DNA of 64,000 nt, taken from positions 62,001-126,000 of the forward strand of contig NZ_RQVJ01000004.1 in NCBI RefSeq assembly GCF_003999875.1, given 5' to 3'. The stretch is from Veillonella sp. 3310. Lineage in GTDB: Bacteria; Bacillota; Negativicutes; Veillonellales; Veillonellaceae. The translations under genes were made by a program, and so were the position numbers. The notes under the pieces were generated by a model. That model was not told the origin of the DNA. It worked only from the letters and a program-made list of their open reading frames with translations, and ran no database searches. How positions within the stretch are numbered: the first letter of the stretch is position 1; each line of letters starts with the position of its first letter. This document shows positions 1 to 64,000 of this stretch, one piece after another.

Positions 1-236
1 ACTGGAGTTTCGAATACCACTTCTGGTTTTGCTTTAATGTCGATAAGACCTTTTTCAATACCTTTGTGGTAACGAACTACACGTTGCATACCATGGGATT
101 GGATACCGTACATGTCGGACATCATCAATACGTCTTTAATGATGCTAGCTTCTTCAGGGCTGAAGCCAAATCCTTCAAATGCATCTTGACAGAATGCGTT
201 AAGTTTTTCTTCTTGGATGTAAACAAAATTTCCCAT
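1..236 (-). CDS. Ldh2-family malate/L-lactate-type dehydrogenase, N-terminal part
   Basis: Partial gene running off the left edge; only about 78 N-terminal residues are present. The visible protein begins MGNFVYIQEEKLNAFC and carries the YGIQSHGMQRVVRYHKGI segment. That SHG region is typical of the Ldh2 family of NAD(P)-dependent 2-hydroxyacid dehydrogenases (malate, L-lactate, ureidoglycolate or sulfolactate dehydrogenases). The ATG at 234-236 follows an AAAGAGG ribosome site at good spacing, and an extended -10 promoter lies about 85 bp upstream. A malate- or lactate-oxidising role fits the lut genes elsewhere in the window, but substrate cannot be told from this fragment. Confidence 0.75.
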   Translation of the reverse strand, partial: MGNFVYIQEEKLNAFCQDAFEGFGFSPEEASIIKDVLMMSDMYGIQSHGMQRVVRYHKGIEKGLIDIKAKPEVVFETP

Positions 237-320
237 CGTTAAAACCTCTTTCCCTAACTAAAAAATATGTGTGACATCGCCTGTACTCCTCTATAGGTGG
301 TCACGACTCTTGATACGTAA

Positions 321-329
321 ATTATAGCA
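321..329 (-). promoter_or_regulatory. Extended -10 promoter of the dehydrogenase gene
   Basis: On the minus strand the sequence reads TGCTATAAT (TGn plus a perfect -10 hexamer). No good -35 is visible 17 bp upstream (TTCCAT). It points toward the gene starting at 236 and would give a leader of about 80 nt. Confidence 0.55.
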
Positions 330-572
330 CACATGTACACCACATGGAATAGAAATCCCCTATTTATCAGCATTTTACCCTTATCATATATGCATAGTTA
401 AGAGATAAATTAATTGTTTTTATTAATATTTTTCTTAAAAAGTAGCTATTTCAGTGGGTAAACCAATCATTACTTTTAGTTATACCTGATCTTTTTTCTT
501 CATCATAACTTCATTTTCCTATACTTGCATATCGAATTCCATGAAAGAAAATCTATATTTATCGTTCTTCTC

Positions 573-590
573 TATCGATATCCATCGATA
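573..590. repeat. Short inverted repeat in the 237-661 intergenic stretch
   Basis: TATCGAT and ATCGATA face each other across four bases. It could be an operator or a weak hairpin. Apart from this, the dehydrogenase promoter and the heptamer repeat at 647-672, the 425-bp stretch between the first two genes is AT-rich. I see no convincing ORF, RNA gene or strong terminator in it. Confidence 0.35.
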
Positions 591-646
591 ACATGGAGAT
601 GATGTATAGTTTACTATAACGATTAGTTGTATGTATCCTTATTTTT

Positions 647-672
647 ATTATTTATTATTTATTATTTATTAT
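647..672. repeat. Heptamer microsatellite ATTATTT, about 3.5 copies
   Basis: Tandem 7-bp units run across the stop codon of the M48 protease gene. Because the first unit read already contains TAA, changes in copy number should not alter the protein end. Confidence 0.8.
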
Positions 673-1846
673 CTTGTTTCTCTTGCTTCTCTTTTTTATC
701 TTTTTTATCTTTTTTATCTTTTTTGTCTTTTTTGTCTTTTTTATCCTTCTTATCTTTTTTATTTACTTTTTTATCTGCTACAACACCTGACTCATCACTG
801 ATGGCTGCATTCATTTGTTTCGCAATCTGAAATGCAGCATCATATGTTGGCATAGTCACGATGTTCGTTGTACCAATCGCCACGGTAGAAACATCTACAC
901 GGGCACCACCAATAGCATTATCATGATACAGTCTAGCTAGTTTACCTGCCACCAAATAAGCGCGCATTGGAGCCGTATAATTTCCCTTTGTCGTTCCTTC
1001 ATAGACAGGCTTACCATTGATGAATACTGTTTGTTGTTCTACTTTCACATGATTTCCTGAATACACGTATAACCGTTGCAAATTGTCTAATACCCGTTGT
1101 GATGTTTTCGGATGATCATTAGGATTCAAAATTTTACCAAATCCCTCACGATAGGTATCACCATATTTATTTTTTATAACTTCCATGGCAAGAGCTGCCC
1201 CACCTACGTTATATGAGGAATCCGCCAAAATGCTAAAGCCTAATTCATCTGCATTCTTCTCTTGCGACATGGTGAATACTTGACTATCTAAGTATTTGCC
1301 AGTAAGTCCCGCCGCAATTTGCCCTAAATCTCCAGAATTGAAGGTAGCTGCTCCAATCACAGTGGTTAAAATACTGCTTTTCTTAGCTCCATTCACTAAA
1401 TCTTTGTGCTCACCATGGCTCAATTCATGACCAATAACATAGGCCAGCGCATCATCATCTAGTAAATCCATAGTCCCTTTATTAATAGACATAACACGTC
1501 CAAAGGTCATAAATGCATTGAAATCTTCATCTGGATTTACATAGACTACATAACTACGCTTTACATGTGGTGATTTTGAAAGTTCATCTACAATGCGCTT
1601 CGCTCGCATTTGATAAGCATAATTATCATACACGCCCGTACGATCTTTTGTTTTTTCTAGCATCTCCTGTTGACCTTGCTCAGTATTATCTAGGTCACTC
1701 AAATGTTGATGCACAGAAATGCCTCCTAACACGCTTTTACCAAGAGCCTCCCAAATACCACTGGCATGAACCTCAGATGTTCCTACTGATACGATACCCA
1801 TAGTCAATGCGCCTACACAAAGTATGTGTTTCCAAGTGTTTCTCAT
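662..1846 (-). CDS. Exported M48-family zinc metalloprotease with Lys/Asp repeat tail
   Basis: 394 residues from the chosen ATG at 1846, which has an AGGAGAG site; a longer reading would overlap dnaB and lacks a signal. The protein starts with a signal peptide (MRNTWKHILCVGALTMG to about residue 29). It carries the zinc motif HELSH (GHELSHGEHKD) and the downstream third-ligand glutamate region (EKNADELGF) of family M48. It probably acts in protein quality control outside the cytoplasmic membrane. The last 35 or so residues are almost only lysine and aspartate in KKD triplets, coded by 9-bp tandem repeats. That charged tail is not part of the M48 fold and may bind peptidoglycan or another anionic surface. 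Substrate unknown. Confidence 0.85.
   Translation of the reverse strand: MRNTWKHILCVGALTMGIVSVGTSEVHASGIWEALGKSVLGGISVHQHLSDLDNTEQGQQEMLEKTKDRTGVYDNYAYQMRAKRIVDELSKSPHVKRSYVVYVNPDEDFNAFMTFGRVMSINKGTMDLLDDDALAYVIGHELSHGEHKDLVNGAKKSSILTTVIGAATFNSGDLGQIAAGLTGKYLDSQVFTMSQEKNADELGFSILADSSYNVGGAALAMEVIKNKYGDTYREGFGKILNPNDHPKTSQRVLDNLQRLYVYSGNHVKVEQQTVFINGKPVYEGTTKGNYTAPMRAYLVAGKLARLYHDNAIGGARVDVSTVAIGTTNIVTMPTYDAAFQIAKQMNAAISDESGVVADKKVNKKDKKDKKDKKDKKDKKDKKDKKEKQEKQDNK
689..760 (-). repeat. Eight tandem 9-bp units coding the KKD tail
   Basis: Units of the form ATCTTTTTT (with GTCTTTTTT and ATCCTTCTT variants) repeat in register with the reading frame of the M48 protease. The last unit codes KKE. 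The 9-bp period means slippage would lengthen or shorten the tail by whole KKD triplets without a frameshift. Confidence 0.9.
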
Positions 1847-1862
1847 AGTCTCTCTCCTCTTA

Positions 1863-3215
1863 TTACATACCAGGATCATCCTCACGATAGGCTAAATCCC
1901 TAAATCGTGTATATGCCCCTTCAAACCATAGTTTTACAATTCCTAATTCCCCATTACGGTGCTTACGGATAATAACTTGCGTTTCTACACCATCACTAGT
2001 ATCCTCTGTATCTTGATAATTCTCACGATTCAAGAAAGCTACAATATCCGCATCTTGTTCTAGAGAACCAGATTCACGTAAATCGCTTAGCATCGGAGTC
2101 TTATCTGCCCGGCTTTCCACACCACGACTCAACTGAGACAAAGCAATCAATGGTACATTAAACTCCCGTGCCATGATTTTTAATTGTCGAGAAATGGCAG
2201 ATACTTCTTGTTGGCGATTGTCCGCCATTTTTTTACCGCCATTTTCCATAAGCTGAATATAGTCTACTACTACCAAGCCTAGTTCACCATGTTCTTGAAT
2301 TAAACGGCGCAACTTTTTCTTCATTAACTGTGGAGTTAACCCTGAAGTATCGTCAATGTACAATGGTGCCTCTGCTAAATCATTCAAAGCATTAATGGCT
2401 TTTCCCCAATCTTCTTGGCTAAGCTGTCCATTCCGAATACGACCAGAGTTAATGCCAGCTACCGCTGCCAACACACGGGCAACAAGTTGTGTCTTCGACA
2501 TTTCTAGGGAGAAAAAGGCTACATTTTTCTTTGATTTCATCGCCACATTTTGAGCAATGTTCAATGTAAATGCTGTTTTACCCATAGAAGGACGAGCAGC
2601 TACTAAAATTAAATCCGATTTTTGCAAGCCACTAGTCAAGTTATCTAAATCTTTAAATCCTGTTGATACGCCCGTCAATATCCCTTTATGTCGTTGTAGT
2701 TCATTAATGCGATCAATGGTTTCATAGACTACGTCTCGCATAGCACTAAAAGAAGACTCTCCTTTGGTAGTACCACTCACATCGAGAACCATTTGTTCTG
2801 CTCGATTGACGATATCTTCCGTCTCTTCTTCTTCTCGATAAGCCATGGATTCCACTGCATTTGCCACATGGATTAATTTACGCAAATGAGCTTTATCTCT
2901 TACAATTTTTGCATGATCTTCTACGTTGTACGCATCTACAATATCTGTGGTCAAATTCGTAAGGTACAGAATCCCCCCTACAGCCTCTAACTTCTGAGAC
3001 TTTTTCAACTCCTCCGATAATAACACATAGTCTGCACGTTGATTTTTCCCTACAATGCTTACGAGCGCTTCATAAATGACACGATGATTATCGCTATAGA
3101 AATCTTCTGCTTTTACAATAGAGCTGACTGCATCAAAGGCATCTTTATTAAGCAAAATCGCTCCTAGTATGGCTCGTTCTGCCTCTATACTGTGCGGTGG
3201 TATCCTTCCTGACAT
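1863..3215 (-). CDS. dnaB: Replicative DNA helicase DnaB
   Basis: 450 residues from the ATG at 3215, chosen because GGGAG lies six bases upstream; a GTG six codons earlier has no such site. The N-terminal primase-interacting domain (RIPPHSIEAERAILGAIL) is followed by the RecA-like domain with Walker A ARPSMGKTAF, Walker B VVVDYIQLM and the conserved DLRESGSLEQDADIV segment. It unwinds DNA at the replication fork as a hexamer. It lies downstream of rplI beyond a strong terminator, an arrangement shared with other Firmicutes (yybS-gdpP-rplI-dnaB). Confidence 0.97.
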   Translation of the reverse strand: MSGRIPPHSIEAERAILGAILLNKDAFDAVSSIVKAEDFYSDNHRVIYEALVSIVGKNQRADYVLLSEELKKSQKLEAVGGILYLTNLTTDIVDAYNVEDHAKIVRDKAHLRKLIHVANAVESMAYREEEETEDIVNRAEQMVLDVSGTTKGESSFSAMRDVVYETIDRINELQRHKGILTGVSTGFKDLDNLTSGLQKSDLILVAARPSMGKTAFTLNIAQNVAMKSKKNVAFFSLEMSKTQLVARVLAAVAGINSGRIRNGQLSQEDWGKAINALNDLAEAPLYIDDTSGLTPQLMKKKLRRLIQEHGELGLVVVDYIQLMENGGKKMADNRQQEVSAISRQLKIMAREFNVPLIALSQLSRGVESRADKTPMLSDLRESGSLEQDADIVAFLNRENYQDTEDTSDGVETQVIIRKHRNGELGIVKLWFEGAYTRFRDLAYREDDPGM

Positions 3216-3252
3216 ACTATTCTCCCAATTCACAACTACATATATCTATACC

Positions 3253-3278
3253 AAAAAAGAGGGGCCTAGCCCCTCTTT
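3253..3278 (-). terminator. Intrinsic terminator after rplI
   Basis: A stem of AAAGAGGGGC with its complement around a three-base loop is followed on the minus strand by a run of U. It lies directly after the rplI stop and before dnaB. dnaB is therefore likely read by leak-through or from its own promoter. Confidence 0.9.
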
Positions 3279-3281
3279 CTA

Positions 3282-3728
3282 TTAACCTGCAACTACTTCT
3301 ACAGTAATCTTAGCTGTAATTTCTGGATGCACTCGAACTAACACTTCATGAGTACCCAATGTTTTGATTGGCTCTTTTAAGTCAATTTTCTTTTTATCCA
3401 CATCAACTTTTACTTGCGCTTGCAATGCATCAGAAATATCTTTACCTGTTACAGAACCGAATACACGGCCACCATCACCCATTTTTACTGGGATTGTAAC
3501 AAATACTTTCGACAATTGGCTAGCCAATACAGTAGCTTCATCAGAGTCCACTTGTTTTTTATGGGCTTGAGCACCTAATTTTTGTTTTGCATTGTTTAAG
3601 TTTTGTGGTGTACCCTCAAGACCTACGCCTTTTTTAATCAATACATTACGGCCGTAAGCTTCAGACACTTCTACGATTTCGCCACGTTTACCAACTTTTT
3701 TAACATCTTCTAATAAAATTACTTTCAT
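3282..3728 (-). CDS. rplI: 50S ribosomal protein L9
   Basis: 148 residues, the usual L9 length. The N-terminal 23S-rRNA-binding domain has the signature KVILLEDVKKVGKRGE...YGRNVLIKKG, followed by the long connecting helix and a C-terminal domain. The start overlaps the stop of gdpP by four bases, so the two are translationally coupled. Confidence 0.98.
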   Translation of the reverse strand: MKVILLEDVKKVGKRGEIVEVSEAYGRNVLIKKGVGLEGTPQNLNNAKQKLGAQAHKKQVDSDEATVLASQLSKVFVTIPVKMGDGGRVFGSVTGKDISDALQAQVKVDVDKKKIDLKEPIKTLGTHEVLVRVHPEITAKITVEVVAG

Positions 3729-5749
3729 GATAATTCCTCCTTAGATTCTCTTTGTAACTCTGTCATATGGGATACGGCTACTTCAGTCACCCATTGGCGT
3801 GCCTCTTTCATAGACATATTGTAAATTTGAGCACCTGCCACAGTACGATGACCTCCGCCACCAACAGCTTCCATAATTATTTGTACATTCAATTTACCTT
3901 GCGACCTAGCGCTGACCCCAATACCACCATCTGGTAGTACATAGAATACAAAACTAGCCTCAATCCCCTCTAGGGTGATCAATTTATCCCCCGTTTGGGC
4001 CGCAATCACAGTGGCATTCTTCGCATCTTGTGGTGCTTCTGTGAAAGCCATATTTTCTATTTCTTCTGCAGAAGCTAGCATAGCAGAACGTATACGCATA
4101 CCTTCAAAACTATCCATAAATAAGTGTCGTACTAAGGATACATCTGCTCCTGATCGGCGCAAGAAAGAGGCTGCTTCAAAGGTACGTGCCCCTGTTTGAA
4201 CCACAAAGTTTTTTGTATCTACTACAATACCTGCATATAAACCACTAGCTTCAATATGCTTAATCTCTACATGTTCTGGGAAATATTGAATTAACTCTGT
4301 TACCAGTTCACTAGTAGATGACGTAGAAGGCTCTAAATACGTTAATAATGGCGATTCAATAAAATCTGAGCCCCGTCTATGATGGTCGATCACAACACGG
4401 CGATTTGCTTTTTTCAGCGCTGATGGAGCGGCTACCATTTCAGACCGATGCACATCGGTCACGATGACCACAGTATTATCTGTTACAAACTGAGCTGCTT
4501 CTTCTTCATCAATAATTAGACCTTGAAAATCTGGATGTTCTACCAGTACTTCTACTAATTTACGAACTGCTGTAGGATGTGAACTCAAGGCAATATGCAC
4601 TGGTTTATTAAGGGCTCTTGCCATCGCTGCTACGCCTACAGAAGCACCAATACTATCATAATCTTCTCGATCATGACCCATCACAAGCACGCGATCAGAA
4701 TCCAACATGATTTCATGCAATGCATGAGATACGACCCTAGCACGAACACGTGTATTCTTTTCATTCCCTGATGACTTCCCACCAAAGAATTTTACTTCCT
4801 CACCATGATATACACAAACTTGGTCACCGCCACGCCCTAAAGCGATTTCTAAGGCTGATTTTGCCTTTTCCCCTTGTACTTTTACAGTATCTTCTGTTAA
4901 AGCAATGCCCATACTGATAGTTGGAGGAATATGTTTCGATGTAGTTAAGGCCCGAATTTTATCTAATATGCTAAACTTCGACTCCATCATGTGCAACATA
5001 GCTGCTTTACTAATACTGAAGGTATACGTATCTTCTGTAGCATTTCGTATAAATCCGTCATGCTTGTCAATTTCCGTTACAATCAAGCGATTCATATCAG
5101 ACCATAATTGCGTATATTCAATATCACTCAAACCAGAACGCAAATCTTCAATATTATCCATAGCAATAAAGCCAAGAGCTGGTAACATAGAAATCGCTTT
5201 TTGTTTCTCCACTTCGATGTCTGTTATGTCATCAAAATAAAATGCCATATACGATTCTAGTTCATCGCTATTAACATCGGAATAATTAGACTTCGGAGCT
5301 ACCAACGTTTTATATAATACACGGTAATATTTACCATCAATTTCTTCGTGAAAGAATCCCGACTTGCCCCAATATTTATCAATCCGCAAAGTAGGAATAA
5401 ATCCACTTAATTTTATTGTTTTATCGGAATCACTAGGTAACCAATCTCTAAATACGCTATTACTCCAGCAGATCACATTGTGTTCATCAATGATAACAAT
5501 CCCTACGGGTAAATTTTGTAATGCAAAGGTCGATGCCTGTGTAATCCCTTTTGCCATACAGTCAAATTGAGCTTTTCTAAGATGTCGTCCTCGGCGAATG
5601 GTTCGTCCCACATATAAATAGGCAGCGATCACCACGATACAAGCCAACATGGCTAGTTGCCAATTTAAATAGAAAATAATACCTAATAAGATAATAATGA
5701 GAACGGCAGCAGTCATTTCAATAGAACTGTATTCAGTTTGTATATCCAT
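3725..5749 (-). CDS. gdpP: Cyclic-di-AMP phosphodiesterase GdpP (DHH family)
   Basis: 674 residues from the ATG at 5749, which sits behind a GAGGAGG site; the upstream alternative start overlaps the previous gene. There are two N-terminal membrane helices (about residues 10-50), a PAS-like domain, a degenerate GGDEF-like domain, then DHH and DHHA1 domains. Catalytic motifs visible are GHDREDYDSIGA, VIDHHRRGSD and GGGGHRTVAGAQ. The enzyme hydrolyses c-di-AMP and so controls osmolyte uptake and cell-wall homeostasis. It sits between a YybS-like gene and rplI, the conserved Firmicute arrangement. Confidence 0.95.
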   Translation of the reverse strand: MDIQTEYSSIEMTAAVLIIILLGIIFYLNWQLAMLACIVVIAAYLYVGRTIRRGRHLRKAQFDCMAKGITQASTFALQNLPVGIVIIDEHNVICWSNSVFRDWLPSDSDKTIKLSGFIPTLRIDKYWGKSGFFHEEIDGKYYRVLYKTLVAPKSNYSDVNSDELESYMAFYFDDITDIEVEKQKAISMLPALGFIAMDNIEDLRSGLSDIEYTQLWSDMNRLIVTEIDKHDGFIRNATEDTYTFSISKAAMLHMMESKFSILDKIRALTTSKHIPPTISMGIALTEDTVKVQGEKAKSALEIALGRGGDQVCVYHGEEVKFFGGKSSGNEKNTRVRARVVSHALHEIMLDSDRVLVMGHDREDYDSIGASVGVAAMARALNKPVHIALSSHPTAVRKLVEVLVEHPDFQGLIIDEEEAAQFVTDNTVVIVTDVHRSEMVAAPSALKKANRRVVIDHHRRGSDFIESPLLTYLEPSTSSTSELVTELIQYFPEHVEIKHIEASGLYAGIVVDTKNFVVQTGARTFEAASFLRRSGADVSLVRHLFMDSFEGMRIRSAMLASAEEIENMAFTEAPQDAKNATVIAAQTGDKLITLEGIEASFVFYVLPDGGIGVSARSQGKLNVQIIMEAVGGGGHRTVAGAQIYNMSMKEARQWVTEVAVSHMTELQRESKEELS

Positions 5750-5765
5750 ACTACCTCCTCTAGGT

Positions 5766-6713
5766 TTACTCACTTCGTCTGCCCCATCGTTTCTCTATGT
5801 GCAAGAATACATCTAAGGCGCCTAATATCGCAGCAGATTGTGACATCACAACAAATATAGCTAGCACAATCCACGGCACAATCTTCGGCGGATTGTAACT
5901 TTTACTAATACGCCAAACGCAAGATATACCTCGTATAAATAGCATTATACCACCTAAATACATCAAATTATAGCCTGCGTATTCAAGGAGTGGAATATAT
6001 TGTTTCACAAAATAGGAAATGACCCCCACTAAAAAGATATGCAAGGCCCAGTCTGGTACACGCCACCCTTTGATGGTAGGCATTTCAGGAACATGATAGG
6101 TACCGATACGACTGAGCACAAGATAGGTAAGACGATTAATAATATACGAAATCGCTACGCCAGAGCAAAACAGTCCTGCAATCAATACTTTTTTCATGAT
6201 TTCAATTTGATCTTGCAAGGCTGCCATCGCTGTTGTCACTTGCTCCTCTGAAAGCCCTTGCTGTACATACATATCTTGCATGGATACTGTAATTTGTTCT
6301 TCCAAAGAGGACCACATATCTGTAGGACTTACTTGCATCACCAAAGCGGATGCCCAAAACTGAACCACTACTGCTAGCATTAATACCACCGCAGGAATCA
6401 TCAACAATTTAGAAATTGACCAGTGCTTGCGCAATCCATAGCCAATTAAAATACCAATCACACCAAAGACGCCACCTTCGACTATGGCTGTCAATGGCCC
6501 CAATAAAAAGGCAATGGCAATGACTGCGGATACAACAGACAATAAACTCCACCGAAAGCCATGGCGTACACCTACGATAGCAATCGTCATAGGCACAAAA
6601 ATAGATCCAAAAAATCCAAGCATAGGTACACTGAGACCTATCATGGCAAAGACAATCATCAATGCCGTTAAGATACCAGACTCTACGACAGACTTTGTAC
6701 TTGTTTGATTCAT
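5766..6713 (-). CDS. DUF2232 (YybS-like) membrane protein
   Basis: 315 residues with about eight hydrophobic segments. Start ATG at 6713 has GGAG upstream. The N-terminal part (ESGILTALMIVFAMIGLSVPM) resembles the S-component-like fold of YybS/DUF2232 proteins. It precedes gdpP by 16 bp in one operon with rplI, as in Bacillus (yybS-gdpP-rplI). Molecular role unknown; the conserved linkage suggests a membrane function tied to c-di-AMP control. Confidence 0.85.
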   Translation of the reverse strand: MNQTSTKSVVESGILTALMIVFAMIGLSVPMLGFFGSIFVPMTIAIVGVRHGFRWSLLSVVSAVIAIAFLLGPLTAIVEGGVFGVIGILIGYGLRKHWSISKLLMIPAVVLMLAVVVQFWASALVMQVSPTDMWSSLEEQITVSMQDMYVQQGLSEEQVTTAMAALQDQIEIMKKVLIAGLFCSGVAISYIINRLTYLVLSRIGTYHVPEMPTIKGWRVPDWALHIFLVGVISYFVKQYIPLLEYAGYNLMYLGGIMLFIRGISCVWRISKSYNPPKIVPWIVLAIFVVMSQSAAILGALDVFLHIEKRWGRRSE

Positions 6714-6801
6714 ATACTAACTCCACACTATGTCTCCCTCAAGGGTCGACATCGTTCTATGCCAATACAATAAATAGACATATGACTTTCGTCATATGCC
6801 T

Positions 6802-6810
6802 ATTATATCA
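6802..6810 (-). promoter_or_regulatory. Extended -10 promoter of yybS-gdpP-rplI
   Basis: The minus strand reads TGATATAAT just after the RNase J stop codon; a weak TTCAAG lies 17 bp upstream. It overlaps the foot of a CATATGAC hairpin (about 6779-6799), so RNase J termination and this promoter are compressed into the same 100 bp. Confidence 0.6.
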
Positions 6811-6816
6811 CAATCC

Positions 6817-8736
6817 TTATACGTCTTGAATGATTGGTAGAATCATTGGACGACGGCGTGTTTTTTCATAGAAGAATTTACCTAATGTGTCACGCACCAC
6901 TGTTTTGATAGTTGTCCAATCTTTGATATGGTCCATTTCACATTTTTCCACTGCAGCATCTACACGACGTTGTGCTTCGCTTAATAATTCTTCTGCATCA
7001 CGAACATATACAAAGCCACGGGATAACATATCTGGGCCCGCTACGATCGTACCAGATGCACGGTCCATTGCCATCACAACCACAACCATGCCTTCTTGCG
7101 CTAATTGTTGACGATCACGGATAACGATATTACCTACATCACCAACACCTAAGCCATCTACAAAGACTTTACCAGCTGGTACACGACCTGCTAAGCGACC
7201 TGTACGAGTAGTAAACTCAAAAATTTGTCCATTATCGCCTACCAAGACATTGCTAGGTTTTACAATTCCCATGGATACAGCCAGTTCACCATGTTTTTTC
7301 AACATGCGGTATTCCCCATGAACTGGGATAAAGAATTTAGGTCTCACCAAGTTCAACATAGTTTTTAAATCTTCTTGGCTACCATGACCAGATACGTGAA
7401 TGCCACGATCTTTGCCATAAACTACATGAGCGCCTTGGCGCAATAAGTTATCGATGGTACGTCCTACGGCCGCTTCATTACCAGGAATTGGTGTGGCAGA
7501 GATAATAACAGTATCATTTGGCGTAATCTCTACGGTACGGTGATTGTTCGTAGACATGCGAGATAGACCTGCCATTGGTTCACCTTGGGAACCTGTCGTT
7601 AAGATCATAATTTCATCAGCACGGTAGCGATTCATTTCATCATCACCAATGATCGTTCCTTCTGGTACTGTTAAGTAGCCACGTTCTTGAGCAATTTCTG
7701 TAACATTTACCATGGAACGACCTAACACCACTACTTTACGTTTTGTGGCTACCGCTGCATCAATGGCTTGTTGCAAACGAGACACATTAGATGCAAATGT
7801 CGCTAAAATAACACGACCCGTAGCTTCTGCGACAGCACGCATAATCGCTGGTCCTACAGAACTTTCAGATGGAGTAAACCCTGGTTTTTCTACATTTGTG
7901 GAGTCGGACATAAGCGCCAATACGCCTTTGTTGCCAAGCTCTGCAAATTTGTGAACGTCCATCAATTTCCCATCTACAGGAGTTTGATCTACTTTGAAGT
8001 CCCCTGTATGTACTACAGTACCAACTGGAGTTTCTAAGAAAATAGCACACGCATCTGGAATGGAGTGGTTTGTTTGGATAAAGCCCACTTTGAAGCAACC
8101 AATTTTAAATTCATCGCCAGCTTTTACAACTTGTAATTTTTTAGCTTTCACATGATGTTCTTTTAGTTTACCTTCAATCAATCCGCATACTAAGTTCGTA
8201 GCATATACAGGCACATTCACTTCTTTTAATAAGTACGCCAAGGACCCAATATGGTCTTCGTGGCCATGAGTAATCACCACGGCACGCACTTTATCTTTAT
8301 GCTCGATTAAATAACTCATGTCAGGGATTACAATATCCACCCCTAACATATCATTTTCTGGGAATGCTAAGCCTGCATCTAATACGACAATATCATCGCC
8401 ATATTGGAAGATGGTCATATTTTTACCGATTTCACCTAACCCACCTAATGGAATGATTTGCAATTTATCTTTTCGCACATGTGGACGTGCTGTTTGTTCA
8501 TGTTTTTCGACAGTTGTATTCGTCCGTTGCGGTCTACGTGGACCACGATTGGATTGACGACGTTCGCCATTATCATCTTGTGGACGTGGGCGATTTGGAC
8601 GCTCTCCTTCCGCTTTCACAGTGGTACGACGATTTTGACCTGTTGTACGACGTGTACGTGTTGTCGGACGTGGTCGTTGTTGCGTAGCTTCACCTATTGG
8701 TGCAGTTACCGTTGTTCTTTCTTCTTGTGTATTCAA
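6817..8736 (-). CDS. rnj: Ribonuclease J with basic N-terminal extension
   Basis: 639 residues; RNase J proteins usually have about 555. The metallo-beta-lactamase core begins near residue 92 (LQIIPLGGLGEIGKNM) and contains the metal motif THGHEDHIGS, then the beta-CASP region (GSQGEPMAGLSRM) and the HVSGHGSQEDL and PVHGEYRML motifs. The first 90 residues are an Arg/Pro/Thr/Gln-rich disordered extension, probably RNA- or partner-binding. The only start with a ribosome site is TTG at 8736 (AGGAGG, about six bases upstream); no ATG occurs before the core. It processes and degrades RNA from 5' ends. Confidence 0.96.
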   Translation of the reverse strand: MNTQEERTTVTAPIGEATQQRPRPTTRTRRTTGQNRRTTVKAEGERPNRPRPQDDNGERRQSNRGPRRPQRTNTTVEKHEQTARPHVRKDKLQIIPLGGLGEIGKNMTIFQYGDDIVVLDAGLAFPENDMLGVDIVIPDMSYLIEHKDKVRAVVITHGHEDHIGSLAYLLKEVNVPVYATNLVCGLIEGKLKEHHVKAKKLQVVKAGDEFKIGCFKVGFIQTNHSIPDACAIFLETPVGTVVHTGDFKVDQTPVDGKLMDVHKFAELGNKGVLALMSDSTNVEKPGFTPSESSVGPAIMRAVAEATGRVILATFASNVSRLQQAIDAAVATKRKVVVLGRSMVNVTEIAQERGYLTVPEGTIIGDDEMNRYRADEIMILTTGSQGEPMAGLSRMSTNNHRTVEITPNDTVIISATPIPGNEAAVGRTIDNLLRQGAHVVYGKDRGIHVSGHGSQEDLKTMLNLVRPKFFIPVHGEYRMLKKHGELAVSMGIVKPSNVLVGDNGQIFEFTTRTGRLAGRVPAGKVFVDGLGVGDVGNIVIRDRQQLAQEGMVVVVMAMDRASGTIVAGPDMLSRGFVYVRDAEELLSEAQRRVDAAVEKCEMDHIKDWTTIKTVVRDTLGKFFYEKTRRRPMILPIIQDV

Positions 8737-8750
8737 ATTTTCCTCCTACG

Positions 8751-8789
8751 GGACTATAGTCGTACTGTCTATACATACTACTATAGTCC
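8751..8789 (-). repeat. Perfect 10-bp inverted repeat abutting the RNase J ribosome site
   Basis: GGACTATAGT (8751-8760) and ACTATAGTCC (8780-8789) are exact complements separated by 19 bases, four bases from the AGGAGG of rnj. Each arm also holds the self-palindrome ACTATAGT. In RNA it would form a hairpin just upstream of the ribosome site. In DNA it looks like a double operator. Confidence 0.7.
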
Positions 8790-9016
8790 AAGACTATCTA
8801 ATTCCATCCGCTGATGGTTGAGCATGTATCGGCATGTAAGCACAAATAAGTATCTATTTCTGTTCGTATTCATACAGTAAAACACTGTGAGAAACCTTTC
8901 TCACTATCTATGTCACATTCTTCTACACAGCAAAGCATATACCCTCTATACATACTTCTACTGTGAAACATTTGGGAACCCATAAGGTTCATAAGCCGAT
9001 CAAAATAATTATCTTC

Positions 9017-9046
9017 ATTATACTATAGAAATTCCAACCTAAGCAA
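9017..9046 (-). promoter_or_regulatory. Probable rnj promoter with long leader
   Basis: On the minus strand TTGCTT (9041-9046) is 18 bp from a perfect TATAAT (9017-9022). The implied leader is about 270 nt. It contains a GTGAGAAA/TTTCTCAC hairpin near 8885-8903, a repeated TCTATACATACT word (8768-8779 and 8945-8956) and the inverted repeat at 8751-8789. This accounts for the 8737-9089 intergenic stretch; I see no ORF in it. Confidence 0.55.
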
Positions 9047-9089
9047 CTGAGGTCCCTCATGATAAGTCATAAAAATTTGCAATTGAATA

Positions 9090-9118
9090 TTGCACTAAAT
9101 GCAATTGCGTTTTATAAT
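9090..9118 (+). promoter_or_regulatory. Promoter of the biotin cluster
   Basis: TTGCAC (9090-9095), a 17-bp spacer and TATAAT (9113-9118). The -10 box runs into the left half of the BirA-like palindrome, so a bound repressor would block RNA polymerase. Confidence 0.75.
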
Positions 9119-9150
9119 GTAAACGAAGTAAGGTTTTTGAAAGTTTACAA
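9117..9150 (+). promoter_or_regulatory. BirA-like biotin operator
   Basis: ATGTAAAC (9117-9124), 18 bases, GTTTACAA (9143-9150). The arms match the TTGTWAAC...GTTWACAA type of palindrome bound by biotin protein ligase-repressor BirA. It lies across the -10 box of the operon carrying bioW and bioF. What is seen is the palindrome and its position; BirA control is inferred from family knowledge. Confidence 0.7.
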
Positions 9151-9161
9151 TAGGAGGTCAC

Positions 9162-9656
9162 ATGAAACACGTAAGTATTCACACAATTGCAGAGATCGGT
9201 ATCTTAACAGCGATGATGACAATTCTGGGAGGCATCAAAATTCCCAACTTAATTCCCGGAGTGGAGTTCCAATTATCTGCTCCTTTGGCGGTAGCCATTT
9301 GCGCTGCCTTCGGATTCCGCAAATATATCATCTGCGGTTGTCTTTCTAGTTTGATTGGTCTTGTGTTGGGCACACAAAACTTGCTAAATGTTGCCATTGC
9401 CATGCAGTTCCGCCTCATCGTAGGTCTTATCTTATGGATTGGTAAAAACCGTATGTGGTCCATTCTTATCTCTGGCCCTATTGCGTCTGCTATCGCCCGT
9501 ATCACCATTGGTTTATCCTTTGGCAAAATGGTCATTCCTATGCTTGTGATGGCAGTCCCTGGCATGATTTTCACAGTCATTGTAAGTCCTATCTTCTACA
9601 GCATCTTACACCGACTACCTCGTTTGGCTACGACTTTGAAAGTAAAACAAGGTTAG
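9162..9656 (+). CDS. ECF-type S-component-like membrane protein of the biotin cluster
   Basis: 164 residues, five to six hydrophobic helices, ATG preceded by AGGAGG. The start (IAEIGILTAMMTILGGIKIP) looks like small substrate-binding S-components of energy-coupling-factor transporters. It does not look like a standard BioY to me. It is the first gene after the BirA-like operator and is followed seven bases later by bioW. Import of biotin, pimelate or a related precursor is the natural guess. No EcfA or EcfT gene is in the window, so it would use a shared module. Family call moderate, substrate inferred. Confidence 0.6.
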   Translation: MKHVSIHTIAEIGILTAMMTILGGIKIPNLIPGVEFQLSAPLAVAICAAFGFRKYIICGCLSSLIGLVLGTQNLLNVAIAMQFRLIVGLILWIGKNRMWSILISGPIASAIARITIGLSFGKMVIPMLVMAVPGMIFTVIVSPIFYSILHRLPRLATTLKVKQG

Positions 9657-9662
9657 TTACTC

Positions 9663-10418
9663 ATGGTCTACAGCATTCGCATGCGCGCTGCTAAGGGTGG
9701 TCCTCATGAACAAGGGGGCTCTCACATTTCTGGAGCCGAACGTCTCGTCTCCTTAGAGTCCTTATCACGCATTTCAGAAGAATTTTTACAGCGAGCTTTG
9801 CAACACAGCAAAGGTCGTCCAGATTTTATCAATTTACAAATCGATGAGATTCCTGATGAATCCATTGTGAAAGTTCCTGCTCTCACGGTAGCTACTACAG
9901 AATCATCAACGATTAAGGAATCTCATCGGGTAGCAACACAACTATTACAACAAGCACACATCCATGAACAGGCCATACAAAGTGCTTTTACCAAACTCAG
10001 TCAAAACACAGAGTCTGTAAGCGGCGCGTGGCTCGTTAACGCTATCACTGGTGAAGTATATCCCCAAACAGTGCGCGTGTCCCGTATGGATGCAGAAAGC
10101 GATGCTGATATACATCGACATTTACAACACTTCGGATGTTCCTCTGTCCATTCTAGGGAGGCTCTCATCTTGGCTAGCAAGGTCTTGGCGTCTCCCTTTG
10201 TGCTAGGTGAACTATGTTGGTCTGACGATCCAGATTATACAACGGGCTATGTGTCTTACAGCACTACCTACCATCGATTGAGCCCTATGAAAGTCTATGG
10301 TAGTCCCATTGGTGGTCGTGCCTTCTTCATCACCGAAGAGGCACCTTTAGATACATTACTACAGTATTTTACATCCACCCCTACTTGGGTCACAACGAAA
10401 GGGCTTCACCATGTTTAA
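9663..10418 (+). CDS. bioW: 6-carboxyhexanoate-CoA ligase BioW
   Basis: 251 residues. The N-terminus YSIRMRAAKGG...HISGAERLV is the BioW signature, and the C-terminal GGRAFF region is also present. The enzyme activates pimelate with CoA and ATP to pimeloyl-CoA, the first committed step of the pimelate-dependent biotin route. Its end overlaps bioF by eight bases, indicating coupling. It belongs to the operon behind the BirA-like site. Confidence 0.92.
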   Translation: MVYSIRMRAAKGGPHEQGGSHISGAERLVSLESLSRISEEFLQRALQHSKGRPDFINLQIDEIPDESIVKVPALTVATTESSTIKESHRVATQLLQQAHIHEQAIQSAFTKLSQNTESVSGAWLVNAITGEVYPQTVRVSRMDAESDADIHRHLQHFGCSSVHSREALILASKVLASPFVLGELCWSDDPDYTTGYVSYSTTYHRLSPMKVYGSPIGGRAFFITEEAPLDTLLQYFTSTPTWVTTKGLHHV

Positions 10419-11571
10419 TCGATATGCCAAAGCCTTAACTCTACGTCAAGAGGAATCACAATTACGTTCTCCTCGTACGTATACGCCTATCGATGCAACT
10501 CATGTTATGTATGAAGGTTCCACCTATCTGATGATGGCATCGAATAATTACTTAGGCTTAACCCACCATCCGCACGTGAAAGAACGTTCCTTACAGGCTA
10601 TTCAACAATATGGTACTGGCTCTGGTGGTGCTCGTCTTACGTCTGGTTCTTTTCCTTTATTTCAAGAATTAGAAGCCCGTCTTGCCCAGTGGAAAGAATG
10701 TGAAAAGGCACTCACTTTCACAGCTGGATTTATGGCAAATCTCGGAACTATATCTGCTCTTGTTAATAAAGGGGACATCATTTTCAGTGATGAGCTTAAC
10801 CATGCTAGCCTGATCGATGGATGTCGTCTCAGTGGCGCCAAAGTACAAGTCTACCCCCACAGAGATGTACACGCCCTTGAGCCATTACTAGCTGAGCCTA
10901 TGCACTATGGTATGCGTTTCATCATTACCGATGGGGTGTTCAGCATGGATGGGGATATAGCCCCCTTACCGGAACTACTAGAGCTAGCTGAGCGCTACGA
11001 CGCTCTTCTCATTGTGGATGATGCCCATGCTACTGGCGTCATTGGTGAGGGACGTGGCACAGCACATCACTTTCACTGTGAAAGCCCACGTATCATCACC
11101 ACTGGCACTATGAGTAAAGCCTTAGGGTCCATCGGTGGATATGTCTGCGGCAGCCAAACCATCATCGACTATATCATCAACCATAGTCGTCCTTTCATCT
11201 TTGCTACCGCCTTATCTCCAGCTGACATTGGTGCTAGCCTTGGCGCCCTAGAAGTATTAGCACAGGAACCAAGAGTCTATCAAAACCTGCGAAGCAATAC
11301 AGAATATATGCACAAAGCATTGCATTCTTTAGGCATCCCTAGTAGTGATGAAACACCGATTTTCCCCATCATCATTGGATCCAACGAAGGCACATTAGAA
11401 GCCAGTCGCCTATGTGAACAAGAAGGCATTATCCTGAGTGCCATTCGTCCACCTACCGTGCCTATCAACACAGGGCGATTGCGCTTAACCGTAACCGCTT
11501 CACACACAAAAGCAGAATTACAAAAGGTCATCCAAGTATTGCAAAGACTACCAATACAAAAGACCTTATAA
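10411..11571 (+). CDS. bioF: 8-amino-7-oxononanoate synthase BioF
   Basis: 386 residues, normal for this PLP enzyme. Motifs: TGSGGARLTSG, DELNHASLIDG, IVDDAHATGVIGEGRG and the PLP-lysine segment TTGTMSKALGSIGGY. It condenses pimeloyl-CoA with alanine to KAPA. It directly follows bioW. bioA, bioD and bioB are not in this window, so the rest of the pathway is elsewhere or absent. Confidence 0.95.
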   Translation: MFNRYAKALTLRQEESQLRSPRTYTPIDATHVMYEGSTYLMMASNNYLGLTHHPHVKERSLQAIQQYGTGSGGARLTSGSFPLFQELEARLAQWKECEKALTFTAGFMANLGTISALVNKGDIIFSDELNHASLIDGCRLSGAKVQVYPHRDVHALEPLLAEPMHYGMRFIITDGVFSMDGDIAPLPELLELAERYDALLIVDDAHATGVIGEGRGTAHHFHCESPRIITTGTMSKALGSIGGYVCGSQTIIDYIINHSRPFIFATALSPADIGASLGALEVLAQEPRVYQNLRSNTEYMHKALHSLGIPSSDETPIFPIIIGSNEGTLEASRLCEQEGIILSAIRPPTVPINTGRLRLTVTASHTKAELQKVIQVLQRLPIQKTL

Positions 11572-11590
11572 CAAAGCTTCCTCTAAATTC

Positions 11591-11725
11591 CTATATAAAA
11601 ATCCTACCATCATTATCGATAGTAGGATTTTTTGCAATACCTGTTTCTTTATAATATTCACCACAAAGGAGGCACTTCTTCGTTTGTCTCTTAATATACA
11701 GCGCAAAATCATCATAGTTCTCCAT
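11591..11725 (-). CDS. Possible 44-residue protein with a CxxC pair
   Basis: An ATG at 11725 opens a 44-codon frame beginning MENYDDFALYIKRQ and containing KKCLLCGEYYKETG; it ends in TAG. A G-rich GGGGG stretch lies a few bases upstream as a poor ribosome site. The frame overlaps the bioF terminator on the other strand. The CxxC pair suggests half a zinc ribbon, perhaps a remnant of a larger gene. I do not recognise it and it may be chance. Confidence 0.3.
   Translation of the reverse strand: MENYDDFALYIKRQTKKCLLCGEYYKETGIAKNPTIDNDGRIFI
11597..11632 (+). terminator. Intrinsic terminator after bioF
   Basis: AAAAATCCTAC pairs with GTAGGATTTTT across a 14-base loop, ending in a U run. It closes the biotin operon. 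Confidence 0.85.
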
Positions 11726-11736
11726 AACACCCCCAC

Positions 11737-11812
11737 AAAGAAAAGCCGTAGTGCTTACTAAAAACATTAGCGTAGGTCTGTTTTTAGAAGCGCTGCGGCT
11801 TTTCGCTTTTTC
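11737..11812. repeat. Large imperfect inverted repeat
   Basis: GAAAAGCCGTAGTGCTTACT with its following A run (11740-11765) is an imperfect complement of GTTTTTAGAAGCGCTGCGG and its extension (11780-11804). The result is a terminator-like hairpin with a T-rich tail. Its right arm is the first unit of the tandem array at 11786-11893. Confidence 0.7.
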
Positions 11813-11893
11813 AGAAGCGCTGCGGCTTTTCGTCTTTTAGAAGCTCTGCGGCTTTTCGCTTTTTCAGAAGTGCCACGACTTTTCATTTTTTGC
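11786..11893. repeat. Four tandem copies of a 26-27 bp unit
   Basis: Units begin AGAAGCGCTGCGGCTTTTCG and start at 11786, 11813, 11839 and 11866; the last copy has diverged (AGAAGTGCCACGACTTTTC). The array lies between bioF and the uracil-DNA glycosylase gene and has no coding frame I would defend. Each unit is the 3' arm of the neighbouring hairpin, so it looks like serial duplication of a terminator arm. Confidence 0.85.
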
Positions 11894-11901
11894 TTTATCT
11901 A

Positions 11902-12609
11902 TTAAGCTTTCATCTCTTCCTCAATAAAAGCTCGGAACTGCTGTTTATACAATCCTGCTCCTCCATTTGCTGGATGTCGTAATGTAGCTTGTACATCGAT
12001 GCCATAGTCACCGAGTGTAAAACTTGCTTTCTGTCCTACTCCAATGATCCGAGCCTGTGGAAATAAGTCCAAAAGTTGTTTTGTATAGGCCCACCCTAAA
12101 TCTAATTCTTGCTTTGTAGGCGTTCGGTTCGTCAAACCATCTGTGTCCTTATAGGGATGAAAAGGAAAGATATTCCAGAGCACCACTTCATAAGGATCAA
12201 TGTTAGCTTCTAACATGGCATTCCACACCACAGAATCAGTAGGCTCATTGAAGCCCTTTTCTTTTTGTGTCGGTTTTGTAATATATGCACTCTTCGGATT
12301 GCTTGTCCGCTTCGGCTCTACACCAGTAAACGCCATAGAGGGTCCTACTGTAGGGTGATGCCCTAAAAGCATTCTTTCACAGGTCATAGCAATCCCTGTA
12401 AACCGTCCCCCTTGATAGCCTACGGCTTCTGCAATGATAAGAATTTTGGCGCGATCTAACCGCTGCTCTAAATAGGCCTGTAATTGCTTTCTCCGAATGG
12501 AACTCGCTCGCTGATTCGTATCATAGCGTTCATCAAAATCATTCCAAGGATTATACACATGCGGACTAGAAAACCCTTTTAACTGTCGTAACAATCGTTC
12601 TACTGACAT
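11902..12609 (-). CDS. Uracil-DNA glycosylase superfamily protein
   Basis: 235 residues. The central strand and loop ILIIAEAVGYQGGRFTGIAM and the C-terminal RHPANGG motif match the active-site segments of the uracil-DNA glycosylase fold, in a subgroup of uncertain specificity. VVLWNIFPFHP resembles the region that carries the conserved asparagine. It probably removes damaged or deaminated bases. It lies ten bases downstream of the glycosyltransferase gene and may share its transcript. Confidence 0.75.
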   Translation of the reverse strand: MSVERLLRQLKGFSSPHVYNPWNDFDERYDTNQRASSIRRKQLQAYLEQRLDRAKILIIAEAVGYQGGRFTGIAMTCERMLLGHHPTVGPSMAFTGVEPKRTSNPKSAYITKPTQKEKGFNEPTDSVVWNAMLEANIDPYEVVLWNIFPFHPYKDTDGLTNRTPTKQELDLGWAYTKQLLDLFPQARIIGVGQKASFTLGDYGIDVQATLRHPANGGAGLYKQQFRAFIEEEMKA

Positions 12610-12619
12610 AGGTACCTCA

Positions 12620-14221
12620 CTATTTAGAATGCAATAACACTACTTTAGAACTACTTGTATCACGTTCTAAGTATTGGCCTACCGAAGATTCTTCTAATTC
12701 TTTACCGTAATTTTTATTGGTAATAATCAGCATCCGTTCTCCAGATTGCAACCGTTTAAATAATTCTTGTTCCTCAATTTGAGGCATCACATTCTTACCA
12801 TTCCACTTCGCACTTCGTTGTACATTATACTTCGCCAATCGCTCTGGACTAGGCTCCACACGGACGGGAGTGATATCCAAATAATACGGTACAGACGCCG
12901 CATATTCTCCATAATAATAGACAGGTCCATGAAAGCTACGTATTTGTTCATGATAGGTCACAGAAGAACGCAAGCCCAAGAATGGTACCAGTCCTTCCAT
13001 GAGAACAATACCTAGCACTACCAAGGTACCCATGCCCACTGTGAAAGGCATCATTAATCGTTTCCCATACCAATAACATCCAGCAAGGAATATGGTAAGG
13101 CCTACCACAAATGCTCGCAGTATCCACCAAAAGCCCCAAGGTGCAAAGAAAGTACCAATACCAAGAGCCCACCATAGGACCAAGGTAGGACCTAATAGCC
13201 ACCACCAAGCACGATGACTGGCATCTTTCAAAGAAATCACCCCATAAGCCCCTAATAGACTAAAAGGAATGACAGAAATAAAGGCATAGGTCGGATATTT
13301 TGTAGCCATAACCGTATAAAATAAAATCGTTCCCCAGCCAGTAATCATGGTATATACATAAGCATCAGATCTTGTTTTCCATCCCCGATACATACCATAT
13401 AAAATAGCCCCCGTCCAAGGGAGAGAGCCTCCTAGGAAAATAGGTAGATAGTACCACCAATGATTCACCTCGGGATGCTCCGATTGAGTCGCTCTCGTTA
13501 CATTATGAAGCCCTAAAAACCCATTGATAAATTCCATACCGTGAGTATGGTACATATATCCATACCAAGGTAAGACAATCGCTAAAAATACGAGGATACC
13601 TTGCCATGGAAATAAAGCTTTCACCATTAATAAAGAGCGTTTAACCCCTGCATACACAAGGAACAAGAACCCCGGCAATACGAGACCTACAGGGCCCTTC
13701 GTCAATACTGCGATGCCTGCAAAGCCATAAGCTAATGCCATATACCAAGGATTCTTAACTAGTAGTCCACGATAGGCATAATAGAATGTGCCTACCGTAG
13801 CAAATAGGAGTACCATGTCTGTGATAATCCCATGAGCAATGGTCCACACGATAAGAGAAGTGCCCAGTATAAAAGCCGATAATAAAGCTCCTAAGCGTTG
13901 TCCCGTTAAGGTGCGCACCCCTTGGTAAGCCATAGCTACTGACAAAGCCCCAAAAAGAGCTGATGGAAACCGGGCTGCAAAATCTGTTATACCAAATACG
14001 GAATAAGACAAACTCAATAACCAATAGATCATAATTGGTTTATCGAACCAATAGTGCCCATAAATTTGCGGAGACAACCAATCTCCAGACAAGACCATCT
14101 CTTTTGCAGTCAAAGCGTAATTCGACTCCACTGGGTCCGACACTGGTAACAGATGATTACCTAGCACATAAACTCCTAAAAAAAAGAGAAATACTACATA
14201 GGTCATACGATGTAATTTCAT
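12620..14221 (-). CDS. ArnT/PMT-like GT-C glycosyltransferase (GT83-type)
   Basis: 533 residues from ATG at 14221, which has GGGAG six bases upstream; an ATG two codons earlier touches that site. The first periplasmic loop carries PVSDPVESNYALTAKEMV and HYWFDKPIMIYWL, the acidic and KP motifs of ArnT-like lipid-linked sugar transferases. About 11 membrane helices follow, then a C-terminal soluble part of about 100 residues. It likely moves a sugar from a polyprenyl-phosphate carrier to lipid A or another envelope acceptor on the outer face of the inner membrane. The acceptor cannot be told. Confidence 0.82.
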   Translation of the reverse strand: MKLHRMTYVVFLFFLGVYVLGNHLLPVSDPVESNYALTAKEMVLSGDWLSPQIYGHYWFDKPIMIYWLLSLSYSVFGITDFAARFPSALFGALSVAMAYQGVRTLTGQRLGALLSAFILGTSLIVWTIAHGIITDMVLLFATVGTFYYAYRGLLVKNPWYMALAYGFAGIAVLTKGPVGLVLPGFLFLVYAGVKRSLLMVKALFPWQGILVFLAIVLPWYGYMYHTHGMEFINGFLGLHNVTRATQSEHPEVNHWWYYLPIFLGGSLPWTGAILYGMYRGWKTRSDAYVYTMITGWGTILFYTVMATKYPTYAFISVIPFSLLGAYGVISLKDASHRAWWWLLGPTLVLWWALGIGTFFAPWGFWWILRAFVVGLTIFLAGCYWYGKRLMMPFTVGMGTLVVLGIVLMEGLVPFLGLRSSVTYHEQIRSFHGPVYYYGEYAASVPYYLDITPVRVEPSPERLAKYNVQRSAKWNGKNVMPQIEEQELFKRLQSGERMLIITNKNYGKELEESSVGQYLERDTSSSKVVLLHSK

Positions 14222-14231
14222 ACGCATCTCC

Positions 14232-14822
14232 CTATCTATGACGACGTTTCCAATATTTCAAACCATATACTACCGCCACTACAGCAAATACGACAATCAT
14301 CGCAATCAGTAGTTCATGATTATACTCGATCAAATCTTTCCAATGTTCCCCTAGCTTCATGCCCAGCCAAACTAATAAGATTGTCCAAGGAATGGTACCA
14401 ACGGTAGTCCAAATCACAAAGGGAGTCATTGGATATCTAGCTACCCCTGCCGGAAATGAAATAAAAGTACGTACGCCTGGCAACAGGCGGCCGATAAATA
14501 CAGCGGCACCGCCATAGCGATTGAATAATTTTTCTGCAGCACCAAATTTATCTTCACTAAATAAAATATACTTTCCATATTTCATCAATACTGGTCTACC
14601 ACCGTATTCTCCTAACCAATAGGACAACACAGAACCCACAACACCAGCCACAACGCCTACAATAATCGCTGTATTCAAATCAAATACGCCTTGAAACACT
14701 AAATATCCGGCAAATCCTAAAATAATTTCACTAGGAATGGGAATGTTCGCATTTTCTAAGACCATGCAAATAAACATGGCTGCATAGCCATAGGTCTCCA
14801 TGACACCCAATACATAATCCAT
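14232..14822 (-). CDS. DedA/SNARE-associated family membrane protein
   Basis: 196 residues from the ATG at 14822 (GAGGCGAG upstream); the longer reading overlaps the previous gene and lacks a ribosome site. Family motifs: ENANIPIPSEIILGFAGYL, then F(I)GRLLPGVRTFISFPAGVARY. DedA proteins act in undecaprenyl-phosphate or phospholipid recycling across the inner membrane. It is followed within ten bases by the ArnT-like gene, which uses such carriers, so a joint envelope role is plausible. Confidence 0.9.
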   Translation of the reverse strand: MDYVLGVMETYGYAAMFICMVLENANIPIPSEIILGFAGYLVFQGVFDLNTAIIVGVVAGVVGSVLSYWLGEYGGRPVLMKYGKYILFSEDKFGAAEKLFNRYGGAAVFIGRLLPGVRTFISFPAGVARYPMTPFVIWTTVGTIPWTILLVWLGMKLGEHWKDLIEYNHELLIAMIVVFAVVAVVYGLKYWKRRHR

Positions 14823-14847
14823 TTTTCTCGCCTCATCAGAAGATATA

Positions 14848-15798
14848 TTAATCTTCGTCTTCTTCATCTAATAAATAATCTTTTGCCATCCACTTTTTCG
14901 TAGATGTAAACGTTATGGTCACCCATTTCTCTGCCGGGTCACCACCAATGGCAAGGTCAATTTCATCGCGAATTTCATCTAATTCTACAATCGTCTGTTT
15001 AGGGAAGTTCTTAGGAATCAAAATATCAATTTCAATCATTTTTACATTCCCATAGGCTTGTACACTAGTCACATAATCTTTAAATTTATACTTTTCCATG
15101 AAAGAATCCATAATAAATTGAATTCGATTATGCAAGGTTAACGGTGCCACCCCCATAATTTGCTTTACCGATGGAATGATAATTTTTAAAGCAGACGGCA
15201 TCATTTGTAGCGACAAAATGATGAGCACAATAGGATCCACGTATACGGCCCATTCTGCATAGCCAAAATGTTCTAATCCGAAAGCCACTAAAAAGCTCAC
15301 TAAAATCCCAGCTTCTAACATGGCATCGATGGACCAGCTAATATTATCGAATTTCACCAAATTCGATTGTAATTTTTTATTGATTTGGTGTACATAGAAA
15401 TAATAGCACGTATCAGCAATGGTAAAAATCGTAGCGTAGATAATAGCCGGTCCCACATGAACAGCACGACCGCCGCCCAATAAATCCGTCAATCCCGACA
15501 AAAAGGCATAGCTTACGATAAGCAAGGTAAAACTACCTTCTGCAATTAACACCAACGGTTCAAACTGCCAATAGCCAAACTGAAAGCGTTTACTTGTTTC
15601 ATTGGATACCAATCTAGAGGTAATGATCATCATCACCTTAATAATAACGGCAATAAACGACACTACCCCATCTAATAAGATTGCACTGGATCCACTAAAG
15701 ACCCCCATCATAGTACCACCTATAGCCACAAATGACATGAGTATAGCCGATTGAATTAATAATCGTTGCTCCACTGCATGTTTATCTTGTATTAACAT
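14848..15798 (-). CDS. Cation diffusion facilitator family transporter
   Basis: 316 residues, ATG behind GGAG. Five to six membrane helices; DGVVSF in helix 2 and the later SWSIDAMLEAG segment supply the aspartates used for metal binding in CDF proteins. A C-terminal cytoplasmic domain of about 90 residues ends in an acidic tail (DEEDED). It probably exports Zn, Fe, Mn or a related divalent ion by proton exchange. First gene of the run that continues into the DedA gene. Confidence 0.82.
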   Translation of the reverse strand: MLIQDKHAVEQRLLIQSAILMSFVAIGGTMMGVFSGSSAILLDGVVSFIAVIIKVMMIITSRLVSNETSKRFQFGYWQFEPLVLIAEGSFTLLIVSYAFLSGLTDLLGGGRAVHVGPAIIYATIFTIADTCYYFYVHQINKKLQSNLVKFDNISWSIDAMLEAGILVSFLVAFGLEHFGYAEWAVYVDPIVLIILSLQMMPSALKIIIPSVKQIMGVAPLTLHNRIQFIMDSFMEKYKFKDYVTSVQAYGNVKMIEIDILIPKNFPKQTIVELDEIRDEIDLAIGGDPAEKWVTITFTSTKKWMAKDYLLDEEDED

Positions 15799-15950
15799 AT
15801 ATACTCCTATCTAATCTAGTGAGCCCCAGGCTCAATCTCCTATGGATATTAATAAAATATCTTTTGGTTAACTATTTTATAGCCTATAGGCATAATGTGC
15901 GGTCTACACGCTATGAAACAGTTTTAAGTATTCATATACAAGTATATATA

Positions 15951-15985
15951 AAAACGGTGTATCATACAAGTATGATACACCATTT
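15951..15985 (-). terminator. Terminator after potE
   Basis: GGTGTATCATAC pairs with GTATGATACACC around two bases, and on the minus strand is followed by GTTTTT. It ends the speF-potE unit. Confidence 0.85.
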
Positions 15986-16057
15986 ATCATTATCATATGA
16001 GTAATTCTTGCCTCCCATTAACCATATCTAGGAAACATCTATTACTATTTTGTACAA

Positions 16058-17374
16058 TTAGGCTTGTTTTTCTAAGTCGAACTTATCAGAGATGAATCCG
16101 TATAATGTCCAACCTATAAATGTTACAATAGAACCATATGTCATTGCTTCTAAGCCAGATGCATATAAAGCATACAAGCTATATAAGGAACCAATAAAGG
16201 CAATAAAAGTAGTTCCACTTAATTCACTACCACCACGTCCTGCAGATTTTAAGATAACAATAATTGCTGCCATGGATAATAAATAAGGAATAATATTAGT
16301 AACAACTGCAAGGTTAACTAATACTTCAAATTGTGCATTTAATGATTCAGACATTGTCATCAAAGATAATAATGATTGAATAATTGTAATTGTAACCATG
16401 CCTACAACTGGAGCATCTTTCGATGTGATTTTACTGAATAATTTAGGGAATAAACCTTCATCAGCAGATTGTTTAAATACGTTCGCAATTGTAAACTGCC
16501 AACCTAGTAGGGAACCAAAGCAAGACATAACCATCAAGCCCATAACAATTTTACCTACTGTTGGTGTAAACATACTAGCAAATGCTAATCCAAATGGAGC
16601 AGAACTATTTACTAAATCATTTGCTGGTACAAGTCCAAACATGATATTAGTGGATAATACATAAATAACTGCTGCCCCTAATGTACCACCAAGTACGGCA
16701 ATCGGTACATTTTTTTCAGGGTTATCAACTGCATCAGAGTTAGCTGCTGCTGATTCCAAACCTAAGAATGCCCATAATGTCATAGCAATGGAGTTAGTTG
16801 CTGCTTCGTTAAACGGCAAGTTGTTTACATTCCAGTTTTCCATGTACAAATGACCAGAGAAGAAGTACCAACCTACGGTGGAGATAACAAATACAGGGCC
16901 AATAACACCCCATACAGTAAAGCTAGATACACGACCAGTGATACTAGCACCGCCAAAGTTAAGAACTGTAGCTAACCATAATGTAGCAATTGTCCACATT
17001 GCTGTTGTAAATGGAGATAAGTTCGCATCTAAGAATGTTGCACCATAACCTACTGCAGAAATAGCAATGGCCACGTTCGCAATTAAAAGGGATACGCCAT
17101 AGGTATAGTTCGCCATAAAGTTACCTGCTTTACCGAAGGAATATTCGGAATAGCCGCCCATACCGCCGCCTTTTTTACTATACATACCTGCTTTTGCAAA
17201 GGCATATGCAAGAGCCATAGAACCTACGGCTGTAATTAACCAAGATACAATTGACAATGATCCTACTTGCGCCAACTTAGTTGGAAGCATGATAATACCG
17301 GATCCCATCATATTTACAGCTGTTAAAATAGTAAGCTGTAAAACACTCATTTTATTTTCGCTTGTGCTGCTCAT
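16058..17374 (-). CDS. potE: Putrescine/ornithine antiporter PotE (APC family)
   Basis: 438 residues from the ATG at 17374 with GAGG upstream; a GTG two codons earlier is less likely. Twelve hydrophobic segments; the N-terminal NMMGSGIIMLPTKLAQVG is the APC substrate motif and matches PotE-type basic amino acid/polyamine exchangers. It lies 63 bases after the ornithine decarboxylase gene. Together they would swap ornithine for putrescine, consuming a proton inside and generating proton motive force or acid tolerance. Confidence 0.9.
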   Translation of the reverse strand: MSSTSENKMSVLQLTILTAVNMMGSGIIMLPTKLAQVGSLSIVSWLITAVGSMALAYAFAKAGMYSKKGGGMGGYSEYSFGKAGNFMANYTYGVSLLIANVAIAISAVGYGATFLDANLSPFTTAMWTIATLWLATVLNFGGASITGRVSSFTVWGVIGPVFVISTVGWYFFSGHLYMENWNVNNLPFNEAATNSIAMTLWAFLGLESAAANSDAVDNPEKNVPIAVLGGTLGAAVIYVLSTNIMFGLVPANDLVNSSAPFGLAFASMFTPTVGKIVMGLMVMSCFGSLLGWQFTIANVFKQSADEGLFPKLFSKITSKDAPVVGMVTITIIQSLLSLMTMSESLNAQFEVLVNLAVVTNIIPYLLSMAAIIVILKSAGRGGSELSGTTFIAFIGSLYSLYALYASGLEAMTYGSIVTFIGWTLYGFISDKFDLEKQA

Positions 17375-17398
17375 AGGCACCTCACTCAGAAAGGTTTA

Positions 17399-17418
17399 GC
17401 TAGGAGCAAGCTCCTAGC
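17399..17418 (-). promoter_or_regulatory. Intercistronic hairpin between speF and potE
   Basis: On the minus strand GCTAGGAG and CTCCTAGC enclose a CTTG tetraloop; no U run follows. It looks like an mRNA stability or processing element that could set the speF:potE ratio, not a full terminator. Confidence 0.6.
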
Positions 17419-17437
17419 TTCACCTCATTATAAACAA

Positions 17438-19618
17438 CTATTTATCAAATTCTTTTTTCAATACATAACCAAAGGCTTTTTTAGTTCCATCTTCTTGAGT
17501 TGTAATATATACACCTTGGATTTCAGGAGCGAAGCCTGGTAATTTATTGATACCTTCTTCTAATGCTAAGAAGTAGTCTCTAGCAGTTTCAGACCATCTT
17601 TCACCTGGTTGTACGCAAAGTACTCCTGGAGGATATGGAAGAGCGCCTTCTAATGCCATACGTCCAACAGCTTCTGTCAAAGGAACTAACTCACCTTGTC
17701 CACGCACAAAATCAAAGTTTGCTTCTTGAGGTGTTTTTACATACTCAGGCAAGTATTCGTGTAAGAATAATTTCTTTTGAAGTTCGCTTACATTACGATC
17801 TTTGTAGAAATCATGCATTTCTTGGCATAGACGACGAATTGTATAGCCTTTATATTTATCAATATTGTTGTAGTAAATGGATGGCAATACATCTTGCATT
17901 GGTGCGTCTTGTTCAATTAATTGTTCGAAACGAACTAATTGTGCTACCAAGTCATCCATTTTTGTTTTGGATTCTGCTGGAGTCATCAAGAATAGAATTG
18001 TGTTCAAGTCACATTTTTCTGGGATTATACCATGTTCGCGAAGATAGTTAGCCAAGATATTAGCATGGATACCAAACTCTTCATACTCTCCAGTTTCTAC
18101 GTTGATACCTGGTGTAATCAATTGGAATTTACATGGATCAATGAAGTATTGGCCTTCACCATACCCTTCGAAAGAGTGCCATTTCGCACCTGGTTCGAAG
18201 GCGAAGTACTTAACATCTTGTGCCATTTCAGCCGTATTTCCATCTTCCCATTTTTTACCATTTACAACTGGTGGCACTAACGGACGAAGGTATTTACAAT
18301 TTTTAAGGACTGCTTTACGAGCATCAATAACTGTTTCTACACAATCTTTCCACAATAATTTACCTGCTTCTCCTTCATGCATTTTCGCATTAATATCAAG
18401 AGCTGCAAATAATGGATAGAATGGAGATGTAGAAGCATGCATCATAAATGCGTTGTTCAAACGTTTATGATTTACATAGCGATCTTGCCCTTTAATGTGA
18501 GAGTCTTTTTTATGTACTTGAGATGTTTGCGAGAAACCAGCTTGTTGTTTATGAACAGATTGTGTAACCAAGATACCCGGATCATTAGGACCTAGTTCTA
18601 ATAATAATGGACTGCAATCTTTCATCATTGGAATAAATTGTTCATAACCAACCCACGCAGAGTCAAATAAGATATAATCACATAAATGACCAATTTTATC
18701 GACTACTTGACGAGCATTATAGATAGTTCCGTCATATGTACCTAATTGAATCACCGCCAAACGAATAGGGCGTTCAGCTTTTGCTTTTTCAGGATCTTGT
18801 TCTGCTACTAATTTACGGATATATTCTTCATTGAAACAATGTTCTAAAATACCGCCAATAGAACCGAATGGGTTACGAGCTGTTTCTAAGTATACAGGAG
18901 TGGCACCAGCTTGTACTAACGCACCATGGGAGATGGATTTATGGTTATTGCGATCATATAAAACAACATCTCCAGGAGCTAATAGTGCATTTAACACCAT
19001 TTTATTAGCAGAGGATGTACCATTTAACACAAAATACGTTTTATCAGCATTATATACTTGTGCTGCATGTTGCTGTGCATCACAAGCCGGTCCTTCGTGA
19101 ATCAATAAGTCGCCTAATTTAACGTCTGCATTACAAAGGTCACTACGGAATAAATTTTCACCATAGAAGTTATAGAATGCACGACCCGCCGGATGACGAG
19201 CAAAGAATTGTCCCCCTTGATGACCTGGGCAGTCAAATTGAGAGTTACCATCTTCTACGTAATCTGCCAATGCACGGAAGAATGGAGGCAACATATCTTC
19301 TTCATATTTTTTAGCTGCCGCTTCAATTTGTTTTACATATAATTCGTAATTCACTTCATTAGCATCGATTACGCGAGTAATCTTGCCTACCAATTCAGGT
19401 TTAATAGTGGAGTTCGCATCTTTTTTCACTAAGAATACCGGAATGCGAAGAGCTTCAATCAATGGATTGCTTAGTACCTCTTCATGATCTGCATCAGTAA
19501 TCACAATTGCAGCTACATCAGAAAAATCAGTTTCATCTAATGTCACTGCATAACGAGTAATAGAATCCTCAAAATCTTGTAATGCATCATGAGAGAACGC
19601 AATGTGTAAGTGATTCAT
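17438..19618 (-). CDS. speF: Inducible-type ornithine decarboxylase (PLP fold I)
   Basis: 726 residues, matching bacterial wing-containing ornithine/lysine/arginine decarboxylases. It has an N-terminal receiver-like wing (about 1-105), the PLP domain from FDCPGHQGGQFF, the PLP lysine in TQSVHKQQAGFSQTSQ, and a C-terminal domain. ATG is behind AGGAGG. It decarboxylates ornithine to putrescine. Substrate choice over lysine is inferred from overall likeness to SpeC/SpeF and from the PotE partner. In Negativicutes polyamines are also reported as covalent parts of peptidoglycan, so the product may have a structural role. Confidence 0.9.
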   Translation of the reverse strand: MNHLHIAFSHDALQDFEDSITRYAVTLDETDFSDVAAIVITDADHEEVLSNPLIEALRIPVFLVKKDANSTIKPELVGKITRVIDANEVNYELYVKQIEAAAKKYEEDMLPPFFRALADYVEDGNSQFDCPGHQGGQFFARHPAGRAFYNFYGENLFRSDLCNADVKLGDLLIHEGPACDAQQHAAQVYNADKTYFVLNGTSSANKMVLNALLAPGDVVLYDRNNHKSISHGALVQAGATPVYLETARNPFGSIGGILEHCFNEEYIRKLVAEQDPEKAKAERPIRLAVIQLGTYDGTIYNARQVVDKIGHLCDYILFDSAWVGYEQFIPMMKDCSPLLLELGPNDPGILVTQSVHKQQAGFSQTSQVHKKDSHIKGQDRYVNHKRLNNAFMMHASTSPFYPLFAALDINAKMHEGEAGKLLWKDCVETVIDARKAVLKNCKYLRPLVPPVVNGKKWEDGNTAEMAQDVKYFAFEPGAKWHSFEGYGEGQYFIDPCKFQLITPGINVETGEYEEFGIHANILANYLREHGIIPEKCDLNTILFLMTPAESKTKMDDLVAQLVRFEQLIEQDAPMQDVLPSIYYNNIDKYKGYTIRRLCQEMHDFYKDRNVSELQKKLFLHEYLPEYVKTPQEANFDFVRGQGELVPLTEAVGRMALEGALPYPPGVLCVQPGERWSETARDYFLALEEGINKLPGFAPEIQGVYITTQEDGTKKAFGYVLKKEFDK

Positions 19619-19768
19619 AATAAAGCCTCCTATTGCATACTATGAATAGACATAATTATTGAAAACCATTGTCGACATGGTAGCTATGGATATAAAAATA
19701 TACAGTAGCCGTTTCGTAATAATCTTACACCGAATGACAATTTAATTCAACCTTAATTAACTATTTCT

Positions 19769-19777
19769 ATTATAGCA
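19769..19777 (-). promoter_or_regulatory. Extended -10 promoter of speF-potE
   Basis: The minus strand reads TGCTATAAT with no clear -35. The leader of about 140 nt contains an imperfect GCTA...TAGC hairpin with a U loop and a short ACCAT/ATGGT hairpin before AGGAGG. These could be control elements; neither matches a riboswitch I know. Confidence 0.6.
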
Positions 19778-20134
19778 ATTTGTTATATTTTACCCTGTTA
19801 AACCGCTAATGTATTATATTCTATAGAATATTATTTTTTATTTCATCTTAAAAAATGCATTTACATTCCCATTTATTTAGATATGCAAAACTAACATTGC
19901 ATTTCATAAGATAGTAATCATATTTTAATATTTCTACTCCTTATATTGATAATATATCTCAATATAGATTGTGTCTTACGAATATTTATTAATAAATTAT
20001 CCACCAATACAAGATTTAATTAATTTTTATTCTTAGTTTTTTTATATTACAATGATTCTTTATTATCAAGATAATCATTGTTTCTTTATTCTTGCATTTT
20101 TTGCATAGCCTGCCGTTATTTTTGCCACAATATA
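19778..20134. other. AT-rich intergenic stretch upstream of speF
   Basis: No gene seen. One hairpin, CAATGATT (20050-20057) with AATCATTG (20073-20080) followed by TTTCTTT, could be a weak plus-strand terminator. The rest is low-complexity AT-rich sequence. Confidence 0.5.
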
Positions 20135-20160
20135 AAAAAGACCCTATATAGGGTCTTTTT
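20135..20160 (-). terminator. Terminator after purA
   Basis: A perfect 26-bp palindrome with arms AAAAAGACCC and GGGTCTTTTT. It is symmetrical and could stop transcription from either side. Confidence 0.9.
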
Positions 20161-20170
20161 CATCATATAA

Positions 20171-21541
<1,371 letters not shown>

Positions 21542-21597
21542 TCCATTATTAGTATTACCTTCGTAAATAGGCGCCTAACGTACACTATTTACACTTT

Positions 21598-21606
21598 ATT
21601 ATAGCA
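21598..21606 (-). promoter_or_regulatory. Extended -10 promoter of purA
   Basis: Minus strand TGCTATAAT, no clear -35, about 120 bases from the purA start. Confidence 0.6.
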
Positions 21607-21647
21607 TAAATTGAAAACATTAGGGTAGGGTTAGCCCAATAAATTCC

Positions 21648-24302
21648 CTACCAGCGATTGTACGTGACTCGCTTTACATACTCCTCTGGAATAGAAGCTA
21701 GAAATCGACTCGGTTGTTGAAAGTACCCATTCGCATTGACCTTTGCATAGGTGATGGTCAAGTGTTTCTTAGCACGGGTTAATGCTACATAGAAAATACG
21801 TTTTTCTTCTTCTAGTTTTCCATCTCTCACAGCATAATAAAAAGGAAGCCCTCCATCATGAGCACTGGCAATAAAGACATGTTCAAATTCACTGCCTTTA
21901 GCTTGATGGACCGTAATTATGGGGATACGACTATCTCCTTTTCTTCGAAACATGCCCTCTCCGGAGTGAAGGGCAGACATTTCTAGTATCTCTTTGACTC
22001 CATCACGTCCTACATAGTGTGGATGTTCCGCTTCTAACTCTTTCATAATGCGGTATAGCTCACGAATACTTTGTACACGGCGTTGCCCTGTAGGATCTTC
22101 TTGCACTTTCTTTTGGTAATGCGTCAAAACACCCATATGATTCATAATATACTCTACGATCTCTGTAGGCTTACTCGTACTCCACTTGCTACGTAAAGCA
22201 TCCATAGAGGCAGCAATATTGGCAAATATACCTCTGTACTTATTTACAAATGCCATACGCTGTGCTTTTGTGGGAAGAATATTTTCTTTCATCGCATACA
22301 CCAATAATTTACCCGTTGCGATGATGTCATCCATCGCATTGTGCGTAGACTGATGGTCGATTGGAAAGTGCCCACTTAAAAACTCTAGTTTATGGTTTGG
22401 CAAATTAGGATAGAACCGGCGATAGATATCTAAGGTATCATAGATGGCTTGTATTCTCGGCATAGCAACACCATGACGGCTACACTCTTGCTCCAATATA
22501 CCCATATCATATTGCACATTATGGCCTACTATGATGGATCCATCTGCAAACTGTCTGAATGCTTCCAATACAGTTCGTGCATCGCCCCCAACCTTCTGTA
22601 AGTACGCATCACTAAAGCCATGGACTAATTCTGAATCCCCTACAGGTACTCCCGGGTTGATGAATCGTTCAAAACTATCAATTTGATTACCCTCTTCATC
22701 GATACGGATGGCTGCCATCTGCACAATACGGTCTTCCATAATATTCACGCCTGTAGACTCTACATCAAACACAACGATATCTTTAGCCACTAGCCCCTTT
22801 TCTAATTGTTCATAAGGCTCCCGAGTAAAGATTTTCGTGCTCATAAAATCAGTGATCCGTAAGCCAGTTTTTCTCACTTCTGCGCTTTCTAATTCTTCCA
22901 TGCGCTTATCACCAATCCCTTTCACAAAGGTTCTAATGATGCGCTTTGTACTCATCACATCCCAAGGATTCACTAAGCATTTAAAAAATGCCATCATATC
23001 TTTGATTTCTAAACGTCGAAAAAATTTAAGCTCATCTGCCAAAATAAATTTCAATTGTTTCTCTTCTGGCAAAGATTGATTGCATCGTTTAAACTGTTCA
23101 CTTAATCGCACAGCTTGTTTATTGGTGCGCACTAAAATTCCTACTGACGGCATCTCTTCACTAGTTCTCAGCTGTTGGATAGACTGAAATATATACTTAG
23201 CCTCATCATAGGCATCTTCAGCCGCAAATATGGAAATAGGCTCGCCTTGTTGTGTGGCTATCGCTTTCGGCTCTTTTCGATACAACTCTCGCACCCGTTG
23301 AGGGAACATATCTTTCAGCATGGAAAAGGCCCCTTTAAACAGCATCTGATTCGACCGATAGTTTGTGTCAAACACCAATTCTATGGGGTTATAATCTCTC
23401 CGATACCGATCGATTAATGTCATCGGATTAGACCCACGCCATTCATAAATCGTTTGAAAGTAGTCCCCACATAGCAAAATATGATTTCCCTTCCACATGA
23501 TATTCATTACTTCATATTCTAATGCGCTGGTGTCCTGCATTTCATCTACTGCAATATACGAATAGCGCTGGCGCCAACGATTCGCCACTTCTGGTCGCCG
23601 AAAGATCTGGTGCACCCGAGTAATTAAATCGGCAAAATCCAATCCATTAAGGTTTCGCAAGCGACACTCGTATTCCATCAACACTTGTAGACCTGTTTCA
23701 TCTAAAAATGCAGCCGTCTCTTCTGACATAATGCTATACCAAACAGATTCATCCCGTTTCATTTGCTCCATTGTACGCCTGTAATCATTGCTTATATCAG
23801 AAGAATAATATTGATACTTAGATCGGTGCTCTTTCACAGCGCTGATAACCTGACGAATCGTATCTGCATGTATTTTAGGTGCCATAATACCTTGCTCTTC
23901 ACTATAAGCTTTCACAAGGTCTGGCAAAAATTCGCTTAATAATTCCTCTGCATCTTCTTCATCAAAGATGAGAAACTCTTTAAATAAGTCTTCTTGTAAT
24001 TTTGCTTCTTCTTGCAAAATGGTATAACAAAAGCTGTGAAATGTAGATACTTTCACAGCTTGTGCCTCTTGTCCTACAATGGCAATCATGCGCTCTTTCA
24101 TTTCACGACATGCTTTATTCGTAAATGTAAGACACAAAATTTGATCGCCCGTGGCACGCCCTGTTTCCAAGATATGTGCCACCCGATAGGACAATGTATT
24201 TGTTTTTCCCGTTCCTGCAGAAGCTAGCAATACAATATTTCTGTCTAATTCCTGTACAACTTGTTGTTGAATGTCATTAAGTATAACAGTATTTGATTGC
24301 AT
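21648..24302 (-). CDS. UvrD/Rep-type SF1 helicase with an internal DEDDh (DnaQ-like) exonuclease
   Basis: 884 residues, ATG behind AAGGAG. Helicase motifs in order: Walker A LLASAGTGKTNT (about 26-37), LTFTNKACREM, DEMQDTSALE, GDYFQTIYEWRG and NYRSN. Between these and the last motifs (TVHQAKGSEFEHVF, FYVALTRAKKH) sits a complete DEDDh exonuclease domain at about 500-680. It shows DVESTG, GHNVQYDMGI and HNAMDD, with all four acidic residues and the histidine. The protein should unwind DNA 3'-5' and digest a strand with 3'-5' polarity, probably in repair. It is the distal gene of the dnaX-recR-bofA run, 15 bases past bofA. Confidence 0.9.
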   Translation of the reverse strand: MQSNTVILNDIQQQVVQELDRNIVLLASAGTGKTNTLSYRVAHILETGRATGDQILCLTFTNKACREMKERMIAIVGQEAQAVKVSTFHSFCYTILQEEAKLQEDLFKEFLIFDEEDAEELLSEFLPDLVKAYSEEQGIMAPKIHADTIRQVISAVKEHRSKYQYYSSDISNDYRRTMEQMKRDESVWYSIMSEETAAFLDETGLQVLMEYECRLRNLNGLDFADLITRVHQIFRRPEVANRWRQRYSYIAVDEMQDTSALEYEVMNIMWKGNHILLCGDYFQTIYEWRGSNPMTLIDRYRRDYNPIELVFDTNYRSNQMLFKGAFSMLKDMFPQRVRELYRKEPKAIATQQGEPISIFAAEDAYDEAKYIFQSIQQLRTSEEMPSVGILVRTNKQAVRLSEQFKRCNQSLPEEKQLKFILADELKFFRRLEIKDMMAFFKCLVNPWDVMSTKRIIRTFVKGIGDKRMEELESAEVRKTGLRITDFMSTKIFTREPYEQLEKGLVAKDIVVFDVESTGVNIMEDRIVQMAAIRIDEEGNQIDSFERFINPGVPVGDSELVHGFSDAYLQKVGGDARTVLEAFRQFADGSIIVGHNVQYDMGILEQECSRHGVAMPRIQAIYDTLDIYRRFYPNLPNHKLEFLSGHFPIDHQSTHNAMDDIIATGKLLVYAMKENILPTKAQRMAFVNKYRGIFANIAASMDALRSKWSTSKPTEIVEYIMNHMGVLTHYQKKVQEDPTGQRRVQSIRELYRIMKELEAEHPHYVGRDGVKEILEMSALHSGEGMFRRKGDSRIPIITVHQAKGSEFEHVFIASAHDGGLPFYYAVRDGKLEEEKRIFYVALTRAKKHLTITYAKVNANGYFQQPSRFLASIPEEYVKRVTYNRW

Positions 24303-24316
24303 AGTTGCTCCTTATT

Positions 24317-24547
24317 TTACCAATGAAAGTACGCTAAGCCTAGCACTGGTATAGGCCCTAACACGGCTGTTAGTGCCCACAACATAATATTCATATTCAT
24401 AGGAATATGGAATACTTCTGTAGCCACTGCATAGGTAATCATACCTAAAAAGACATTTATCGCCACTCGTTTGATGGTGAACCAAGCTACTTTGATAATC
24501 ACCCAAGCTACAACAATGGCTACTACTGCTTGCAATATGTAATCCAT
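24317..24547 (-). CDS. bofA: BofA-like membrane protein
   Basis: 76 residues from the second of two adjacent ATGs, five bases after GAGG; the first ATG overlaps the recR stop. Two or three hydrophobic helices, ending in GPIPVLGLAYFHW, like the pro-sigmaK-processing inhibitor BofA. It sits directly after recR, as bofA does near recR in Bacillus. Veillonella-type bacteria do not sporulate as far as known, so the gene is likely a remnant put to another membrane use. Family call rests on size, hydrophobic pattern and synteny. Confidence 0.72.
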   Translation of the reverse strand: MDYILQAVVAIVVAWVIIKVAWFTIKRVAINVFLGMITYAVATEVFHIPMNMNIMLWALTAVLGPIPVLGLAYFHW

Positions 24548-24549
24548 CA

Positions 24550-25143
24550 TTACCTCATTTCTTGACGATGTAATACAGCCCCGCTCAAAGTCACCTCATC
24601 AGCATATTCAATATCTCCACCTACAGGAATGCCTCGGGCAATACGAGTAACTTTAATACCCGTAGGTTGCAATAATCGAGCAATGTATAGCGCCGTTGCT
24701 TCCCCTTCTACATCAGGGTCTGTAGCGATGATGACCTCTTGCACTGTATTATCTTGAAGGCGCAACATAAGTTCTTTTAAGCGAATGTCTTCCACGCCTA
24801 CCCCATCAATAGGAGACAAAGCCCCCTCTAACACGTGGTATAACCCTTTATAGTCACCACTGCGTTCGATAGCGATGACATCCCGCGATGTTTCCACCAC
24901 ACAAATCATCGATCGGTCCCGTTTAGAGCTAGCACAAAACTCACAAGGATCTTGAGCAGATAAATTAAAACATTGGGAACATCTATGTGTGGCTTCTTTC
25001 GCTGCAAGAATGGTTTCTACTAAGCGTTGTACATCTTCTGCATCGGCCTCAATGAGATGATATGCTAATCGTCTAGCCGATTTAGCACCTACCCCTGGAA
25101 GGCGACGCAACTCTTCTACTAATCGTTCTAAAGGATTTGTCAT
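24550..25143 (-). CDS. recR: Recombination mediator RecR
   Basis: 197 residues, normal length. N-terminal helix-hairpin-helix (RRLPGVGAKSARRLAYHL), four-cysteine zinc finger (CSQCFNLSAQDPCEFC) and Toprim domain (IATDPDVEGEATALYIARLL). With RecF and RecO it loads RecA at gaps. No strong ribosome site is visible; the start lies one base past the stop of the YbaB-family gene, implying coupled translation. Confidence 0.97.
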   Translation of the reverse strand: MTNPLERLVEELRRLPGVGAKSARRLAYHLIEADAEDVQRLVETILAAKEATHRCSQCFNLSAQDPCEFCASSKRDRSMICVVETSRDVIAIERSGDYKGLYHVLEGALSPIDGVGVEDIRLKELMLRLQDNTVQEVIIATDPDVEGEATALYIARLLQPTGIKVTRIARGIPVGGDIEYADEVTLSGAVLHRQEMR

Positions 25144-25144
25144 A

Positions 25145-25474
25145 TTAGAACATACCTGGCATTCCAGGAAGTTTTAAGTTTCCTGTGACAGCGCCTAATT
25201 TTTTCTCTGCCACTTCTTTTGCTTTGCGATTTGCTTCATTCACAGCTGCTAAGATTAAATCTTCCAATGCTTCCACATCTTCTGGATCGACTGCAGCAGG
25301 AGCAATTTTAATGGACAACACTTCTTGTTCTCCGTTCATTGTTACGGATACAGCACCACCACCGATAGATGCTTCCACTACGGTGTTTTTAATTTCTTCT
25401 TGCGCTTTTTCCATATCCTTTTGCATTTTTTGAACTTTTTTTAACATACCTTGCATATTACCGCCACCAAACAT
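25145..25474 (-). CDS. YbaB/EbfC family nucleoid-associated protein
   Basis: 109 residues with the typical N-terminal coiled coil (LKKVQKMQKDMEKAQEEI) and a glycine-rich end (KLPGMPGMF). YbaB/EbfC dimers bind DNA and help organise the nucleoid. Placement between dnaX and recR is the conserved bacterial order (yaaK in Bacillus). Confidence 0.93.
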   Translation of the reverse strand: MFGGGNMQGMLKKVQKMQKDMEKAQEEIKNTVVEASIGGGAVSVTMNGEQEVLSIKIAPAAVDPEDVEALEDLILAAVNEANRKAKEVAEKKLGAVTGNLKLPGMPGMF

Positions 25475-25485
25475 AGTGAACCTCC

Positions 25486-27780
25486 TTAACTATTAGACAA
25501 ATCGTCTACTTCTTTAACATAAATATCATACCCACTGGCCTCCATATGCTGCAATGCATCATAGAGTAGGGGCTCTTGTTTTTCTTCATCACTGGCCTCT
25601 GCTGAAGACCACTTCGGCAACTTCCGAATCTCCTCTATGCCTTCTTCTGAAAGCATGCCATCTCCTTTTGCTTGATAGTATGGATTTAATACTTCCTCTG
25701 GATTATCATAGACTGTAAGAAAATCATCAATAATACCATCTACATTAGTAGGGTCACTACCGGCGCCTACCTTTGAATTTGTATTTGTCCCTACATAAGT
25801 AGGTTTACTACTCTCAGGCGTTTGCTCTACTTTGGATACAGCTGGTATCTCCTCATGAGATGCAGTCAGTGCCACTTCTTGCGTCACAACTGTCGGTTGT
25901 ACTATCTCCTCGGGTTCGCTAGAACGTTCCACCACAGGAGCTGTTATCGTTGGTTGTGACTGTCCGCCTTGCTGTGAAGTTCCTCCAAAGGATTTTGCTG
26001 CCTCTAAATACACCTGCAGTTTTGGATCCTTCTTATCGATGGCTTTCACCACAATCGGTCGTCCTGTCACTTGTTGGAACGCTTGTTTTCCGCATTCTAC
26101 ATGCTGCTGTTGCACCAAGATAGGACCCGCAATCGGCGTAGGGAACACCAAGATAGCTTGCTCTTGGTCTAAGTACACCAAGGTTCCTTGCTGATAGATA
26201 GTGTTTAGCAATCCATAATTCTTACCTCTCAACCATTTTATCACGTTTGCTAAAATCGTGCTATATTCATGAGGACTGACCATTCCCTGTCCTACAGTCG
26301 TCTCTTGTGCCGTGTCAAATGTCGTCGTTTTAGGTGTCACCGTTGGAGATGTTTTCTTTCGCAACGGGGGTGGCAATGGACTTTTACCACCAGAGCCAAC
26401 CACCTTAGCTATACGAGGTGGTGGTAAAGGAGATGTTGCTTTTGCAGAACTAGTTCTCACCGGCGAGACAGATGGCAATAACACATCATCCTCCACTGGA
26501 TGGGGAATCTCCTCTAGAACACCATCATATACATCCGTATCTGCCACAGGTGGTGCAGATTCAACCACAGGTTTGGCAACTACTACAGGTCGCTGTTCTG
26601 CCCACTCATTCAGCTTTTGGAGCAATGCATCTTCTTGACGACTTACAAATTGCTCTATCGTTGTCATACGCCCTTCTAATGTTTGGTACGTACCTCCTCC
26701 TAATTGCAATAGCGAAAGTAATCCCATTTCTACAATCACTCGTGGGTTATCTACTTGTTTTGCATTATTTTGTACCGCTTGGAGTACATTGATATAGCGC
26801 CCGATCTCCTCCATAGATAACTCATTGGTCTGCGCCAATAATCGCTCTTTATGCGTATCATAGGCTAATAATTCTTCCGCCTCAGGCAATACTTTTGCCA
26901 CAATCATAGCGCGCAAATGTTCCACTAAAGCCGTTACAATTTGACGAGCATCACGACCCATTTGTAGCGCTTCATCTACAGCTTGCAGTAATGCTGCTCC
27001 GTTACCGGCTTTCAATATATCCACCATATCGAGAACCCAAGATTTACTCACTAAGCCAATCATAGTCTCTACTAGAGGAGCTGTAATCATATCCGAGGTC
27101 ATACCAGAACATTGATCCAGAATACTCAAGGCATCCCGCAAGCCCCCATCTGCATGGACCGCAATAACTTGTGCTGCTGCCGGATCAAGAGAAATGTTAC
27201 TCTCCTTTGCTACATGCAATAAGTGAGCTGTAATATCTTTAGCTGTAATACGGCGGAACGTATAGCGCTGGCAACGAGATAAAATAGTAACTGGTAACTT
27301 CTCAGATTCTGTAGTAGCGAAAATGAACATTACATGGCTCGGCGGTTCCTCGATGGTTTTCAGCAAAGCATTCCACGCTTCATTGGTGAGCATGTGGGCT
27401 TCATCGATGATAAACACTTTTTTATGACCTACCACAGGTAAGAAGTTCACCTGTTCTCGCAAGGCACGCACTTCATCAATACCTCGATTGGAAGCCGCAT
27501 CAATTTCGATCACATCCAAGGCTTGTCCTTGTAACATTTGCTGACACGATTCACAGTGACCGCAAGGTGTGTCTGTAGGCCCCTGTTCACAGTTAATAGC
27601 GCGAGCAAATATCTTTGCCATACTCGTTTTACCCGTACCTCTAGGACCAGCAAATAAATAGGCATGGGCCACTTTATCTTCACGAATGGCTCGTTGTAAT
27701 GTATCCGACACGTGGTGTTGACCCACAACATCGGTAAACTGTTTCGGTCTCCATCGTCTATATAACGCTAAATAACTCAT
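25486..27780 (-). CDS. dnaX: DNA polymerase III subunits gamma/tau
   Basis: 764 residues; longer than many because of a linker of about 300 residues rich in Pro, Val, Ser and Thr. The N-terminus YRRWRPKQFTDVVGQ, Walker A AGPRGTGKTSMAK, zinc cysteines (CEQGPTDTPCGHCESC) and DEAHMLTNEAWNALLK identify the clamp-loader ATPase. Ribosome site AAAGGAGG. It sits directly downstream of the SRP RNA, as in Bacillus. I did not see an obvious programmed frameshift signal, so a shorter gamma form is not claimed. Confidence 0.96.
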   Translation of the reverse strand: MSYLALYRRWRPKQFTDVVGQHHVSDTLQRAIREDKVAHAYLFAGPRGTGKTSMAKIFARAINCEQGPTDTPCGHCESCQQMLQGQALDVIEIDAASNRGIDEVRALREQVNFLPVVGHKKVFIIDEAHMLTNEAWNALLKTIEEPPSHVMFIFATTESEKLPVTILSRCQRYTFRRITAKDITAHLLHVAKESNISLDPAAAQVIAVHADGGLRDALSILDQCSGMTSDMITAPLVETMIGLVSKSWVLDMVDILKAGNGAALLQAVDEALQMGRDARQIVTALVEHLRAMIVAKVLPEAEELLAYDTHKERLLAQTNELSMEEIGRYINVLQAVQNNAKQVDNPRVIVEMGLLSLLQLGGGTYQTLEGRMTTIEQFVSRQEDALLQKLNEWAEQRPVVVAKPVVESAPPVADTDVYDGVLEEIPHPVEDDVLLPSVSPVRTSSAKATSPLPPPRIAKVVGSGGKSPLPPPLRKKTSPTVTPKTTTFDTAQETTVGQGMVSPHEYSTILANVIKWLRGKNYGLLNTIYQQGTLVYLDQEQAILVFPTPIAGPILVQQQHVECGKQAFQQVTGRPIVVKAIDKKDPKLQVYLEAAKSFGGTSQQGGQSQPTITAPVVERSSEPEEIVQPTVVTQEVALTASHEEIPAVSKVEQTPESSKPTYVGTNTNSKVGAGSDPTNVDGIIDDFLTVYDNPEEVLNPYYQAKGDGMLSEEGIEEIRKLPKWSSAEASDEEKQEPLLYDALQHMEASGYDIYVKEVDDLSNS

Positions 27781-27805
27781 AGCCCCTCCTTTCCCTTAAG
27801 ATATG

Positions 27806-27832
27806 AAAAAAAGCAGCTAAGCTAGCTGCTTT
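27806..27832 (-). terminator. Terminator of the SRP RNA
   Basis: AAAGCAGCTA pairs with TAGCTGCTTT and is followed on the minus strand by more than six U. dnaX begins 25 bases later, so its expression needs leak-through or a close promoter. Confidence 0.88.
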
Positions 27833-27849
27833 ACCATAGCACTCGAATC

Positions 27850-27962
27850 TGACAGCCCTATAGGTTTCCTCGTGGCACAAGAGAGTTACCGCTTAATGCT
27901 GCTCCAATCAAGGCCTGACATGGTTCACAGGCTCTCCTTGCACAAGCCCCATAGAACTGTCA
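27850..27962 (-). ncRNA. ffs: Signal recognition particle RNA (small bacterial type)
   Basis: The minus strand contains GAACCATGTCAGG and GGAGCAGCATTAAGCGG, the conserved apical domain of SRP RNA that binds Ffh. The ends TGACAG and CTGTCA pair, as do GGAGAG and CTCTCT, giving one long hairpin of about 113 nt. The apical loop reads CCTTGATT where GTCCGGAAGG is usual, a variant. It has its own promoter and terminator and lies just upstream of dnaX, the classic Firmicute position. Exact processed ends are estimates. Confidence 0.9.
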
Positions 27963-27985
27963 TATTCCAATGCTATTACCCTATT

Positions 27986-28014
27986 ATTATACATGTTTTC
28001 CTTGTCCTATTCAA
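27986..28014 (-). promoter_or_regulatory. Promoter of the SRP RNA
   Basis: TTGAAT (28009-28014), 17-bp spacer, TATAAT (27986-27991) on the minus strand, about 20 bp from the RNA start. Confidence 0.85.
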
Positions 28015-28043
28015 GGCTTTATACCCCTTTCTCTCATAAAATA

Positions 28044-28052
28044 TGCTATACT
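28044..28052 (+). promoter_or_regulatory. Extended -10 promoter of the small membrane peptide
   Basis: TGCTATACT on the plus strand, about 36 bp before the start codon. The implied leader is about 30 nt, and its CCTCTTT (28061-28067) can pair with the AAAGGAGG (28073-28080) ribosome site of the small ORF. Confidence 0.65.
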
Positions 28053-28087
28053 TTAAGTATCCTCTTTAAACGAAAGGAGGTGAGTTC

Positions 28088-28207
28088 ATGGAGGTTGATT
28101 ACGACGCTCTCGTATGGTGGGTTAACTTTCTTACCCCTATTCTGCAAGGATTGATTGTTAATTTTTTAACATATGCAATTCTGAAGTATTATAAGAATAG
28201 AAAGTAG
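28088..28207 (+). CDS. Small single-pass hydrophobic peptide, type I toxin-like
   Basis: A 39-residue ORF with a near-perfect AAAGGAGGTGA ribosome site. The peptide starts MEVDYDALVWWVNFLTPILQ, has one hydrophobic stretch of about 24 residues and ends in a basic KYYKNRK tail. Its own promoter and a 12-bp-stem terminator make it a free-standing transcript of about 180 nt. The layout (short acidic start, one membrane helix, Lys/Arg tail, ribosome site in a hairpin, convergent antisense promoter) resembles type I toxin genes such as txpA and bsrG. I recognise no exact family, and the toxin role is inference. Confidence 0.65.
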   Translation: MEVDYDALVWWVNFLTPILQGLIVNFLTYAILKYYKNRK

Positions 28208-28210
28208 AAA

Positions 28211-28241
28211 GAAAAAAGGACGGCTGCCACCGTCCTTTTTT
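28211..28241. terminator. Bidirectional terminator of the small-peptide locus
   Basis: AAAAAAGGACGG pairs with CCGTCCTTTTTT around CTGCCA. The U/A runs on both sides make it work for the plus-strand peptide mRNA and for the convergent minus-strand transcript. Confidence 0.9.
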
Positions 28242-28291
28242 GAGTTCATGAATGATTTTCTACAACGCTCTCAGAAAGATTCATTCCTTCT
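28211..28291 (-). ncRNA. Candidate convergent small RNA (possible antitoxin)
   Basis: A minus-strand promoter at 28298-28326 would start an RNA near 28291. The RNA folds a GAATGA...TCATTC hairpin and ends in the shared terminator, about 80 nt long. It overlaps the 3' end of the small-peptide mRNA, as antisense RNAs of bsrG/SR4 and txpA/RatA loci do. Promoter and hairpins are seen; existence of the RNA is inferred. Confidence 0.45.
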
Positions 28292-28297
28292 GCTCCA

Positions 28298-28326
28298 AGT
28301 ATACACCATTCTCTCCTAAAATACAA
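28298..28326 (-). promoter_or_regulatory. Minus-strand promoter facing the small-peptide gene
   Basis: TTGTAT (28321-28326), 17-bp spacer, TATACT (28298-28303). It lies just past the 3' end of the DUF421 gene, and no same-strand gene lies close downstream. Confidence 0.6.
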
Positions 28327-28331
28327 TGGTA

Positions 28332-28976
28332 TTATCCTCTGCGCCCTTCATAAGGATGCAGAATTAGATGACCTTTGGAGTATTCTCCTACATATATATC
28401 ACTAATAGAATATCCTTGGTCTTGTACTTCTTCTTCCAACCAAGCCATGTCTTTGTCCGCAAGCTCTAGTATATCTGGGTCTACCACTCCGTCCACAATC
28501 ACTGGGTAGCGAATGATATCATCACCGTTCATGACTAATGTTAATTGCCCGTTTTGCTCGAGTACAGCACGGCGTACATCGCTCACAAGGGTAACCCCTG
28601 CACTGCGAAGCTTCAACTGCAAATCACTGCCACGAAGACCACGTTTCAAACATTCACCAACACGAATCTTACCCCGGTCAATAACAATGCTAGGACGTCC
28701 ATCGATGAGCGTTTTAATCCATCGCACATGAGCGCTAAGAAAACGCAAGCCCATGACCACGATAGTCCACGCGATAAGGACTAGAAAGAATTGCAAGATA
28801 CCAATACTTTCACTGTAGATAACAGCACCAATAATACCACCTAGTACATAGTTTTGTACCTGATCTAAGGCCGAGTTCGGCGCTAAATTTCCTTTACCCA
28901 TCAAGTTCATTTGCAAAATGAGGGCTAGGATACCAAGGGCTAGCTTAATAAATACTAATGTATATCCTGTTAACAT
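28332..28976 (-). CDS. DUF421 (YetF/YcaP-like) membrane protein
   Basis: 214 residues: three N-terminal membrane helices, then a soluble domain with GRPSIVIDRGKIR and GLRGSDLQLKLRSAGV, the recognisable DUF421 core. It starts four bases after the stop of the DUF3290 gene. DUF3290-DUF421 pairs occur in several Firmicutes, function unknown. Possibly a small envelope-stress or spore-like membrane module. Confidence 0.88.
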   Translation of the reverse strand: MLTGYTLVFIKLALGILALILQMNLMGKGNLAPNSALDQVQNYVLGGIIGAVIYSESIGILQFFLVLIAWTIVVMGLRFLSAHVRWIKTLIDGRPSIVIDRGKIRVGECLKRGLRGSDLQLKLRSAGVTLVSDVRRAVLEQNGQLTLVMNGDDIIRYPVIVDGVVDPDILELADKDMAWLEEEVQDQGYSISDIYVGEYSKGHLILHPYEGRRG

Positions 28977-28980
28977 ATTA

Positions 28981-29439
28981 TCATTTATCCTTCTTCACAT
29001 CTACAATCTTAGGATTACTATTAATCATCTCCACAGGCCGTAAAGAATAACCATCCTTATTCATAGTGAAAGTCACCTCGAAATAAGCTTCCTCAATACT
29101 GACAATCATACGATCTTGCACGCGCAATGTATTAACTCGAATCTTATCCTTAGGTACATCGGCACGTTCACTTAAATTATTTAAAAATTGCACCATGTAG
29201 CTTGATTCTTCTGCACTATTAATATCACGAGTGTAATCATTAACTTGTAAACCCAATAAAAACACAAGCCCCAATACAATGATAATTCCTAAGTCACGGA
29301 ACTTAGTATCAAAGCGATTATACATAACTTTTACACCTACTACTAGCAATGCTACTAGCAAAATAGATGTCATAATGTATTGCAACAGAGATGTAAACTC
29401 TCCTCGTTGCACCACATAGGCATAGGTATAAAATTCCAT
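28981..29439 (-). CDS. DUF3290 membrane protein
   Basis: 152 residues; two N-terminal membrane helices (about 22-42 and 51-67) followed by a predicted extracytoplasmic domain of about 80 residues. The FYTYAYVV start and the VNDYTRDI segment fit DUF3290. It is the partner of the following DUF421 gene and very likely forms a complex with it. Biochemical role not known. Confidence 0.8.
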   Translation of the reverse strand: MEFYTYAYVVQRGEFTSLLQYIMTSILLVALLVVGVKVMYNRFDTKFRDLGIIIVLGLVFLLGLQVNDYTRDINSAEESSYMVQFLNNLSERADVPKDKIRVNTLRVQDRMIVSIEEAYFEVTFTMNKDGYSLRPVEMINSNPKIVDVKKDK

Positions 29440-29455
29440 AATTACCTCACAGTTC

Positions 29456-30007
29456 TTACTTTAATGTTTCATTATACTGCGCCCGTTCGCCACCTACAAA
29501 TTTAGGTCGCACACGAGCCGCCGTTACATGGGCTGCGCCAATTTCTATTACGCTTAAACGCACAGGTACTGCTACATGTTTCAAATGCATGCCGATGAAA
29601 GTATCTCCTATATCAATACCTGCATCAGCCTTTACACACTCCACTAACACAGGATCTGACCATGTGGCATAGGCTGTAGTTGCCATAGAACCTCCTGCAT
29701 GTTGTACAGGCACTACATTTACTTCTTCATAGCCTCTAGCCTCTGCAGCATGACGTTCCATTACCAAGGCCCGATTAAGATGTTCACAGCATTGAATAGC
29801 CACATCGAAGCCATATTCACCTTGCACCTCAGACAGAGCTCTAAATAAATCCGATGCCACCTCTAAAGAGGAGTCCTTACCGATATGTCCACCACGTACT
29901 TCACTAGTGGAGCATCCTACTACCAGTAGTTTACCTTCTTGCAGTTTCGCTGTCATAGCCAATTCCGTTATAGCAGATTTCATAGACTCATATAGATTTT
30001 CATTCAT
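29456..30007 (-). CDS. UPF0340 / TIGR01440 (YwlG-like) protein
   Basis: 183 residues from the ATG at 30007 (GGAAGG upstream); the longer frame has no such site. Conserved features: LLVVGCSTSEVRGGHIGK, QCCEHLNRALVMER, and VPVQHAGGSMAT. The family is widespread in Firmicutes with no established reaction. Conserved Cys, Glu and His residues hint at an enzyme. Confidence 0.9.
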   Translation of the reverse strand: MNENLYESMKSAITELAMTAKLQEGKLLVVGCSTSEVRGGHIGKDSSLEVASDLFRALSEVQGEYGFDVAIQCCEHLNRALVMERHAAEARGYEEVNVVPVQHAGGSMATTAYATWSDPVLVECVKADAGIDIGDTFIGMHLKHVAVPVRLSVIEIGAAHVTAARVRPKFVGGERAQYNETLK

Positions 30008-30125
30008 AGGTGCACCTTCCTTTCCATGAATACGAATAGATTCAAGCAAGTATACCTCTATCCTACCATATTACTTTGTTATAAGTACCGCACATTGGGA
30101 CACGAAACAGCATTACCGTATGCGA

Positions 30126-31004
30126 TTAGTTAGCCATATGCACCACACGTTGTGGATACGGGATGTCGATGCCCTCTGCATCAAAGCGATCTTTTACTTC
30201 AGACATGACGCCATAATAGACTTCTCTAAATTCGTCCGCATTAATCAAAGGATATGCCACAATATTCACAGAGCTATCACCAAATTCTTTGATGCCAATT
30301 TCTAATGTATCCATATTATGAACCTTACCTGTGCTCGCAAGAATTTCTTTAATAATTTCAATGGCACGGTGATGGTTCGCATTATAGTTAATACCAAATA
30401 CAAACGTAATATATCTCGTTTGTTCATAGTTACTATTCATCAAGTTATTAGACGTAATCGCCGAGTTAGGGATGAATACAATACGATTTTCTTTGGTAGC
30501 AATGGCTGTGTTAATGAGATGGATAGATTTCACTGAACCTTCTACACCATTTACAGAAATCCAGTCCCCTGCCTTGAACGGTTTGAAAGCCAAGATAATC
30601 AAACCAGATGCCAAGTTGGACATATTATTTTGTAAGGCTAAACCAATAGCGATACCAAAGGCACCAAAAGCGGCTAAAAAGTTATTCGTCGGGAATCCCA
30701 CTAAGGACAAAGCTGATAGCACGACTACGGACAAAATAGTGTAGTAAATAATTTGAGACGCAAAGCTGCGCACCGTTTGATCATAACTGGCACGGCTCAT
30801 CAACTGTACTGCCACACGTCTTACGAATAGAGCAATATAACGACCTACTATTAATACAACAATGGCCAAGATAATACTCGGTAAATATTCAATCAATAAG
30901 GATTGCATTTGATTAACAAAGGAAATACTTTCCTCCACATGTTCCGCCACTTTTTCAGCACCCGCCGCTGTAGCTGTAGCAATTTTTTCTTCTGCTAATA
31001 ACAT
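30126..31004 (-). CDS. Small-conductance mechanosensitive channel, MscS family
   Basis: 292 residues, the length of E. coli-type MscS. Three membrane helices; the pore helix reads AAFGAFGIAIGLALQNNMSNLASG, followed by the beta domain start FKAGDWISVNGVEGSV. Forms a heptameric pore that opens on membrane stretch. Start ATG with AAGGAG. It is driven by one of the strongest promoters in the window. The window also holds mscL. Confidence 0.93.
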   Translation of the reverse strand: MLLAEEKIATATAAGAEKVAEHVEESISFVNQMQSLLIEYLPSIILAIVVLIVGRYIALFVRRVAVQLMSRASYDQTVRSFASQIIYYTILSVVVLSALSLVGFPTNNFLAAFGAFGIAIGLALQNNMSNLASGLIILAFKPFKAGDWISVNGVEGSVKSIHLINTAIATKENRIVFIPNSAITSNNLMNSNYEQTRYITFVFGINYNANHHRAIEIIKEILASTGKVHNMDTLEIGIKEFGDSSVNIVAYPLINADEFREVYYGVMSEVKDRFDAEGIDIPYPQRVVHMAN

Positions 31005-31085
31005 ACATTACTCCTTTCCTTTATCTATGTTGTCATTGCGTAACTCATAGCGTAAGGATATGAGTTTTCCATAGTATTAGCTTCT

Positions 31086-31113
31086 ATTATATCCATGAAA
31101 CAAAACTTGTCAA
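31086..31113 (-). promoter_or_regulatory. Consensus promoter of the mscS-family gene
   Basis: TTGACA (31108-31113), 16-bp spacer, TATAAT (31086-31091) on the minus strand: both hexamers perfect. The rest of the 31114-31315 stretch is AT-rich, with no gene I can support. Confidence 0.88.
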
Positions 31114-31315
31114 TAAAGTATACAACGAGATTTTTATCAAATGTGATAGCTACTGCTATAAGGGTATTCTCTACATTTACTATAGCCCCATTTTGTCCTA
31201 TTTCAAAATTTTTAACAACTTTAAAATTCAATAAGCCAAGTATTTAACTAGGTTCACCCCTATTAAAACCAACTCATTTTGTCCTATAGCCGCAAAAAAA
31301 CTATACAATCAAGAA

Positions 31316-31353
31316 ATATAGGGTAGTTGATATGCCTATCAACTACCCTATAT
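31316..31353 (-). terminator. Terminator after lutC, hairpin family member
   Basis: A 17-bp perfect stem (ATATAGGGTAGTTGATA and complement) around TGCC, then TTTCTT on the minus strand. It is the most diverged member of the shared GTTGAT-arm terminator family. Confidence 0.88.
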
Positions 31354-31378
31354 CCTAATTGTTTATGAACTATATCTC

Positions 31379-32089
31379 TTATTTAACTAAGATGAAAGTT
31401 ACATTAATCGGACCATGTACACCAACGACACGAACTAACTCGATATCTGCAGTATTGGATGGACCAGAGATGTGAACCACATTTGTAGGGAACTTAGCTG
31501 GATCATTACGATAGATTTTCGCTAATTCTGCCATCGTTTGTGTCATACGTGGATGAATTGTATCTTCACGCAATACAGAAATATGCGTTAAAGGCAATAA
31601 GCCCAAGGAACGACCAGATTCTTCTGTACTTGGTTGGATTACTGTTGCTGTTTCTGCAATCCCCAAGATTGGGAATGTAATACCAATATTAGAATCCTTC
31701 GCCACATTGATGTTCGCTTCACGACCTTTCGTAGCATCCCATTGATAGAATGTAGCTTGGTCTTCCCCTAATTGTTGGAATGCAGCTTCTAAACCATATG
31801 TTTCTACTTCTGCAGATTTAGGGTACACAACACTGCCGCCACCACGAGCAACGATTTCATCTACCAAAGCTTGGCCTACTTGAGATGCGTCCACTTCGAT
31901 TAATTTAGTACCCAAGCGTTCTGCTTCTGTTTTAAACATCTGTACTACTTGCTCATGGCTAAGGTCAGAATACATAGTCTCTTGAGGGCCTTTTGAAAAA
32001 TCAAAAGGTGTTACAGATGTAGGAATTGAGTCACGGCCTAACGCACGAGATAGGCGACCTAAAAAGGCTTGTTTTTTTGCTTGATCCAT
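31379..32089 (-). CDS. lutC: Lactate utilization protein LutC
   Basis: 236 residues with the LUD fold; FPILGIAETATVIQPS and GLLPLTHISVL are typical. LutC is the third part of the LutABC L-lactate oxidation complex. It starts one base past the lutB stop, the last gene of the lutA-lutB-lutC operon. Lactate is the main carbon source of Veillonella, so these genes are probably central to energy metabolism. Confidence 0.93.
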   Translation of the reverse strand: MDQAKKQAFLGRLSRALGRDSIPTSVTPFDFSKGPQETMYSDLSHEQVVQMFKTEAERLGTKLIEVDASQVGQALVDEIVARGGGSVVYPKSAEVETYGLEAAFQQLGEDQATFYQWDATKGREANINVAKDSNIGITFPILGIAETATVIQPSTEESGRSLGLLPLTHISVLREDTIHPRMTQTMAELAKIYRNDPAKFPTNVVHISGPSNTADIELVRVVGVHGPINVTFILVK

Positions 32090-32090
32090 T

Positions 32091-33536
32091 TTATTTCTCC
32101 TTTCCCTTTTGTGCTACGTGTTTCGCATATTCATCACGGAATTTACTCATTTTGAGCAAGCCCATGTCTTTTGCTTTCACCCAGCCACCAACTACTGGCA
32201 ATACTTTCGTCCAATCTGCCATATGTCCATTGTTACTCATTAATTTCATGCCGATAGCACCCATTTTAGTACCCATATCGAACAAGAAAGAATTCGCAAA
32301 TACACCTGCCACTGTGTGGAAGATACTGCGTTCAAGAGCTGGACGCATTTGTAATTTATCAGCAATCACTTGACGATGTTTCAACAATAATTCATGCAAC
32401 GGAATTTTTACTGGGCAATGTTCCCAACATTCGCCGCACAATGTGGACGCGTAAGGAAGATCGCCAGCTTCTTCATAACCAACCAATAATGGAGTTAATA
32501 CAGCACCCATTGGACCTGGATAGATAGAGCCATAACCATGACCTGTAATATGACGATATACTGGGCAAATGTTCATGCAAGCACCGCAACGGATACAACG
32601 TAACATTTCTTCAAAATCGCCACCTAAAATACCAGAACGGCGGTTATCGATGATAACGATGTGTAATTCTTCTGGACCATCTGCTTCCCCTTCACGAGCA
32701 GGACCTGTGATCATGGAGAAGTAGTTAGAAATTTTAGCACCTACAGAGGAACGAATCAACATTTCCATCATGACATCCAAAGAGGCAAAGTCTGGCACCA
32801 AACGTTCCATACCCATCAATGCAATTTGCGTTTTAGGCATGGAGCTTGCCATACGACCATTACCTTCGTTAGATACGATAGTAATAGTACCAGTTTCAGC
32901 TACGCCGAAGTTACATCCAGTGAAACCAACATCTGCACGCAAGAAACGATCACGAATATAGCGACGTACAAAACGAGTCATTTCTTCTGGATTTTCAGTG
33001 CCTTCATAACCTAATTTTTTAGCAAATGTATCACGAATACGGTTACGCTCGAAGTGCAAGGCAGGTACTACGATATGAGATGGAGGATCGAAGTCCGCTG
33101 TTTGCAAAATAAATTCTGCCAAGTCAGTTTCATTTACTTCGATGCCGGCTTCAATTAATTCATGGTTCAAACCGATTTCTTCAGATACCATGGTTTTGGA
33201 TTTAACAACCATTTTTGCTTCTTTTGCACGAAGCACTTCCATGCAAATCGCTGTCGCTTCTTTATCATCAGCCGCAAAGTGCACATGGGCACCTGCTTTT
33301 TCAGCATTTTCCGCAAATTGGTTTAAATAGTAATCCAAGTTAGCCAACACATGGTCACGCAAATCAGCGGACTCTTGACGGAACTCTTCCCATTCCGCAA
33401 CTTGATCTACTACAGCTTTACGTTTTTCATAAAATACATCCTGTGCTGTTTGAATGGCTTTCACTTTGAAGTCATTAGCAAGCACATCGTTAACGCGTGT
33501 CTTAAACGGACGTGTATCGTATAAAATATTACTCAT
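32091..33536 (-). CDS. lutB: Lactate utilization iron-sulfur protein LutB
   Basis: 481 residues. N-terminal LUD domain with GCNFGVAETGTI, then two 4Fe-4S motifs, CIRCGACMNICPVYRHI and STLCGECWEHCPVKIPL. It passes electrons within the LutABC lactate-oxidising complex on the cytoplasmic side. Start 11 bases after lutA. Confidence 0.96.
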   Translation of the reverse strand: MSNILYDTRPFKTRVNDVLANDFKVKAIQTAQDVFYEKRKAVVDQVAEWEEFRQESADLRDHVLANLDYYLNQFAENAEKAGAHVHFAADDKEATAICMEVLRAKEAKMVVKSKTMVSEEIGLNHELIEAGIEVNETDLAEFILQTADFDPPSHIVVPALHFERNRIRDTFAKKLGYEGTENPEEMTRFVRRYIRDRFLRADVGFTGCNFGVAETGTITIVSNEGNGRMASSMPKTQIALMGMERLVPDFASLDVMMEMLIRSSVGAKISNYFSMITGPAREGEADGPEELHIVIIDNRRSGILGGDFEEMLRCIRCGACMNICPVYRHITGHGYGSIYPGPMGAVLTPLLVGYEEAGDLPYASTLCGECWEHCPVKIPLHELLLKHRQVIADKLQMRPALERSIFHTVAGVFANSFLFDMGTKMGAIGMKLMSNNGHMADWTKVLPVVGGWVKAKDMGLLKMSKFRDEYAKHVAQKGKEK

Positions 33537-33547
33537 GGTGACTCCTC

Positions 33548-34285
33548 CTATCGACTATTCAACAATTCCGCAATGTGCATCACACGGATATGGCGATCAA
33601 TTTCGCCTTCTTTGTAAAGTCGATCTAACATACCTTCAATATTCATCAAGCAAGCCATATCGGAACCTGCTACAATGTTAGCGCCAGAATCAGCGATATT
33701 CAACGCTTTTTCTTTTGTCATAACAGCGGAAATTTCAGGATTTTTTACTGTGAAAGTACCACCAAATCCACAACAACGCTCAGCACGATGCAATGGTAAA
33801 TATTCTAAACCTTGAATACCTGCTAATAATTTCATAGGTTGTTCTTTGATTTCCATCAAGCGTGTTACGTGGCAAGATTTATGGTATGTCACTTTGTCAT
33901 TAAAGCGAGCACCCACATCAGTTACCCCTAATACGTCAACGATGAATTGTGTGAACTCATAAATTTTAGAGCTCAATCTTTCAGCTCGTGCTAACCATTC
34001 TGGTTCATCTTTTAAAATATGATGATACTCATCGCGAATAGCGAACGCACAAGATCCAGACATGCTCACTACATAATCAGCATTTTCGAATTGTTCAATT
34101 GTGTTTTTGATAGCTCCTTTTGCAGCTTCGTTATAACCAGAGTTAACAAACATCTGACCACAGCACACTTGCTTCTTAGGAACTGTTAATTCGCAGCCAA
34201 GGTTTTCAAGAACCTTTACACCTGCCATGCCTACATGAGGGTAGAACATATCAATCAAACATTGTTGAAATAAATGAATTTTCAT
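33548..34285 (-). CDS. lutA: Lactate utilization CCG-domain protein LutA
   Basis: 245 residues with two CCG cysteine-rich domains: VCCGQMFVNSGY and SCHVTRL...RCCGFGGTF, as in heterodisulfide-reductase and glycolate-oxidase iron-sulfur subunits. First gene of lutABC. A palindromic operator-like site lies between its promoter and start codon. Confidence 0.95.
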   Translation of the reverse strand: MKIHLFQQCLIDMFYPHVGMAGVKVLENLGCELTVPKKQVCCGQMFVNSGYNEAAKGAIKNTIEQFENADYVVSMSGSCAFAIRDEYHHILKDEPEWLARAERLSSKIYEFTQFIVDVLGVTDVGARFNDKVTYHKSCHVTRLMEIKEQPMKLLAGIQGLEYLPLHRAERCCGFGGTFTVKNPEISAVMTKEKALNIADSGANIVAGSDMACLMNIEGMLDRLYKEGEIDRHIRVMHIAELLNSR

Positions 34286-34361
34286 TTTTTCACATCCTCA
34301 ACTTTAAAGTAAACTACTATCACTTGATTGGCAAAATGCAACAATCGTATTCCATCTATGT

Positions 34362-34390
34362 ACTATTTAGAACAATCTAGTCTAAATAGT
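34362..34390 (-). promoter_or_regulatory. Palindromic operator-like site before lutABC
   Basis: ACTATTTAGA and TCTAAATAGT are exact 10-bp inverted arms separated by nine bases. The site starts a few bases after the predicted transcription start, a position suited to repression. A GntR/LutR-type regulator is a natural guess, but none is in the window. Confidence 0.65.
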
Positions 34391-34404
34391 TTTTTGATGA
34401 TTTT

Positions 34405-34433
34405 ATTATATAGTAAATTTTCTGTAATTACAA
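34405..34433 (-). promoter_or_regulatory. Promoter of lutABC
   Basis: TTGTAA (34428-34433), 17-bp spacer, TATAAT (34405-34410) on the minus strand. Confidence 0.75.
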
Positions 34434-34534
34434 AAGACTTGCAATATTAGCAAGAAGCCATTTTTATGCCTATTTGCTATTCATTATCAATCGGCCAGTT
34501 TGTAGCAAAAATCACACGTTTTCCCTAGTCGTAT

Positions 34535-34558
34535 CAAGCCTTATAGCATCAAGGCTTG
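34535..34558. repeat. Hairpin in the lutA-SLH intergenic region
   Basis: CAAGCCTT and AAGGCTTG enclose eight bases and are followed by TATAATTTTTAT. It looks like a plus-strand terminator, but no plus-strand gene precedes it. The surrounding 34434-34757 stretch shows no ORF I would accept. Confidence 0.5.
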
Positions 34559-34757
34559 TATAATTTTTATGTATTTTAATACATATCAAATCTTCTATTA
34601 AAACACACATGTCTTTTCATTCGTTAATTCCTACCCAAAATTAGTTCTATAACCAAAACTCATAATAGAAATAACTATCAATGTATAATTCAACTTTTTC
34701 TATAGTAAATTCATTGATAAATATCACTCTTTTCGCATGGAGCGAATCTTTCAAATA

Positions 34758-34766
34758 TGGTATGAT
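34758..34766 (+). promoter_or_regulatory. Extended -10 promoter of the SLH gene
   Basis: TGGTATGAT about 47 bp before the ATG; no convincing -35. Confidence 0.45.
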
Positions 34767-34813
34767 AAACATACTAGAACACAATTCGATTCTCTATATC
34801 TGGAGGTCTTTTT

Positions 34814-35971
34814 ATGAAACGTATAATAACAGCATTTTTTTTAACTACATTTCCTATAATACTAGCCCAAGCACAAGCTCCAACCTCACTCTCCACCAGT
34901 GCGCTTCCTGTGGCACCTAATACATTTACCTACTCACAGCCCAACAGTATTCCTACTTTTGATCGAATCCAAAAATATCGTTTTACCGATGTACCAACTA
35001 ATTTTTGGGCCTTTGAGTCGATTACAAAAATGACAAAGGAAGGTCTCATGAGTGGCTATCGTAATGGTACATTCAAGCCGAATGATCCCTTATCTCGTGA
35101 AGAGGCTGCCTCCTTATTCAGCAAGATGCTCGGTGATACGCCTTCCATCATGTTAGCTAGCTCTTTCTCAGACATCACCTCTGATCGTTGGTCCTCCTTA
35201 GCCATTGAAAGCGTCGCAAGGGCTAATATCATCAGTGGCTATGGCGATTCTACCTATCGTCCAGAACAGTATATGTCTCGCCAAGAGTTTGCCGTTGTGG
35301 CAGATAAGTTTTTACACTACCAAGGATACCGAACAGAAGACCCTACTGCATTAGATACAATTCACTTTAGCGATCAAAAATTCATTGCTCCATGGGCGCA
35401 ATCTTCGGTACGTGAATTAGCTCTATTTGGATTTATCAACTACAGCACAACCGGTTTGTTCAATCCTGAAAAATATGTAACACGGGCAGAAGCTGCAGAA
35501 ATTACCTATCGTTTACTCTTCTCCAAAGAATCGACTGCTATTCAACACACTATTCAGCAACAGCAAATGGAAGAAACCGCACGAGGTCTGATCAAAAAAA
35601 CATTTGGTGAAAACTATGATTTCCACAACCGTGGAGCCATGTTCTGGCGTGACGGCAAGTTAGTCATTTCCTTCACCTCTTCTAGTGATGTGAAAGCCAT
35701 TACTGCAGAAACGGCTTACATCAAAGATAAAAACTTCTTAGATAATCACATCATTACAACAGGTACCTATAGCTTAGGGGACTTCGATAATTTACAAACC
35801 GATGCAGCCTACTTGTATCGTCAGTTGGAACCCCATGGTACTATCCTAGCTGTAACACCTACACCAAATGTAGATGGATTAATTTTAACCGTAGACAAAT
35901 TACATGCTACGACACAAACAGCGTTTATGAAAAAATTTGGCAAGAAAATCCAGCTCAAAACTAATTCCTAA
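34814..35971 (+). CDS. Exported protein with three SLH domains
   Basis: 385 residues, ATG behind GGAGG. Signal peptide of about 22 residues. SLH repeats lie at about 56-105 (RFTDVPTNFWAFESITKM), 115-165 (FSDITSDRWSSLAIESVA) and 180-230 (FSDQKFIAPWAQSSVREL). A C-terminal domain of about 145 residues is unlike anything I recognise. SLH domains bind the cell wall; in Negativicutes they tether the outer membrane to polyamine-bearing peptidoglycan. The absence of a beta-barrel suggests a periplasmic or surface wall-bound protein. Confidence 0.88.
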   Translation: MKRIITAFFLTTFPIILAQAQAPTSLSTSALPVAPNTFTYSQPNSIPTFDRIQKYRFTDVPTNFWAFESITKMTKEGLMSGYRNGTFKPNDPLSREEAASLFSKMLGDTPSIMLASSFSDITSDRWSSLAIESVARANIISGYGDSTYRPEQYMSRQEFAVVADKFLHYQGYRTEDPTALDTIHFSDQKFIAPWAQSSVRELALFGFINYSTTGLFNPEKYVTRAEAAEITYRLLFSKESTAIQHTIQQQQMEETARGLIKKTFGENYDFHNRGAMFWRDGKLVISFTSSSDVKAITAETAYIKDKNFLDNHIITTGTYSLGDFDNLQTDAAYLYRQLEPHGTILAVTPTPNVDGLILTVDKLHATTQTAFMKKFGKKIQLKTNS

Positions 35972-36077
35972 GCATGCATTAATTAGCAATGCACTAGAGC
36001 AGCTAGCTCTAATACAACATGCCATATCTAATGTAAAGCCATATTATTATTTTTATATTTTCATGATGGCACATAGA

Positions 36078-36119
36078 AAAAGAGGAACGTTGATACGATT
36101 TGATCAACGTTCCTCTTTT
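36078..36119. terminator. Bidirectional terminator between SLH gene and dapF
   Basis: 17-bp stem, AAAAGAGGAACGTTGAT with its complement, loop of eight, T run on both strands. It serves both convergent genes and is a core member of the shared terminator family. Confidence 0.92.
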
Positions 36120-36230
36120 ATCGTTAACATGTATTATATTCCTAAGACTACATGGCGATGTCATTATATCTTGATTATTTATATAATTTAAGTGCTCACA
36201 CTTCTTATGTTTCTACCTATTAGCATCTAT

Positions 36231-37070
36231 CTAACAAGTTACAGACTCTAAATTTAACGTGAATACCTCTGCAGCAGGTCCTGTCATATACACTGTTCCG
36301 TCCTCATCATAGTCGATGTGCAAAGTACCAAGGTATAATTCCACATCTACAGAGCGACCAGTAAGACCTTTTTCATGAGCCATAACAGCACTAGAGCAAG
36401 AGCCTGTACCACATGCCAATGTTGCCCCTGCACCACGTTCCCAAGTGCGGACTTTCACGGTATTTTCATCCACTACTTGTACAAAGTTTACATTCGTCCC
36501 TCTTGGGAAAAGTGGATGTTTTTCAATCTTTGGCCCTAATACTGTCAACGGAACTGTCGTTACATCTTCTACGAACACTTCTGTATGCGGCACCCCTAAC
36601 AACACAGAACTCACCACATAGGATTTGCCATCTACATCAATGGTATAGTCAATCACTTTGCCTGCTTCTATCTCCATGGGAATATCCTTTGCTGGGAAAG
36701 TCGGTTTGCCCATGTTTACTTTCACCAGTTTAGCCACCCCATCCTCTGCAATAATAGTAGGTGTCATAATACCTGCTAGCGTTTCTACCGTGAATACTTC
36801 TTTGTCAATAATCTTGCGGTCGTACGCATACTTCGCAAAGCAACGAATACCATTGCCACACATTTCCGCTTCACTACCATCAGAATTAATAATGCGCATG
36901 CGCACATCCGCTACCTTAGAAGGCATGACAATAACAAGACCATCTGCGCCGATACCTGTATGACGATCACAAAGACGTTGTGCCATACCTGTCACATCAA
37001 ATTGGCTTGTACCATCATCGAAGAAAACGATAAAATCATTTCCTAAACCATGCATTTTTGTTATTTTCAT
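36231..37070 (-). CDS. dapF: Diaminopimelate epimerase
   Basis: 279 residues. Motifs KMHGLGNDFIVF, the first catalytic cysteine in EMCGNGIRCFAKY and the second in ACGTGSCSSAV. It converts LL- to meso-diaminopimelate for lysine and peptidoglycan. ATG behind GAGGAG. Single gene unit, convergent with the SLH gene. Confidence 0.97.
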   Translation of the reverse strand: MKITKMHGLGNDFIVFFDDGTSQFDVTGMAQRLCDRHTGIGADGLVIVMPSKVADVRMRIINSDGSEAEMCGNGIRCFAKYAYDRKIIDKEVFTVETLAGIMTPTIIAEDGVAKLVKVNMGKPTFPAKDIPMEIEAGKVIDYTIDVDGKSYVVSSVLLGVPHTEVFVEDVTTVPLTVLGPKIEKHPLFPRGTNVNFVQVVDENTVKVRTWERGAGATLACGTGSCSSAVMAHEKGLTGRSVDVELYLGTLHIDYDEDGTVYMTGPAAEVFTLNLESVTC

Positions 37071-37101
37071 ACGTATCTCCTCATCTGTATTATCTAATCT
37101 C

Positions 37102-37120
37102 TATCCGCACAGAGCGGATA
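37102..37120 (-). promoter_or_regulatory. Hairpin in the dapF leader
   Basis: TATCCGC and GCGGATA around five bases, about 30 nt before the ATG. GC-rich against its surroundings. It does not match the lysine riboswitch. Confidence 0.4.
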
Positions 37121-37218
37121 TTTAATTTATCGCAAAATATAGTCTTTACTTTTATACATTTTGATGAAAACCACCTTAGACTACTATAATTTATTTGTCA
37201 TTTATATTACCATGAATA

Positions 37219-37246
37219 TAGGAAAAATAATAGGTACGTTTTCCTA
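37219..37246 (+). promoter_or_regulatory. Inverted repeat upstream of the DeoR regulator
   Basis: TAGGAAAA and TTTTCCTA, exact 8-bp arms 12 bases apart, 40 bp before the regulator gene: a candidate autoregulatory site. Confidence 0.45.
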
Positions 37247-37286
37247 AGCAGTATTAGGTTAATCATATATTGGAGGTGATTTTACT

Positions 37287-38042
37287 ATGCTTCCTGAAGA
37301 ACGTTATTCTGCTATTTTACGACGCTTGAAACAAAATCGTGTAGTTACCGTACATGAACTGGTAAGAGCTTTGTCTTCTTCAGCGCCCACAATACGCAGA
37401 GATTTAGCCTATCTCCACAACAAAGGTTTATTACAAAAGGTTCACGGTGGTGCTGCGAGCCTCACAATCGATCATACAACAACGGACATTGATATGGTTC
37501 CTAAATCTGTCATGTACCGTGATGCGAAAGAATCTATTGCTCTAGCTGCTTCTGAGCTTGTGAGCTCCTCTGGGTTCATCTTTATCGATGCGGGCAGTAC
37601 AACAGAAATGGTATTACACTATCTACAGCATACGAATGCAACCTTTGTAACAAATGGCATTCACCATGCTACACACTTGGCATCACGTCATTTGAAAGTC
37701 ATCTTATTAGGTGGCGCTGTAAATCCCATTTCCTCATCAATCGTCGGTAGCGTAGCCCTTAATCAATTGGAATCGTATAACTTTACTCAAGGGTTCTTTG
37801 GCACCCATGGTATTAGTTTTAAATCAGGCTTTACTACAGAAGATCCTCTTGATGCGTCTGTGAAAGAAAAAGCATTACAAAAATGTCACAATGCCTTCGT
37901 CTTAGCAGATCCATCCAAGTTTGATCGCATTTCATCTGTAACCTTTGCCTCCATTGATAAAGCGTCTATTATTACTACGAAATTACCTAATGAATTATAT
38001 CGGAACTATGCAAATATTCAAGAAGTTGATCATCATCGTTAA
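37287..38042 (+). CDS. DeoR/GlpR-family transcriptional regulator
   Basis: 251 residues, ATG behind GGAGGTGA. N-terminal winged helix (ERYSAILRRLKQNRVVTVHEL, SAPTIRRDLAYLHNKGLL, KVHGGA) and the C-terminal sugar-phosphate sensor domain with FIDAGSTTEMV and VTNGIHHATHLA. Members repress sugar or polyol catabolism and respond to phosphorylated sugars. It stands alone here, so its targets are unknown; own promoter region and terminator. Confidence 0.93.
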   Translation: MLPEERYSAILRRLKQNRVVTVHELVRALSSSAPTIRRDLAYLHNKGLLQKVHGGAASLTIDHTTTDIDMVPKSVMYRDAKESIALAASELVSSSGFIFIDAGSTTEMVLHYLQHTNATFVTNGIHHATHLASRHLKVILLGGAVNPISSSIVGSVALNQLESYNFTQGFFGTHGISFKSGFTTEDPLDASVKEKALQKCHNAFVLADPSKFDRISSVTFASIDKASIITTKLPNELYRNYANIQEVDHHR

Positions 38043-38045
38043 TAC

Positions 38046-38095
38046 AAAAGCTGTCATCCATTGGTCTCTCCCCCATATTGTATGACAGCTTTTTT
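38046..38095 (+). terminator. Terminator after the DeoR regulator
   Basis: AAAAGCTGTCAT pairs with ATGACAGCTTTT across a 25-base loop and ends in a T run. Confidence 0.85.
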
Positions 38096-38221
38096 GTAAT
38101 CTATGAATCATTGTTTATCTATGCATTTATTTTATACTTCAACATCTATCTTTTTCGATGTATTTGCGTTATAATATACATTATATTTTTTTAGTTTGTA
38201 AGTTTTGAAATGGAGATTAGT

Positions 38222-38665
38222 ATGAGTTTTTTCAAAGATTTTAAAGACTTTGCCATGCGCGGTAACGTAGTAGATTTAGCTGTGGGCGTTATCATTGGTG
38301 CCGCTTTTGGTAAAATTGTTACTTCTTTAGTAAATGATGTGGTTATGCCGCCTATCGGTTTATTATTAGGTGGTGTAGACTTTTCCAATTTATTTATTCC
38401 TTTAACTACTAGTGGTGCTCCTACTACCTTGGCAGAAGCAAAAGCAGCTGGTATCCCTGTACTAGCCTATGGTCTTTTCTTGAATACAGTGTTTGAATTC
38501 CTTATCATTGCTTTCTGTATTTTCGCAATTATCAGCCAAATCAAGCGTTTTACACCTGCAGAAGCGCCGGTTGAAGTCCGTAAATGCGACTATTGCCGTG
38601 AAACAATTGCTGACGATGCAACACGCTGTCCACATTGCACAGCTGAATTGGCTATCAAAGAATGA
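38222..38665 (+). CDS. mscL: Large-conductance mechanosensitive channel MscL with C-terminal zinc ribbon
   Basis: 147 residues from the second ATG, which has GGAG six bases upstream (the first ATG overlaps that site). The channel core reads [20 protein letters not shown], then the second membrane helix. After it, the usual helical C-terminus is replaced by a CxxC-CxxC ribbon ([18 protein letters not shown]). The pentameric pore releases solutes under strong osmotic stress; the ribbon may bind zinc and tune assembly or gating. Confidence 0.95.
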
Positions 38666-38726
38666 TAGGTTCAACAACTCCTAGCTTCTATCTTTTTGAA
38701 TTTTAACTTCATACAATATTAATAGG

Positions 38727-38754
38727 AAAGGACTGACACAAGTGTCAGTCCTTT
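38727..38754 (+). terminator. Hairpin after mscL
   Basis: AAAGGACTGACAC and GTGTCAGTCCTTT around AA, a 13-bp perfect stem. The U tail is short, so termination may be partial. Confidence 0.7.
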
Positions 38755-38996
38755 ACCTATAATTAGTATTATGTGAAATGCATAATGCATGATCACAACA
38801 AACCTAGCATATACTTTTATTATGTATATTGCTTTTCAAATATAGCATAACTAGATATTTAAAATCAAGTTTTAAAATATTCATTTCGCAAATGCCAATA
38901 AATCCATTAATACAAGGGGTTCTCGACTCTTGAAATCGGTTGATGACATCGTTATAAACACATGTAATCTAGACAATATATAAAATAATTATCATC

Positions 38997-39026
38997 TTGA
39001 TTCTTTCCTATATTTATAAGTATAAT
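38997..39026 (+). promoter_or_regulatory. Promoter of an orphan RNA
   Basis: TTGATT (38997-39002), 18-bp spacer, TATAAT (39021-39026). No plus-strand ORF follows before the terminator at 39152-39192. Confidence 0.65.
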
Positions 39027-39032
39027 ACACGA

Positions 39033-39195
39033 AATATAGATTATACAGGATAATCAAGACAGTCCCCTAAAAACATAGATAGAGCAAATCATCTTGTTAC
39101 TCTGTTATCCTGTTTAACTATAAAGGACTGTAACAAAATGAATCTAAATACAATAGAGGAAAGTTGATCAAAAATATCAACTTTCCTCTATTATT
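39033..39195 (+). ncRNA. Candidate structured non-coding RNA, about 160 nt
   Basis: Bounded by a good promoter and a strong terminator, without an ORF. It has a GATTAT/ATAATC hairpin (39039-39055) whose ACAGG loop is complementary to CCTGT at 39109-39113. A longer-range ACAGTCC (39059-39065) matches GGACTGT (39125-39131), with an inner AGAG...CTCT hairpin. The loop contact crosses the long helix, as in a pseudoknot. No plus-strand gene follows until 43135, so it is not an obvious leader. It is not 6S RNA or tmRNA as far as I can tell. Existence is inferred from sequence only. Confidence 0.5.
39152..39192. terminator. Terminator of the orphan RNA, hairpin family member
   Basis: 17-bp perfect stem AATAGAGGAAAGTTGAT with complement, seven-base loop, then ATTTT. 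It also faces the 3' end of the autotransporter gene 93 bases away. Its 5' flank (GGACTGTAACAAAAT) is shared with the copy at 58546. Confidence 0.85.
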
Positions 39196-39285
39196 TTAAA
39201 TGTTACTATTGTAATTTCTATGCAATTATTATTCATATAGTATTGCATATCAGTAAATGTAACACAGTATACTAGAACCTATGGA

Positions 39286-41325
39286 TTATTTACCTTGTTG
39301 CATACTTGTCATGGTATTCATTAACATAGCAATTTTTTGATTTTGATCTTCTAATTGAGCTTTCAATGTATCAATTTCTTTTGCCATTGCCACTTTAGTC
39401 ATAGGGATATGTCCACGTTGACCAACTTTTAAGCTTACGCCTACATTAAATAATTTTTCACCATTTCCTACAGTACCGCCAAGGCTAACCATAGTATCTT
39501 CATTTGGACGATAGAATGCACCTAAAGCTAATGCATTACCGCTGTGGTAGTTACCATAACCAGCTGCAATACTCCATGTATCATTACCATCAAACTCCAA
39601 TGGATGTAATGCTGCTAACGCTGCAGAACCAGCTACTGCTTTGTCCATACGAGAGTTCACACGGTTTTCTAAGGCATTCATATTTTGGTTAATACCATCA
39701 ATTTTACTATTAATATTTGTAGTTGCTGTATTGATATCTCCCAATTTTTGGTTAATTGTAGATTCAATATTTTCTTTTACTGTATATAATTGGCTACCAT
39801 TAACTGCATCTTTAGAATCTTTTGATACTTTACCATCAGCTACATTAGTAACTTTTGTATCGTTTGCGTTAATACCATCTTTTGTAACAAATTGTTTGTT
39901 ATCAATTGTGATACCATTTGTATCTACTTTTGTAGCTCCTGTTGTGACTGTATCTACTGTAAGATCTTTATTCACAGCTACTGTATAGATAGGGTGTCCG
40001 TCTTTTCCATTAGTGGAAGGCGTTACTGTCACATTATCGCCAGCTTTTACTTCTGTTTTTACTGCTTTGATAGCAGCATCAACAGTATCTTTACCTGTAC
40101 CACCAATATCAGTTACTTTTACAGATCCATCATCTTCAATAGTTGCATTACCACCTAATGCAGTTTTTAAGGATTCTGCTGTATTTTTTACTTTGTTAAC
40201 TTTTTCTTCTACTTTATGTAGTTGATCACCATTCACGGCGTCTTTGGAGCCTGCCGCTACCTTACCAGCGCCTACATTTTTGATTGCTTGGTCATTCGCA
40301 TTCAATCCAGCGACAGAAACATAGTTTTTATCTCCAATGCTAAGACCATTAGCATCCATTTTTGTTGTTCCAGTTGTTACACTATTTAATGTAATATCAT
40401 CTTTTACAGCTACTTTGTAGATAGCTTGTCCGTCAGTACCCTCGTCTTTAGTAACAGTTACATTCTTGCCTTCTGCTACTTCTGTTTTACCCGCTTTGAT
40501 TGCATCAGAAATAGTAGCTTTTCCTGTACCACCAATATTTGTAACAGTAATTTTACCATTCTCATCAACCTTTGCATCACCGCCTACGATGTTTTTAACA
40601 GAACCAGCCACATTAGCTAGTGTAGCTAGAGTTGAATATAATTGGCTACCATTCATGGCATCCGTTGAATCAGCAGTTACTTGACCTGCTGCCACATGTT
40701 GAATTTGTCGCTCTTTGCCTTTATCACCTACAGATAAGACAAACCCTGTGCCCTTTGCTAATTTATCTCCAGCAAAGTTTGTCAACTTTAATGTAGTATC
40801 ATCTGATGTAACAGATGCATCTTTAGTAGCTACTCCTGCTGTGGTTCTAGCAAAAGATCCCAACGCTACAGAGTTACCTAATGATGCCACCGCATAGGAC
40901 TGATCTGCGCTTCCACCGCCGCCGATAGCTACACTATTTGCGGCAGCAATAGATCTAGAGCCTAAAGCTGTACCATACCAAGAAGCTTGAGCACTATCTC
41001 CAACTGCTACTGCACGATTACTCTTCGCATTTGCACTACCACCTATTGCTACACCAGATTGTGCCTGCGTTCCTGTGCTACCTGCAGATGCGCCGGTACC
41101 GATAGCTATTGCATTTTCTCCATTTGTATTAGCATTTGGCCCAATAACAGTACTATTCTTTCCACCTGCATTTGATCCTGCACCAAATGCTACATTATTA
41201 TCAGCGCCAGTACCCGCTTCATTCAATGCAGCATCAGCTACATTCATGCCAATAGCACTCATAACCATAACAGCGCTCAACACTGCCGCTTTTAATGTTT
41301 GTTTTTTTCCTGTTGTTTTTAACAT
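39286..41325 (-). CDS. YadA-like trimeric autotransporter adhesin
   Basis: 679 residues. Signal peptide to about residue 32, then a head of YadA-type 14-residue repeats (AIAIGTGASAGS, SVALGSFA). Next come neck motifs (DAMNGSQLYS, DAVNGDQLHK, DAVNGSQLYT) separated by two related stalk blocks (TNIGGTGKATISDAIKAG, TDIGGTGKDTVDAAIKAV), a coiled coil, and the membrane anchor (AALAALHPLEFDG to VGVSLKVGQRG). About 40 further residues predicted as coiled coil (EIDTLKAQLEDQNQKIAML) follow the anchor, where classical members stop. Such proteins mediate adhesion and biofilm. Transcribed alone; ribosome site AGAGGA. Confidence 0.95.
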   Translation of the reverse strand: MLKTTGKKQTLKAAVLSAVMVMSAIGMNVADAALNEAGTGADNNVAFGAGSNAGGKNSTVIGPNANTNGENAIAIGTGASAGSTGTQAQSGVAIGGSANAKSNRAVAVGDSAQASWYGTALGSRSIAAANSVAIGGGGSADQSYAVASLGNSVALGSFARTTAGVATKDASVTSDDTTLKLTNFAGDKLAKGTGFVLSVGDKGKERQIQHVAAGQVTADSTDAMNGSQLYSTLATLANVAGSVKNIVGGDAKVDENGKITVTNIGGTGKATISDAIKAGKTEVAEGKNVTVTKDEGTDGQAIYKVAVKDDITLNSVTTGTTKMDANGLSIGDKNYVSVAGLNANDQAIKNVGAGKVAAGSKDAVNGDQLHKVEEKVNKVKNTAESLKTALGGNATIEDDGSVKVTDIGGTGKDTVDAAIKAVKTEVKAGDNVTVTPSTNGKDGHPIYTVAVNKDLTVDTVTTGATKVDTNGITIDNKQFVTKDGINANDTKVTNVADGKVSKDSKDAVNGSQLYTVKENIESTINQKLGDINTATTNINSKIDGINQNMNALENRVNSRMDKAVAGSAALAALHPLEFDGNDTWSIAAGYGNYHSGNALALGAFYRPNEDTMVSLGGTVGNGEKLFNVGVSLKVGQRGHIPMTKVAMAKEIDTLKAQLEDQNQKIAMLMNTMTSMQQGK

Positions 41326-41399
41326 GTTCTTTTCCTCTTCCTTTACCTTTTCACTATAAAATAATCTATAAAATTGTTTATAATTCCTAAATCAAAAAT

Positions 41400-41432
41400 T
41401 ACAGTATTAAATGTTATAGATTTAATACCGTA
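41400..41432 (-). promoter_or_regulatory. Inverted repeat upstream of the adhesin gene
   Basis: TACAGTATTAAAT and ATTTAATACCGTA are 13-bp arms with one mismatch, seven bases apart, 75 bp before the start codon. Operator-like; regulator unknown. Confidence 0.5.
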
Positions 41433-41531
41433 ATAATCAATCACATGTTCAATTATATATAATCTTCATGAAGAAAAAATGAAGAAAATATAAGTTCATG
41501 AAATCTTCATTTTCAAACTTGTATGTTGCTA

Positions 41532-42866
41532 TTAATAAGCAGAACTTTTACCAATGGCTTTCACTAAGCGTGGTCTCCAATGGAAGGCAGCTTGGTATGC
41601 TATATACCCAAACAGGATAACGGAGGCCCCGCCTTGTACAGGAACTTCTCCACAAGCGTAAATCGCATAGCTATCGTAGGCAATGGCTACGGCGCTCATC
41701 ACATAGATGAGGCGACGTAATCCCGTACTAGCGCCCTCAACAGATAACATCTTATTCACTGCCACGCAGCAAAGAATGTACGGGAATACATTGGTCACTA
41801 CCGCTAAGTTAACAAGCTGTGCAAACTGTTCATTCAAACTTTCATCGGTGGTCATCAAAGCTAAGATACCTTGCAATGCCAAGAGAATGAAAATACCTCG
41901 CACCGGAGAATCCACACGATTCACACGGGCAAATACTTTAGGAAAGAATCCTGCTTCTGCACAACTTTTAAACACACGGCTCAAAGTAAATTGCCATCCC
42001 ATAATCGCCCCAAAGCAAGAAACTGCCATGAGAGCCATCACGATTTTGCCTGCTGTGCCATTAAACATATAAGCAAACACTAACCCGAAAGGAGCGGTGG
42101 AATTCACTAACTCGATGTTAGGAATGATACCCGCCATAATATTTGTAGATACAATATACACCACGGCTACTGCCAACGTGCCAAAAAATGTCGCTATAGG
42201 TACATTCTTTTTAGGGTTTTCAACAGCATCTGCATTAGCTGCCGCCGACTCAAAGCCTAAAAAGCCCCACAAGGTAAGGGAAATGGACTGACTAACCGCA
42301 TCAAACACGGGCAGTTCTTGTGGGTTCCAAACAGACACAAACATCTCTGGATCGAACCAAAACCAACCAAACACGCCAATAAATAGGACTGGCAACATCG
42401 TTCCCCAAATGGTAATGTTACTAATGCGCCCTGTGCTCTTATTACCACGCACATTGATTAAAGCTGCCACCATGAGCAACGCGATAGTTGCTAAACTCAC
42501 TTCTAACGGTGAAAGGTGTACGTCAAACAACACAGCCCCATACCCTACAATGGATATGGCGATAGCCACATTGGCAATGACCAAGGACACTGCATAGGAG
42601 TAGTTCGCCATAAAATGGCCTGTCCTACCGAAGGCATATTCTACATAGCCACCTAAGCCGCCTGCTTTCTTTGTAAATAAACCACATTGGGCGAAAATAT
42701 AGGCCAAGGTCAAGGACCCTAGTACCGTAATAATCCAAGATAGGATAGAAATGGTCCCTACCTGTGCTAATTGAGACGGTAGCATAATAATTCCAGCACC
42801 CAACATATTGGCTGCCACGATGGATGTCAGTTGGAATACAGACATTTTTTTAGCGGTGGTTTTCAT
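41532..42866 (-). CDS. PotE-like APC-family permease (second copy)
   Basis: 444 residues, clearly paralogous to the PotE at 16058 (NMLGAGIIMLPSQLAQVGTISILSW against NMMGSGIIMLPTKLAQVG). Twelve hydrophobic segments. It has no decarboxylase beside it and is preceded by a structured GC-rich leader, so it is regulated separately. Likely exchanges an amino acid for an amine or another amino acid; substrate unknown. Confidence 0.85.
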   Translation of the reverse strand: MKTTAKKMSVFQLTSIVAANMLGAGIIMLPSQLAQVGTISILSWIITVLGSLTLAYIFAQCGLFTKKAGGLGGYVEYAFGRTGHFMANYSYAVSLVIANVAIAISIVGYGAVLFDVHLSPLEVSLATIALLMVAALINVRGNKSTGRISNITIWGTMLPVLFIGVFGWFWFDPEMFVSVWNPQELPVFDAVSQSISLTLWGFLGFESAAANADAVENPKKNVPIATFFGTLAVAVVYIVSTNIMAGIIPNIELVNSTAPFGLVFAYMFNGTAGKIVMALMAVSCFGAIMGWQFTLSRVFKSCAEAGFFPKVFARVNRVDSPVRGIFILLALQGILALMTTDESLNEQFAQLVNLAVVTNVFPYILCCVAVNKMLSVEGASTGLRRLIYVMSAVAIAYDSYAIYACGEVPVQGGASVILFGYIAYQAAFHWRPRLVKAIGKSSAY

Positions 42867-42930
42867 GTATCAAGCCCCTTTCCATACATCACTTGAGCAT
42901 TTCAAGTATCCGTGTCGTCAAAAACCGCTA

Positions 42931-42972
42931 GCGCCACTAGTCCGTACGGAATGGGTTCGGATGTAGTGACGC
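42931..42972 (-). promoter_or_regulatory. GC-rich hairpin in the leader of the second PotE-like gene
   Basis: GCGCCACTA and TAGTGACGC form a nine-pair stem (one G-U). Inside it TCCG/CGGA can pair, and a TTTTT run lies six bases downstream on the minus strand. It could be an attenuator or sensor. A second small hairpin (CTTGA/TCAAG, 42892-42906) precedes the ribosome site. It does not match a riboswitch class I know. Confidence 0.5.
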
Positions 42973-42994
42973 AATTTCATTCATTTATCGATTC

Positions 42995-43003
42995 ATTGTA
43001 ACA
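42995..43003 (-). promoter_or_regulatory. Extended -10 promoter of the second PotE-like gene
   Basis: Minus strand TGTTACAAT, 23 bases before the leader hairpin. Confidence 0.45.
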
Positions 43004-43084
43004 CCTTTTACCCCTCATGGATAGATGTTTTTTCACAAATTTTCTGGGATTGTTATAACTTTCTATCATTTCCTTATCTTCCTA

Positions 43085-43093
43085 TGATATACT
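43085..43093 (+). promoter_or_regulatory. Extended -10 promoter of the AgcS gene
   Basis: TGATATACT on the plus strand, about 40 bp before the start codon. Confidence 0.5.
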
Positions 43094-43134
43094 ATAGAAA
43101 ATATGCTATGTCCATAGAAAGAAAGGATGTCCTT

Positions 43135-44559
43135 ATGCAAGAACAAATCATTCAACTCTTGGGCGATGTGAACGGATTCCTCTGGAATAATATCATCATC
43201 GCACTCCTTATTATTGCCGGAGTTTGGTTTACGGCAACCACACGATTCGTGCAATTACGACAACTACCAGAAATGTTCCGTATTTTAAAATCTGGGGCAG
43301 GAGAAAAAAGTAAAGGTGACCATCATATTTCTCCATTCCAAGCCTTCTGTATCAGTGTTGCCTCTCACGTAGGTGTTGGTAATATTGCGGGTATCGCTAT
43401 TGCTATCGCTTTAGGTGGTCCGGGCGCTGTGTTCTGGATGTGGTTCATCGCTCTTCTTGGTGCGGCTACTAGCTTCATCGAAAACACATTAGGCCAAATC
43501 TACAAAGAGCGTTTACCTGATGGCTCTTTCCGTGGCGGTCCATCCTATTATATTCGCCATGGCTTGAACAGCCCATTCTTATCTGTTTTATTTGCCATCT
43601 TAATCAGCGTTACCTACGGTCTAATCTATAACTCTGTACAAGCAAACACCATCGCTATCGCCGTACAACCTTGGAATATCGATGCGTCCACAACAGGTCT
43701 TATCGTAGCAGCTTTATCTGCACTGGTTATCTTCGGTGGTGCCAAACGTATCGCTCAAACAGCTGAGTTTTTAGTGCCTTTCATGGCAGGTTTATATTTC
43801 CTAATCGCATTGTACATCGTGATTGCTAACATCTCTGTATTACCAGACGTAATTTCTGCTATCTTTACACAAGCTTTCACGATTGATTCTGCTACAGGCG
43901 GTTTCATCGGTGCTGCGGTAATGCAAGGTATTAAACGTGGCTTGTTCTCTAACGAAGCTGGTGAAGGTTCTGTACCAAATGCGTCCGCTTCTGCTGATGT
44001 AAATCACCCAGTAAAACAAGGTTTAATCATGTCCCTTGGGGTATTCGTGGATACTATGTTTGTATGTACTGCATCCGCCTTCATCGTTCTTGTATCTGGC
44101 GAATACGTACACACTGATTTAACTGGTATAGCCCTTGTGCAACACAGTATTGGTCATCAATTAGGCGCTTGGGCACCTGCGGTTATCGCCTTATTCGTAT
44201 TCATGTTTGCTTACAGTTCCATTATTGGCAACTATTTTTACGGCGAAGTGAATATTGCGCATATGACAAAAAATAATAAAGTTGCTATTAATGTATTCCG
44301 TGCATTAGTTATCATCATGGTCTATGTTGGCTGTATCGCTGAATTGAACCTTGTATGGAACTTAGCGGACTTGTTCATGGCATTCCTAGTGCTTTGCAAT
44401 ATTACATCTATCTTGCGTTTAGGTAAATTGGTAACCATTGCTCTGAAAGACTATGTAAGCCAAAAATCTAAAGGTATTGAAGATCCAATCTTCGACCGTG
44501 CTATTTTACCAACTCAAAAAGGTATCACTTGGTGGCATAAAGGTCACGAAAACGAATAA
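43135..44559 (+). CDS. Alanine/glycine:cation symporter (AgcS family)
   Basis: 474 residues from the ATG at 43135, with AAAGGA eight bases upstream; the longer frame begins inside the promoter. Family motifs: HVGVGNIAGIAIAIALGGPG, FRGGPSYYIRHG and KRGLFSNEAGEGSVPNASA. About ten membrane helices. Sodium-coupled uptake of alanine, glycine or a similar amino acid. Monocistronic. Confidence 0.93.
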   Translation: MQEQIIQLLGDVNGFLWNNIIIALLIIAGVWFTATTRFVQLRQLPEMFRILKSGAGEKSKGDHHISPFQAFCISVASHVGVGNIAGIAIAIALGGPGAVFWMWFIALLGAATSFIENTLGQIYKERLPDGSFRGGPSYYIRHGLNSPFLSVLFAILISVTYGLIYNSVQANTIAIAVQPWNIDASTTGLIVAALSALVIFGGAKRIAQTAEFLVPFMAGLYFLIALYIVIANISVLPDVISAIFTQAFTIDSATGGFIGAAVMQGIKRGLFSNEAGEGSVPNASASADVNHPVKQGLIMSLGVFVDTMFVCTASAFIVLVSGEYVHTDLTGIALVQHSIGHQLGAWAPAVIALFVFMFAYSSIIGNYFYGEVNIAHMTKNNKVAINVFRALVIIMVYVGCIAELNLVWNLADLFMAFLVLCNITSILRLGKLVTIALKDYVSQKSKGIEDPIFDRAILPTQKGITWWHKGHENE

Positions 44560-44569
44560 TACTATACTG

Positions 44570-44594
44570 AAAGGGTCCTTCGGGGCCCTTTTTT
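44570..44594 (+). terminator. Terminator after AgcS
   Basis: AAAGGGTCC and GGGCCCTTT close a TTCG tetraloop and a T run follows. Confidence 0.92.
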
Positions 44595-44689
44595 CATGCT
44601 TATCATATACTGTACGCTATCCCTTTATGTTGGGAAGCTGCACTATATGTTATAACAATCGTAGCCCATAAAGTATATGATTAACATAT

Positions 44690-44735
44690 AAAAAAGAGGG
44701 ACGTTGACGCTATGTGTGCAACGTTCCTCTTTTTT
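44690..44735. terminator. Second terminator between AgcS and addA, hairpin family member
   Basis: AAAAAAGAGGGACGTTG and CAACGTTCCTCTTTTTT (one G-T pair) with A and T runs on the two flanks, so it works in both directions. Between it and the addA stop (44736-44882) nothing else is seen. Confidence 0.88.
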
Positions 44736-44882
44736 GATCTGTATTACATTTCTTTGTATTCACTGGTATTATATTACAAACCTGTATTTGATCGTATTTA
44801 TTAGTACCATTACAACGCATGTAGAATAATATATCTAACATATCTATGAGATTATTGTTCTTACTAATGTTGCAATCGCACT

Positions 44883-47800
44883 TTATACCGATATAGCCTT
44901 CTCTAGTCGGAAGGAATAGATGTATACCTCTTTTACAGGGTATGGTGTCAATCGTTCCAAAGCTTCTTTATAGAGCATGAGCTGAATGCGATAGCGTTCT
45001 ATTAGAGCCTCTTCGTCTAAGCGGTCGGTCTTGTAATCCACCAACACCCAAGATCCCTCTTCTAGGAATGCCGTGTCGATGATACCTTGTAGGAATAAAT
45101 CTTCTCCGTCTAGCATCTCTGGGTATACTCGCTTAGCTGGGAATAGCATACTGAACGGCAATTCTCGTTCCACTCGCTCCGCTCTTAACAATCGTTGTCC
45201 TAGGTGAGACTGAAAGAAATCATAAATCCGTTTTTCACTGATTGCCTTTCGCTCCTCATCTGTCAGATACTCTTGCAACGCAAGGTTATCTAAAGCTTGT
45301 CGCAAAGATGGTCGCGTATAGCTTTGCAACGGCAACCACTGCATCACTTCATGCATGAGAGTACCCCAACGGGCACCACTGCGAATCGGCGTGGACTCAT
45401 TTATGGATGATAGAGTGACATCAAAAGGCCCAAGGTCTTCTGGGGCGTCTTCTAACATATCCTCTGCGCCATTCCCTACACTATTTTCTATGCCGCTCTG
45501 CGCAGCTACATCCACCTCCGCTTTACTCAAATCAGTCGTAATACCTATTGTTAAAGCATCTTCGGTGAGATCATCCGAACCTTTAGACCTATCTTCATGT
45601 ACAACGTTATCCGTGAAACTATCTACTTGTGTAGACTCCGTCTCTAGACTACCATCGCCCTGCTCTCCCCGATAATTCGGTTCAATCATCTGTTTCGCTA
45701 ATTCTTCTAGCTCTACAAAGCGTCGTTTGATTTCAGATACAGAGATTTTTCCTGCTCGTTCTGTGGAACTTTCATAAGGATACACAGAGGTCAATCGGTC
45801 TACCACAACAGGGTCCAATGATGGCGCTTCCACTGGTAATTGGGCACGTACTTGTTCCAAAATGTCCACCTCTACAGACAGTGTTTCCTGTGAAACACTG
45901 TAGTCATTCCCATCATGAACATGGAATGACACCGGACAATCTTTGTACGGTATATCTGGGAATTGCGGGCTTTCTACCTCTGCAAATTGGCGCAACTGCG
46001 TGCCCCCTGCTACATGGCGAGCCAAACTCCTCAAGATCCAATCTAAATAAGAATTACATCCTAGAATTTGCTCTTTCGTGAAAGCACTTTCACCCCACTG
46101 CAATACAGGTGCCACCCACTCGCCCATTTTCTTCGTGGCTGGTCGATCCGTGGAACCATTGATAGACCCCTTCATATAGCCTGTAATATACAGTTTATCT
46201 TTAGGTCGAGTCAGCGCCACATAGAGGATACGCTCCTCTTCGGCTTTCAAATTTTCTTCTAAGGCTTGTCGCACGAAAATCCATGGGACCGAATTATACA
46301 TGACGCGCAAATCTGGGAAGTATCCTTTTAAGCCCACCCCATATTCCTTATGCAATAGCAAGGACCGGTTCAAATCCATTTTGTTAAAGCCCTTTTGGGT
46401 GCCCATGAGGAACACCACAGGGAACTCTAAGCCTTTACTTTTATGGATGGTCATAATACGAACCACATTATCCGCTTCACTCACCGTTTTGGCAACGCTC
46501 AAATCTTCTCCCGAAGCCTGCAAACTTTCAATAAAGCGCAAGAACCGGAATAGTCCACGGTAATTGCCATTTTCATATTGTTTCGCTCGCTCATACAGAG
46601 CCAGTACATTGCCACGGCGCACCAAACCATTCGGCATAGCGCTCACGTATTCCACTACGTGTAAGGTATCGTAAATGTGCCAGATTAAATCGGTAATGCC
46701 TTGACGGCGAGACATGGTGCGCCATGTATCCATAGAGTCCACAAAGCGAATCCACCCTGCATTCTGAGTTGCTTCCACAAAGGGGCGCAATCCGCTCCAC
46801 AAGCTGTTCTCCCCTACGGACAAGCGAAGTCGCCCTAGGTCGTTCGCATCCATCCCGATAAGAGGTGATTGCAAGACGATGGCCATGGGCAAATCTTGCT
46901 CTGGATTGTCAATGATTTGCAACAAGGACAGCACAAATTGTACTTCCATAGCACTGAAATAACCGGATTTCTCCTCCGCATAGGCAGGAATTCCCTCTCG
47001 CCGTAAAAGGTCGATCATACGACTGGCAGATCCAGAGATAGACCGCTTCAAGAGCACAATATCTCGCCATTCCATAGGACGGAAGGTGCCGTCTTTATCT
47101 TGCACCAAGGTACCGTTGTTCTTTAACTCTTGGATTTTACGGATTACAAAGAGCATTTCCTTTTCATCATTCTCTAGGTCTTCTCCTTCTTCCGTATCTG
47201 TCTGCGCCTTATCCTCATCACAGCAAAGAACGTGCACTTCCACGTCCCCACCTACCCATTCTGGTGGCGCCTCTTCTACGATGCGACCTGTATGGAGGGA
47301 CTCTGCCTCACCATAGGTGAGCCCTGCTCCTTCGTCGGTCATGATTTGAGAGAAAATAAAGTTCGTCACATTCAAAATGGCTTCATGGGAACGGAAGTTT
47401 TGGGACAAATCGATGCGTCGTTCCACACCATTTACATCATGATCAAACCGATGGTACTTTTCCATAAATAGTTGTGGATCTGCCATACGGAAACCATAAA
47501 TAGATTGTTTCACATCGCCCACATAGAATCGATTGTCTTCACGAGATACTAAGTTTACGATCGCCTCTTGTACACCATTCGTATCTTGGTATTCATCAAC
47601 CATCACTTCTTTGAACGTATCTTGTAACTCTAGCGCCACCTCGGAAAGCTGCAATTCATCTTCGGATTCCGGGGCTACTAACAAGGCTAGACATAGATGT
47701 TCCAAATCTGAAAAATCAATCATGCCCGCTTCTTGTTTTGCCTGCTGAAAGTCCTCATGGAATCGTTTCACTAATTCAATAATACCTCGCACCAACGGCA

Positions 47801-48809
47801 CTAAGTATTCCATTTGCTCTCGCCAATCTGCTTCGGTAATGGCAAAGACACCTTTCGGCATGGCTTGTAATATCTCTTTTCCTTCTGCCAAAATGGCTTT
47901 GATTTCGCTCAAGATAGCTGGGTCGCTTTCATTCATGGCCTTTGTGGCACGGAGTACAGGGAAACTAAATCCCCCAATGCCGACAACACCTAGATACATC
48001 GCATCCCAAGTGTCCGCCTTTTGCATGGCTTGCAGTAAGGTTTGCAGTTCGCTGACCTTCTCCATCCATTTGTCAAATCCATTGCCTAAGGTCGCCAAGC
48101 GCTGTGCCTCTTCATAGCGTTCTAGAAGATATTCAATTTGACGTTGTTGTTCGTCCCAAAATAGTCTCCCCCAGGTAGTTTCTCGCAAGGTCTGGTGTAA
48201 GGCACTTTCATAGGTAGTACACACCTGATCTAACCAGCGCATAGGCTGACTTTGCGCCAAGGCAAAGTTGTATATTTGAAACACCGTGTCCCGCAAGACT
48301 TGGTCAGAACGTTCCGTGCTGAACATGTCGCTCACGTCATAAATGTTATACAAGCCTTGCTCGTAGGCCTCTAGCAAAATCTTATCTAGCACGTCGTAGC
48401 GCATGAGCGCCAATTCTCCTTCATTGCCGATAGTAAAAGAAGGGTCTATATCTAGTTTATAGAAATAACTACGGATGACCCATTGGCAAAAGGAATGCAA
48501 TGTGGAAATATGGGCAGACGGCAACATATTCAATTGTTCTTCTAAATACTCGTCCCCTGTGGCTTGAAACTCTTCCGCTAGTTTCACACCGATACGGGCT
48601 TTCATCTCTGCGGCAGCCGCCTTAGTAAACGTCACCACCATCAGCTCTTGAATACTTAGTTCCCGCCGTTTCAGGCGTTGTATCATACGCTCTACGAGGA
48701 CTGCCGTTTTACCAGATCCCGCCGCAGCGGACACCAAAATAGTTTGGGATGGTAACTGCCCTGGTCTAGGTGCATCAATAGCGCTCTGTTGCGCATCAGT
48801 CCATTTCAT
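44883..48809 (-). CDS. addA: ATP-dependent helicase/nuclease subunit A
   Basis: 1308 residues. Walker A VSAAAGSGKTAVLVERM at the N-terminus, MVVTFTKAAAAEMK, MVDEYQDTNGVQE, GDVKQSIYGFRMADP, RIMTIHKSKGLEFPVVFL and LYVALTRPKDKL. The C-terminal RecB-family nuclease has ILVDYKTDRL-type motif (VLVDYKTDRLDEE). A segment of about 120 acidic, low-complexity residues lies before the nuclease domain. With AddB it processes double-strand breaks. Overlaps addB by 14 bases. Confidence 0.97.
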   Translation of the reverse strand: MKWTDAQQSAIDAPRPGQLPSQTILVSAAAGSGKTAVLVERMIQRLKRRELSIQELMVVTFTKAAAAEMKARIGVKLAEEFQATGDEYLEEQLNMLPSAHISTLHSFCQWVIRSYFYKLDIDPSFTIGNEGELALMRYDVLDKILLEAYEQGLYNIYDVSDMFSTERSDQVLRDTVFQIYNFALAQSQPMRWLDQVCTTYESALHQTLRETTWGRLFWDEQQRQIEYLLERYEEAQRLATLGNGFDKWMEKVSELQTLLQAMQKADTWDAMYLGVVGIGGFSFPVLRATKAMNESDPAILSEIKAILAEGKEILQAMPKGVFAITEADWREQMEYLVPLVRGIIELVKRFHEDFQQAKQEAGMIDFSDLEHLCLALLVAPESEDELQLSEVALELQDTFKEVMVDEYQDTNGVQEAIVNLVSREDNRFYVGDVKQSIYGFRMADPQLFMEKYHRFDHDVNGVERRIDLSQNFRSHEAILNVTNFIFSQIMTDEGAGLTYGEAESLHTGRIVEEAPPEWVGGDVEVHVLCCDEDKAQTDTEEGEDLENDEKEMLFVIRKIQELKNNGTLVQDKDGTFRPMEWRDIVLLKRSISGSASRMIDLLRREGIPAYAEEKSGYFSAMEVQFVLSLLQIIDNPEQDLPMAIVLQSPLIGMDANDLGRLRLSVGENSLWSGLRPFVEATQNAGWIRFVDSMDTWRTMSRRQGITDLIWHIYDTLHVVEYVSAMPNGLVRRGNVLALYERAKQYENGNYRGLFRFLRFIESLQASGEDLSVAKTVSEADNVVRIMTIHKSKGLEFPVVFLMGTQKGFNKMDLNRSLLLHKEYGVGLKGYFPDLRVMYNSVPWIFVRQALEENLKAEEERILYVALTRPKDKLYITGYMKGSINGSTDRPATKKMGEWVAPVLQWGESAFTKEQILGCNSYLDWILRSLARHVAGGTQLRQFAEVESPQFPDIPYKDCPVSFHVHDGNDYSVSQETLSVEVDILEQVRAQLPVEAPSLDPVVVDRLTSVYPYESSTERAGKISVSEIKRRFVELEELAKQMIEPNYRGEQGDGSLETESTQVDSFTDNVVHEDRSKGSDDLTEDALTIGITTDLSKAEVDVAAQSGIENSVGNGAEDMLEDAPEDLGPFDVTLSSINESTPIRSGARWGTLMHEVMQWLPLQSYTRPSLRQALDNLALQEYLTDEERKAISEKRIYDFFQSHLGQRLLRAERVERELPFSMLFPAKRVYPEMLDGEDLFLQGIIDTAFLEEGSWVLVDYKTDRLDEEALIERYRIQLMLYKEALERLTPYPVKEVYIYSFRLEKAISV

Positions 48810-51800
48810 AGGTAGCCCCTCCTGTTTGTAATGCTTCCATCTTCTCCAATGCTTCCTCTTCGGTCATGGTCTTAATATAGCGATATCTATTGCGCGTTCC
48901 ATCAAAGCGACATAAGGCTTGGAACTCACAATATTCACATGGCCGTCGCTTATCCTTTTGGTACGGACTAATAGGAAACTCTCCATCCATCATCTGTGTA
49001 CCACTGTTGGAAATAATTTGTTTTGTGTATTCCTTCATAAGGCCAAATTGTTCCATCGTCTTCAAACTTTTGGATGTGCGACTATCTGGAGTGCCGTCCT
49101 TTTTCAGAACAATCGGTACATATGGAGAATTGCTTTGATAAGCCCTCGTTACATCTAAGGATTGTAACACATCCCCGTCTACAAAGTATCCACTATTTTT
49201 CAACTCTTGGATAGTAGCTTTTTCTTCCTCTGCCCGTCGGTGATTCACTACTTCAGACAATTTCACTTGCGGATTCCGTACATAGGTATAGAGGGCAGCC
49301 GCCGTGCCAATTCTATCTTGTGTATTCTTTTCCAATGCCAATAGATAGGTCATTAATTGCAATTTCAAGCCGTAGTAAATTTCATCAGCTCGCACCGTAG
49401 TGCCCCCTGATTTATAGTCAATCACTGCCGCATAATGACCAAGAGGTCCTCGATATTCATCGACACGGTCTATTTGACCGCGCAGTACGATACTTTCGCC
49501 ATAGTTTTTACCCAATGGGATGCGCACTGGACGCCAGTTAGATGTGCCCATGCCAAAACTTTGCTCTATTTCTGTAGTGGAAAACTCGCTTTTCTTAGAC
49601 CAATCTACGAGACGTGCTACCGTAGCAGATAAGGTAGATATTAATCGAGTATACAGTTGCGCTTCGTACGCATCTCGCTCTTCTGTACCCATCACCGCAT
49701 CGGCCGCTTCACGGCATAAAGATTCTTGTTCTTCCTCTGTTAAATCACGCCATTGTCGACCCTGTTCTAATAGATATTCCCCTAAATAGCGCAACGTATC
49801 GTGAAGGAAGGTCCCGATTTCAGGAGCTCCAAAGGATTTCACCTTCCGTGGTGCTAAGCGTAACGCATATTGAGCATAGAAACTGTATGGACAACGATGG
49901 TATCGTTCTAATCGTGTGACGGACCCCGTTAAGGCATCACTGCGTAGCAATAGCCCTCGCACAATGGACTGCTCAATGCGTGGCACTGTATTAGAATCAA
50001 ACATACCTCGTGTGGCGAAGAATACTTCACCTCTGTAGCCCATTTCTATACCCCAGTTATAAAGACTCCACCAAGTAGAGGAGATAGAATCTCCTTTCAT
50101 AAGGGCACTCATGCGACTAGAAAAGAGGCCTAAACTCTGGGATGGTCGCCACAGATAATCCTGTTCTCGTCCCTCTGGCATAGATAGTGGTGCTTCTTCG
50201 AAAGTTTTCACATACCCATATTGCTGTAAACGGCGCACTACCAAAGATGGTTCCATTTTAGACCCTTCTTCATCGGATGTGACATAGGACAGATGCAGTC
50301 CTTGGCTAGCACGAGTGCAGGCTAAATAGAATAAGAAATTTTCATTGAACATTTGCCCTAAGGCACCCGCCGCTAGTTGCACACCTACCTTAGCCAACGC
50401 CGTCCGCTCTTGGTCACGCAGAATGCCTTCGTCCCCCATTTTACGAGGGAATACGCCCTCATTAAGACCTAGCACGAAGACTTCCTTAGCATCTGTCATA
50501 TAACTACGGTCAATGGTGGTAATCGTCACATGGTCCAAGGATGGTGGTACCAAAGAGTAGGTCACTTCACCGAGACCTTCCTCGATGATGAGCCCCATCT
50601 CTTCAGCGCTTAATTCCTCTGTGCCCGTTACAGATGCACACTCCTCTAACAATTGAATGGCATGTTTATATAACTGTACATGGCTAGCACTTTCTTGCAC
50701 ATCCCCACGTTCTTCTGCTTCGTCATACCAGACTTTCAGTTGCTCTGGAATGCGCCAATCTTGTATGGTTTGGAATAGGAACTCACTCCACTCCTGTCCC
50801 GTATGTGGCAGTTTGCAGAAATCGTAAATAGGGCGCAGTAACTGGTGCAACACACGGTCATGTAAGTCTTGCATCACAGCCCGTCGCTCATCATCTTCGC
50901 CACCATAGTTCCAAGTATCTCGTAACCACGCCGCCCCTTGAATCCCGTATTCTAAGCAATAATTCTCTAATCGATCTACTTCTTCACGAGTGAAAGGAGC
51001 AAAATCTGTTTTCAGCAAACGGAACACCGCATCATGGTCGAAGAAAGTACGATGTACATGGAAGATGCCTTGTAAAAACTCCGCCAGTGGATGGCTAGTC
51101 ATCATCTTCCGTTGGTCCGAGAAGAAAGGGATGCCATAATTTAGGCATGCTTTTTCTAGTACATCACCATAGGACTCCATGTCCCGTAATATAATGGTGC
51201 AGTCCTTCCATCGATGCCCTTCTTCTTGACGATACGCCAAGATTTTCCGGCACACTGCATCCGCTTCCCGTTCTCGATTGTAAGCACTCACCATAGTCAA
51301 CGTATCATCGGTTGTATTCGGTTTCATGGGAGTTCTGAAAAACTGTGTATTCAACTGCTGTAATACAGGGGTTCCTCGATAGACCTCGGTCATAGTATGC
51401 ACTGCCGCCTCCGGATACCAAGTCATCATATCTCGATATGTCTCCCAGACCCGGAAATACATGGATCCCTTGCGACTGTGTATCTCTTCCTCCAAGGAGG
51501 GTAAGCTAATCGTCATATGACAGGATTCACTAAGAGAAAACAACTGTTGAATCAAGCGATACTGCAAAGGCGTAAACCAATGAAATCCATCTACAAAGAC
51601 ATGGCAGTGCTTCATGAGCGGAGACTGTGGTAATAGGTCGATTAATTCTTCCATAGAGTCTTGGACGCCCAACTCTTCCAAGGCTGCATCGTAGCGTTCT
51701 AACAACAAGGACAGCTCTTGTAATTTACGACCCAACACCATGGAATCTACTTGTTCCACAGCTCCTGACAAATCCTTCGGCGTTACTCCAAAGGCTTTGC

Positions 51801-52185
51801 ACTCCGTCAACAACCCTTGTATAACATCTCCAAAATGAGGTTGTTTTGCTGCTTGTTTAAACAAGTCCAACTCCCCTGCCGATTGTTTTAATAACACCCG
51901 AAGGACTAATTTTTTGCCAATTTCAGACAAACCGCCTTCTTTCACTTTCCCCAAGGATTGATACACTTGATAGGCCAACCGTGTCATGCCCACCACGCGC
52001 ACCGTAGTGAACCCTTTTTCCTTACGATACTCCGCTAGCTTGCGCTCCATCATATACGTGGCAGGGTCCGGCACAAGGACGATAATCTGGTGGTCTGGAT
52101 GGTCCTGTAAAATTCGTTCTATCTCTGCGAAACAAGCCGTAGTCTTTCCCGTGCCGGCTCCGCCAATATATAACTGTGGTTGCAT
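48796..52185 (-). CDS. addB: ATP-dependent helicase/nuclease subunit B
   Basis: 1129 residues from the ATG at 52185 (AAGGAG six bases upstream; a TTG two codons earlier lies too close). N-terminal Walker A YIGGAGTGKTTACF; C-terminal nuclease motif AVIDYKSGGTT; iron-sulfur cysteines in YHRCPYSFYAQY and RPCEYCEFQALCRF. AddB recognises Chi-like sites and cuts the 5' strand. First gene of addBA. Confidence 0.96.
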   Translation of the reverse strand: MQPQLYIGGAGTGKTTACFAEIERILQDHPDHQIIVLVPDPATYMMERKLAEYRKEKGFTTVRVVGMTRLAYQVYQSLGKVKEGGLSEIGKKLVLRVLLKQSAGELDLFKQAAKQPHFGDVIQGLLTECKAFGVTPKDLSGAVEQVDSMVLGRKLQELSLLLERYDAALEELGVQDSMEELIDLLPQSPLMKHCHVFVDGFHWFTPLQYRLIQQLFSLSESCHMTISLPSLEEEIHSRKGSMYFRVWETYRDMMTWYPEAAVHTMTEVYRGTPVLQQLNTQFFRTPMKPNTTDDTLTMVSAYNREREADAVCRKILAYRQEEGHRWKDCTIILRDMESYGDVLEKACLNYGIPFFSDQRKMMTSHPLAEFLQGIFHVHRTFFDHDAVFRLLKTDFAPFTREEVDRLENYCLEYGIQGAAWLRDTWNYGGEDDERRAVMQDLHDRVLHQLLRPIYDFCKLPHTGQEWSEFLFQTIQDWRIPEQLKVWYDEAEERGDVQESASHVQLYKHAIQLLEECASVTGTEELSAEEMGLIIEEGLGEVTYSLVPPSLDHVTITTIDRSYMTDAKEVFVLGLNEGVFPRKMGDEGILRDQERTALAKVGVQLAAGALGQMFNENFLFYLACTRASQGLHLSYVTSDEEGSKMEPSLVVRRLQQYGYVKTFEEAPLSMPEGREQDYLWRPSQSLGLFSSRMSALMKGDSISSTWWSLYNWGIEMGYRGEVFFATRGMFDSNTVPRIEQSIVRGLLLRSDALTGSVTRLERYHRCPYSFYAQYALRLAPRKVKSFGAPEIGTFLHDTLRYLGEYLLEQGRQWRDLTEEEQESLCREAADAVMGTEERDAYEAQLYTRLISTLSATVARLVDWSKKSEFSTTEIEQSFGMGTSNWRPVRIPLGKNYGESIVLRGQIDRVDEYRGPLGHYAAVIDYKSGGTTVRADEIYYGLKLQLMTYLLALEKNTQDRIGTAAALYTYVRNPQVKLSEVVNHRRAEEEKATIQELKNSGYFVDGDVLQSLDVTRAYQSNSPYVPIVLKKDGTPDSRTSKSLKTMEQFGLMKEYTKQIISNSGTQMMDGEFPISPYQKDKRRPCEYCEFQALCRFDGTRNRYRYIKTMTEEEALEKMEALQTGGATYEMD

Positions 52186-52254
52186 GTCCAACTCCTTTTC
52201 CTCTCAACATGTTTCATCTATCTCTATCCTATCATGTCTAGGGCACTTAGTAAA

Positions 52255-52288
52255 ATTGCCAGGTCCCTCAACAGATTGACCTGGCAAT
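52255..52288 (-). terminator. Terminator after queF
   Basis: ATTGCCAGGTC and GACCTGGCAAT form an 11-bp stem followed by TTTT on the minus strand. It separates queTF from addBA. Confidence 0.88.
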
Positions 52289-52301
52289 AGTATGTATGTA
52301 A

Positions 52302-52799
52302 TTAACGGTACGCTACCCGTTTTGGTTGCATATCGTGAAAGTGCAAGCGCTCCTTCGCTGTGGCTTCCCAATCGGTACCCGGTTTGCCATAGTTGGCATA
52401 CGGATCAATGGACAAGCCCCCACGCGGCGTAAATTCGCCCCACACTTCAATGTATTTAGGTTCCATCAATGCCACTAAATCTTTCATGATGATATTGATA
52501 CAATCTTCGTGAAAGTCTCCATGGTTGCGGAAACTAAATAAATATAATTTTAAGGATTTACTTTCCACCAATTTTTCATCTGGCACATAGGAAATGTAAA
52601 TCGTTGCAAAGTCCGGTTGCCCCGTCATTGGACAAAGACTAGTAAACTCCGGACAATTAAATTTCACAAAATAGTCATTCCCTGGATGCTTATTAGGAAA
52701 TGCTTCTAGCACTTGCGGTGCATAATCTGTAGGATAGTCCGTATGGCTACCTAAAGCATGAACACCTTGTAATTCTGCTGCATTACGACCACTACTCAC
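52302..52799 (-). CDS. queF: NADPH-dependent preQ0 reductase QueF
   Basis: 165 residues, the short unimodular QueF type. Active-site cysteine in [14 protein letters not shown] and the motif [15 protein letters not shown]. It reduces preQ0 nitrile to preQ1, a queuosine precursor. Starts with GTG behind AAGGAGG and overlaps queT by eight bases. The preQ1 riboswitch upstream of queT controls both. Confidence 0.95.
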
Positions 52800-53292
52800 G
52801 AACTAAAGCCTCCTTATTTTTATACACTACTTTCTCCAATGCATTGATGAGGAAGTAGCTCACCACACCACACACGAACTGACCTACTACGAGGGAGCTC
52901 ACTAATACCCAGTACGGAACTGGCAAGAAATAGGTCAACCAAATTGGTACAATCAATCCTGGTACAAAGGTAATGATAGGAATTAATACCCAGTTGCCTA
53001 AGCCTTGGCGCTTCGCAAGAACAATCAGACCTGTTGTCAATAATCCTACGATGGCTCCACCGATAGCATCCACTAAACCAAAGCCGCCCATCACTGTATT
53101 GCTGACAAAATTTGCAATACCAAAGGCTGGAATGGTGAATGGGAAGATCGCTGACAATCCATACAGCGCTGTGGCAATACGCACTTGATACTGACCAAAG
53201 GCAAAGCCTTGTGTACCGATCATAAGCGCCAAATACATAGCGATGGAAATGGCAGAAATCGTCAATCGTTGTGTGTTGTTAAATTGTTTCAT
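52792..53292 (-). CDS. queT: QueT-type ECF S-component for queuosine precursors
   Basis: 166 residues, five to six membrane helices, with the start [39 protein letters not shown] typical of QueT. It likely imports preQ1, queuine or a similar base through a shared ECF module. Its ribosome site AAGGAG is the 3' end of the preQ1 aptamer. Forms an operon with queF. Confidence 0.88.
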
Positions 53293-53297
53293 TATAA

Positions 53298-53339
53298 CTC
53301 CTTAGTTTTGTTTACAGACAGGAGGATCTCGAACTGTCT
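53298..53339 (-). promoter_or_regulatory. PreQ1-I riboswitch
   Basis: On the minus strand: P1 arms AGACAG and CTGTCT, a loop TTCGAGATCCTC, then the A-rich tail GTAAACAAAACTAAGGAG. The loop TTC-AG pattern and the ACAAAACTAAGG tail match the preQ1-I aptamer. The tail ends in the queT ribosome site, so ligand binding would hide it and block translation of a precursor importer and QueF. Confidence 0.88.
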
Positions 53340-53350
53340 ATCTAATACCT

Positions 53351-53370
53351 ACTACGACATAGGTCGTAGT
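53351..53370 (-). repeat. Hairpin between the acetyltransferase gene and the riboswitch
   Basis: ACTACGAC and GTCGTAGT around CTAT, directly after the acetyltransferase stop. No U run; may reduce read-through into queTF. Confidence 0.5.
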
Positions 53371-53373
53371 CAC

Positions 53374-53895
53374 CTAGAACATTTCTAGGATTTTGAATGG
53401 TTCCGGATATTCCAATACACCTTGTAAAGGCTCTGCTTGGGCATCAAGTTGAATCCCCATCATATGGTCCCGGTCCAATCCTGCTGGCGGTTCTACGCCA
53501 AATTTGTGTGCAAAATCACAACCCAACCGTGGATAGTATACATTACTACCATGTACAAATAAGTAAGAGTATCCCATTTTACGTGCCAAACGTTGACCTT
53601 CTAAAATGAGCGCACCCCCTACACCATGTCCACGCATAGACTGTGCTACTGCCAGTAAGCCCAAGATAAGTACGTCCTGATCGCCTACTTTACCACGTAA
53701 GAACATACCATACCCTGCAATGGCGTTATCGATAACAGCCACTAAGGACAACTTAGGAATATACGCATCAGACTCGCGCAATAATTCCACTAGTTTATAT
53801 TCTCGCCCTGTACTGCGATCTGCATTAATATAGGCTTCACGCACGAGAGCTGTGACCGTATAAAATTCACGCTTTTTCTCTTCTCGTATAATCAT
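53374..53895 (-). CDS. GNAT-family N-acetyltransferase
   Basis: 173 residues, ATG behind GGAGG. Acetyl-CoA loop MRGHGVGGALI preceded by LGLLAVAQS on strand 4; the end (FVHGSNVYYPRLGCDFAHKFG) resembles YhbS-like predicted acetyltransferases. Substrate unknown. Lies upstream of queTF on the same strand. Confidence 0.88.
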   Translation of the reverse strand: MIIREEKKREFYTVTALVREAYINADRSTGREYKLVELLRESDAYIPKLSLVAVIDNAIAGYGMFLRGKVGDQDVLILGLLAVAQSMRGHGVGGALILEGQRLARKMGYSYLFVHGSNVYYPRLGCDFAHKFGVEPPAGLDRDHMMGIQLDAQAEPLQGVLEYPEPFKILEMF

Positions 53896-53984
53896 AGTTC
53901 CTCCGGTTCATGATGAAAGTACACCAAATGGATTGCTAACCTTAAGTATACCGAATTTCTTCGATAATAGCAAATATATTCCCC

Positions 53985-54959
53985 TTATTTCTTAGCTTTT
54001 TTCGCTAATCTAGCTTGTTCTTTTTGCTCTTGTTTCGCTAATCTTTCTTGCTCCTTAGCTTGCTGTTTGGCTAGTTGCGCTTCCTTCTTAGCCTGTTGTT
54101 TTGCTAGTCGAGCTTGCGCTTTTGCTTGCTGCTTCGCTAACTTTTGTTCTGCTTGTAACTTAGCTCGCTCCGCTTTTGCTAAACGTTGTTGCTCTTTCTT
54201 AGCCAATGTTTCTTGTTTTCGTTGTTCTTTCTCTAATTGGCGTTGGGCTTTTGTATCTAAGCGTTCCTGTTTACGTTCTGCTTTTTGCAATAGAACCCAT
54301 TCTTGTTTAGCCGCTTTCATAAGAGGTCGCTGTTCCTTTTTGGACGCATCCCATTGACCGCCAGCCATAGCCTCTTGTACTTCTCCGTCAATCGGTTGTA
54401 AAGCTATCTTTCCTTGATCCTTCGCTGAAGGCACTACTAATTCTAAATGACTTCGCTGCGATGTTCCTTGTTGAAAAGTGCGTACTTGTACACCGCTACG
54501 ACTTGGTAAAGCAGATGTATCGATTTGGAAGGCTTCCATTTTCTTTTGGATTTCTTCTTTCGTCAAGGCAGGTTCCACTACGATTGGGGTACCCTCATCC
54601 ACACTATCTGCCTGTGCTTTACCTTGTTTTGCTTCTTCTCGTTCAATTTCATAATTCATAATAGAACGACGATTTTCACTATACAGCCGCAATGCCAACA
54701 TGCGGTCACTTTCATTCATAGTCTCACGACGTGCTACCACATCTGCCATCATCGGAATGAGTTCTTTTCTAGTGAAAGCCCGTGATCCTAAGTCCACTCC
54801 TTTTGTATCCGTAATCGCTCCATGTTTCACCAAAGTCATGAGTGCTTGGTACTCCCAATCAGGAGGACTCACTACACCATAGGGATTCGCCTCTGCTTGG
54901 GCTACTGTCAATCCGCCGGCTACCAATGCCAATGCTATATAATATCGTAATTGTTTCAT
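53985..54959 (-). CDS. Exported protein with SLH-like start and TolA-like Lys/Ala/Gln helix
   Basis: 324 residues. Signal peptide of about 24 residues, then PPDWEYQALMTLVKHGAI...RAFTRKELIPMMADVVARR, which resembles a single SLH-type domain. After a linker, the last 115 residues are an almost pure Ala/Lys/Gln/Glu/Arg helix built from AKQQAK-type repeats, like the long helix of TolA. It would fit a periplasm-spanning strut. No catalytic motif seen. Ribosome site AAAGGAT. Confidence 0.7.
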   Translation of the reverse strand: MKQLRYYIALALVAGGLTVAQAEANPYGVVSPPDWEYQALMTLVKHGAITDTKGVDLGSRAFTRKELIPMMADVVARRETMNESDRMLALRLYSENRRSIMNYEIEREEAKQGKAQADSVDEGTPIVVEPALTKEEIQKKMEAFQIDTSALPSRSGVQVRTFQQGTSQRSHLELVVPSAKDQGKIALQPIDGEVQEAMAGGQWDASKKEQRPLMKAAKQEWVLLQKAERKQERLDTKAQRQLEKEQRKQETLAKKEQQRLAKAERAKLQAEQKLAKQQAKAQARLAKQQAKKEAQLAKQQAKEQERLAKQEQKEQARLAKKAKK

Positions 54960-54975
54960 ATCTATATCCTTTCTA

Positions 54976-55686
54976 TTACCTATGACGACCTACATATTGT
55001 GCCCTAGGAAAGTCAGCTAACCACGCTGTTTCACCACTAGCGCGAACAGCCACAACTACCGCTGTAGCAGGGCCTCCACTATGGTCTAACTCATCATCGG
55101 TCATCTCTATAGATTCTATGGATGCCCCTTCTAAATAGCTGACCACCGTTAACTCTTGACGGATGCCTCTAGAACCAACAGGAACTATCCTAGATGTACT
55201 AGGATGTCCTAAAACCCGTCGGACTTCGTCATAGGTCACAATCCACTCAGGTTGTTCTAACACTTCGTTGCCTACTAAGGGCTTCCCTAATACGTACACA
55301 GCATAGGGTTCCCCCTTGCCAAGCACTTCTGGTGCCCCTACTCCTAGAGCCGTAATCCCTACGGACGTAGTGCTCACTTTCATATTACTTTCATGGCTAC
55401 CATTAATGGGCACATCAATACCAAGTGTGTCCAGTTCCTCTTGAATCCCCTGTACCACAGAGGTCACCACCGTATCATAGTCTCCACCAATGAGATATTG
55501 TATGGCTTTCACCGTACCCCTAGCACATAGAATTTCGAGCATTGCCACACGAGCTGCAAAGGCGCCCACCATAGTATATGGTACGGCTAGCACATCATGT
55601 TCCTGTAACCCAATGCCACTGCTAATATCGCTGGCAATGATCCAGTCTTCATCCGCTTTCAAAGACAGTCTCGTTATATCACGCAT
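54976..55686 (-). CDS. cblS: AIR synthase (PurM)-like protein, probable alpha-ribazole kinase CblS
   Basis: 236 residues from the ATG at 55686, overlapping the upstream gene by eight bases. The start DEDWIIASDISSGIGLQEHD and ARVAMLEILCARGTVKAIQY resemble PurM/ThiL-like ATP-binding proteins. It is the partner of an S-component gene; that pairing is known for CblT-CblS, which import and phosphorylate alpha-ribazole for cobamide lower-ligand salvage in Firmicutes. Specific call by context; a thiamin or other kinase is possible. Confidence 0.6.
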   Translation of the reverse strand: MRDITRLSLKADEDWIIASDISSGIGLQEHDVLAVPYTMVGAFAARVAMLEILCARGTVKAIQYLIGGDYDTVVTSVVQGIQEELDTLGIDVPINGSHESNMKVSTTSVGITALGVGAPEVLGKGEPYAVYVLGKPLVGNEVLEQPEWIVTYDEVRRVLGHPSTSRIVPVGSRGIRQELTVVSYLEGASIESIEMTDDELDHSGGPATAVVVAVRASGETAWLADFPRAQYVGRHR

Positions 55687-56170
55687 GTCGTTTACCACCA
55701 AACACTCGATTCAACTGACTCACTACAAGAGCGGCCCCTACATAGTTCAACGCATAGGCCAAGGACAATGGCACAAATAAAATAGCCACCACCTCTATAC
55801 TTTGCATCATCCATGCAATCACAGCAAGTCCGATACCTACATTAATGATATATCCTACTATACCACTCACTACATAAGAGAAAGATGAAGTCATTCGTTT
55901 CGTTATATATCCAATACTAGCCCCGGTGCCTGCCATAATGAGACCTATTGCCACATGGATAGGTACACTGAGAGGAAAGCCTGTAGAAGCAGCTGTTGCT
56001 ATATGGCCTAAAGCGCCGAGCACAGCGCCCGCTACCGGTCCTAGCATCAAAGCTCCTACAAAGGCTGGGGACGAATCAAATCCAATGGAGTACACCCCAA
56101 AATGAATCTGCCCACCAATGGCACAAAGGGCAATCAATAAGGCATAGGCCGTTATCGTTCTAATATTCAT
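55679..56170 (-). CDS. cblT: ECF transporter S-component, probable alpha-ribazole transporter CblT
   Basis: 163 residues from the ATG at 56170 (GAGGAG eight bases upstream; the longer frame lacks a site). Five to six membrane helices; GFDSSPAFVGALMLGPVAGAV is typical of S-components. Coupled to a PurM-like gene, which points to CblT. No cobalamin riboswitch is seen upstream. Needs EcfA1A2T from elsewhere. Confidence 0.62.
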   Translation of the reverse strand: MNIRTITAYALLIALCAIGGQIHFGVYSIGFDSSPAFVGALMLGPVAGAVLGALGHIATAASTGFPLSVPIHVAIGLIMAGTGASIGYITKRMTSSFSYVVSGIVGYIINVGIGLAVIAWMMQSIEVVAILFVPLSLAYALNYVGAALVVSQLNRVFGGKRHA

Positions 56171-56213
56171 AATAACCACTCCTCGGGAAGAACAGATCAT
56201 AATTTCTATATTT

Positions 56214-56242
56214 ATTATAGGTGACCCTATCGTATAAAGCAA
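56214..56242 (-). promoter_or_regulatory. Promoter of cblT-cblS
   Basis: TTGCTT (56237-56242), 17-bp spacer, TATAAT (56214-56219) on the minus strand. Confidence 0.65.
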
Positions 56243-56354
56243 TCATTCATGGTCTTTTCATGTACAACGGCTATACTTCTTCTAAACATATCTTTAAACT
56301 ATGTTGAAAATACGATACAATACAACTATATACTAACGTATGAAAGGAGCTCTT

Positions 56355-57029
56355 ATGAAAGTCTTAATTGTTGAAGATGAAGAAATGCTGAATAATATTA
56401 TCGCCAAACGTTTGAAAGTGGAATCTATGATTGTAGATCAATGCTATAACGGTGAAGATGGCTTAGATTATATTTCTACGTCCAGTTATGATGTCATCGT
56501 TATGGACATTATGATGCCAAAAATGGATGGTCATGCCGTAGTACAACAAATGCGTGCGGAAGGCAACAAAACACCAGTCCTCTTCTTAACTGCTAAGGAT
56601 GCCTTAGAGGATAAAGTGTCTGGCTTAAACCTAGGTGCCGATGACTATTTAGTCAAACCTTTTGAGTTTGATGAACTCATCGCTCGTATCTACGCCTTAG
56701 CCCGCCGTGGTCGCAACCAAGCGGTAGAAGATATCATTGCTGGTCCTTTACGCATCAACCATAAAAGTCGATCCGTCTTTCTTAAGGACAAACCTTTAAC
56801 GTTAACTGCCAAAGAATTTGACCTCTTATTCTATTTAGCTAGCAATCCAAATATCGTCTTGTCTCGTCAACAAATTCTTGACCATGTATGGGAATACGAC
56901 TATGAAAGTTACTCCAACCTTATCGACGTATACATCAAAGACTTGCGTAAAAAGGTTGACATCGATGAAACAAAAAAATTAATTCAAACTGTCCGTGGCG
57001 TCGGCTATGTATTCCGTACCGAGGAATAA
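56355..57029 (+). CDS. OmpR-family response regulator
   Basis: 224 residues from the ATG with GGAG six bases upstream. Receiver domain VLIVEDEEML, phosphoacceptor aspartate in VIVMDIMMPKMDG, the lysine in YLVKPFEFDEL; winged-helix domain with TLTAKEFDLLFYLASNP and VRGVGYVFR. Four bases before the histidine kinase. Regulon unknown. Confidence 0.95.
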   Translation: MKVLIVEDEEMLNNIIAKRLKVESMIVDQCYNGEDGLDYISTSSYDVIVMDIMMPKMDGHAVVQQMRAEGNKTPVLFLTAKDALEDKVSGLNLGADDYLVKPFEFDELIARIYALARRGRNQAVEDIIAGPLRINHKSRSVFLKDKPLTLTAKEFDLLFYLASNPNIVLSRQQILDHVWEYDYESYSNLIDVYIKDLRKKVDIDETKKLIQTVRGVGYVFRTEE

Positions 57030-57032
57030 GTC

Positions 57033-58454
57033 ATGCGCACTATCGTCAATCGCATGTACCATGGTGTCATACAACCTATATGGCATCCTATAGAGGCCTT
57101 TCTATCACGTGTTCCTCTAGTCTATAAAATCACTAGTTGGTACTCCATCTTTCTCTTGCTCATGATTGGTCTCCTTGCTACGTTCGTCATTCAATTTACC
57201 CACATTTCGGATCAAAATGAAATGCGTACGGACTTGCAAAAAAGCGTTATTGAAGCAGCTAATAATCCCAAAAAATACAAACCCTTCGATGACGGCATCT
57301 TTCTATTGGTGTACTCCCATAATGGCATCGTCCTACGAGGTAGTCCACCAGATCGTTTCCCAAAAGGAGCTCCCCCTTCTTTCGATGGCATAACAGTCGT
57401 CAATGAGGATACCCATTCTTTCTTGTATTATGATGCCCCTATCCAACATATTCCAGGCGTACAAGGCTACATTCGTGGCGTTGTGCCCATGAGTTTTCTA
57501 GACAGAAAATCTAACAATATGTTCCTAGCTTTATTGCTAGGAGGTATCCTATTTGTCACTGTTGCCTCCATTGGCGGGTATTGGATTATCCAGCGTGGTT
57601 TAAAACCAGTGCGCACTGTAACAAACTTAGCAGAACAGATTTCATTGAAACGAGATTTGTCGGAACGCATCGAAAACATCCCTCAATCGGGAGACACTAT
57701 GTATCAGTTGGCCTCTACTTTCAACCATATGCTCAGCAGTTTGGAAGAAGCATCCAATCGGGAGAAACGTTTCAACTCTGACATTTCTCATGAATTACGT
57801 ACTCCTATCGCTGTGATTCAAGCAGAAAGTGATTACGCCCGCCAATATGTATCTTCTTTAGAAGAAGCTAAGGAAAGCTTTCAAAATATTTTTGTTCAAA
57901 GTAAGGGCATGGCTGATATGGTGTCACAATTACTAGAAATAGCACGCCTGGATAGCTTAACCAATATCGATAAGGTGCCAGTTCCTCTTTCAGAGGTAGC
58001 CCAACAATTAGTCCATACCTATACGCTATTGAGTAAGGAAAAAGGATTAACCTTTACTAGCCACATTGATGAAGCAATCGTTGTTCATGGCAATCAAATT
58101 TTATTGCAGCAAGCTATGGCAAATCTGTTGGATAACGCTTTAAAATTTGCTCATCATAGCATCCATTTTGAAGTTTCCTTAGGCGATACGATTCATATCT
58201 TCGTCCAAGATGATGGCATCGGTATTCCTCCTGAAAGTATCCCTATGATTTGGGACCGCTTATACCAAGTAGACCCATCTCGTACATCAAAAGAAAACAA
58301 AGGTCTCGGCCTTGGACTCTTCTTTGTACAAAATGTTGTGCAACTTCACGAAGGTACATTAGAAGTAGAAAGCACCCCAGACGTACGCACCGTCTTCGGA
58401 TTCCATTTACCACTTCAACCCGAATCGGATACAGAATTAGAAGAGCAAGTATAG
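57033..58454 (+). CDS. Membrane sensor histidine kinase
   Basis: 473 residues. Two membrane helices (about 33-55 and 165-187) enclose a sensor loop of about 110 residues; HAMP linker; phosphorylation site FNSDISHELRTPIAVIQ; ATPase boxes NLLDNALKFA, DDGIGIPPE and GLGLGLFFVQ. Partner of the preceding regulator. The short loop resembles ArlS/CssS-like sensors. Signal unknown. Confidence 0.94.
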   Translation: MRTIVNRMYHGVIQPIWHPIEAFLSRVPLVYKITSWYSIFLLLMIGLLATFVIQFTHISDQNEMRTDLQKSVIEAANNPKKYKPFDDGIFLLVYSHNGIVLRGSPPDRFPKGAPPSFDGITVVNEDTHSFLYYDAPIQHIPGVQGYIRGVVPMSFLDRKSNNMFLALLLGGILFVTVASIGGYWIIQRGLKPVRTVTNLAEQISLKRDLSERIENIPQSGDTMYQLASTFNHMLSSLEEASNREKRFNSDISHELRTPIAVIQAESDYARQYVSSLEEAKESFQNIFVQSKGMADMVSQLLEIARLDSLTNIDKVPVPLSEVAQQLVHTYTLLSKEKGLTFTSHIDEAIVVHGNQILLQQAMANLLDNALKFAHHSIHFEVSLGDTIHIFVQDDGIGIPPESIPMIWDRLYQVDPSRTSKENKGLGLGLFFVQNVVQLHEGTLEVESTPDVRTVFGFHLPLQPESDTELEEQV

Positions 58455-58545
58455 ACTCTTAGACCTGTATACCACTAGACTAGAGATATGTGTCTAATAA
58501 CATAACTACTCAATAAGGGACTGTAACAAAATACTGTAATACAAC

Positions 58546-58580
58546 AGAGGAACGTTGACCGATTCGATCAACGTTCCTCT
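58546..58580. terminator. Terminator between the kinase gene and guaD, hairpin family member
   Basis: AGAGGAACGTTGA and TCAACGTTCCTCT around nine bases, followed by TCTTG. Lies between convergent genes. Its 5' flank GGACTGTAACAAAAT (58518-58532) repeats the flank of the copy at 39152. Confidence 0.88.
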
Positions 58581-58597
58581 TCTTGTATCTATGTATA

Positions 58598-59875
58598 TTA
58601 TTTTGGTTCTTCTAGCAAGCGACCCGCCACATAGCGTTTCATGATATGGCGATCATCACCGATATATATCCATCGTTCCAATCGTTCTTCTAAAGACCGT
58701 TCATTCGCATCAAACATAGATCTATCATCGATGACAAGAGCATCTAATTCATAGCCCTCTTCAAAGCTACCTACCTTACCAAAGAACGTTCCTCCACCCT
58801 TAGTGGCTAAGTAGAAGGCTTCGCTCAAGGTTAACGGTGCATATTGATTGTCTACTTCGACCCATTTCATTTTAGATAGACCAATAGCTTCCATCAATAC
58901 TTTTGCCATGGACACTGCATGTCCTCCTGAAATGTCAGACCCTAATCCCACTGGAATATGATGATCTAACAATTTACGAATCGGTGCAATACCACTGGAC
59001 AAATTGACATTGGAATATGGACAATGGGACACCATGGTCTGCGTTTCTTCCATGCGATCCATTTCTGCGTCGCTCAAATGAATGCAATGAGCCATTACTG
59101 TCGGAGTCTGTCCCATCAGTTGATGTTCATAATACACATCTGTATAACTTGGTGATTCTGGGTGCAAGGAGGCGACCCATTCAATTTCCCCGTGATTTTC
59201 CGACAAATGCGATTGTACTGGCACATCATATTCCTTAGCCAATTCCCCTAATCCACGCATGAGTTCACTGGTGCAGGACGGCACGAAACGCGGTGTAATA
59301 ATTGGTTTCACAAGGGGTCCAAATGATTTCGATGCTTCTAACCACGCTTTCGTATCTGCTAAAGACTGCTGCGTCGTTTCAATCAAGAAGTCTGGACTAT
59401 TTCGATCCATATTCACCTTACCCACTAAAGCAGATAATCCCGCTTCTTGCAACAGTTCCATTAACACTACTGTGCTGTCCTTGTGAATCGTGCCAAATAG
59501 AATACTACGGGTTGTGCCATGTCGCCATAAATCACGTACAAATGCACCATACACTAGGCGGGCATAGTCTGGGTCTTTAAACTTCGTTTCCTCTGGAAAT
59601 GTATACGTATCAAGCCAAGGGAGTAACTCTTTATCCATCCCAAGACCACGATTACAATATTGTGGTGCATGAGCATGGGTATCTACAAAGCCCGGAATGA
59701 TAAGTTGATCTCCATAGTCAACTACAGGCAATCCCTCATAGGAGCTTGGCAAAGTTTCACTACAGTTCACAACCACTCCATCTACAGCCACAATGTATCC
59801 ATGTGGTATAGCTACCAACTGTGCTGGATTCGGTGTGTACAGAATATGTCCTTTCAAAATCAATGTGTCTTGCAT
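58598..59875 (-). CDS. guaD: Guanine deaminase
   Basis: 425 residues from the ATG at 59875 (GGAGG eight bases upstream). Amidohydrolase fold: IIPGFVDTHAHAPQY metal histidines, QSHLSENHGEIEW, MAHCIHLSD, and GLGSDISGGH. PQYxNRG-type segment is diagnostic of guanine deaminases. Converts guanine to xanthine and ammonia. With the purine permease at 62579 it forms a purine salvage set. Confidence 0.93.
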   Translation of the reverse strand: MQDTLILKGHILYTPNPAQLVAIPHGYIVAVDGVVVNCSETLPSSYEGLPVVDYGDQLIIPGFVDTHAHAPQYCNRGLGMDKELLPWLDTYTFPEETKFKDPDYARLVYGAFVRDLWRHGTTRSILFGTIHKDSTVVLMELLQEAGLSALVGKVNMDRNSPDFLIETTQQSLADTKAWLEASKSFGPLVKPIITPRFVPSCTSELMRGLGELAKEYDVPVQSHLSENHGEIEWVASLHPESPSYTDVYYEHQLMGQTPTVMAHCIHLSDAEMDRMEETQTMVSHCPYSNVNLSSGIAPIRKLLDHHIPVGLGSDISGGHAVSMAKVLMEAIGLSKMKWVEVDNQYAPLTLSEAFYLATKGGGTFFGKVGSFEEGYELDALVIDDRSMFDANERSLEERLERWIYIGDDRHIMKRYVAGRLLEEPK

Positions 59876-59993
59876 AGAACCACCTCCGTGTATAACCTTA
59901 TACAATTGCCGTATGAAGTTTAAAGCACCATGCGTATATAGCATGTCGTTTATGAGTGAATTATATCACACTTGGTATATGACGTCTATCCAC

Positions 59994-61199
59994 CTATAGA
60001 ATGTTGGGACGATTTCCATGGACTTTCAATACTACATAGCCAATAAGTATCATCCCTATGCCTGCTACTAAGAACACATAAGACGTTCCCCAATACGTAG
60101 CGACTACACTGGCAAACAAAGGTCCCATCATGTTTCCTAATTGTTGCGATGTCGTGGCAAGTCCAAATACTCGACCACGCACTGACGGGTCGGTGTTCAC
60201 CGTCATAGCCGACCCAAGGGACGGGAAGATGCCCACAATAAATATGCCGATGAGCAATTGCAAAATACCGAACCACCAGAGGCCAAACGGTAAGCTTTGC
60301 AATAATAATACAGTTCCTGTACCCAACAGTCCATAAGAGATAACCCTAAAGTATCCACGTCGTTGCCCATAGGCTGCCCACACATTGGTCATAATCATGC
60401 CCATCACACCTCCACCGCTTAGGATAGACCCCGCTAACATAGCAGCACCCTCCATAGAGCCTTTTAGTTCGCCCACATAAATGGCCACGATAGGTTGTAA
60501 CATAAGCATGGCAGATTGCACGAGAAAATATAACCCTAAAATATGGAGCAATACCTTATTGCCTTTTGCCTCTTGTAAATCTTCCTTGAAAGAAGTGACT
60601 TTCACTGGCGCTGCACTTTCAACCTGTGGTTCTTTCACAAAAATAGCGATGGCAGCAGTTACGATAAATAAGGTAATGCCTGCCACCATAAATACCGGTC
60701 GCATCCCTACTGCTAGTTCTGTGAGTCCTCCAGTTAAAGGTCCTACTGTATTCCCTAGGACTAATCCCATCTGAAAGATACCCATCGCTGTGCCTACTCG
60801 TTCTTTCGGCACCGACAACGATACCATAGTCATAGCAGCTGGCATAAAGCCATTGGCAAACCCTTGGAATGCTCGAACTAGTAAAAATTGATATTCGTCT
60901 TGTACAAAGGCACCCCATAAATAGGATACGCCGATTAAAATTCCTGCTCGAATAGCCATTAGCTTCTTTCCATGTTGATCTGCTAGTCGCCCCCAAATGG
61001 GTGCCATAACAGCAGAAATAAAAAAAGAAATGGAAAATGACAATCCCGACCAAAGGGCCAAATGCTCCTGTTCTACTCCCAGTTCTAACAAGTATACGGG
61101 AAGGAAAGGAATAATCATGGTATAGCAAATAGCTAGCAGTGACATTCCTATGGTAAGGATCCACACCGCTACCATTCCTGTTTGTTGTAATCGTTTCAT
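59994..61199 (-). CDS. Major facilitator exporter (DHA1 type)
   Basis: 401 residues, 12 helices. MFS signature after helix 2 (GRLADQHGKKLMAI) and the antiporter motif C-like GLVLGNTVGPLTGG, indicating drug/proton exchange. A MarR regulator gene lies 150 bp upstream on the same strand, separated by a terminator. Probable multidrug or metabolite efflux. Confidence 0.88.
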   Translation of the reverse strand: MKRLQQTGMVAVWILTIGMSLLAICYTMIIPFLPVYLLELGVEQEHLALWSGLSFSISFFISAVMAPIWGRLADQHGKKLMAIRAGILIGVSYLWGAFVQDEYQFLLVRAFQGFANGFMPAAMTMVSLSVPKERVGTAMGIFQMGLVLGNTVGPLTGGLTELAVGMRPVFMVAGITLFIVTAAIAIFVKEPQVESAAPVKVTSFKEDLQEAKGNKVLLHILGLYFLVQSAMLMLQPIVAIYVGELKGSMEGAAMLAGSILSGGGVMGMIMTNVWAAYGQRRGYFRVISYGLLGTGTVLLLQSLPFGLWWFGILQLLIGIFIVGIFPSLGSAMTVNTDPSVRGRVFGLATTSQQLGNMMGPLFASVVATYWGTSYVFLVAGIGMILIGYVVLKVHGNRPNIL

Positions 61200-61293
61200 A
61201 TTTCACATCCTCTACTAACTTTAGATTGTAACCTTATTGTAACACATCTACTACTAGGCCCCAACAAATCCCCCTGTATAGGAAGAAACAAAA

Positions 61294-61330
61294 GTAGAGG
61301 ATAGTTGATATGGTATCAACTATCCTCTAC
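61294..61330 (-). terminator. Terminator after the MarR gene, hairpin family member
   Basis: GTAGAGGATAGTTGATA and its 17-base complement around three bases; on the minus strand TTTTGTTTC follows. Separates the MarR and exporter genes. Confidence 0.88.
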
Positions 61331-61351
61331 TCATCTTACAAGTACGTCTAA

Positions 61352-61798
61352 TTAGATTTTGTAGCCTTTTACATGATGCAGCACTTTAAACAATAGCCCT
61401 TGCAATACTTGCATTTCCTCTTGTTCTAAGCCAAGTTTTGATTCGATTAATGCAGGAATATGACGAACCTTTTTCTGTAATGATTGTCCCTTTGCTGTTA
61501 GGGTAATCACCATAGAACGCTCATCCTCTTTAAAACGCTCACGAAGAATTAAGCCTTTTAATTCTAGCTTTCTTAACAATGGTGTTAATGTGCCAGAATC
61601 TAAGAACAATCTAGTTCCGATAGCTTTTAAATTCACCGTTTTTAATTCCCAAATAACAGACATTACTAAGTATTGCGTATAGGTCAATCCAAGCTTAGTC
61701 AATTCTGGTTGGCAGGCCCGAAATACTTCTTTGGCTGCTGCATACAAGGGAAACCCTACATGGGTTTCTACGTCTAATTTTTCCTTCTCTTTTTTCAC
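61352..61798 (-). CDS. MarR/OhrR-like transcriptional regulator
   Basis: 148 residues from a GTG start behind AAGGGAAG. Winged helix KLGLTYTQYLVMSVIWE, LFLDSGTLTPLLRKLELKGL, ERSMVITLT. Overall very like OhrR, the organic-peroxide sensor. However, the N-terminal LCFALY sensing-cysteine motif is replaced by VGFPLY; the only nearby cysteine is in FRACQPEL. It may sense another signal or use a shifted cysteine. No ohr gene adjacent. Confidence 0.88.
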   Translation of the reverse strand: MKKEKEKLDVETHVGFPLYAAAKEVFRACQPELTKLGLTYTQYLVMSVIWELKTVNLKAIGTRLFLDSGTLTPLLRKLELKGLILRERFKEDERSMVITLTAKGQSLQKKVRHIPALIESKLGLEQEEMQVLQGLLFKVLHHVKGYKI

Positions 61799-61828
61799 TT
61801 CTAACTTCCCTTACCCTTTTTTCAAATC

Positions 61829-62245
61829 TTACACTGAGAAATGTCGGTCGATGACATCCTGTAATGTTAAACTTTGCATATACTCGCGTAAATGGTTTTG
61901 TAAATGCTCCCATAATGGTAATGTACGACATCCATCGCTCATTGGACATGTGTTCACTTCTTCCTCTAAACAAGCCACAACGGCAATGGAATCTTCTGTA
62001 GCCGCAAGAATATCATAGACTGTATAGTCTTTTGGTTCCTTAGTTAATTGATAGCCGCCGTATTTACCACGCACACTTTTTACATATCCTGCCGCACTCA
62101 ATCGTGCTACAATTCCTTCTAAATATTTATCAGAAATTCTTTGGCGCTCCGCCATTTCGCGGATAGATACATTCCGATCTACGCTATGTTCTGCTAAGTC
62201 CACTAGAACACGTAATGCATATCGACCTTTAGTAGAAATTTTCAT
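61829..62245 (-). CDS. Rrf2/IscR-family regulator
   Basis: 138 residues. Winged helix start MKISTKGRYALRVLVDLAEH, ISDKYLEGIVARLSAAGYV, RGKYGGYQLT. Three cysteines in CLEEEVNTCPMSDGC fit the 2Fe-2S site of IscR-type members, so it likely controls Fe-S or cysteine metabolism. The isc/suf targets are not in the window. Good promoter upstream. Confidence 0.92.
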   Translation of the reverse strand: MKISTKGRYALRVLVDLAEHSVDRNVSIREMAERQRISDKYLEGIVARLSAAGYVKSVRGKYGGYQLTKEPKDYTVYDILAATEDSIAVVACLEEEVNTCPMSDGCRTLPLWEHLQNHLREYMQSLTLQDVIDRHFSV

Positions 62246-62286
62246 AGATAATACCTCTTCAAAAGTAGGATTTATTCCTAGTCTCT

Positions 62287-62315
62287 ATTATATCTATAAC
62301 AACGAAATTTGTCTA
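62287..62315 (-). promoter_or_regulatory. Promoter of the Rrf2 regulator
   Basis: TAGACA (62310-62315), 17-bp spacer, TATAAT (62287-62292) on the minus strand. The TAGGA/TCCTA repeat near 62265-62279 overlaps the leader. The remaining stretch to 62532 is AT-rich, with a small ATACAA/TTGTAT hairpin near 62378-62394 and no gene. Confidence 0.7.
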
Positions 62316-62532
62316 TATAGATTGTGTACATATTTAGTATGCAAAATGCATAACTACCACGCAATATAGTCATATATACAATATTTTGTTGTATATTTAC
62401 ACACACTGAAAACCAATGTCAACTGTTAGTATACATCGACACTACTTATTAGTTATTTTTATATAATTATCTAACTTTTATAATTTTTTTGAATATATTA
62501 TATCAAAAAACCTATCCTTATAACTTCCTCTA

Positions 62533-62541
62533 TGCTACAAT
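62533..62541 (+). promoter_or_regulatory. Extended -10 promoter of the purine permease
   Basis: TGCTACAAT on the plus strand, 38 bp before the ATG. No guanine riboswitch core is recognisable in the leader. Confidence 0.5.
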
Positions 62542-62578
62542 AAAAGAGCATTTTTATTTAATGATTAGGAGGTTTCCC

Positions 62579-63949
62579 ATGTTAGAACGCGTATTCGCTC
62601 TGAAAGAGCGAAATACTACGATCCGTACAGAAGTCCTTGCGGGACTGACTACGTTTATTACCATGGCATACATTTTGCTATTGGCACCCAACTTACTAAG
62701 CTTAGCTGGTATGGACAAAGATGCCGTATTAATTGCTACAGCCTTAGGAGGTGGTTTAGTCACTATCGCCATGGGTCTATTTGTTAATTATCCTATTGCT
62801 TTGGCTCCTGGTGTTGGCTTATTAGCCTTTTATTCTTTCACCGTGGTTCTCGGTATGGGATTGACTTGGCAAACGGCATTAGGTGCTGTATTTATTTCTG
62901 GTCTTGTATTCCTCGTATTGACACTAACGAAAATTCGTCAGCTTATCATTGAGGCCATTCCTTCTTCTTTAAAAATTGCCATTACTGTAGGTATTGGCTT
63001 GTTCATCTGTATCATTGGTTTAAAACTATCTGGTCTTATGACCATCGCCTTGTCTTTGCAACCTGGTACATTGAATGACATTGTGACTGCCAAAGGTCAT
63101 GGAGCACCTGCCGCATCAGAAACATTGTTAACACTTGGTAACCTTGGCAATCCAGAAGTGCTGTTATCTTTGTTCTCCCTATTTTTCTCCGCTGCATTAA
63201 TGGCTCGTCGTGTACCGGGATCCCTATTGATTGGTGTTATCGTCACATCCATTCTTGCCTATGCTACGGGAGTAGCCACTCTGCCTGATACCTTGAGCGT
63301 TGTAGCAATTCCTGATTTCAGCAAAATTGCTTTCATGGAATTAGACATTGCTTCTGCCTTCCAAGTAGGCCTTGTGACCATTATTTTCTCTTTCACCTTC
63401 GTTGAATTATTCGACTCCATGGGTACCTTAATTGCTACTGCCTCCAAAGCTGGCATTGCGGATCCTAAAAAAGGTGAATTTCCTGGTCTTGGCAAAGCAA
63501 TGATTGTAGATTCCCTAGGTGTTAGTTTCGGCGCTATGCTTGGTTCTAGTACGATTACGGCTTTCGTTGAAAGCGCCGCTGGCGTAGGTGCTGGTGGTCG
63601 TACAGGTCTCACTGCTGTCACTTGTGGTATCATGTTCATCCTTTGTTTATTCTTTGCTCCATTGATCGCATTAGTTCCCAATGCAGCGACAGCCCCTGTA
63701 CTCATCTTGGTTGGGGCCTTGATGATGGAAGCTATCCGTGAAATCAATTTCTCCGACTGGACAGAAGGATTCCCTGCGTATTTAGTCATCGTGTTAATGC
63801 CTTTCACTTACAGCATTGCCAATGGTGTAGCAGCGGGTCTTATCGTATATCCATTGATGAAATTCATCACCGGCCGTCATAAAGATGTACACTGGTTCAT
63901 GTACGTATTAGGAGCTATTGTATTAGCAAAATATATTTTCTTTGATTAA
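62579..63949 (+). CDS. NCS2 AzgA-type guanine/hypoxanthine permease
   Basis: 456 residues from the ATG at 62579 with AGGAGG seven bases upstream; the longer frame begins inside the promoter. Motifs: LAGLTTFITMAYILLLAPNLLS, ALAPGVGLLAFYSFTV, FVELFDSMGTLIATASKAG, SSTITAFVESAAGVGAGGRTGL. About 13 membrane segments. Proton-coupled purine uptake of the PbuG/AzgA group. Complements guaD. The last 51 bases of the window hold nothing I can name. Confidence 0.93.
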   Translation: MLERVFALKERNTTIRTEVLAGLTTFITMAYILLLAPNLLSLAGMDKDAVLIATALGGGLVTIAMGLFVNYPIALAPGVGLLAFYSFTVVLGMGLTWQTALGAVFISGLVFLVLTLTKIRQLIIEAIPSSLKIAITVGIGLFICIIGLKLSGLMTIALSLQPGTLNDIVTAKGHGAPAASETLLTLGNLGNPEVLLSLFSLFFSAALMARRVPGSLLIGVIVTSILAYATGVATLPDTLSVVAIPDFSKIAFMELDIASAFQVGLVTIIFSFTFVELFDSMGTLIATASKAGIADPKKGEFPGLGKAMIVDSLGVSFGAMLGSSTITAFVESAAGVGAGGRTGLTAVTCGIMFILCLFFAPLIALVPNAATAPVLILVGALMMEAIREINFSDWTEGFPAYLVIVLMPFTYSIANGVAAGLIVYPLMKFITGRHKDVHWFMYVLGAIVLAKYIFFD

Positions 63950-64000
63950 TCGATTCTCATTACTACTCAACTAAATAAATATAGGCATATATGGTATGAA

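What the first reader, a model, noticed from the sequence alone, without database searches (positions are those of the whole stretch)
28021..28326. Unannotated type I toxin-antitoxin-like locus beside the SRP RNA
A 39-codon ORF has an excellent ribosome site, one hydrophobic helix and a basic KYYKNRK tail. It has its own extended -10 promoter, and its ribosome site can pair with CCTCTTT in its leader. A strong bidirectional terminator follows, and a convergent promoter (TTGTAT, 17 bp, TATACT) would make an RNA of about 80 nt overlapping the mRNA 3' end. This is the layout of bsrG/SR4 and txpA/RatA, but the peptide matches no family I know.
Basis: partly seen in the sequence, partly recalled or inferred. 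Interest (0 to 1): 0.75.

Follow-up and report, generated by a model that had tools for sequence, protein, structure and literature searches.

The report
Fst-like type I toxin-antitoxin in Veillonella
A tiny unrecognised gene beside the SRP RNA gene of a Veillonella-type bacterium almost certainly encodes a self-directed membrane toxin that is kept silent by a small antisense RNA matching its start region, in the same arrangement as the enterococcal Fst/par system, and copies of it in related genomes each carry their own private matching RNA.

Summary
The 39-codon ORF (28088-28207), its strong SD, extended -10 promoter, SD-sequestering hairpin, bidirectional terminator and convergent promoter are all present, and they recur in relatives. 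The toxin peptide occurs in all six genomes held of the genus (16 loci, up to six per genome; named relatives are Veillonella sp. CHU740, VA137, VA139, VA142, 3891).

The 5' arm of the antisense RNA repeats the toxin's translation-start region: TGAGTTCATG at 28081-28090 and 28241-28250, TACRACGCTCTC at 28100-28111 and 28261-28272. These direct repeats differ between loci but match within each locus. In 14 of 14 locus types the mRNA start region pairs best with its own antisense arm (window -41.6 kcal/mol; non-cognate mean -12.9; 0 of 20,000 permutations). This is the par/Fst (pAD1 RNA I/RNA II) architecture; txpA/RatA has no complementarity to the translation start.

The peptide has the Fst/Ldr PxxxG motif but lacks the tryptophan and scores below every curated model. 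Relatives with the same layout (L021, L042, L038) pass the NCBIfam Fst cutoff, and L021 the Pfam Ldr cutoff. Verdict: a new, diverged clade of par/Fst-Ldr-like type I TA in Negativicutes. Toxicity and expression are untested.

The parts
28044..28052 (+). extended -10 promoter of toxin mRNA (TGC TATACT); predicted start of transcription about 28059
   Evidence: sequence; TATACT with TG recurs in paralogues
28061..28080 (+). leader hairpin CCTCTTT...AAAGGAGG sequestering the SD (5'-SL equivalent)
   Evidence: fold of each locus leader; SD at least partly paired in nearly all of 26 loci (L013 folds differently), third pair U-A in L001 becomes C-G in L007 and L021
28073..28080 (+). Shine-Dalgarno AAAGGAGG
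   Evidence: sequence
28081..28090 (+). direct repeat a, copy 1 (TGAGTTCATG), covers the start codon
28088..28207 (+). toxin ORF, 39 aa, one transmembrane segment with PxxxG motif (PILQG) and basic tail KYYKNRK
28100..28111 (+). direct repeat b, copy 1 (TACGACGCTCTC), within codons 5-8
28212..28241 (.). shared bidirectional intrinsic terminator
28241..28250 (+). direct repeat a, copy 2 (TGAGTTCATG), in the antisense RNA 5' arm
28261..28272 (+). direct repeat b, copy 2 (TACAACGCTCTC, 11/12)
28212..28291 (-). predicted antisense antitoxin RNA, about 80 nt
   Evidence: promoter and terminator positions, arm conserved; not shown to be expressed
28298..28326 (-). antitoxin promoter TTGTAT-17-TATACT
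   Evidence: TTGTAT-17-TATAAT/TATACT in the genus copies

Best explanation
A chromosomal type I toxin-antitoxin module that works like par pAD1 (Fst/RNA II). A weak extended -10 promoter makes an mRNA of about 180 nt whose 5' hairpin hides the SD. A convergent, probably stronger promoter makes an antisense RNA of about 80 nt ending at the same bidirectional terminator. The two RNAs share complementary terminator loops and, through two direct repeats, a second complementary region over the start codon and first codons. Pairing there blocks translation. When antisense RNA falls, a 39-aa single-helix membrane peptide of a diverged Fst/Ldr clade is made and inhibits the cell. Shown by sequence: every element and its cognate-specific matching. 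Inferred: transcription, repression, toxicity, and the cellular role.
For: Homologues in 6 of 6 genus genomes at 16 loci, the module conserved as a unit. Cognate pairing is the row minimum in 14 of 14 locus types; window -41.6 vs shuffled -17.1 +/- 3.4 and non-cognate mean -12.9; 0 of 20,000 permutations. Within one genome each of six paralogues pairs best with its own antisense arm, apart from cross-pairing of the near-identical L015 and L016. SD hairpin in nearly all loci. PxxxG and basic tail kept in all genus copies except L014. dN<dS in the membrane part. hhalign with the Fst-type set: prob 92.7, E 4.4e-7; control with another single-helix set: prob 9.5, E 0.0034. The genus profile's top hit outside the genus is L021 (E 7.9e-4), which has the same layout and matches Ldr_toxin at 27.2 bits (cut-off 27) and type_I_tox_Fst at 32.4 (cut-off 26). 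The L038 peptide scores 36.4 bits for Fst, and a close L039-type peptide is 64% identical to annotated Enterococcus Fst. In G005 the toxin has lost SD, start and repeats while the antisense gene is intact.
Against: No transcript or toxicity data. Genus peptides score below all curated cut-offs (PF13940 best E 0.058; NF047374 E 0.066). The Fst/Ldr tryptophan is absent. No consistent U-turn motif in the terminator loop by eye. The antisense -35 is weak against consensus (3/6), and the scan tool flags neither promoter.
Confidence: 0.86

Rival explanations
1. A txpA/RatA or bsrG/SR4-type locus: the antisense RNA acts only through the 3' overlap and RNase III decay or a distant structural change, and the direct repeats are incidental.
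For: Convergent RNAs sharing a terminator; bsrG also has a short SD-sequestering stem (PMC4147584).
Against: Direct repeats over the start codon match only within each locus, in 14 of 14 locus types. txpA has no such complementarity. The peptide motif is PxxxG with a basic tail.
Confidence: 0.05
2. A regulated small membrane protein that is not a toxin (a modulator of a membrane complex), using a par-like antisense switch.
For: Retained beside SRP RNA in the whole genus. The role of chromosomal par loci is unknown (PMC7472228).
Against: Multi-copy spread, copies at a prophage/tRNA-Ser site, a decayed copy that lost the toxin start but kept the antisense gene, and a sequence relation to Fst/Ldr toxins.
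Confidence: 0.07
3. The short ORF is a non-functional or leader-like ORF tied to SRP RNA or dnaX expression.
For: It lies between the divergent SRP RNA and the next gene.
Against: Paralogues occur at several other sites without SRP RNA. Other genera of the family have SRP RNA but no such module there. The ORF is under purifying selection and has its own promoter and terminator.
Confidence: 0.02

Closest known systems
par pAD1 (Fst / RNA I-RNA II) and chromosomal Fst loci (par EF0409, fst-Sm/srSm)
   Same: Convergent promoters, shared bidirectional terminator, two direct repeats overlapping the start codon, SD-sequestering leader hairpin, single-helix PxxxG toxin, locus-specific repeats (PMC7472228, PMC3543317).
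   Different: The toxin has Q in the motif (APUUQGUU, against APUU(A/V)GUU) and no tryptophan, and is 37-39 aa with a basic KNRK tail. Host is Negativicutes. No consistent U-turn motif seen. Toxicity unproven.
Ldr/Rdl (E. coli)
   Same: Toxin resembles Ldr in length and AP-xx-G motif. Pfam Ldr_toxin is the most frequent weak Pfam hit (4 of 9 members, best E 0.058) and L021 reaches its cut-off. Tandem copies.
   Different: Rdl overlaps the 5' UTR of ldr and not the RBS or start (PMC4147584). Here the antisense is convergent and matches the start region.
txpA/RatA and bsrG/SR4 (B. subtilis)
   Same: Convergent overlapping RNAs and a hydrophobic peptide.
   Different: txpA/RatA has no complementarity at the initiation region. 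No match of the peptide to those families in the searches made.
C. difficile type I toxins (NF047374)
   Same: Weak profile match of the window peptide (13.6 bits, cut-off 60).
   Different: Far below cut-off. The second Negativicutes family noticed here is closer to it (23.5 bits).

Membership tests
par/Fst (pAD1 type) type I TA | convergent promoters with shared bidirectional terminator | tested here: met
   conserved across loci
par/Fst (pAD1 type) type I TA | direct repeats giving antisense complementarity over the translation start | tested here: met
   cognate minimum in 14/14 locus types; within single genomes
par/Fst (pAD1 type) type I TA | leader stem-loop sequestering the SD | tested here: met
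par/Fst (pAD1 type) type I TA | upstream helix (5'-UH) sequestering the 5' end of the toxin mRNA | not tested
   only short leader folds and one window mRNA fold were made
Fst/Ldr toxin superfamily | PxxxG motif in the membrane helix | tested here: met
   PILQG in the window; P and G in all genus copies but L014 (AVVLQG)
Fst/Ldr toxin superfamily | tryptophan between helix and charged C-terminus | tested here: not met
   absent from the genus copies; present in relatives L021, L042, L038; also absent from Fst pAD1 itself (PMC7472228)
Fst/Ldr toxin superfamily | match to curated models (PF13955, PF13940, NF033608) | tested here: not met
   for the genus clade; relatives with the same layout pass NF033608 (L021, L042, L038) and L021 passes PF13940
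Fst/Ldr toxin superfamily | profile relation to Fst-type peptides above a control | tested here: met
   prob 92.7, E 4.4e-7; control prob 9.5, E 0.0034
Fst/Ldr toxin superfamily | toxic on over-expression, antisense RNA protects | not testable with these tools
   needs the bench
txpA/RatA type | antisense complementarity confined to the 3' ends | tested here: not met
   start-region complementarity present; definition from PMC4147584
Ldr/Rdl regulation | antisense overlapping the 5' UTR, not the RBS or start | tested here: not met
   antisense arm matches the start codon region; definition from PMC4147584

The most novel reading that the evidence does not exclude
Negativicutes (diderm Firmicutes) hold a clade of Fst/Ldr toxins whose sequence leans towards the Gram-negative Ldr toxins while their control is the Gram-positive par type, so they bridge the two known regulatory styles. 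In this clade the toxin's N-terminal codons serve mainly as a rapidly diverging antisense address that insulates up to six paralogues in one cell, while the membrane segment stays under purifying selection.
Probability: 0.5. Interest if true: 0.6.

Novelty: new member of a known kind. Interest (0 to 1): 0.5.

Why it matters
Type I toxin-antitoxin loci are too short for ordinary annotation. No paper found in the open library describes them in Negativicutes or Veillonella (subscription papers and the early surveys were not held). This locus extends par/Fst control to a genus of diderm Firmicutes, gives natural sets of paralogues for studying how antisense specificity diverges, and supplies intermediates between Fst and Ldr toxins. 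The direct-repeat signature is also a practical way to find such loci when the peptide model fails.

Tried and rejected
Pfam and NCBIfam scans of the single peptide: no usable hit. Plasmid and phage collections with the peptide: nothing real. Viral contigs: no relative. PDB profile search: top hit PepA1, an Fst-family toxin, but E 1.6, so a lead only. Class-wide PF13940 and PF13955 scans: mostly chance hits inside long frames, with real ones picked out by layout. Palindrome GGCGAATATTCGC as a general regulator site: five occurrences in the six genus genomes, all upstream of multi-copy members, so it looks like part of that cassette. SRP linkage as function: rejected, since other copies have no SRP neighbour. 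Structure prediction was skipped as uninformative for one helix.

Full report
What is there. The window lies in a Veillonella-type genome: the relatives fetched by name are Veillonella sp. CHU740, VA137, VA139, VA142 and 3891. Between the SRP RNA gene (RF01854, 27838-27974, minus strand) and a YetF/DUF421 gene (28332-28976, minus) sits a compact module at 28044-28326. It holds an extended -10 promoter, a leader whose CCTCTTT can hide the SD AAAGGAGG, a 39-aa ORF, a 30-bp symmetrical terminator and a convergent promoter that would give an RNA of about 80 nt.

More than chance. A peptide search of the six genomes held for the genus found homologues in all six, 16 places in total, with up to six copies per genome. 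One copy sits beside SRP RNA in every genome. In the other genera of the family, SRP RNA was found in 21 of 22 genomes and I saw no such module beside it. Other copies lie elsewhere: three in a row on one contig near transposase and IS21-type genes (L094), and copies in G005, G004 and G001 upstream of a conserved glycine-transporter-type gene, next to a tRNA-Ser(GGA) or phage remnants, with an integrase in the G005 case. Each intact copy carries the whole module. The membrane part of the peptide evolves with dN below dS in every pair of divergent copies (pooled pN 0.27, pS 0.49), whereas the N-terminus varies freely.

The key feature. Downstream of the terminator, the 5' arm of the antisense RNA repeats the toxin's translation-start region. 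In the window, TGAGTTCATG occurs at 28081-28090 and 28241-28250, and TACRACGCTCTC at 28100-28111 and 28261-28272. These repeats differ between loci but agree within each locus. I computed the duplex between each mRNA start region (beginning after the SD) and each antisense arm (terminator excluded). In 14 of 14 locus types the cognate arm is the best partner. The window pair has -41.6 kcal/mol against a non-cognate mean of -12.9 (best -20.2) and a shuffled mean of -17.1 +/- 3.4. No permutation out of 20,000 reached the observed total. Inside G001, six coexisting paralogues each pair best with their own arm, apart from the near-identical L015 and L016, which can cross-pair. This within-locus agreement with between-locus divergence is what selection for RNA-RNA pairing predicts, and it is the strongest evidence in this report. 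The alignments and energies are computed; pairing in the cell is inferred.

How it most likely works. The layout is that of par pAD1: convergent RNAs, one bidirectional terminator, direct repeats DRa and DRb over the translation start, and a 5' stem-loop that hides the SD (PMC7472228; fst-Sm has repeats over the start codon too, PMC3543317). By analogy the terminator loops make first contact and the repeats then block ribosome binding. Divergent repeats insulate paralogues, as reported for par pAD1 against par EF0409. The antisense promoter looks stronger than the sense promoter, which would fit the chromosomal par loci where antitoxin is in excess. That step is inference.

The toxin. The genus peptides share F-L-x-P-[IV]-[LI]-Q-G and a K-N-R-K tail (L014 departs from both and L005 has KDRK). 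PxxxG is the Fst/Ldr motif and is needed for Fst toxicity. The tryptophan signature is absent, and curated models do not accept the peptide. Intermediates exist. The genus profile's best hit outside the genus, L021 (same order), reads MVLEGFYSVFWSSLLAPVLVGIIIATYTYWLNKK, passes both the Pfam Ldr cut-off (27.2 of 27 bits) and the NCBIfam Fst cut-off (32.4 of 26), and has the same layout with the same kind of cognate repeats. L042 and the L038 group are Fst-type and also show the layout; a peptide of that group is 64% identical to annotated Enterococcus Fst toxins. Profile-profile comparison of the genus set with these gives probability 92.7 and E 4.4e-7, against 9.5 and 0.0034 for a control set of single-helix peptides with a different motif. 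I conclude homology is likely. I file the locus as working like par/Fst and as a probable diverged member of Fst/Ldr, not as a model-defined member.

Support from decay. In G005 the SRP-side copy has lost its SD, start codon and first repeats, yet its antisense promoter, arm and terminator are intact. Losing the toxin first is what an addictive pair allows.

txpA/RatA lacks complementarity at the initiation region (PMC4147584), so it is not the closest precedent. [quoted passage not shown]

Limits. No expression or toxicity data exist here. Taxon sampling is 380 genomes of the class. The literature library holds only openly licensed papers, and the early type I survey I asked for was not available. 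Whether public annotation already names the ORF could not be checked.

Noticed in passing
L101/L049 (G001:C29), L102/L051 (G005:C23), L103, L105 (window's own genome, G000:C2:39023-39106), L112: A second, different family of candidate type I toxins (consensus FxxSVVAGVISxYICKWLDR) with convergent, par-like direct repeats after a terminator; matches in 153 of 380 Negativicutes genomes, NF047374 only 23.5 bits (cut-off 60); repeats beat shuffles.
   Followed up: partly
L108, L109, L110, L065 (L111 weaker): The same second family in other Negativicutes has its matching antisense arm upstream, on an apparently divergent RNA, instead of downstream; repeats beat most or all shuffles in L108, L109, L110 and L065. 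One toxin family with two antisense layouts would be unusual.
   Followed up: partly
L006/L069 (G005:C9, SRP-side copy); L033 (G004:C13): Toxin copy decayed (SD, start and repeats gone) with the antisense gene intact; also a decayed extra copy L033 beside L010 in G004.
   Followed up: partly
L095 (G005:C1), L096 (G004:C13), L097 (G001:C4): Toxin copies sit beside tRNA-Ser(GGA), an integrase or phage structural remnants, suggesting carriage by a prophage or satellite.
   Followed up: partly
upstream of L008, L011, L010, L014, L015: Palindrome GGCGAATATTCGC occurs five times in the six genus genomes, always just upstream of a multi-copy toxin promoter.
   Followed up: partly
L011 about 1850-1935; L092 about 1770-1860: Short holin-like toxin ORF (MTTYEKLSLLIQFSMLIVEVIRCFFS, PF16935 Hol_Tox 26.8 bits, cut-off 23.3) near a toxin copy; a weaker one beside SRP RNA in another genus.
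   Followed up: partly
L038-L041, L043-L047: Fst-type par loci with TTG or ATG starts, in several copies per genome, in another Negativicutes family of the class.
   Followed up: partly
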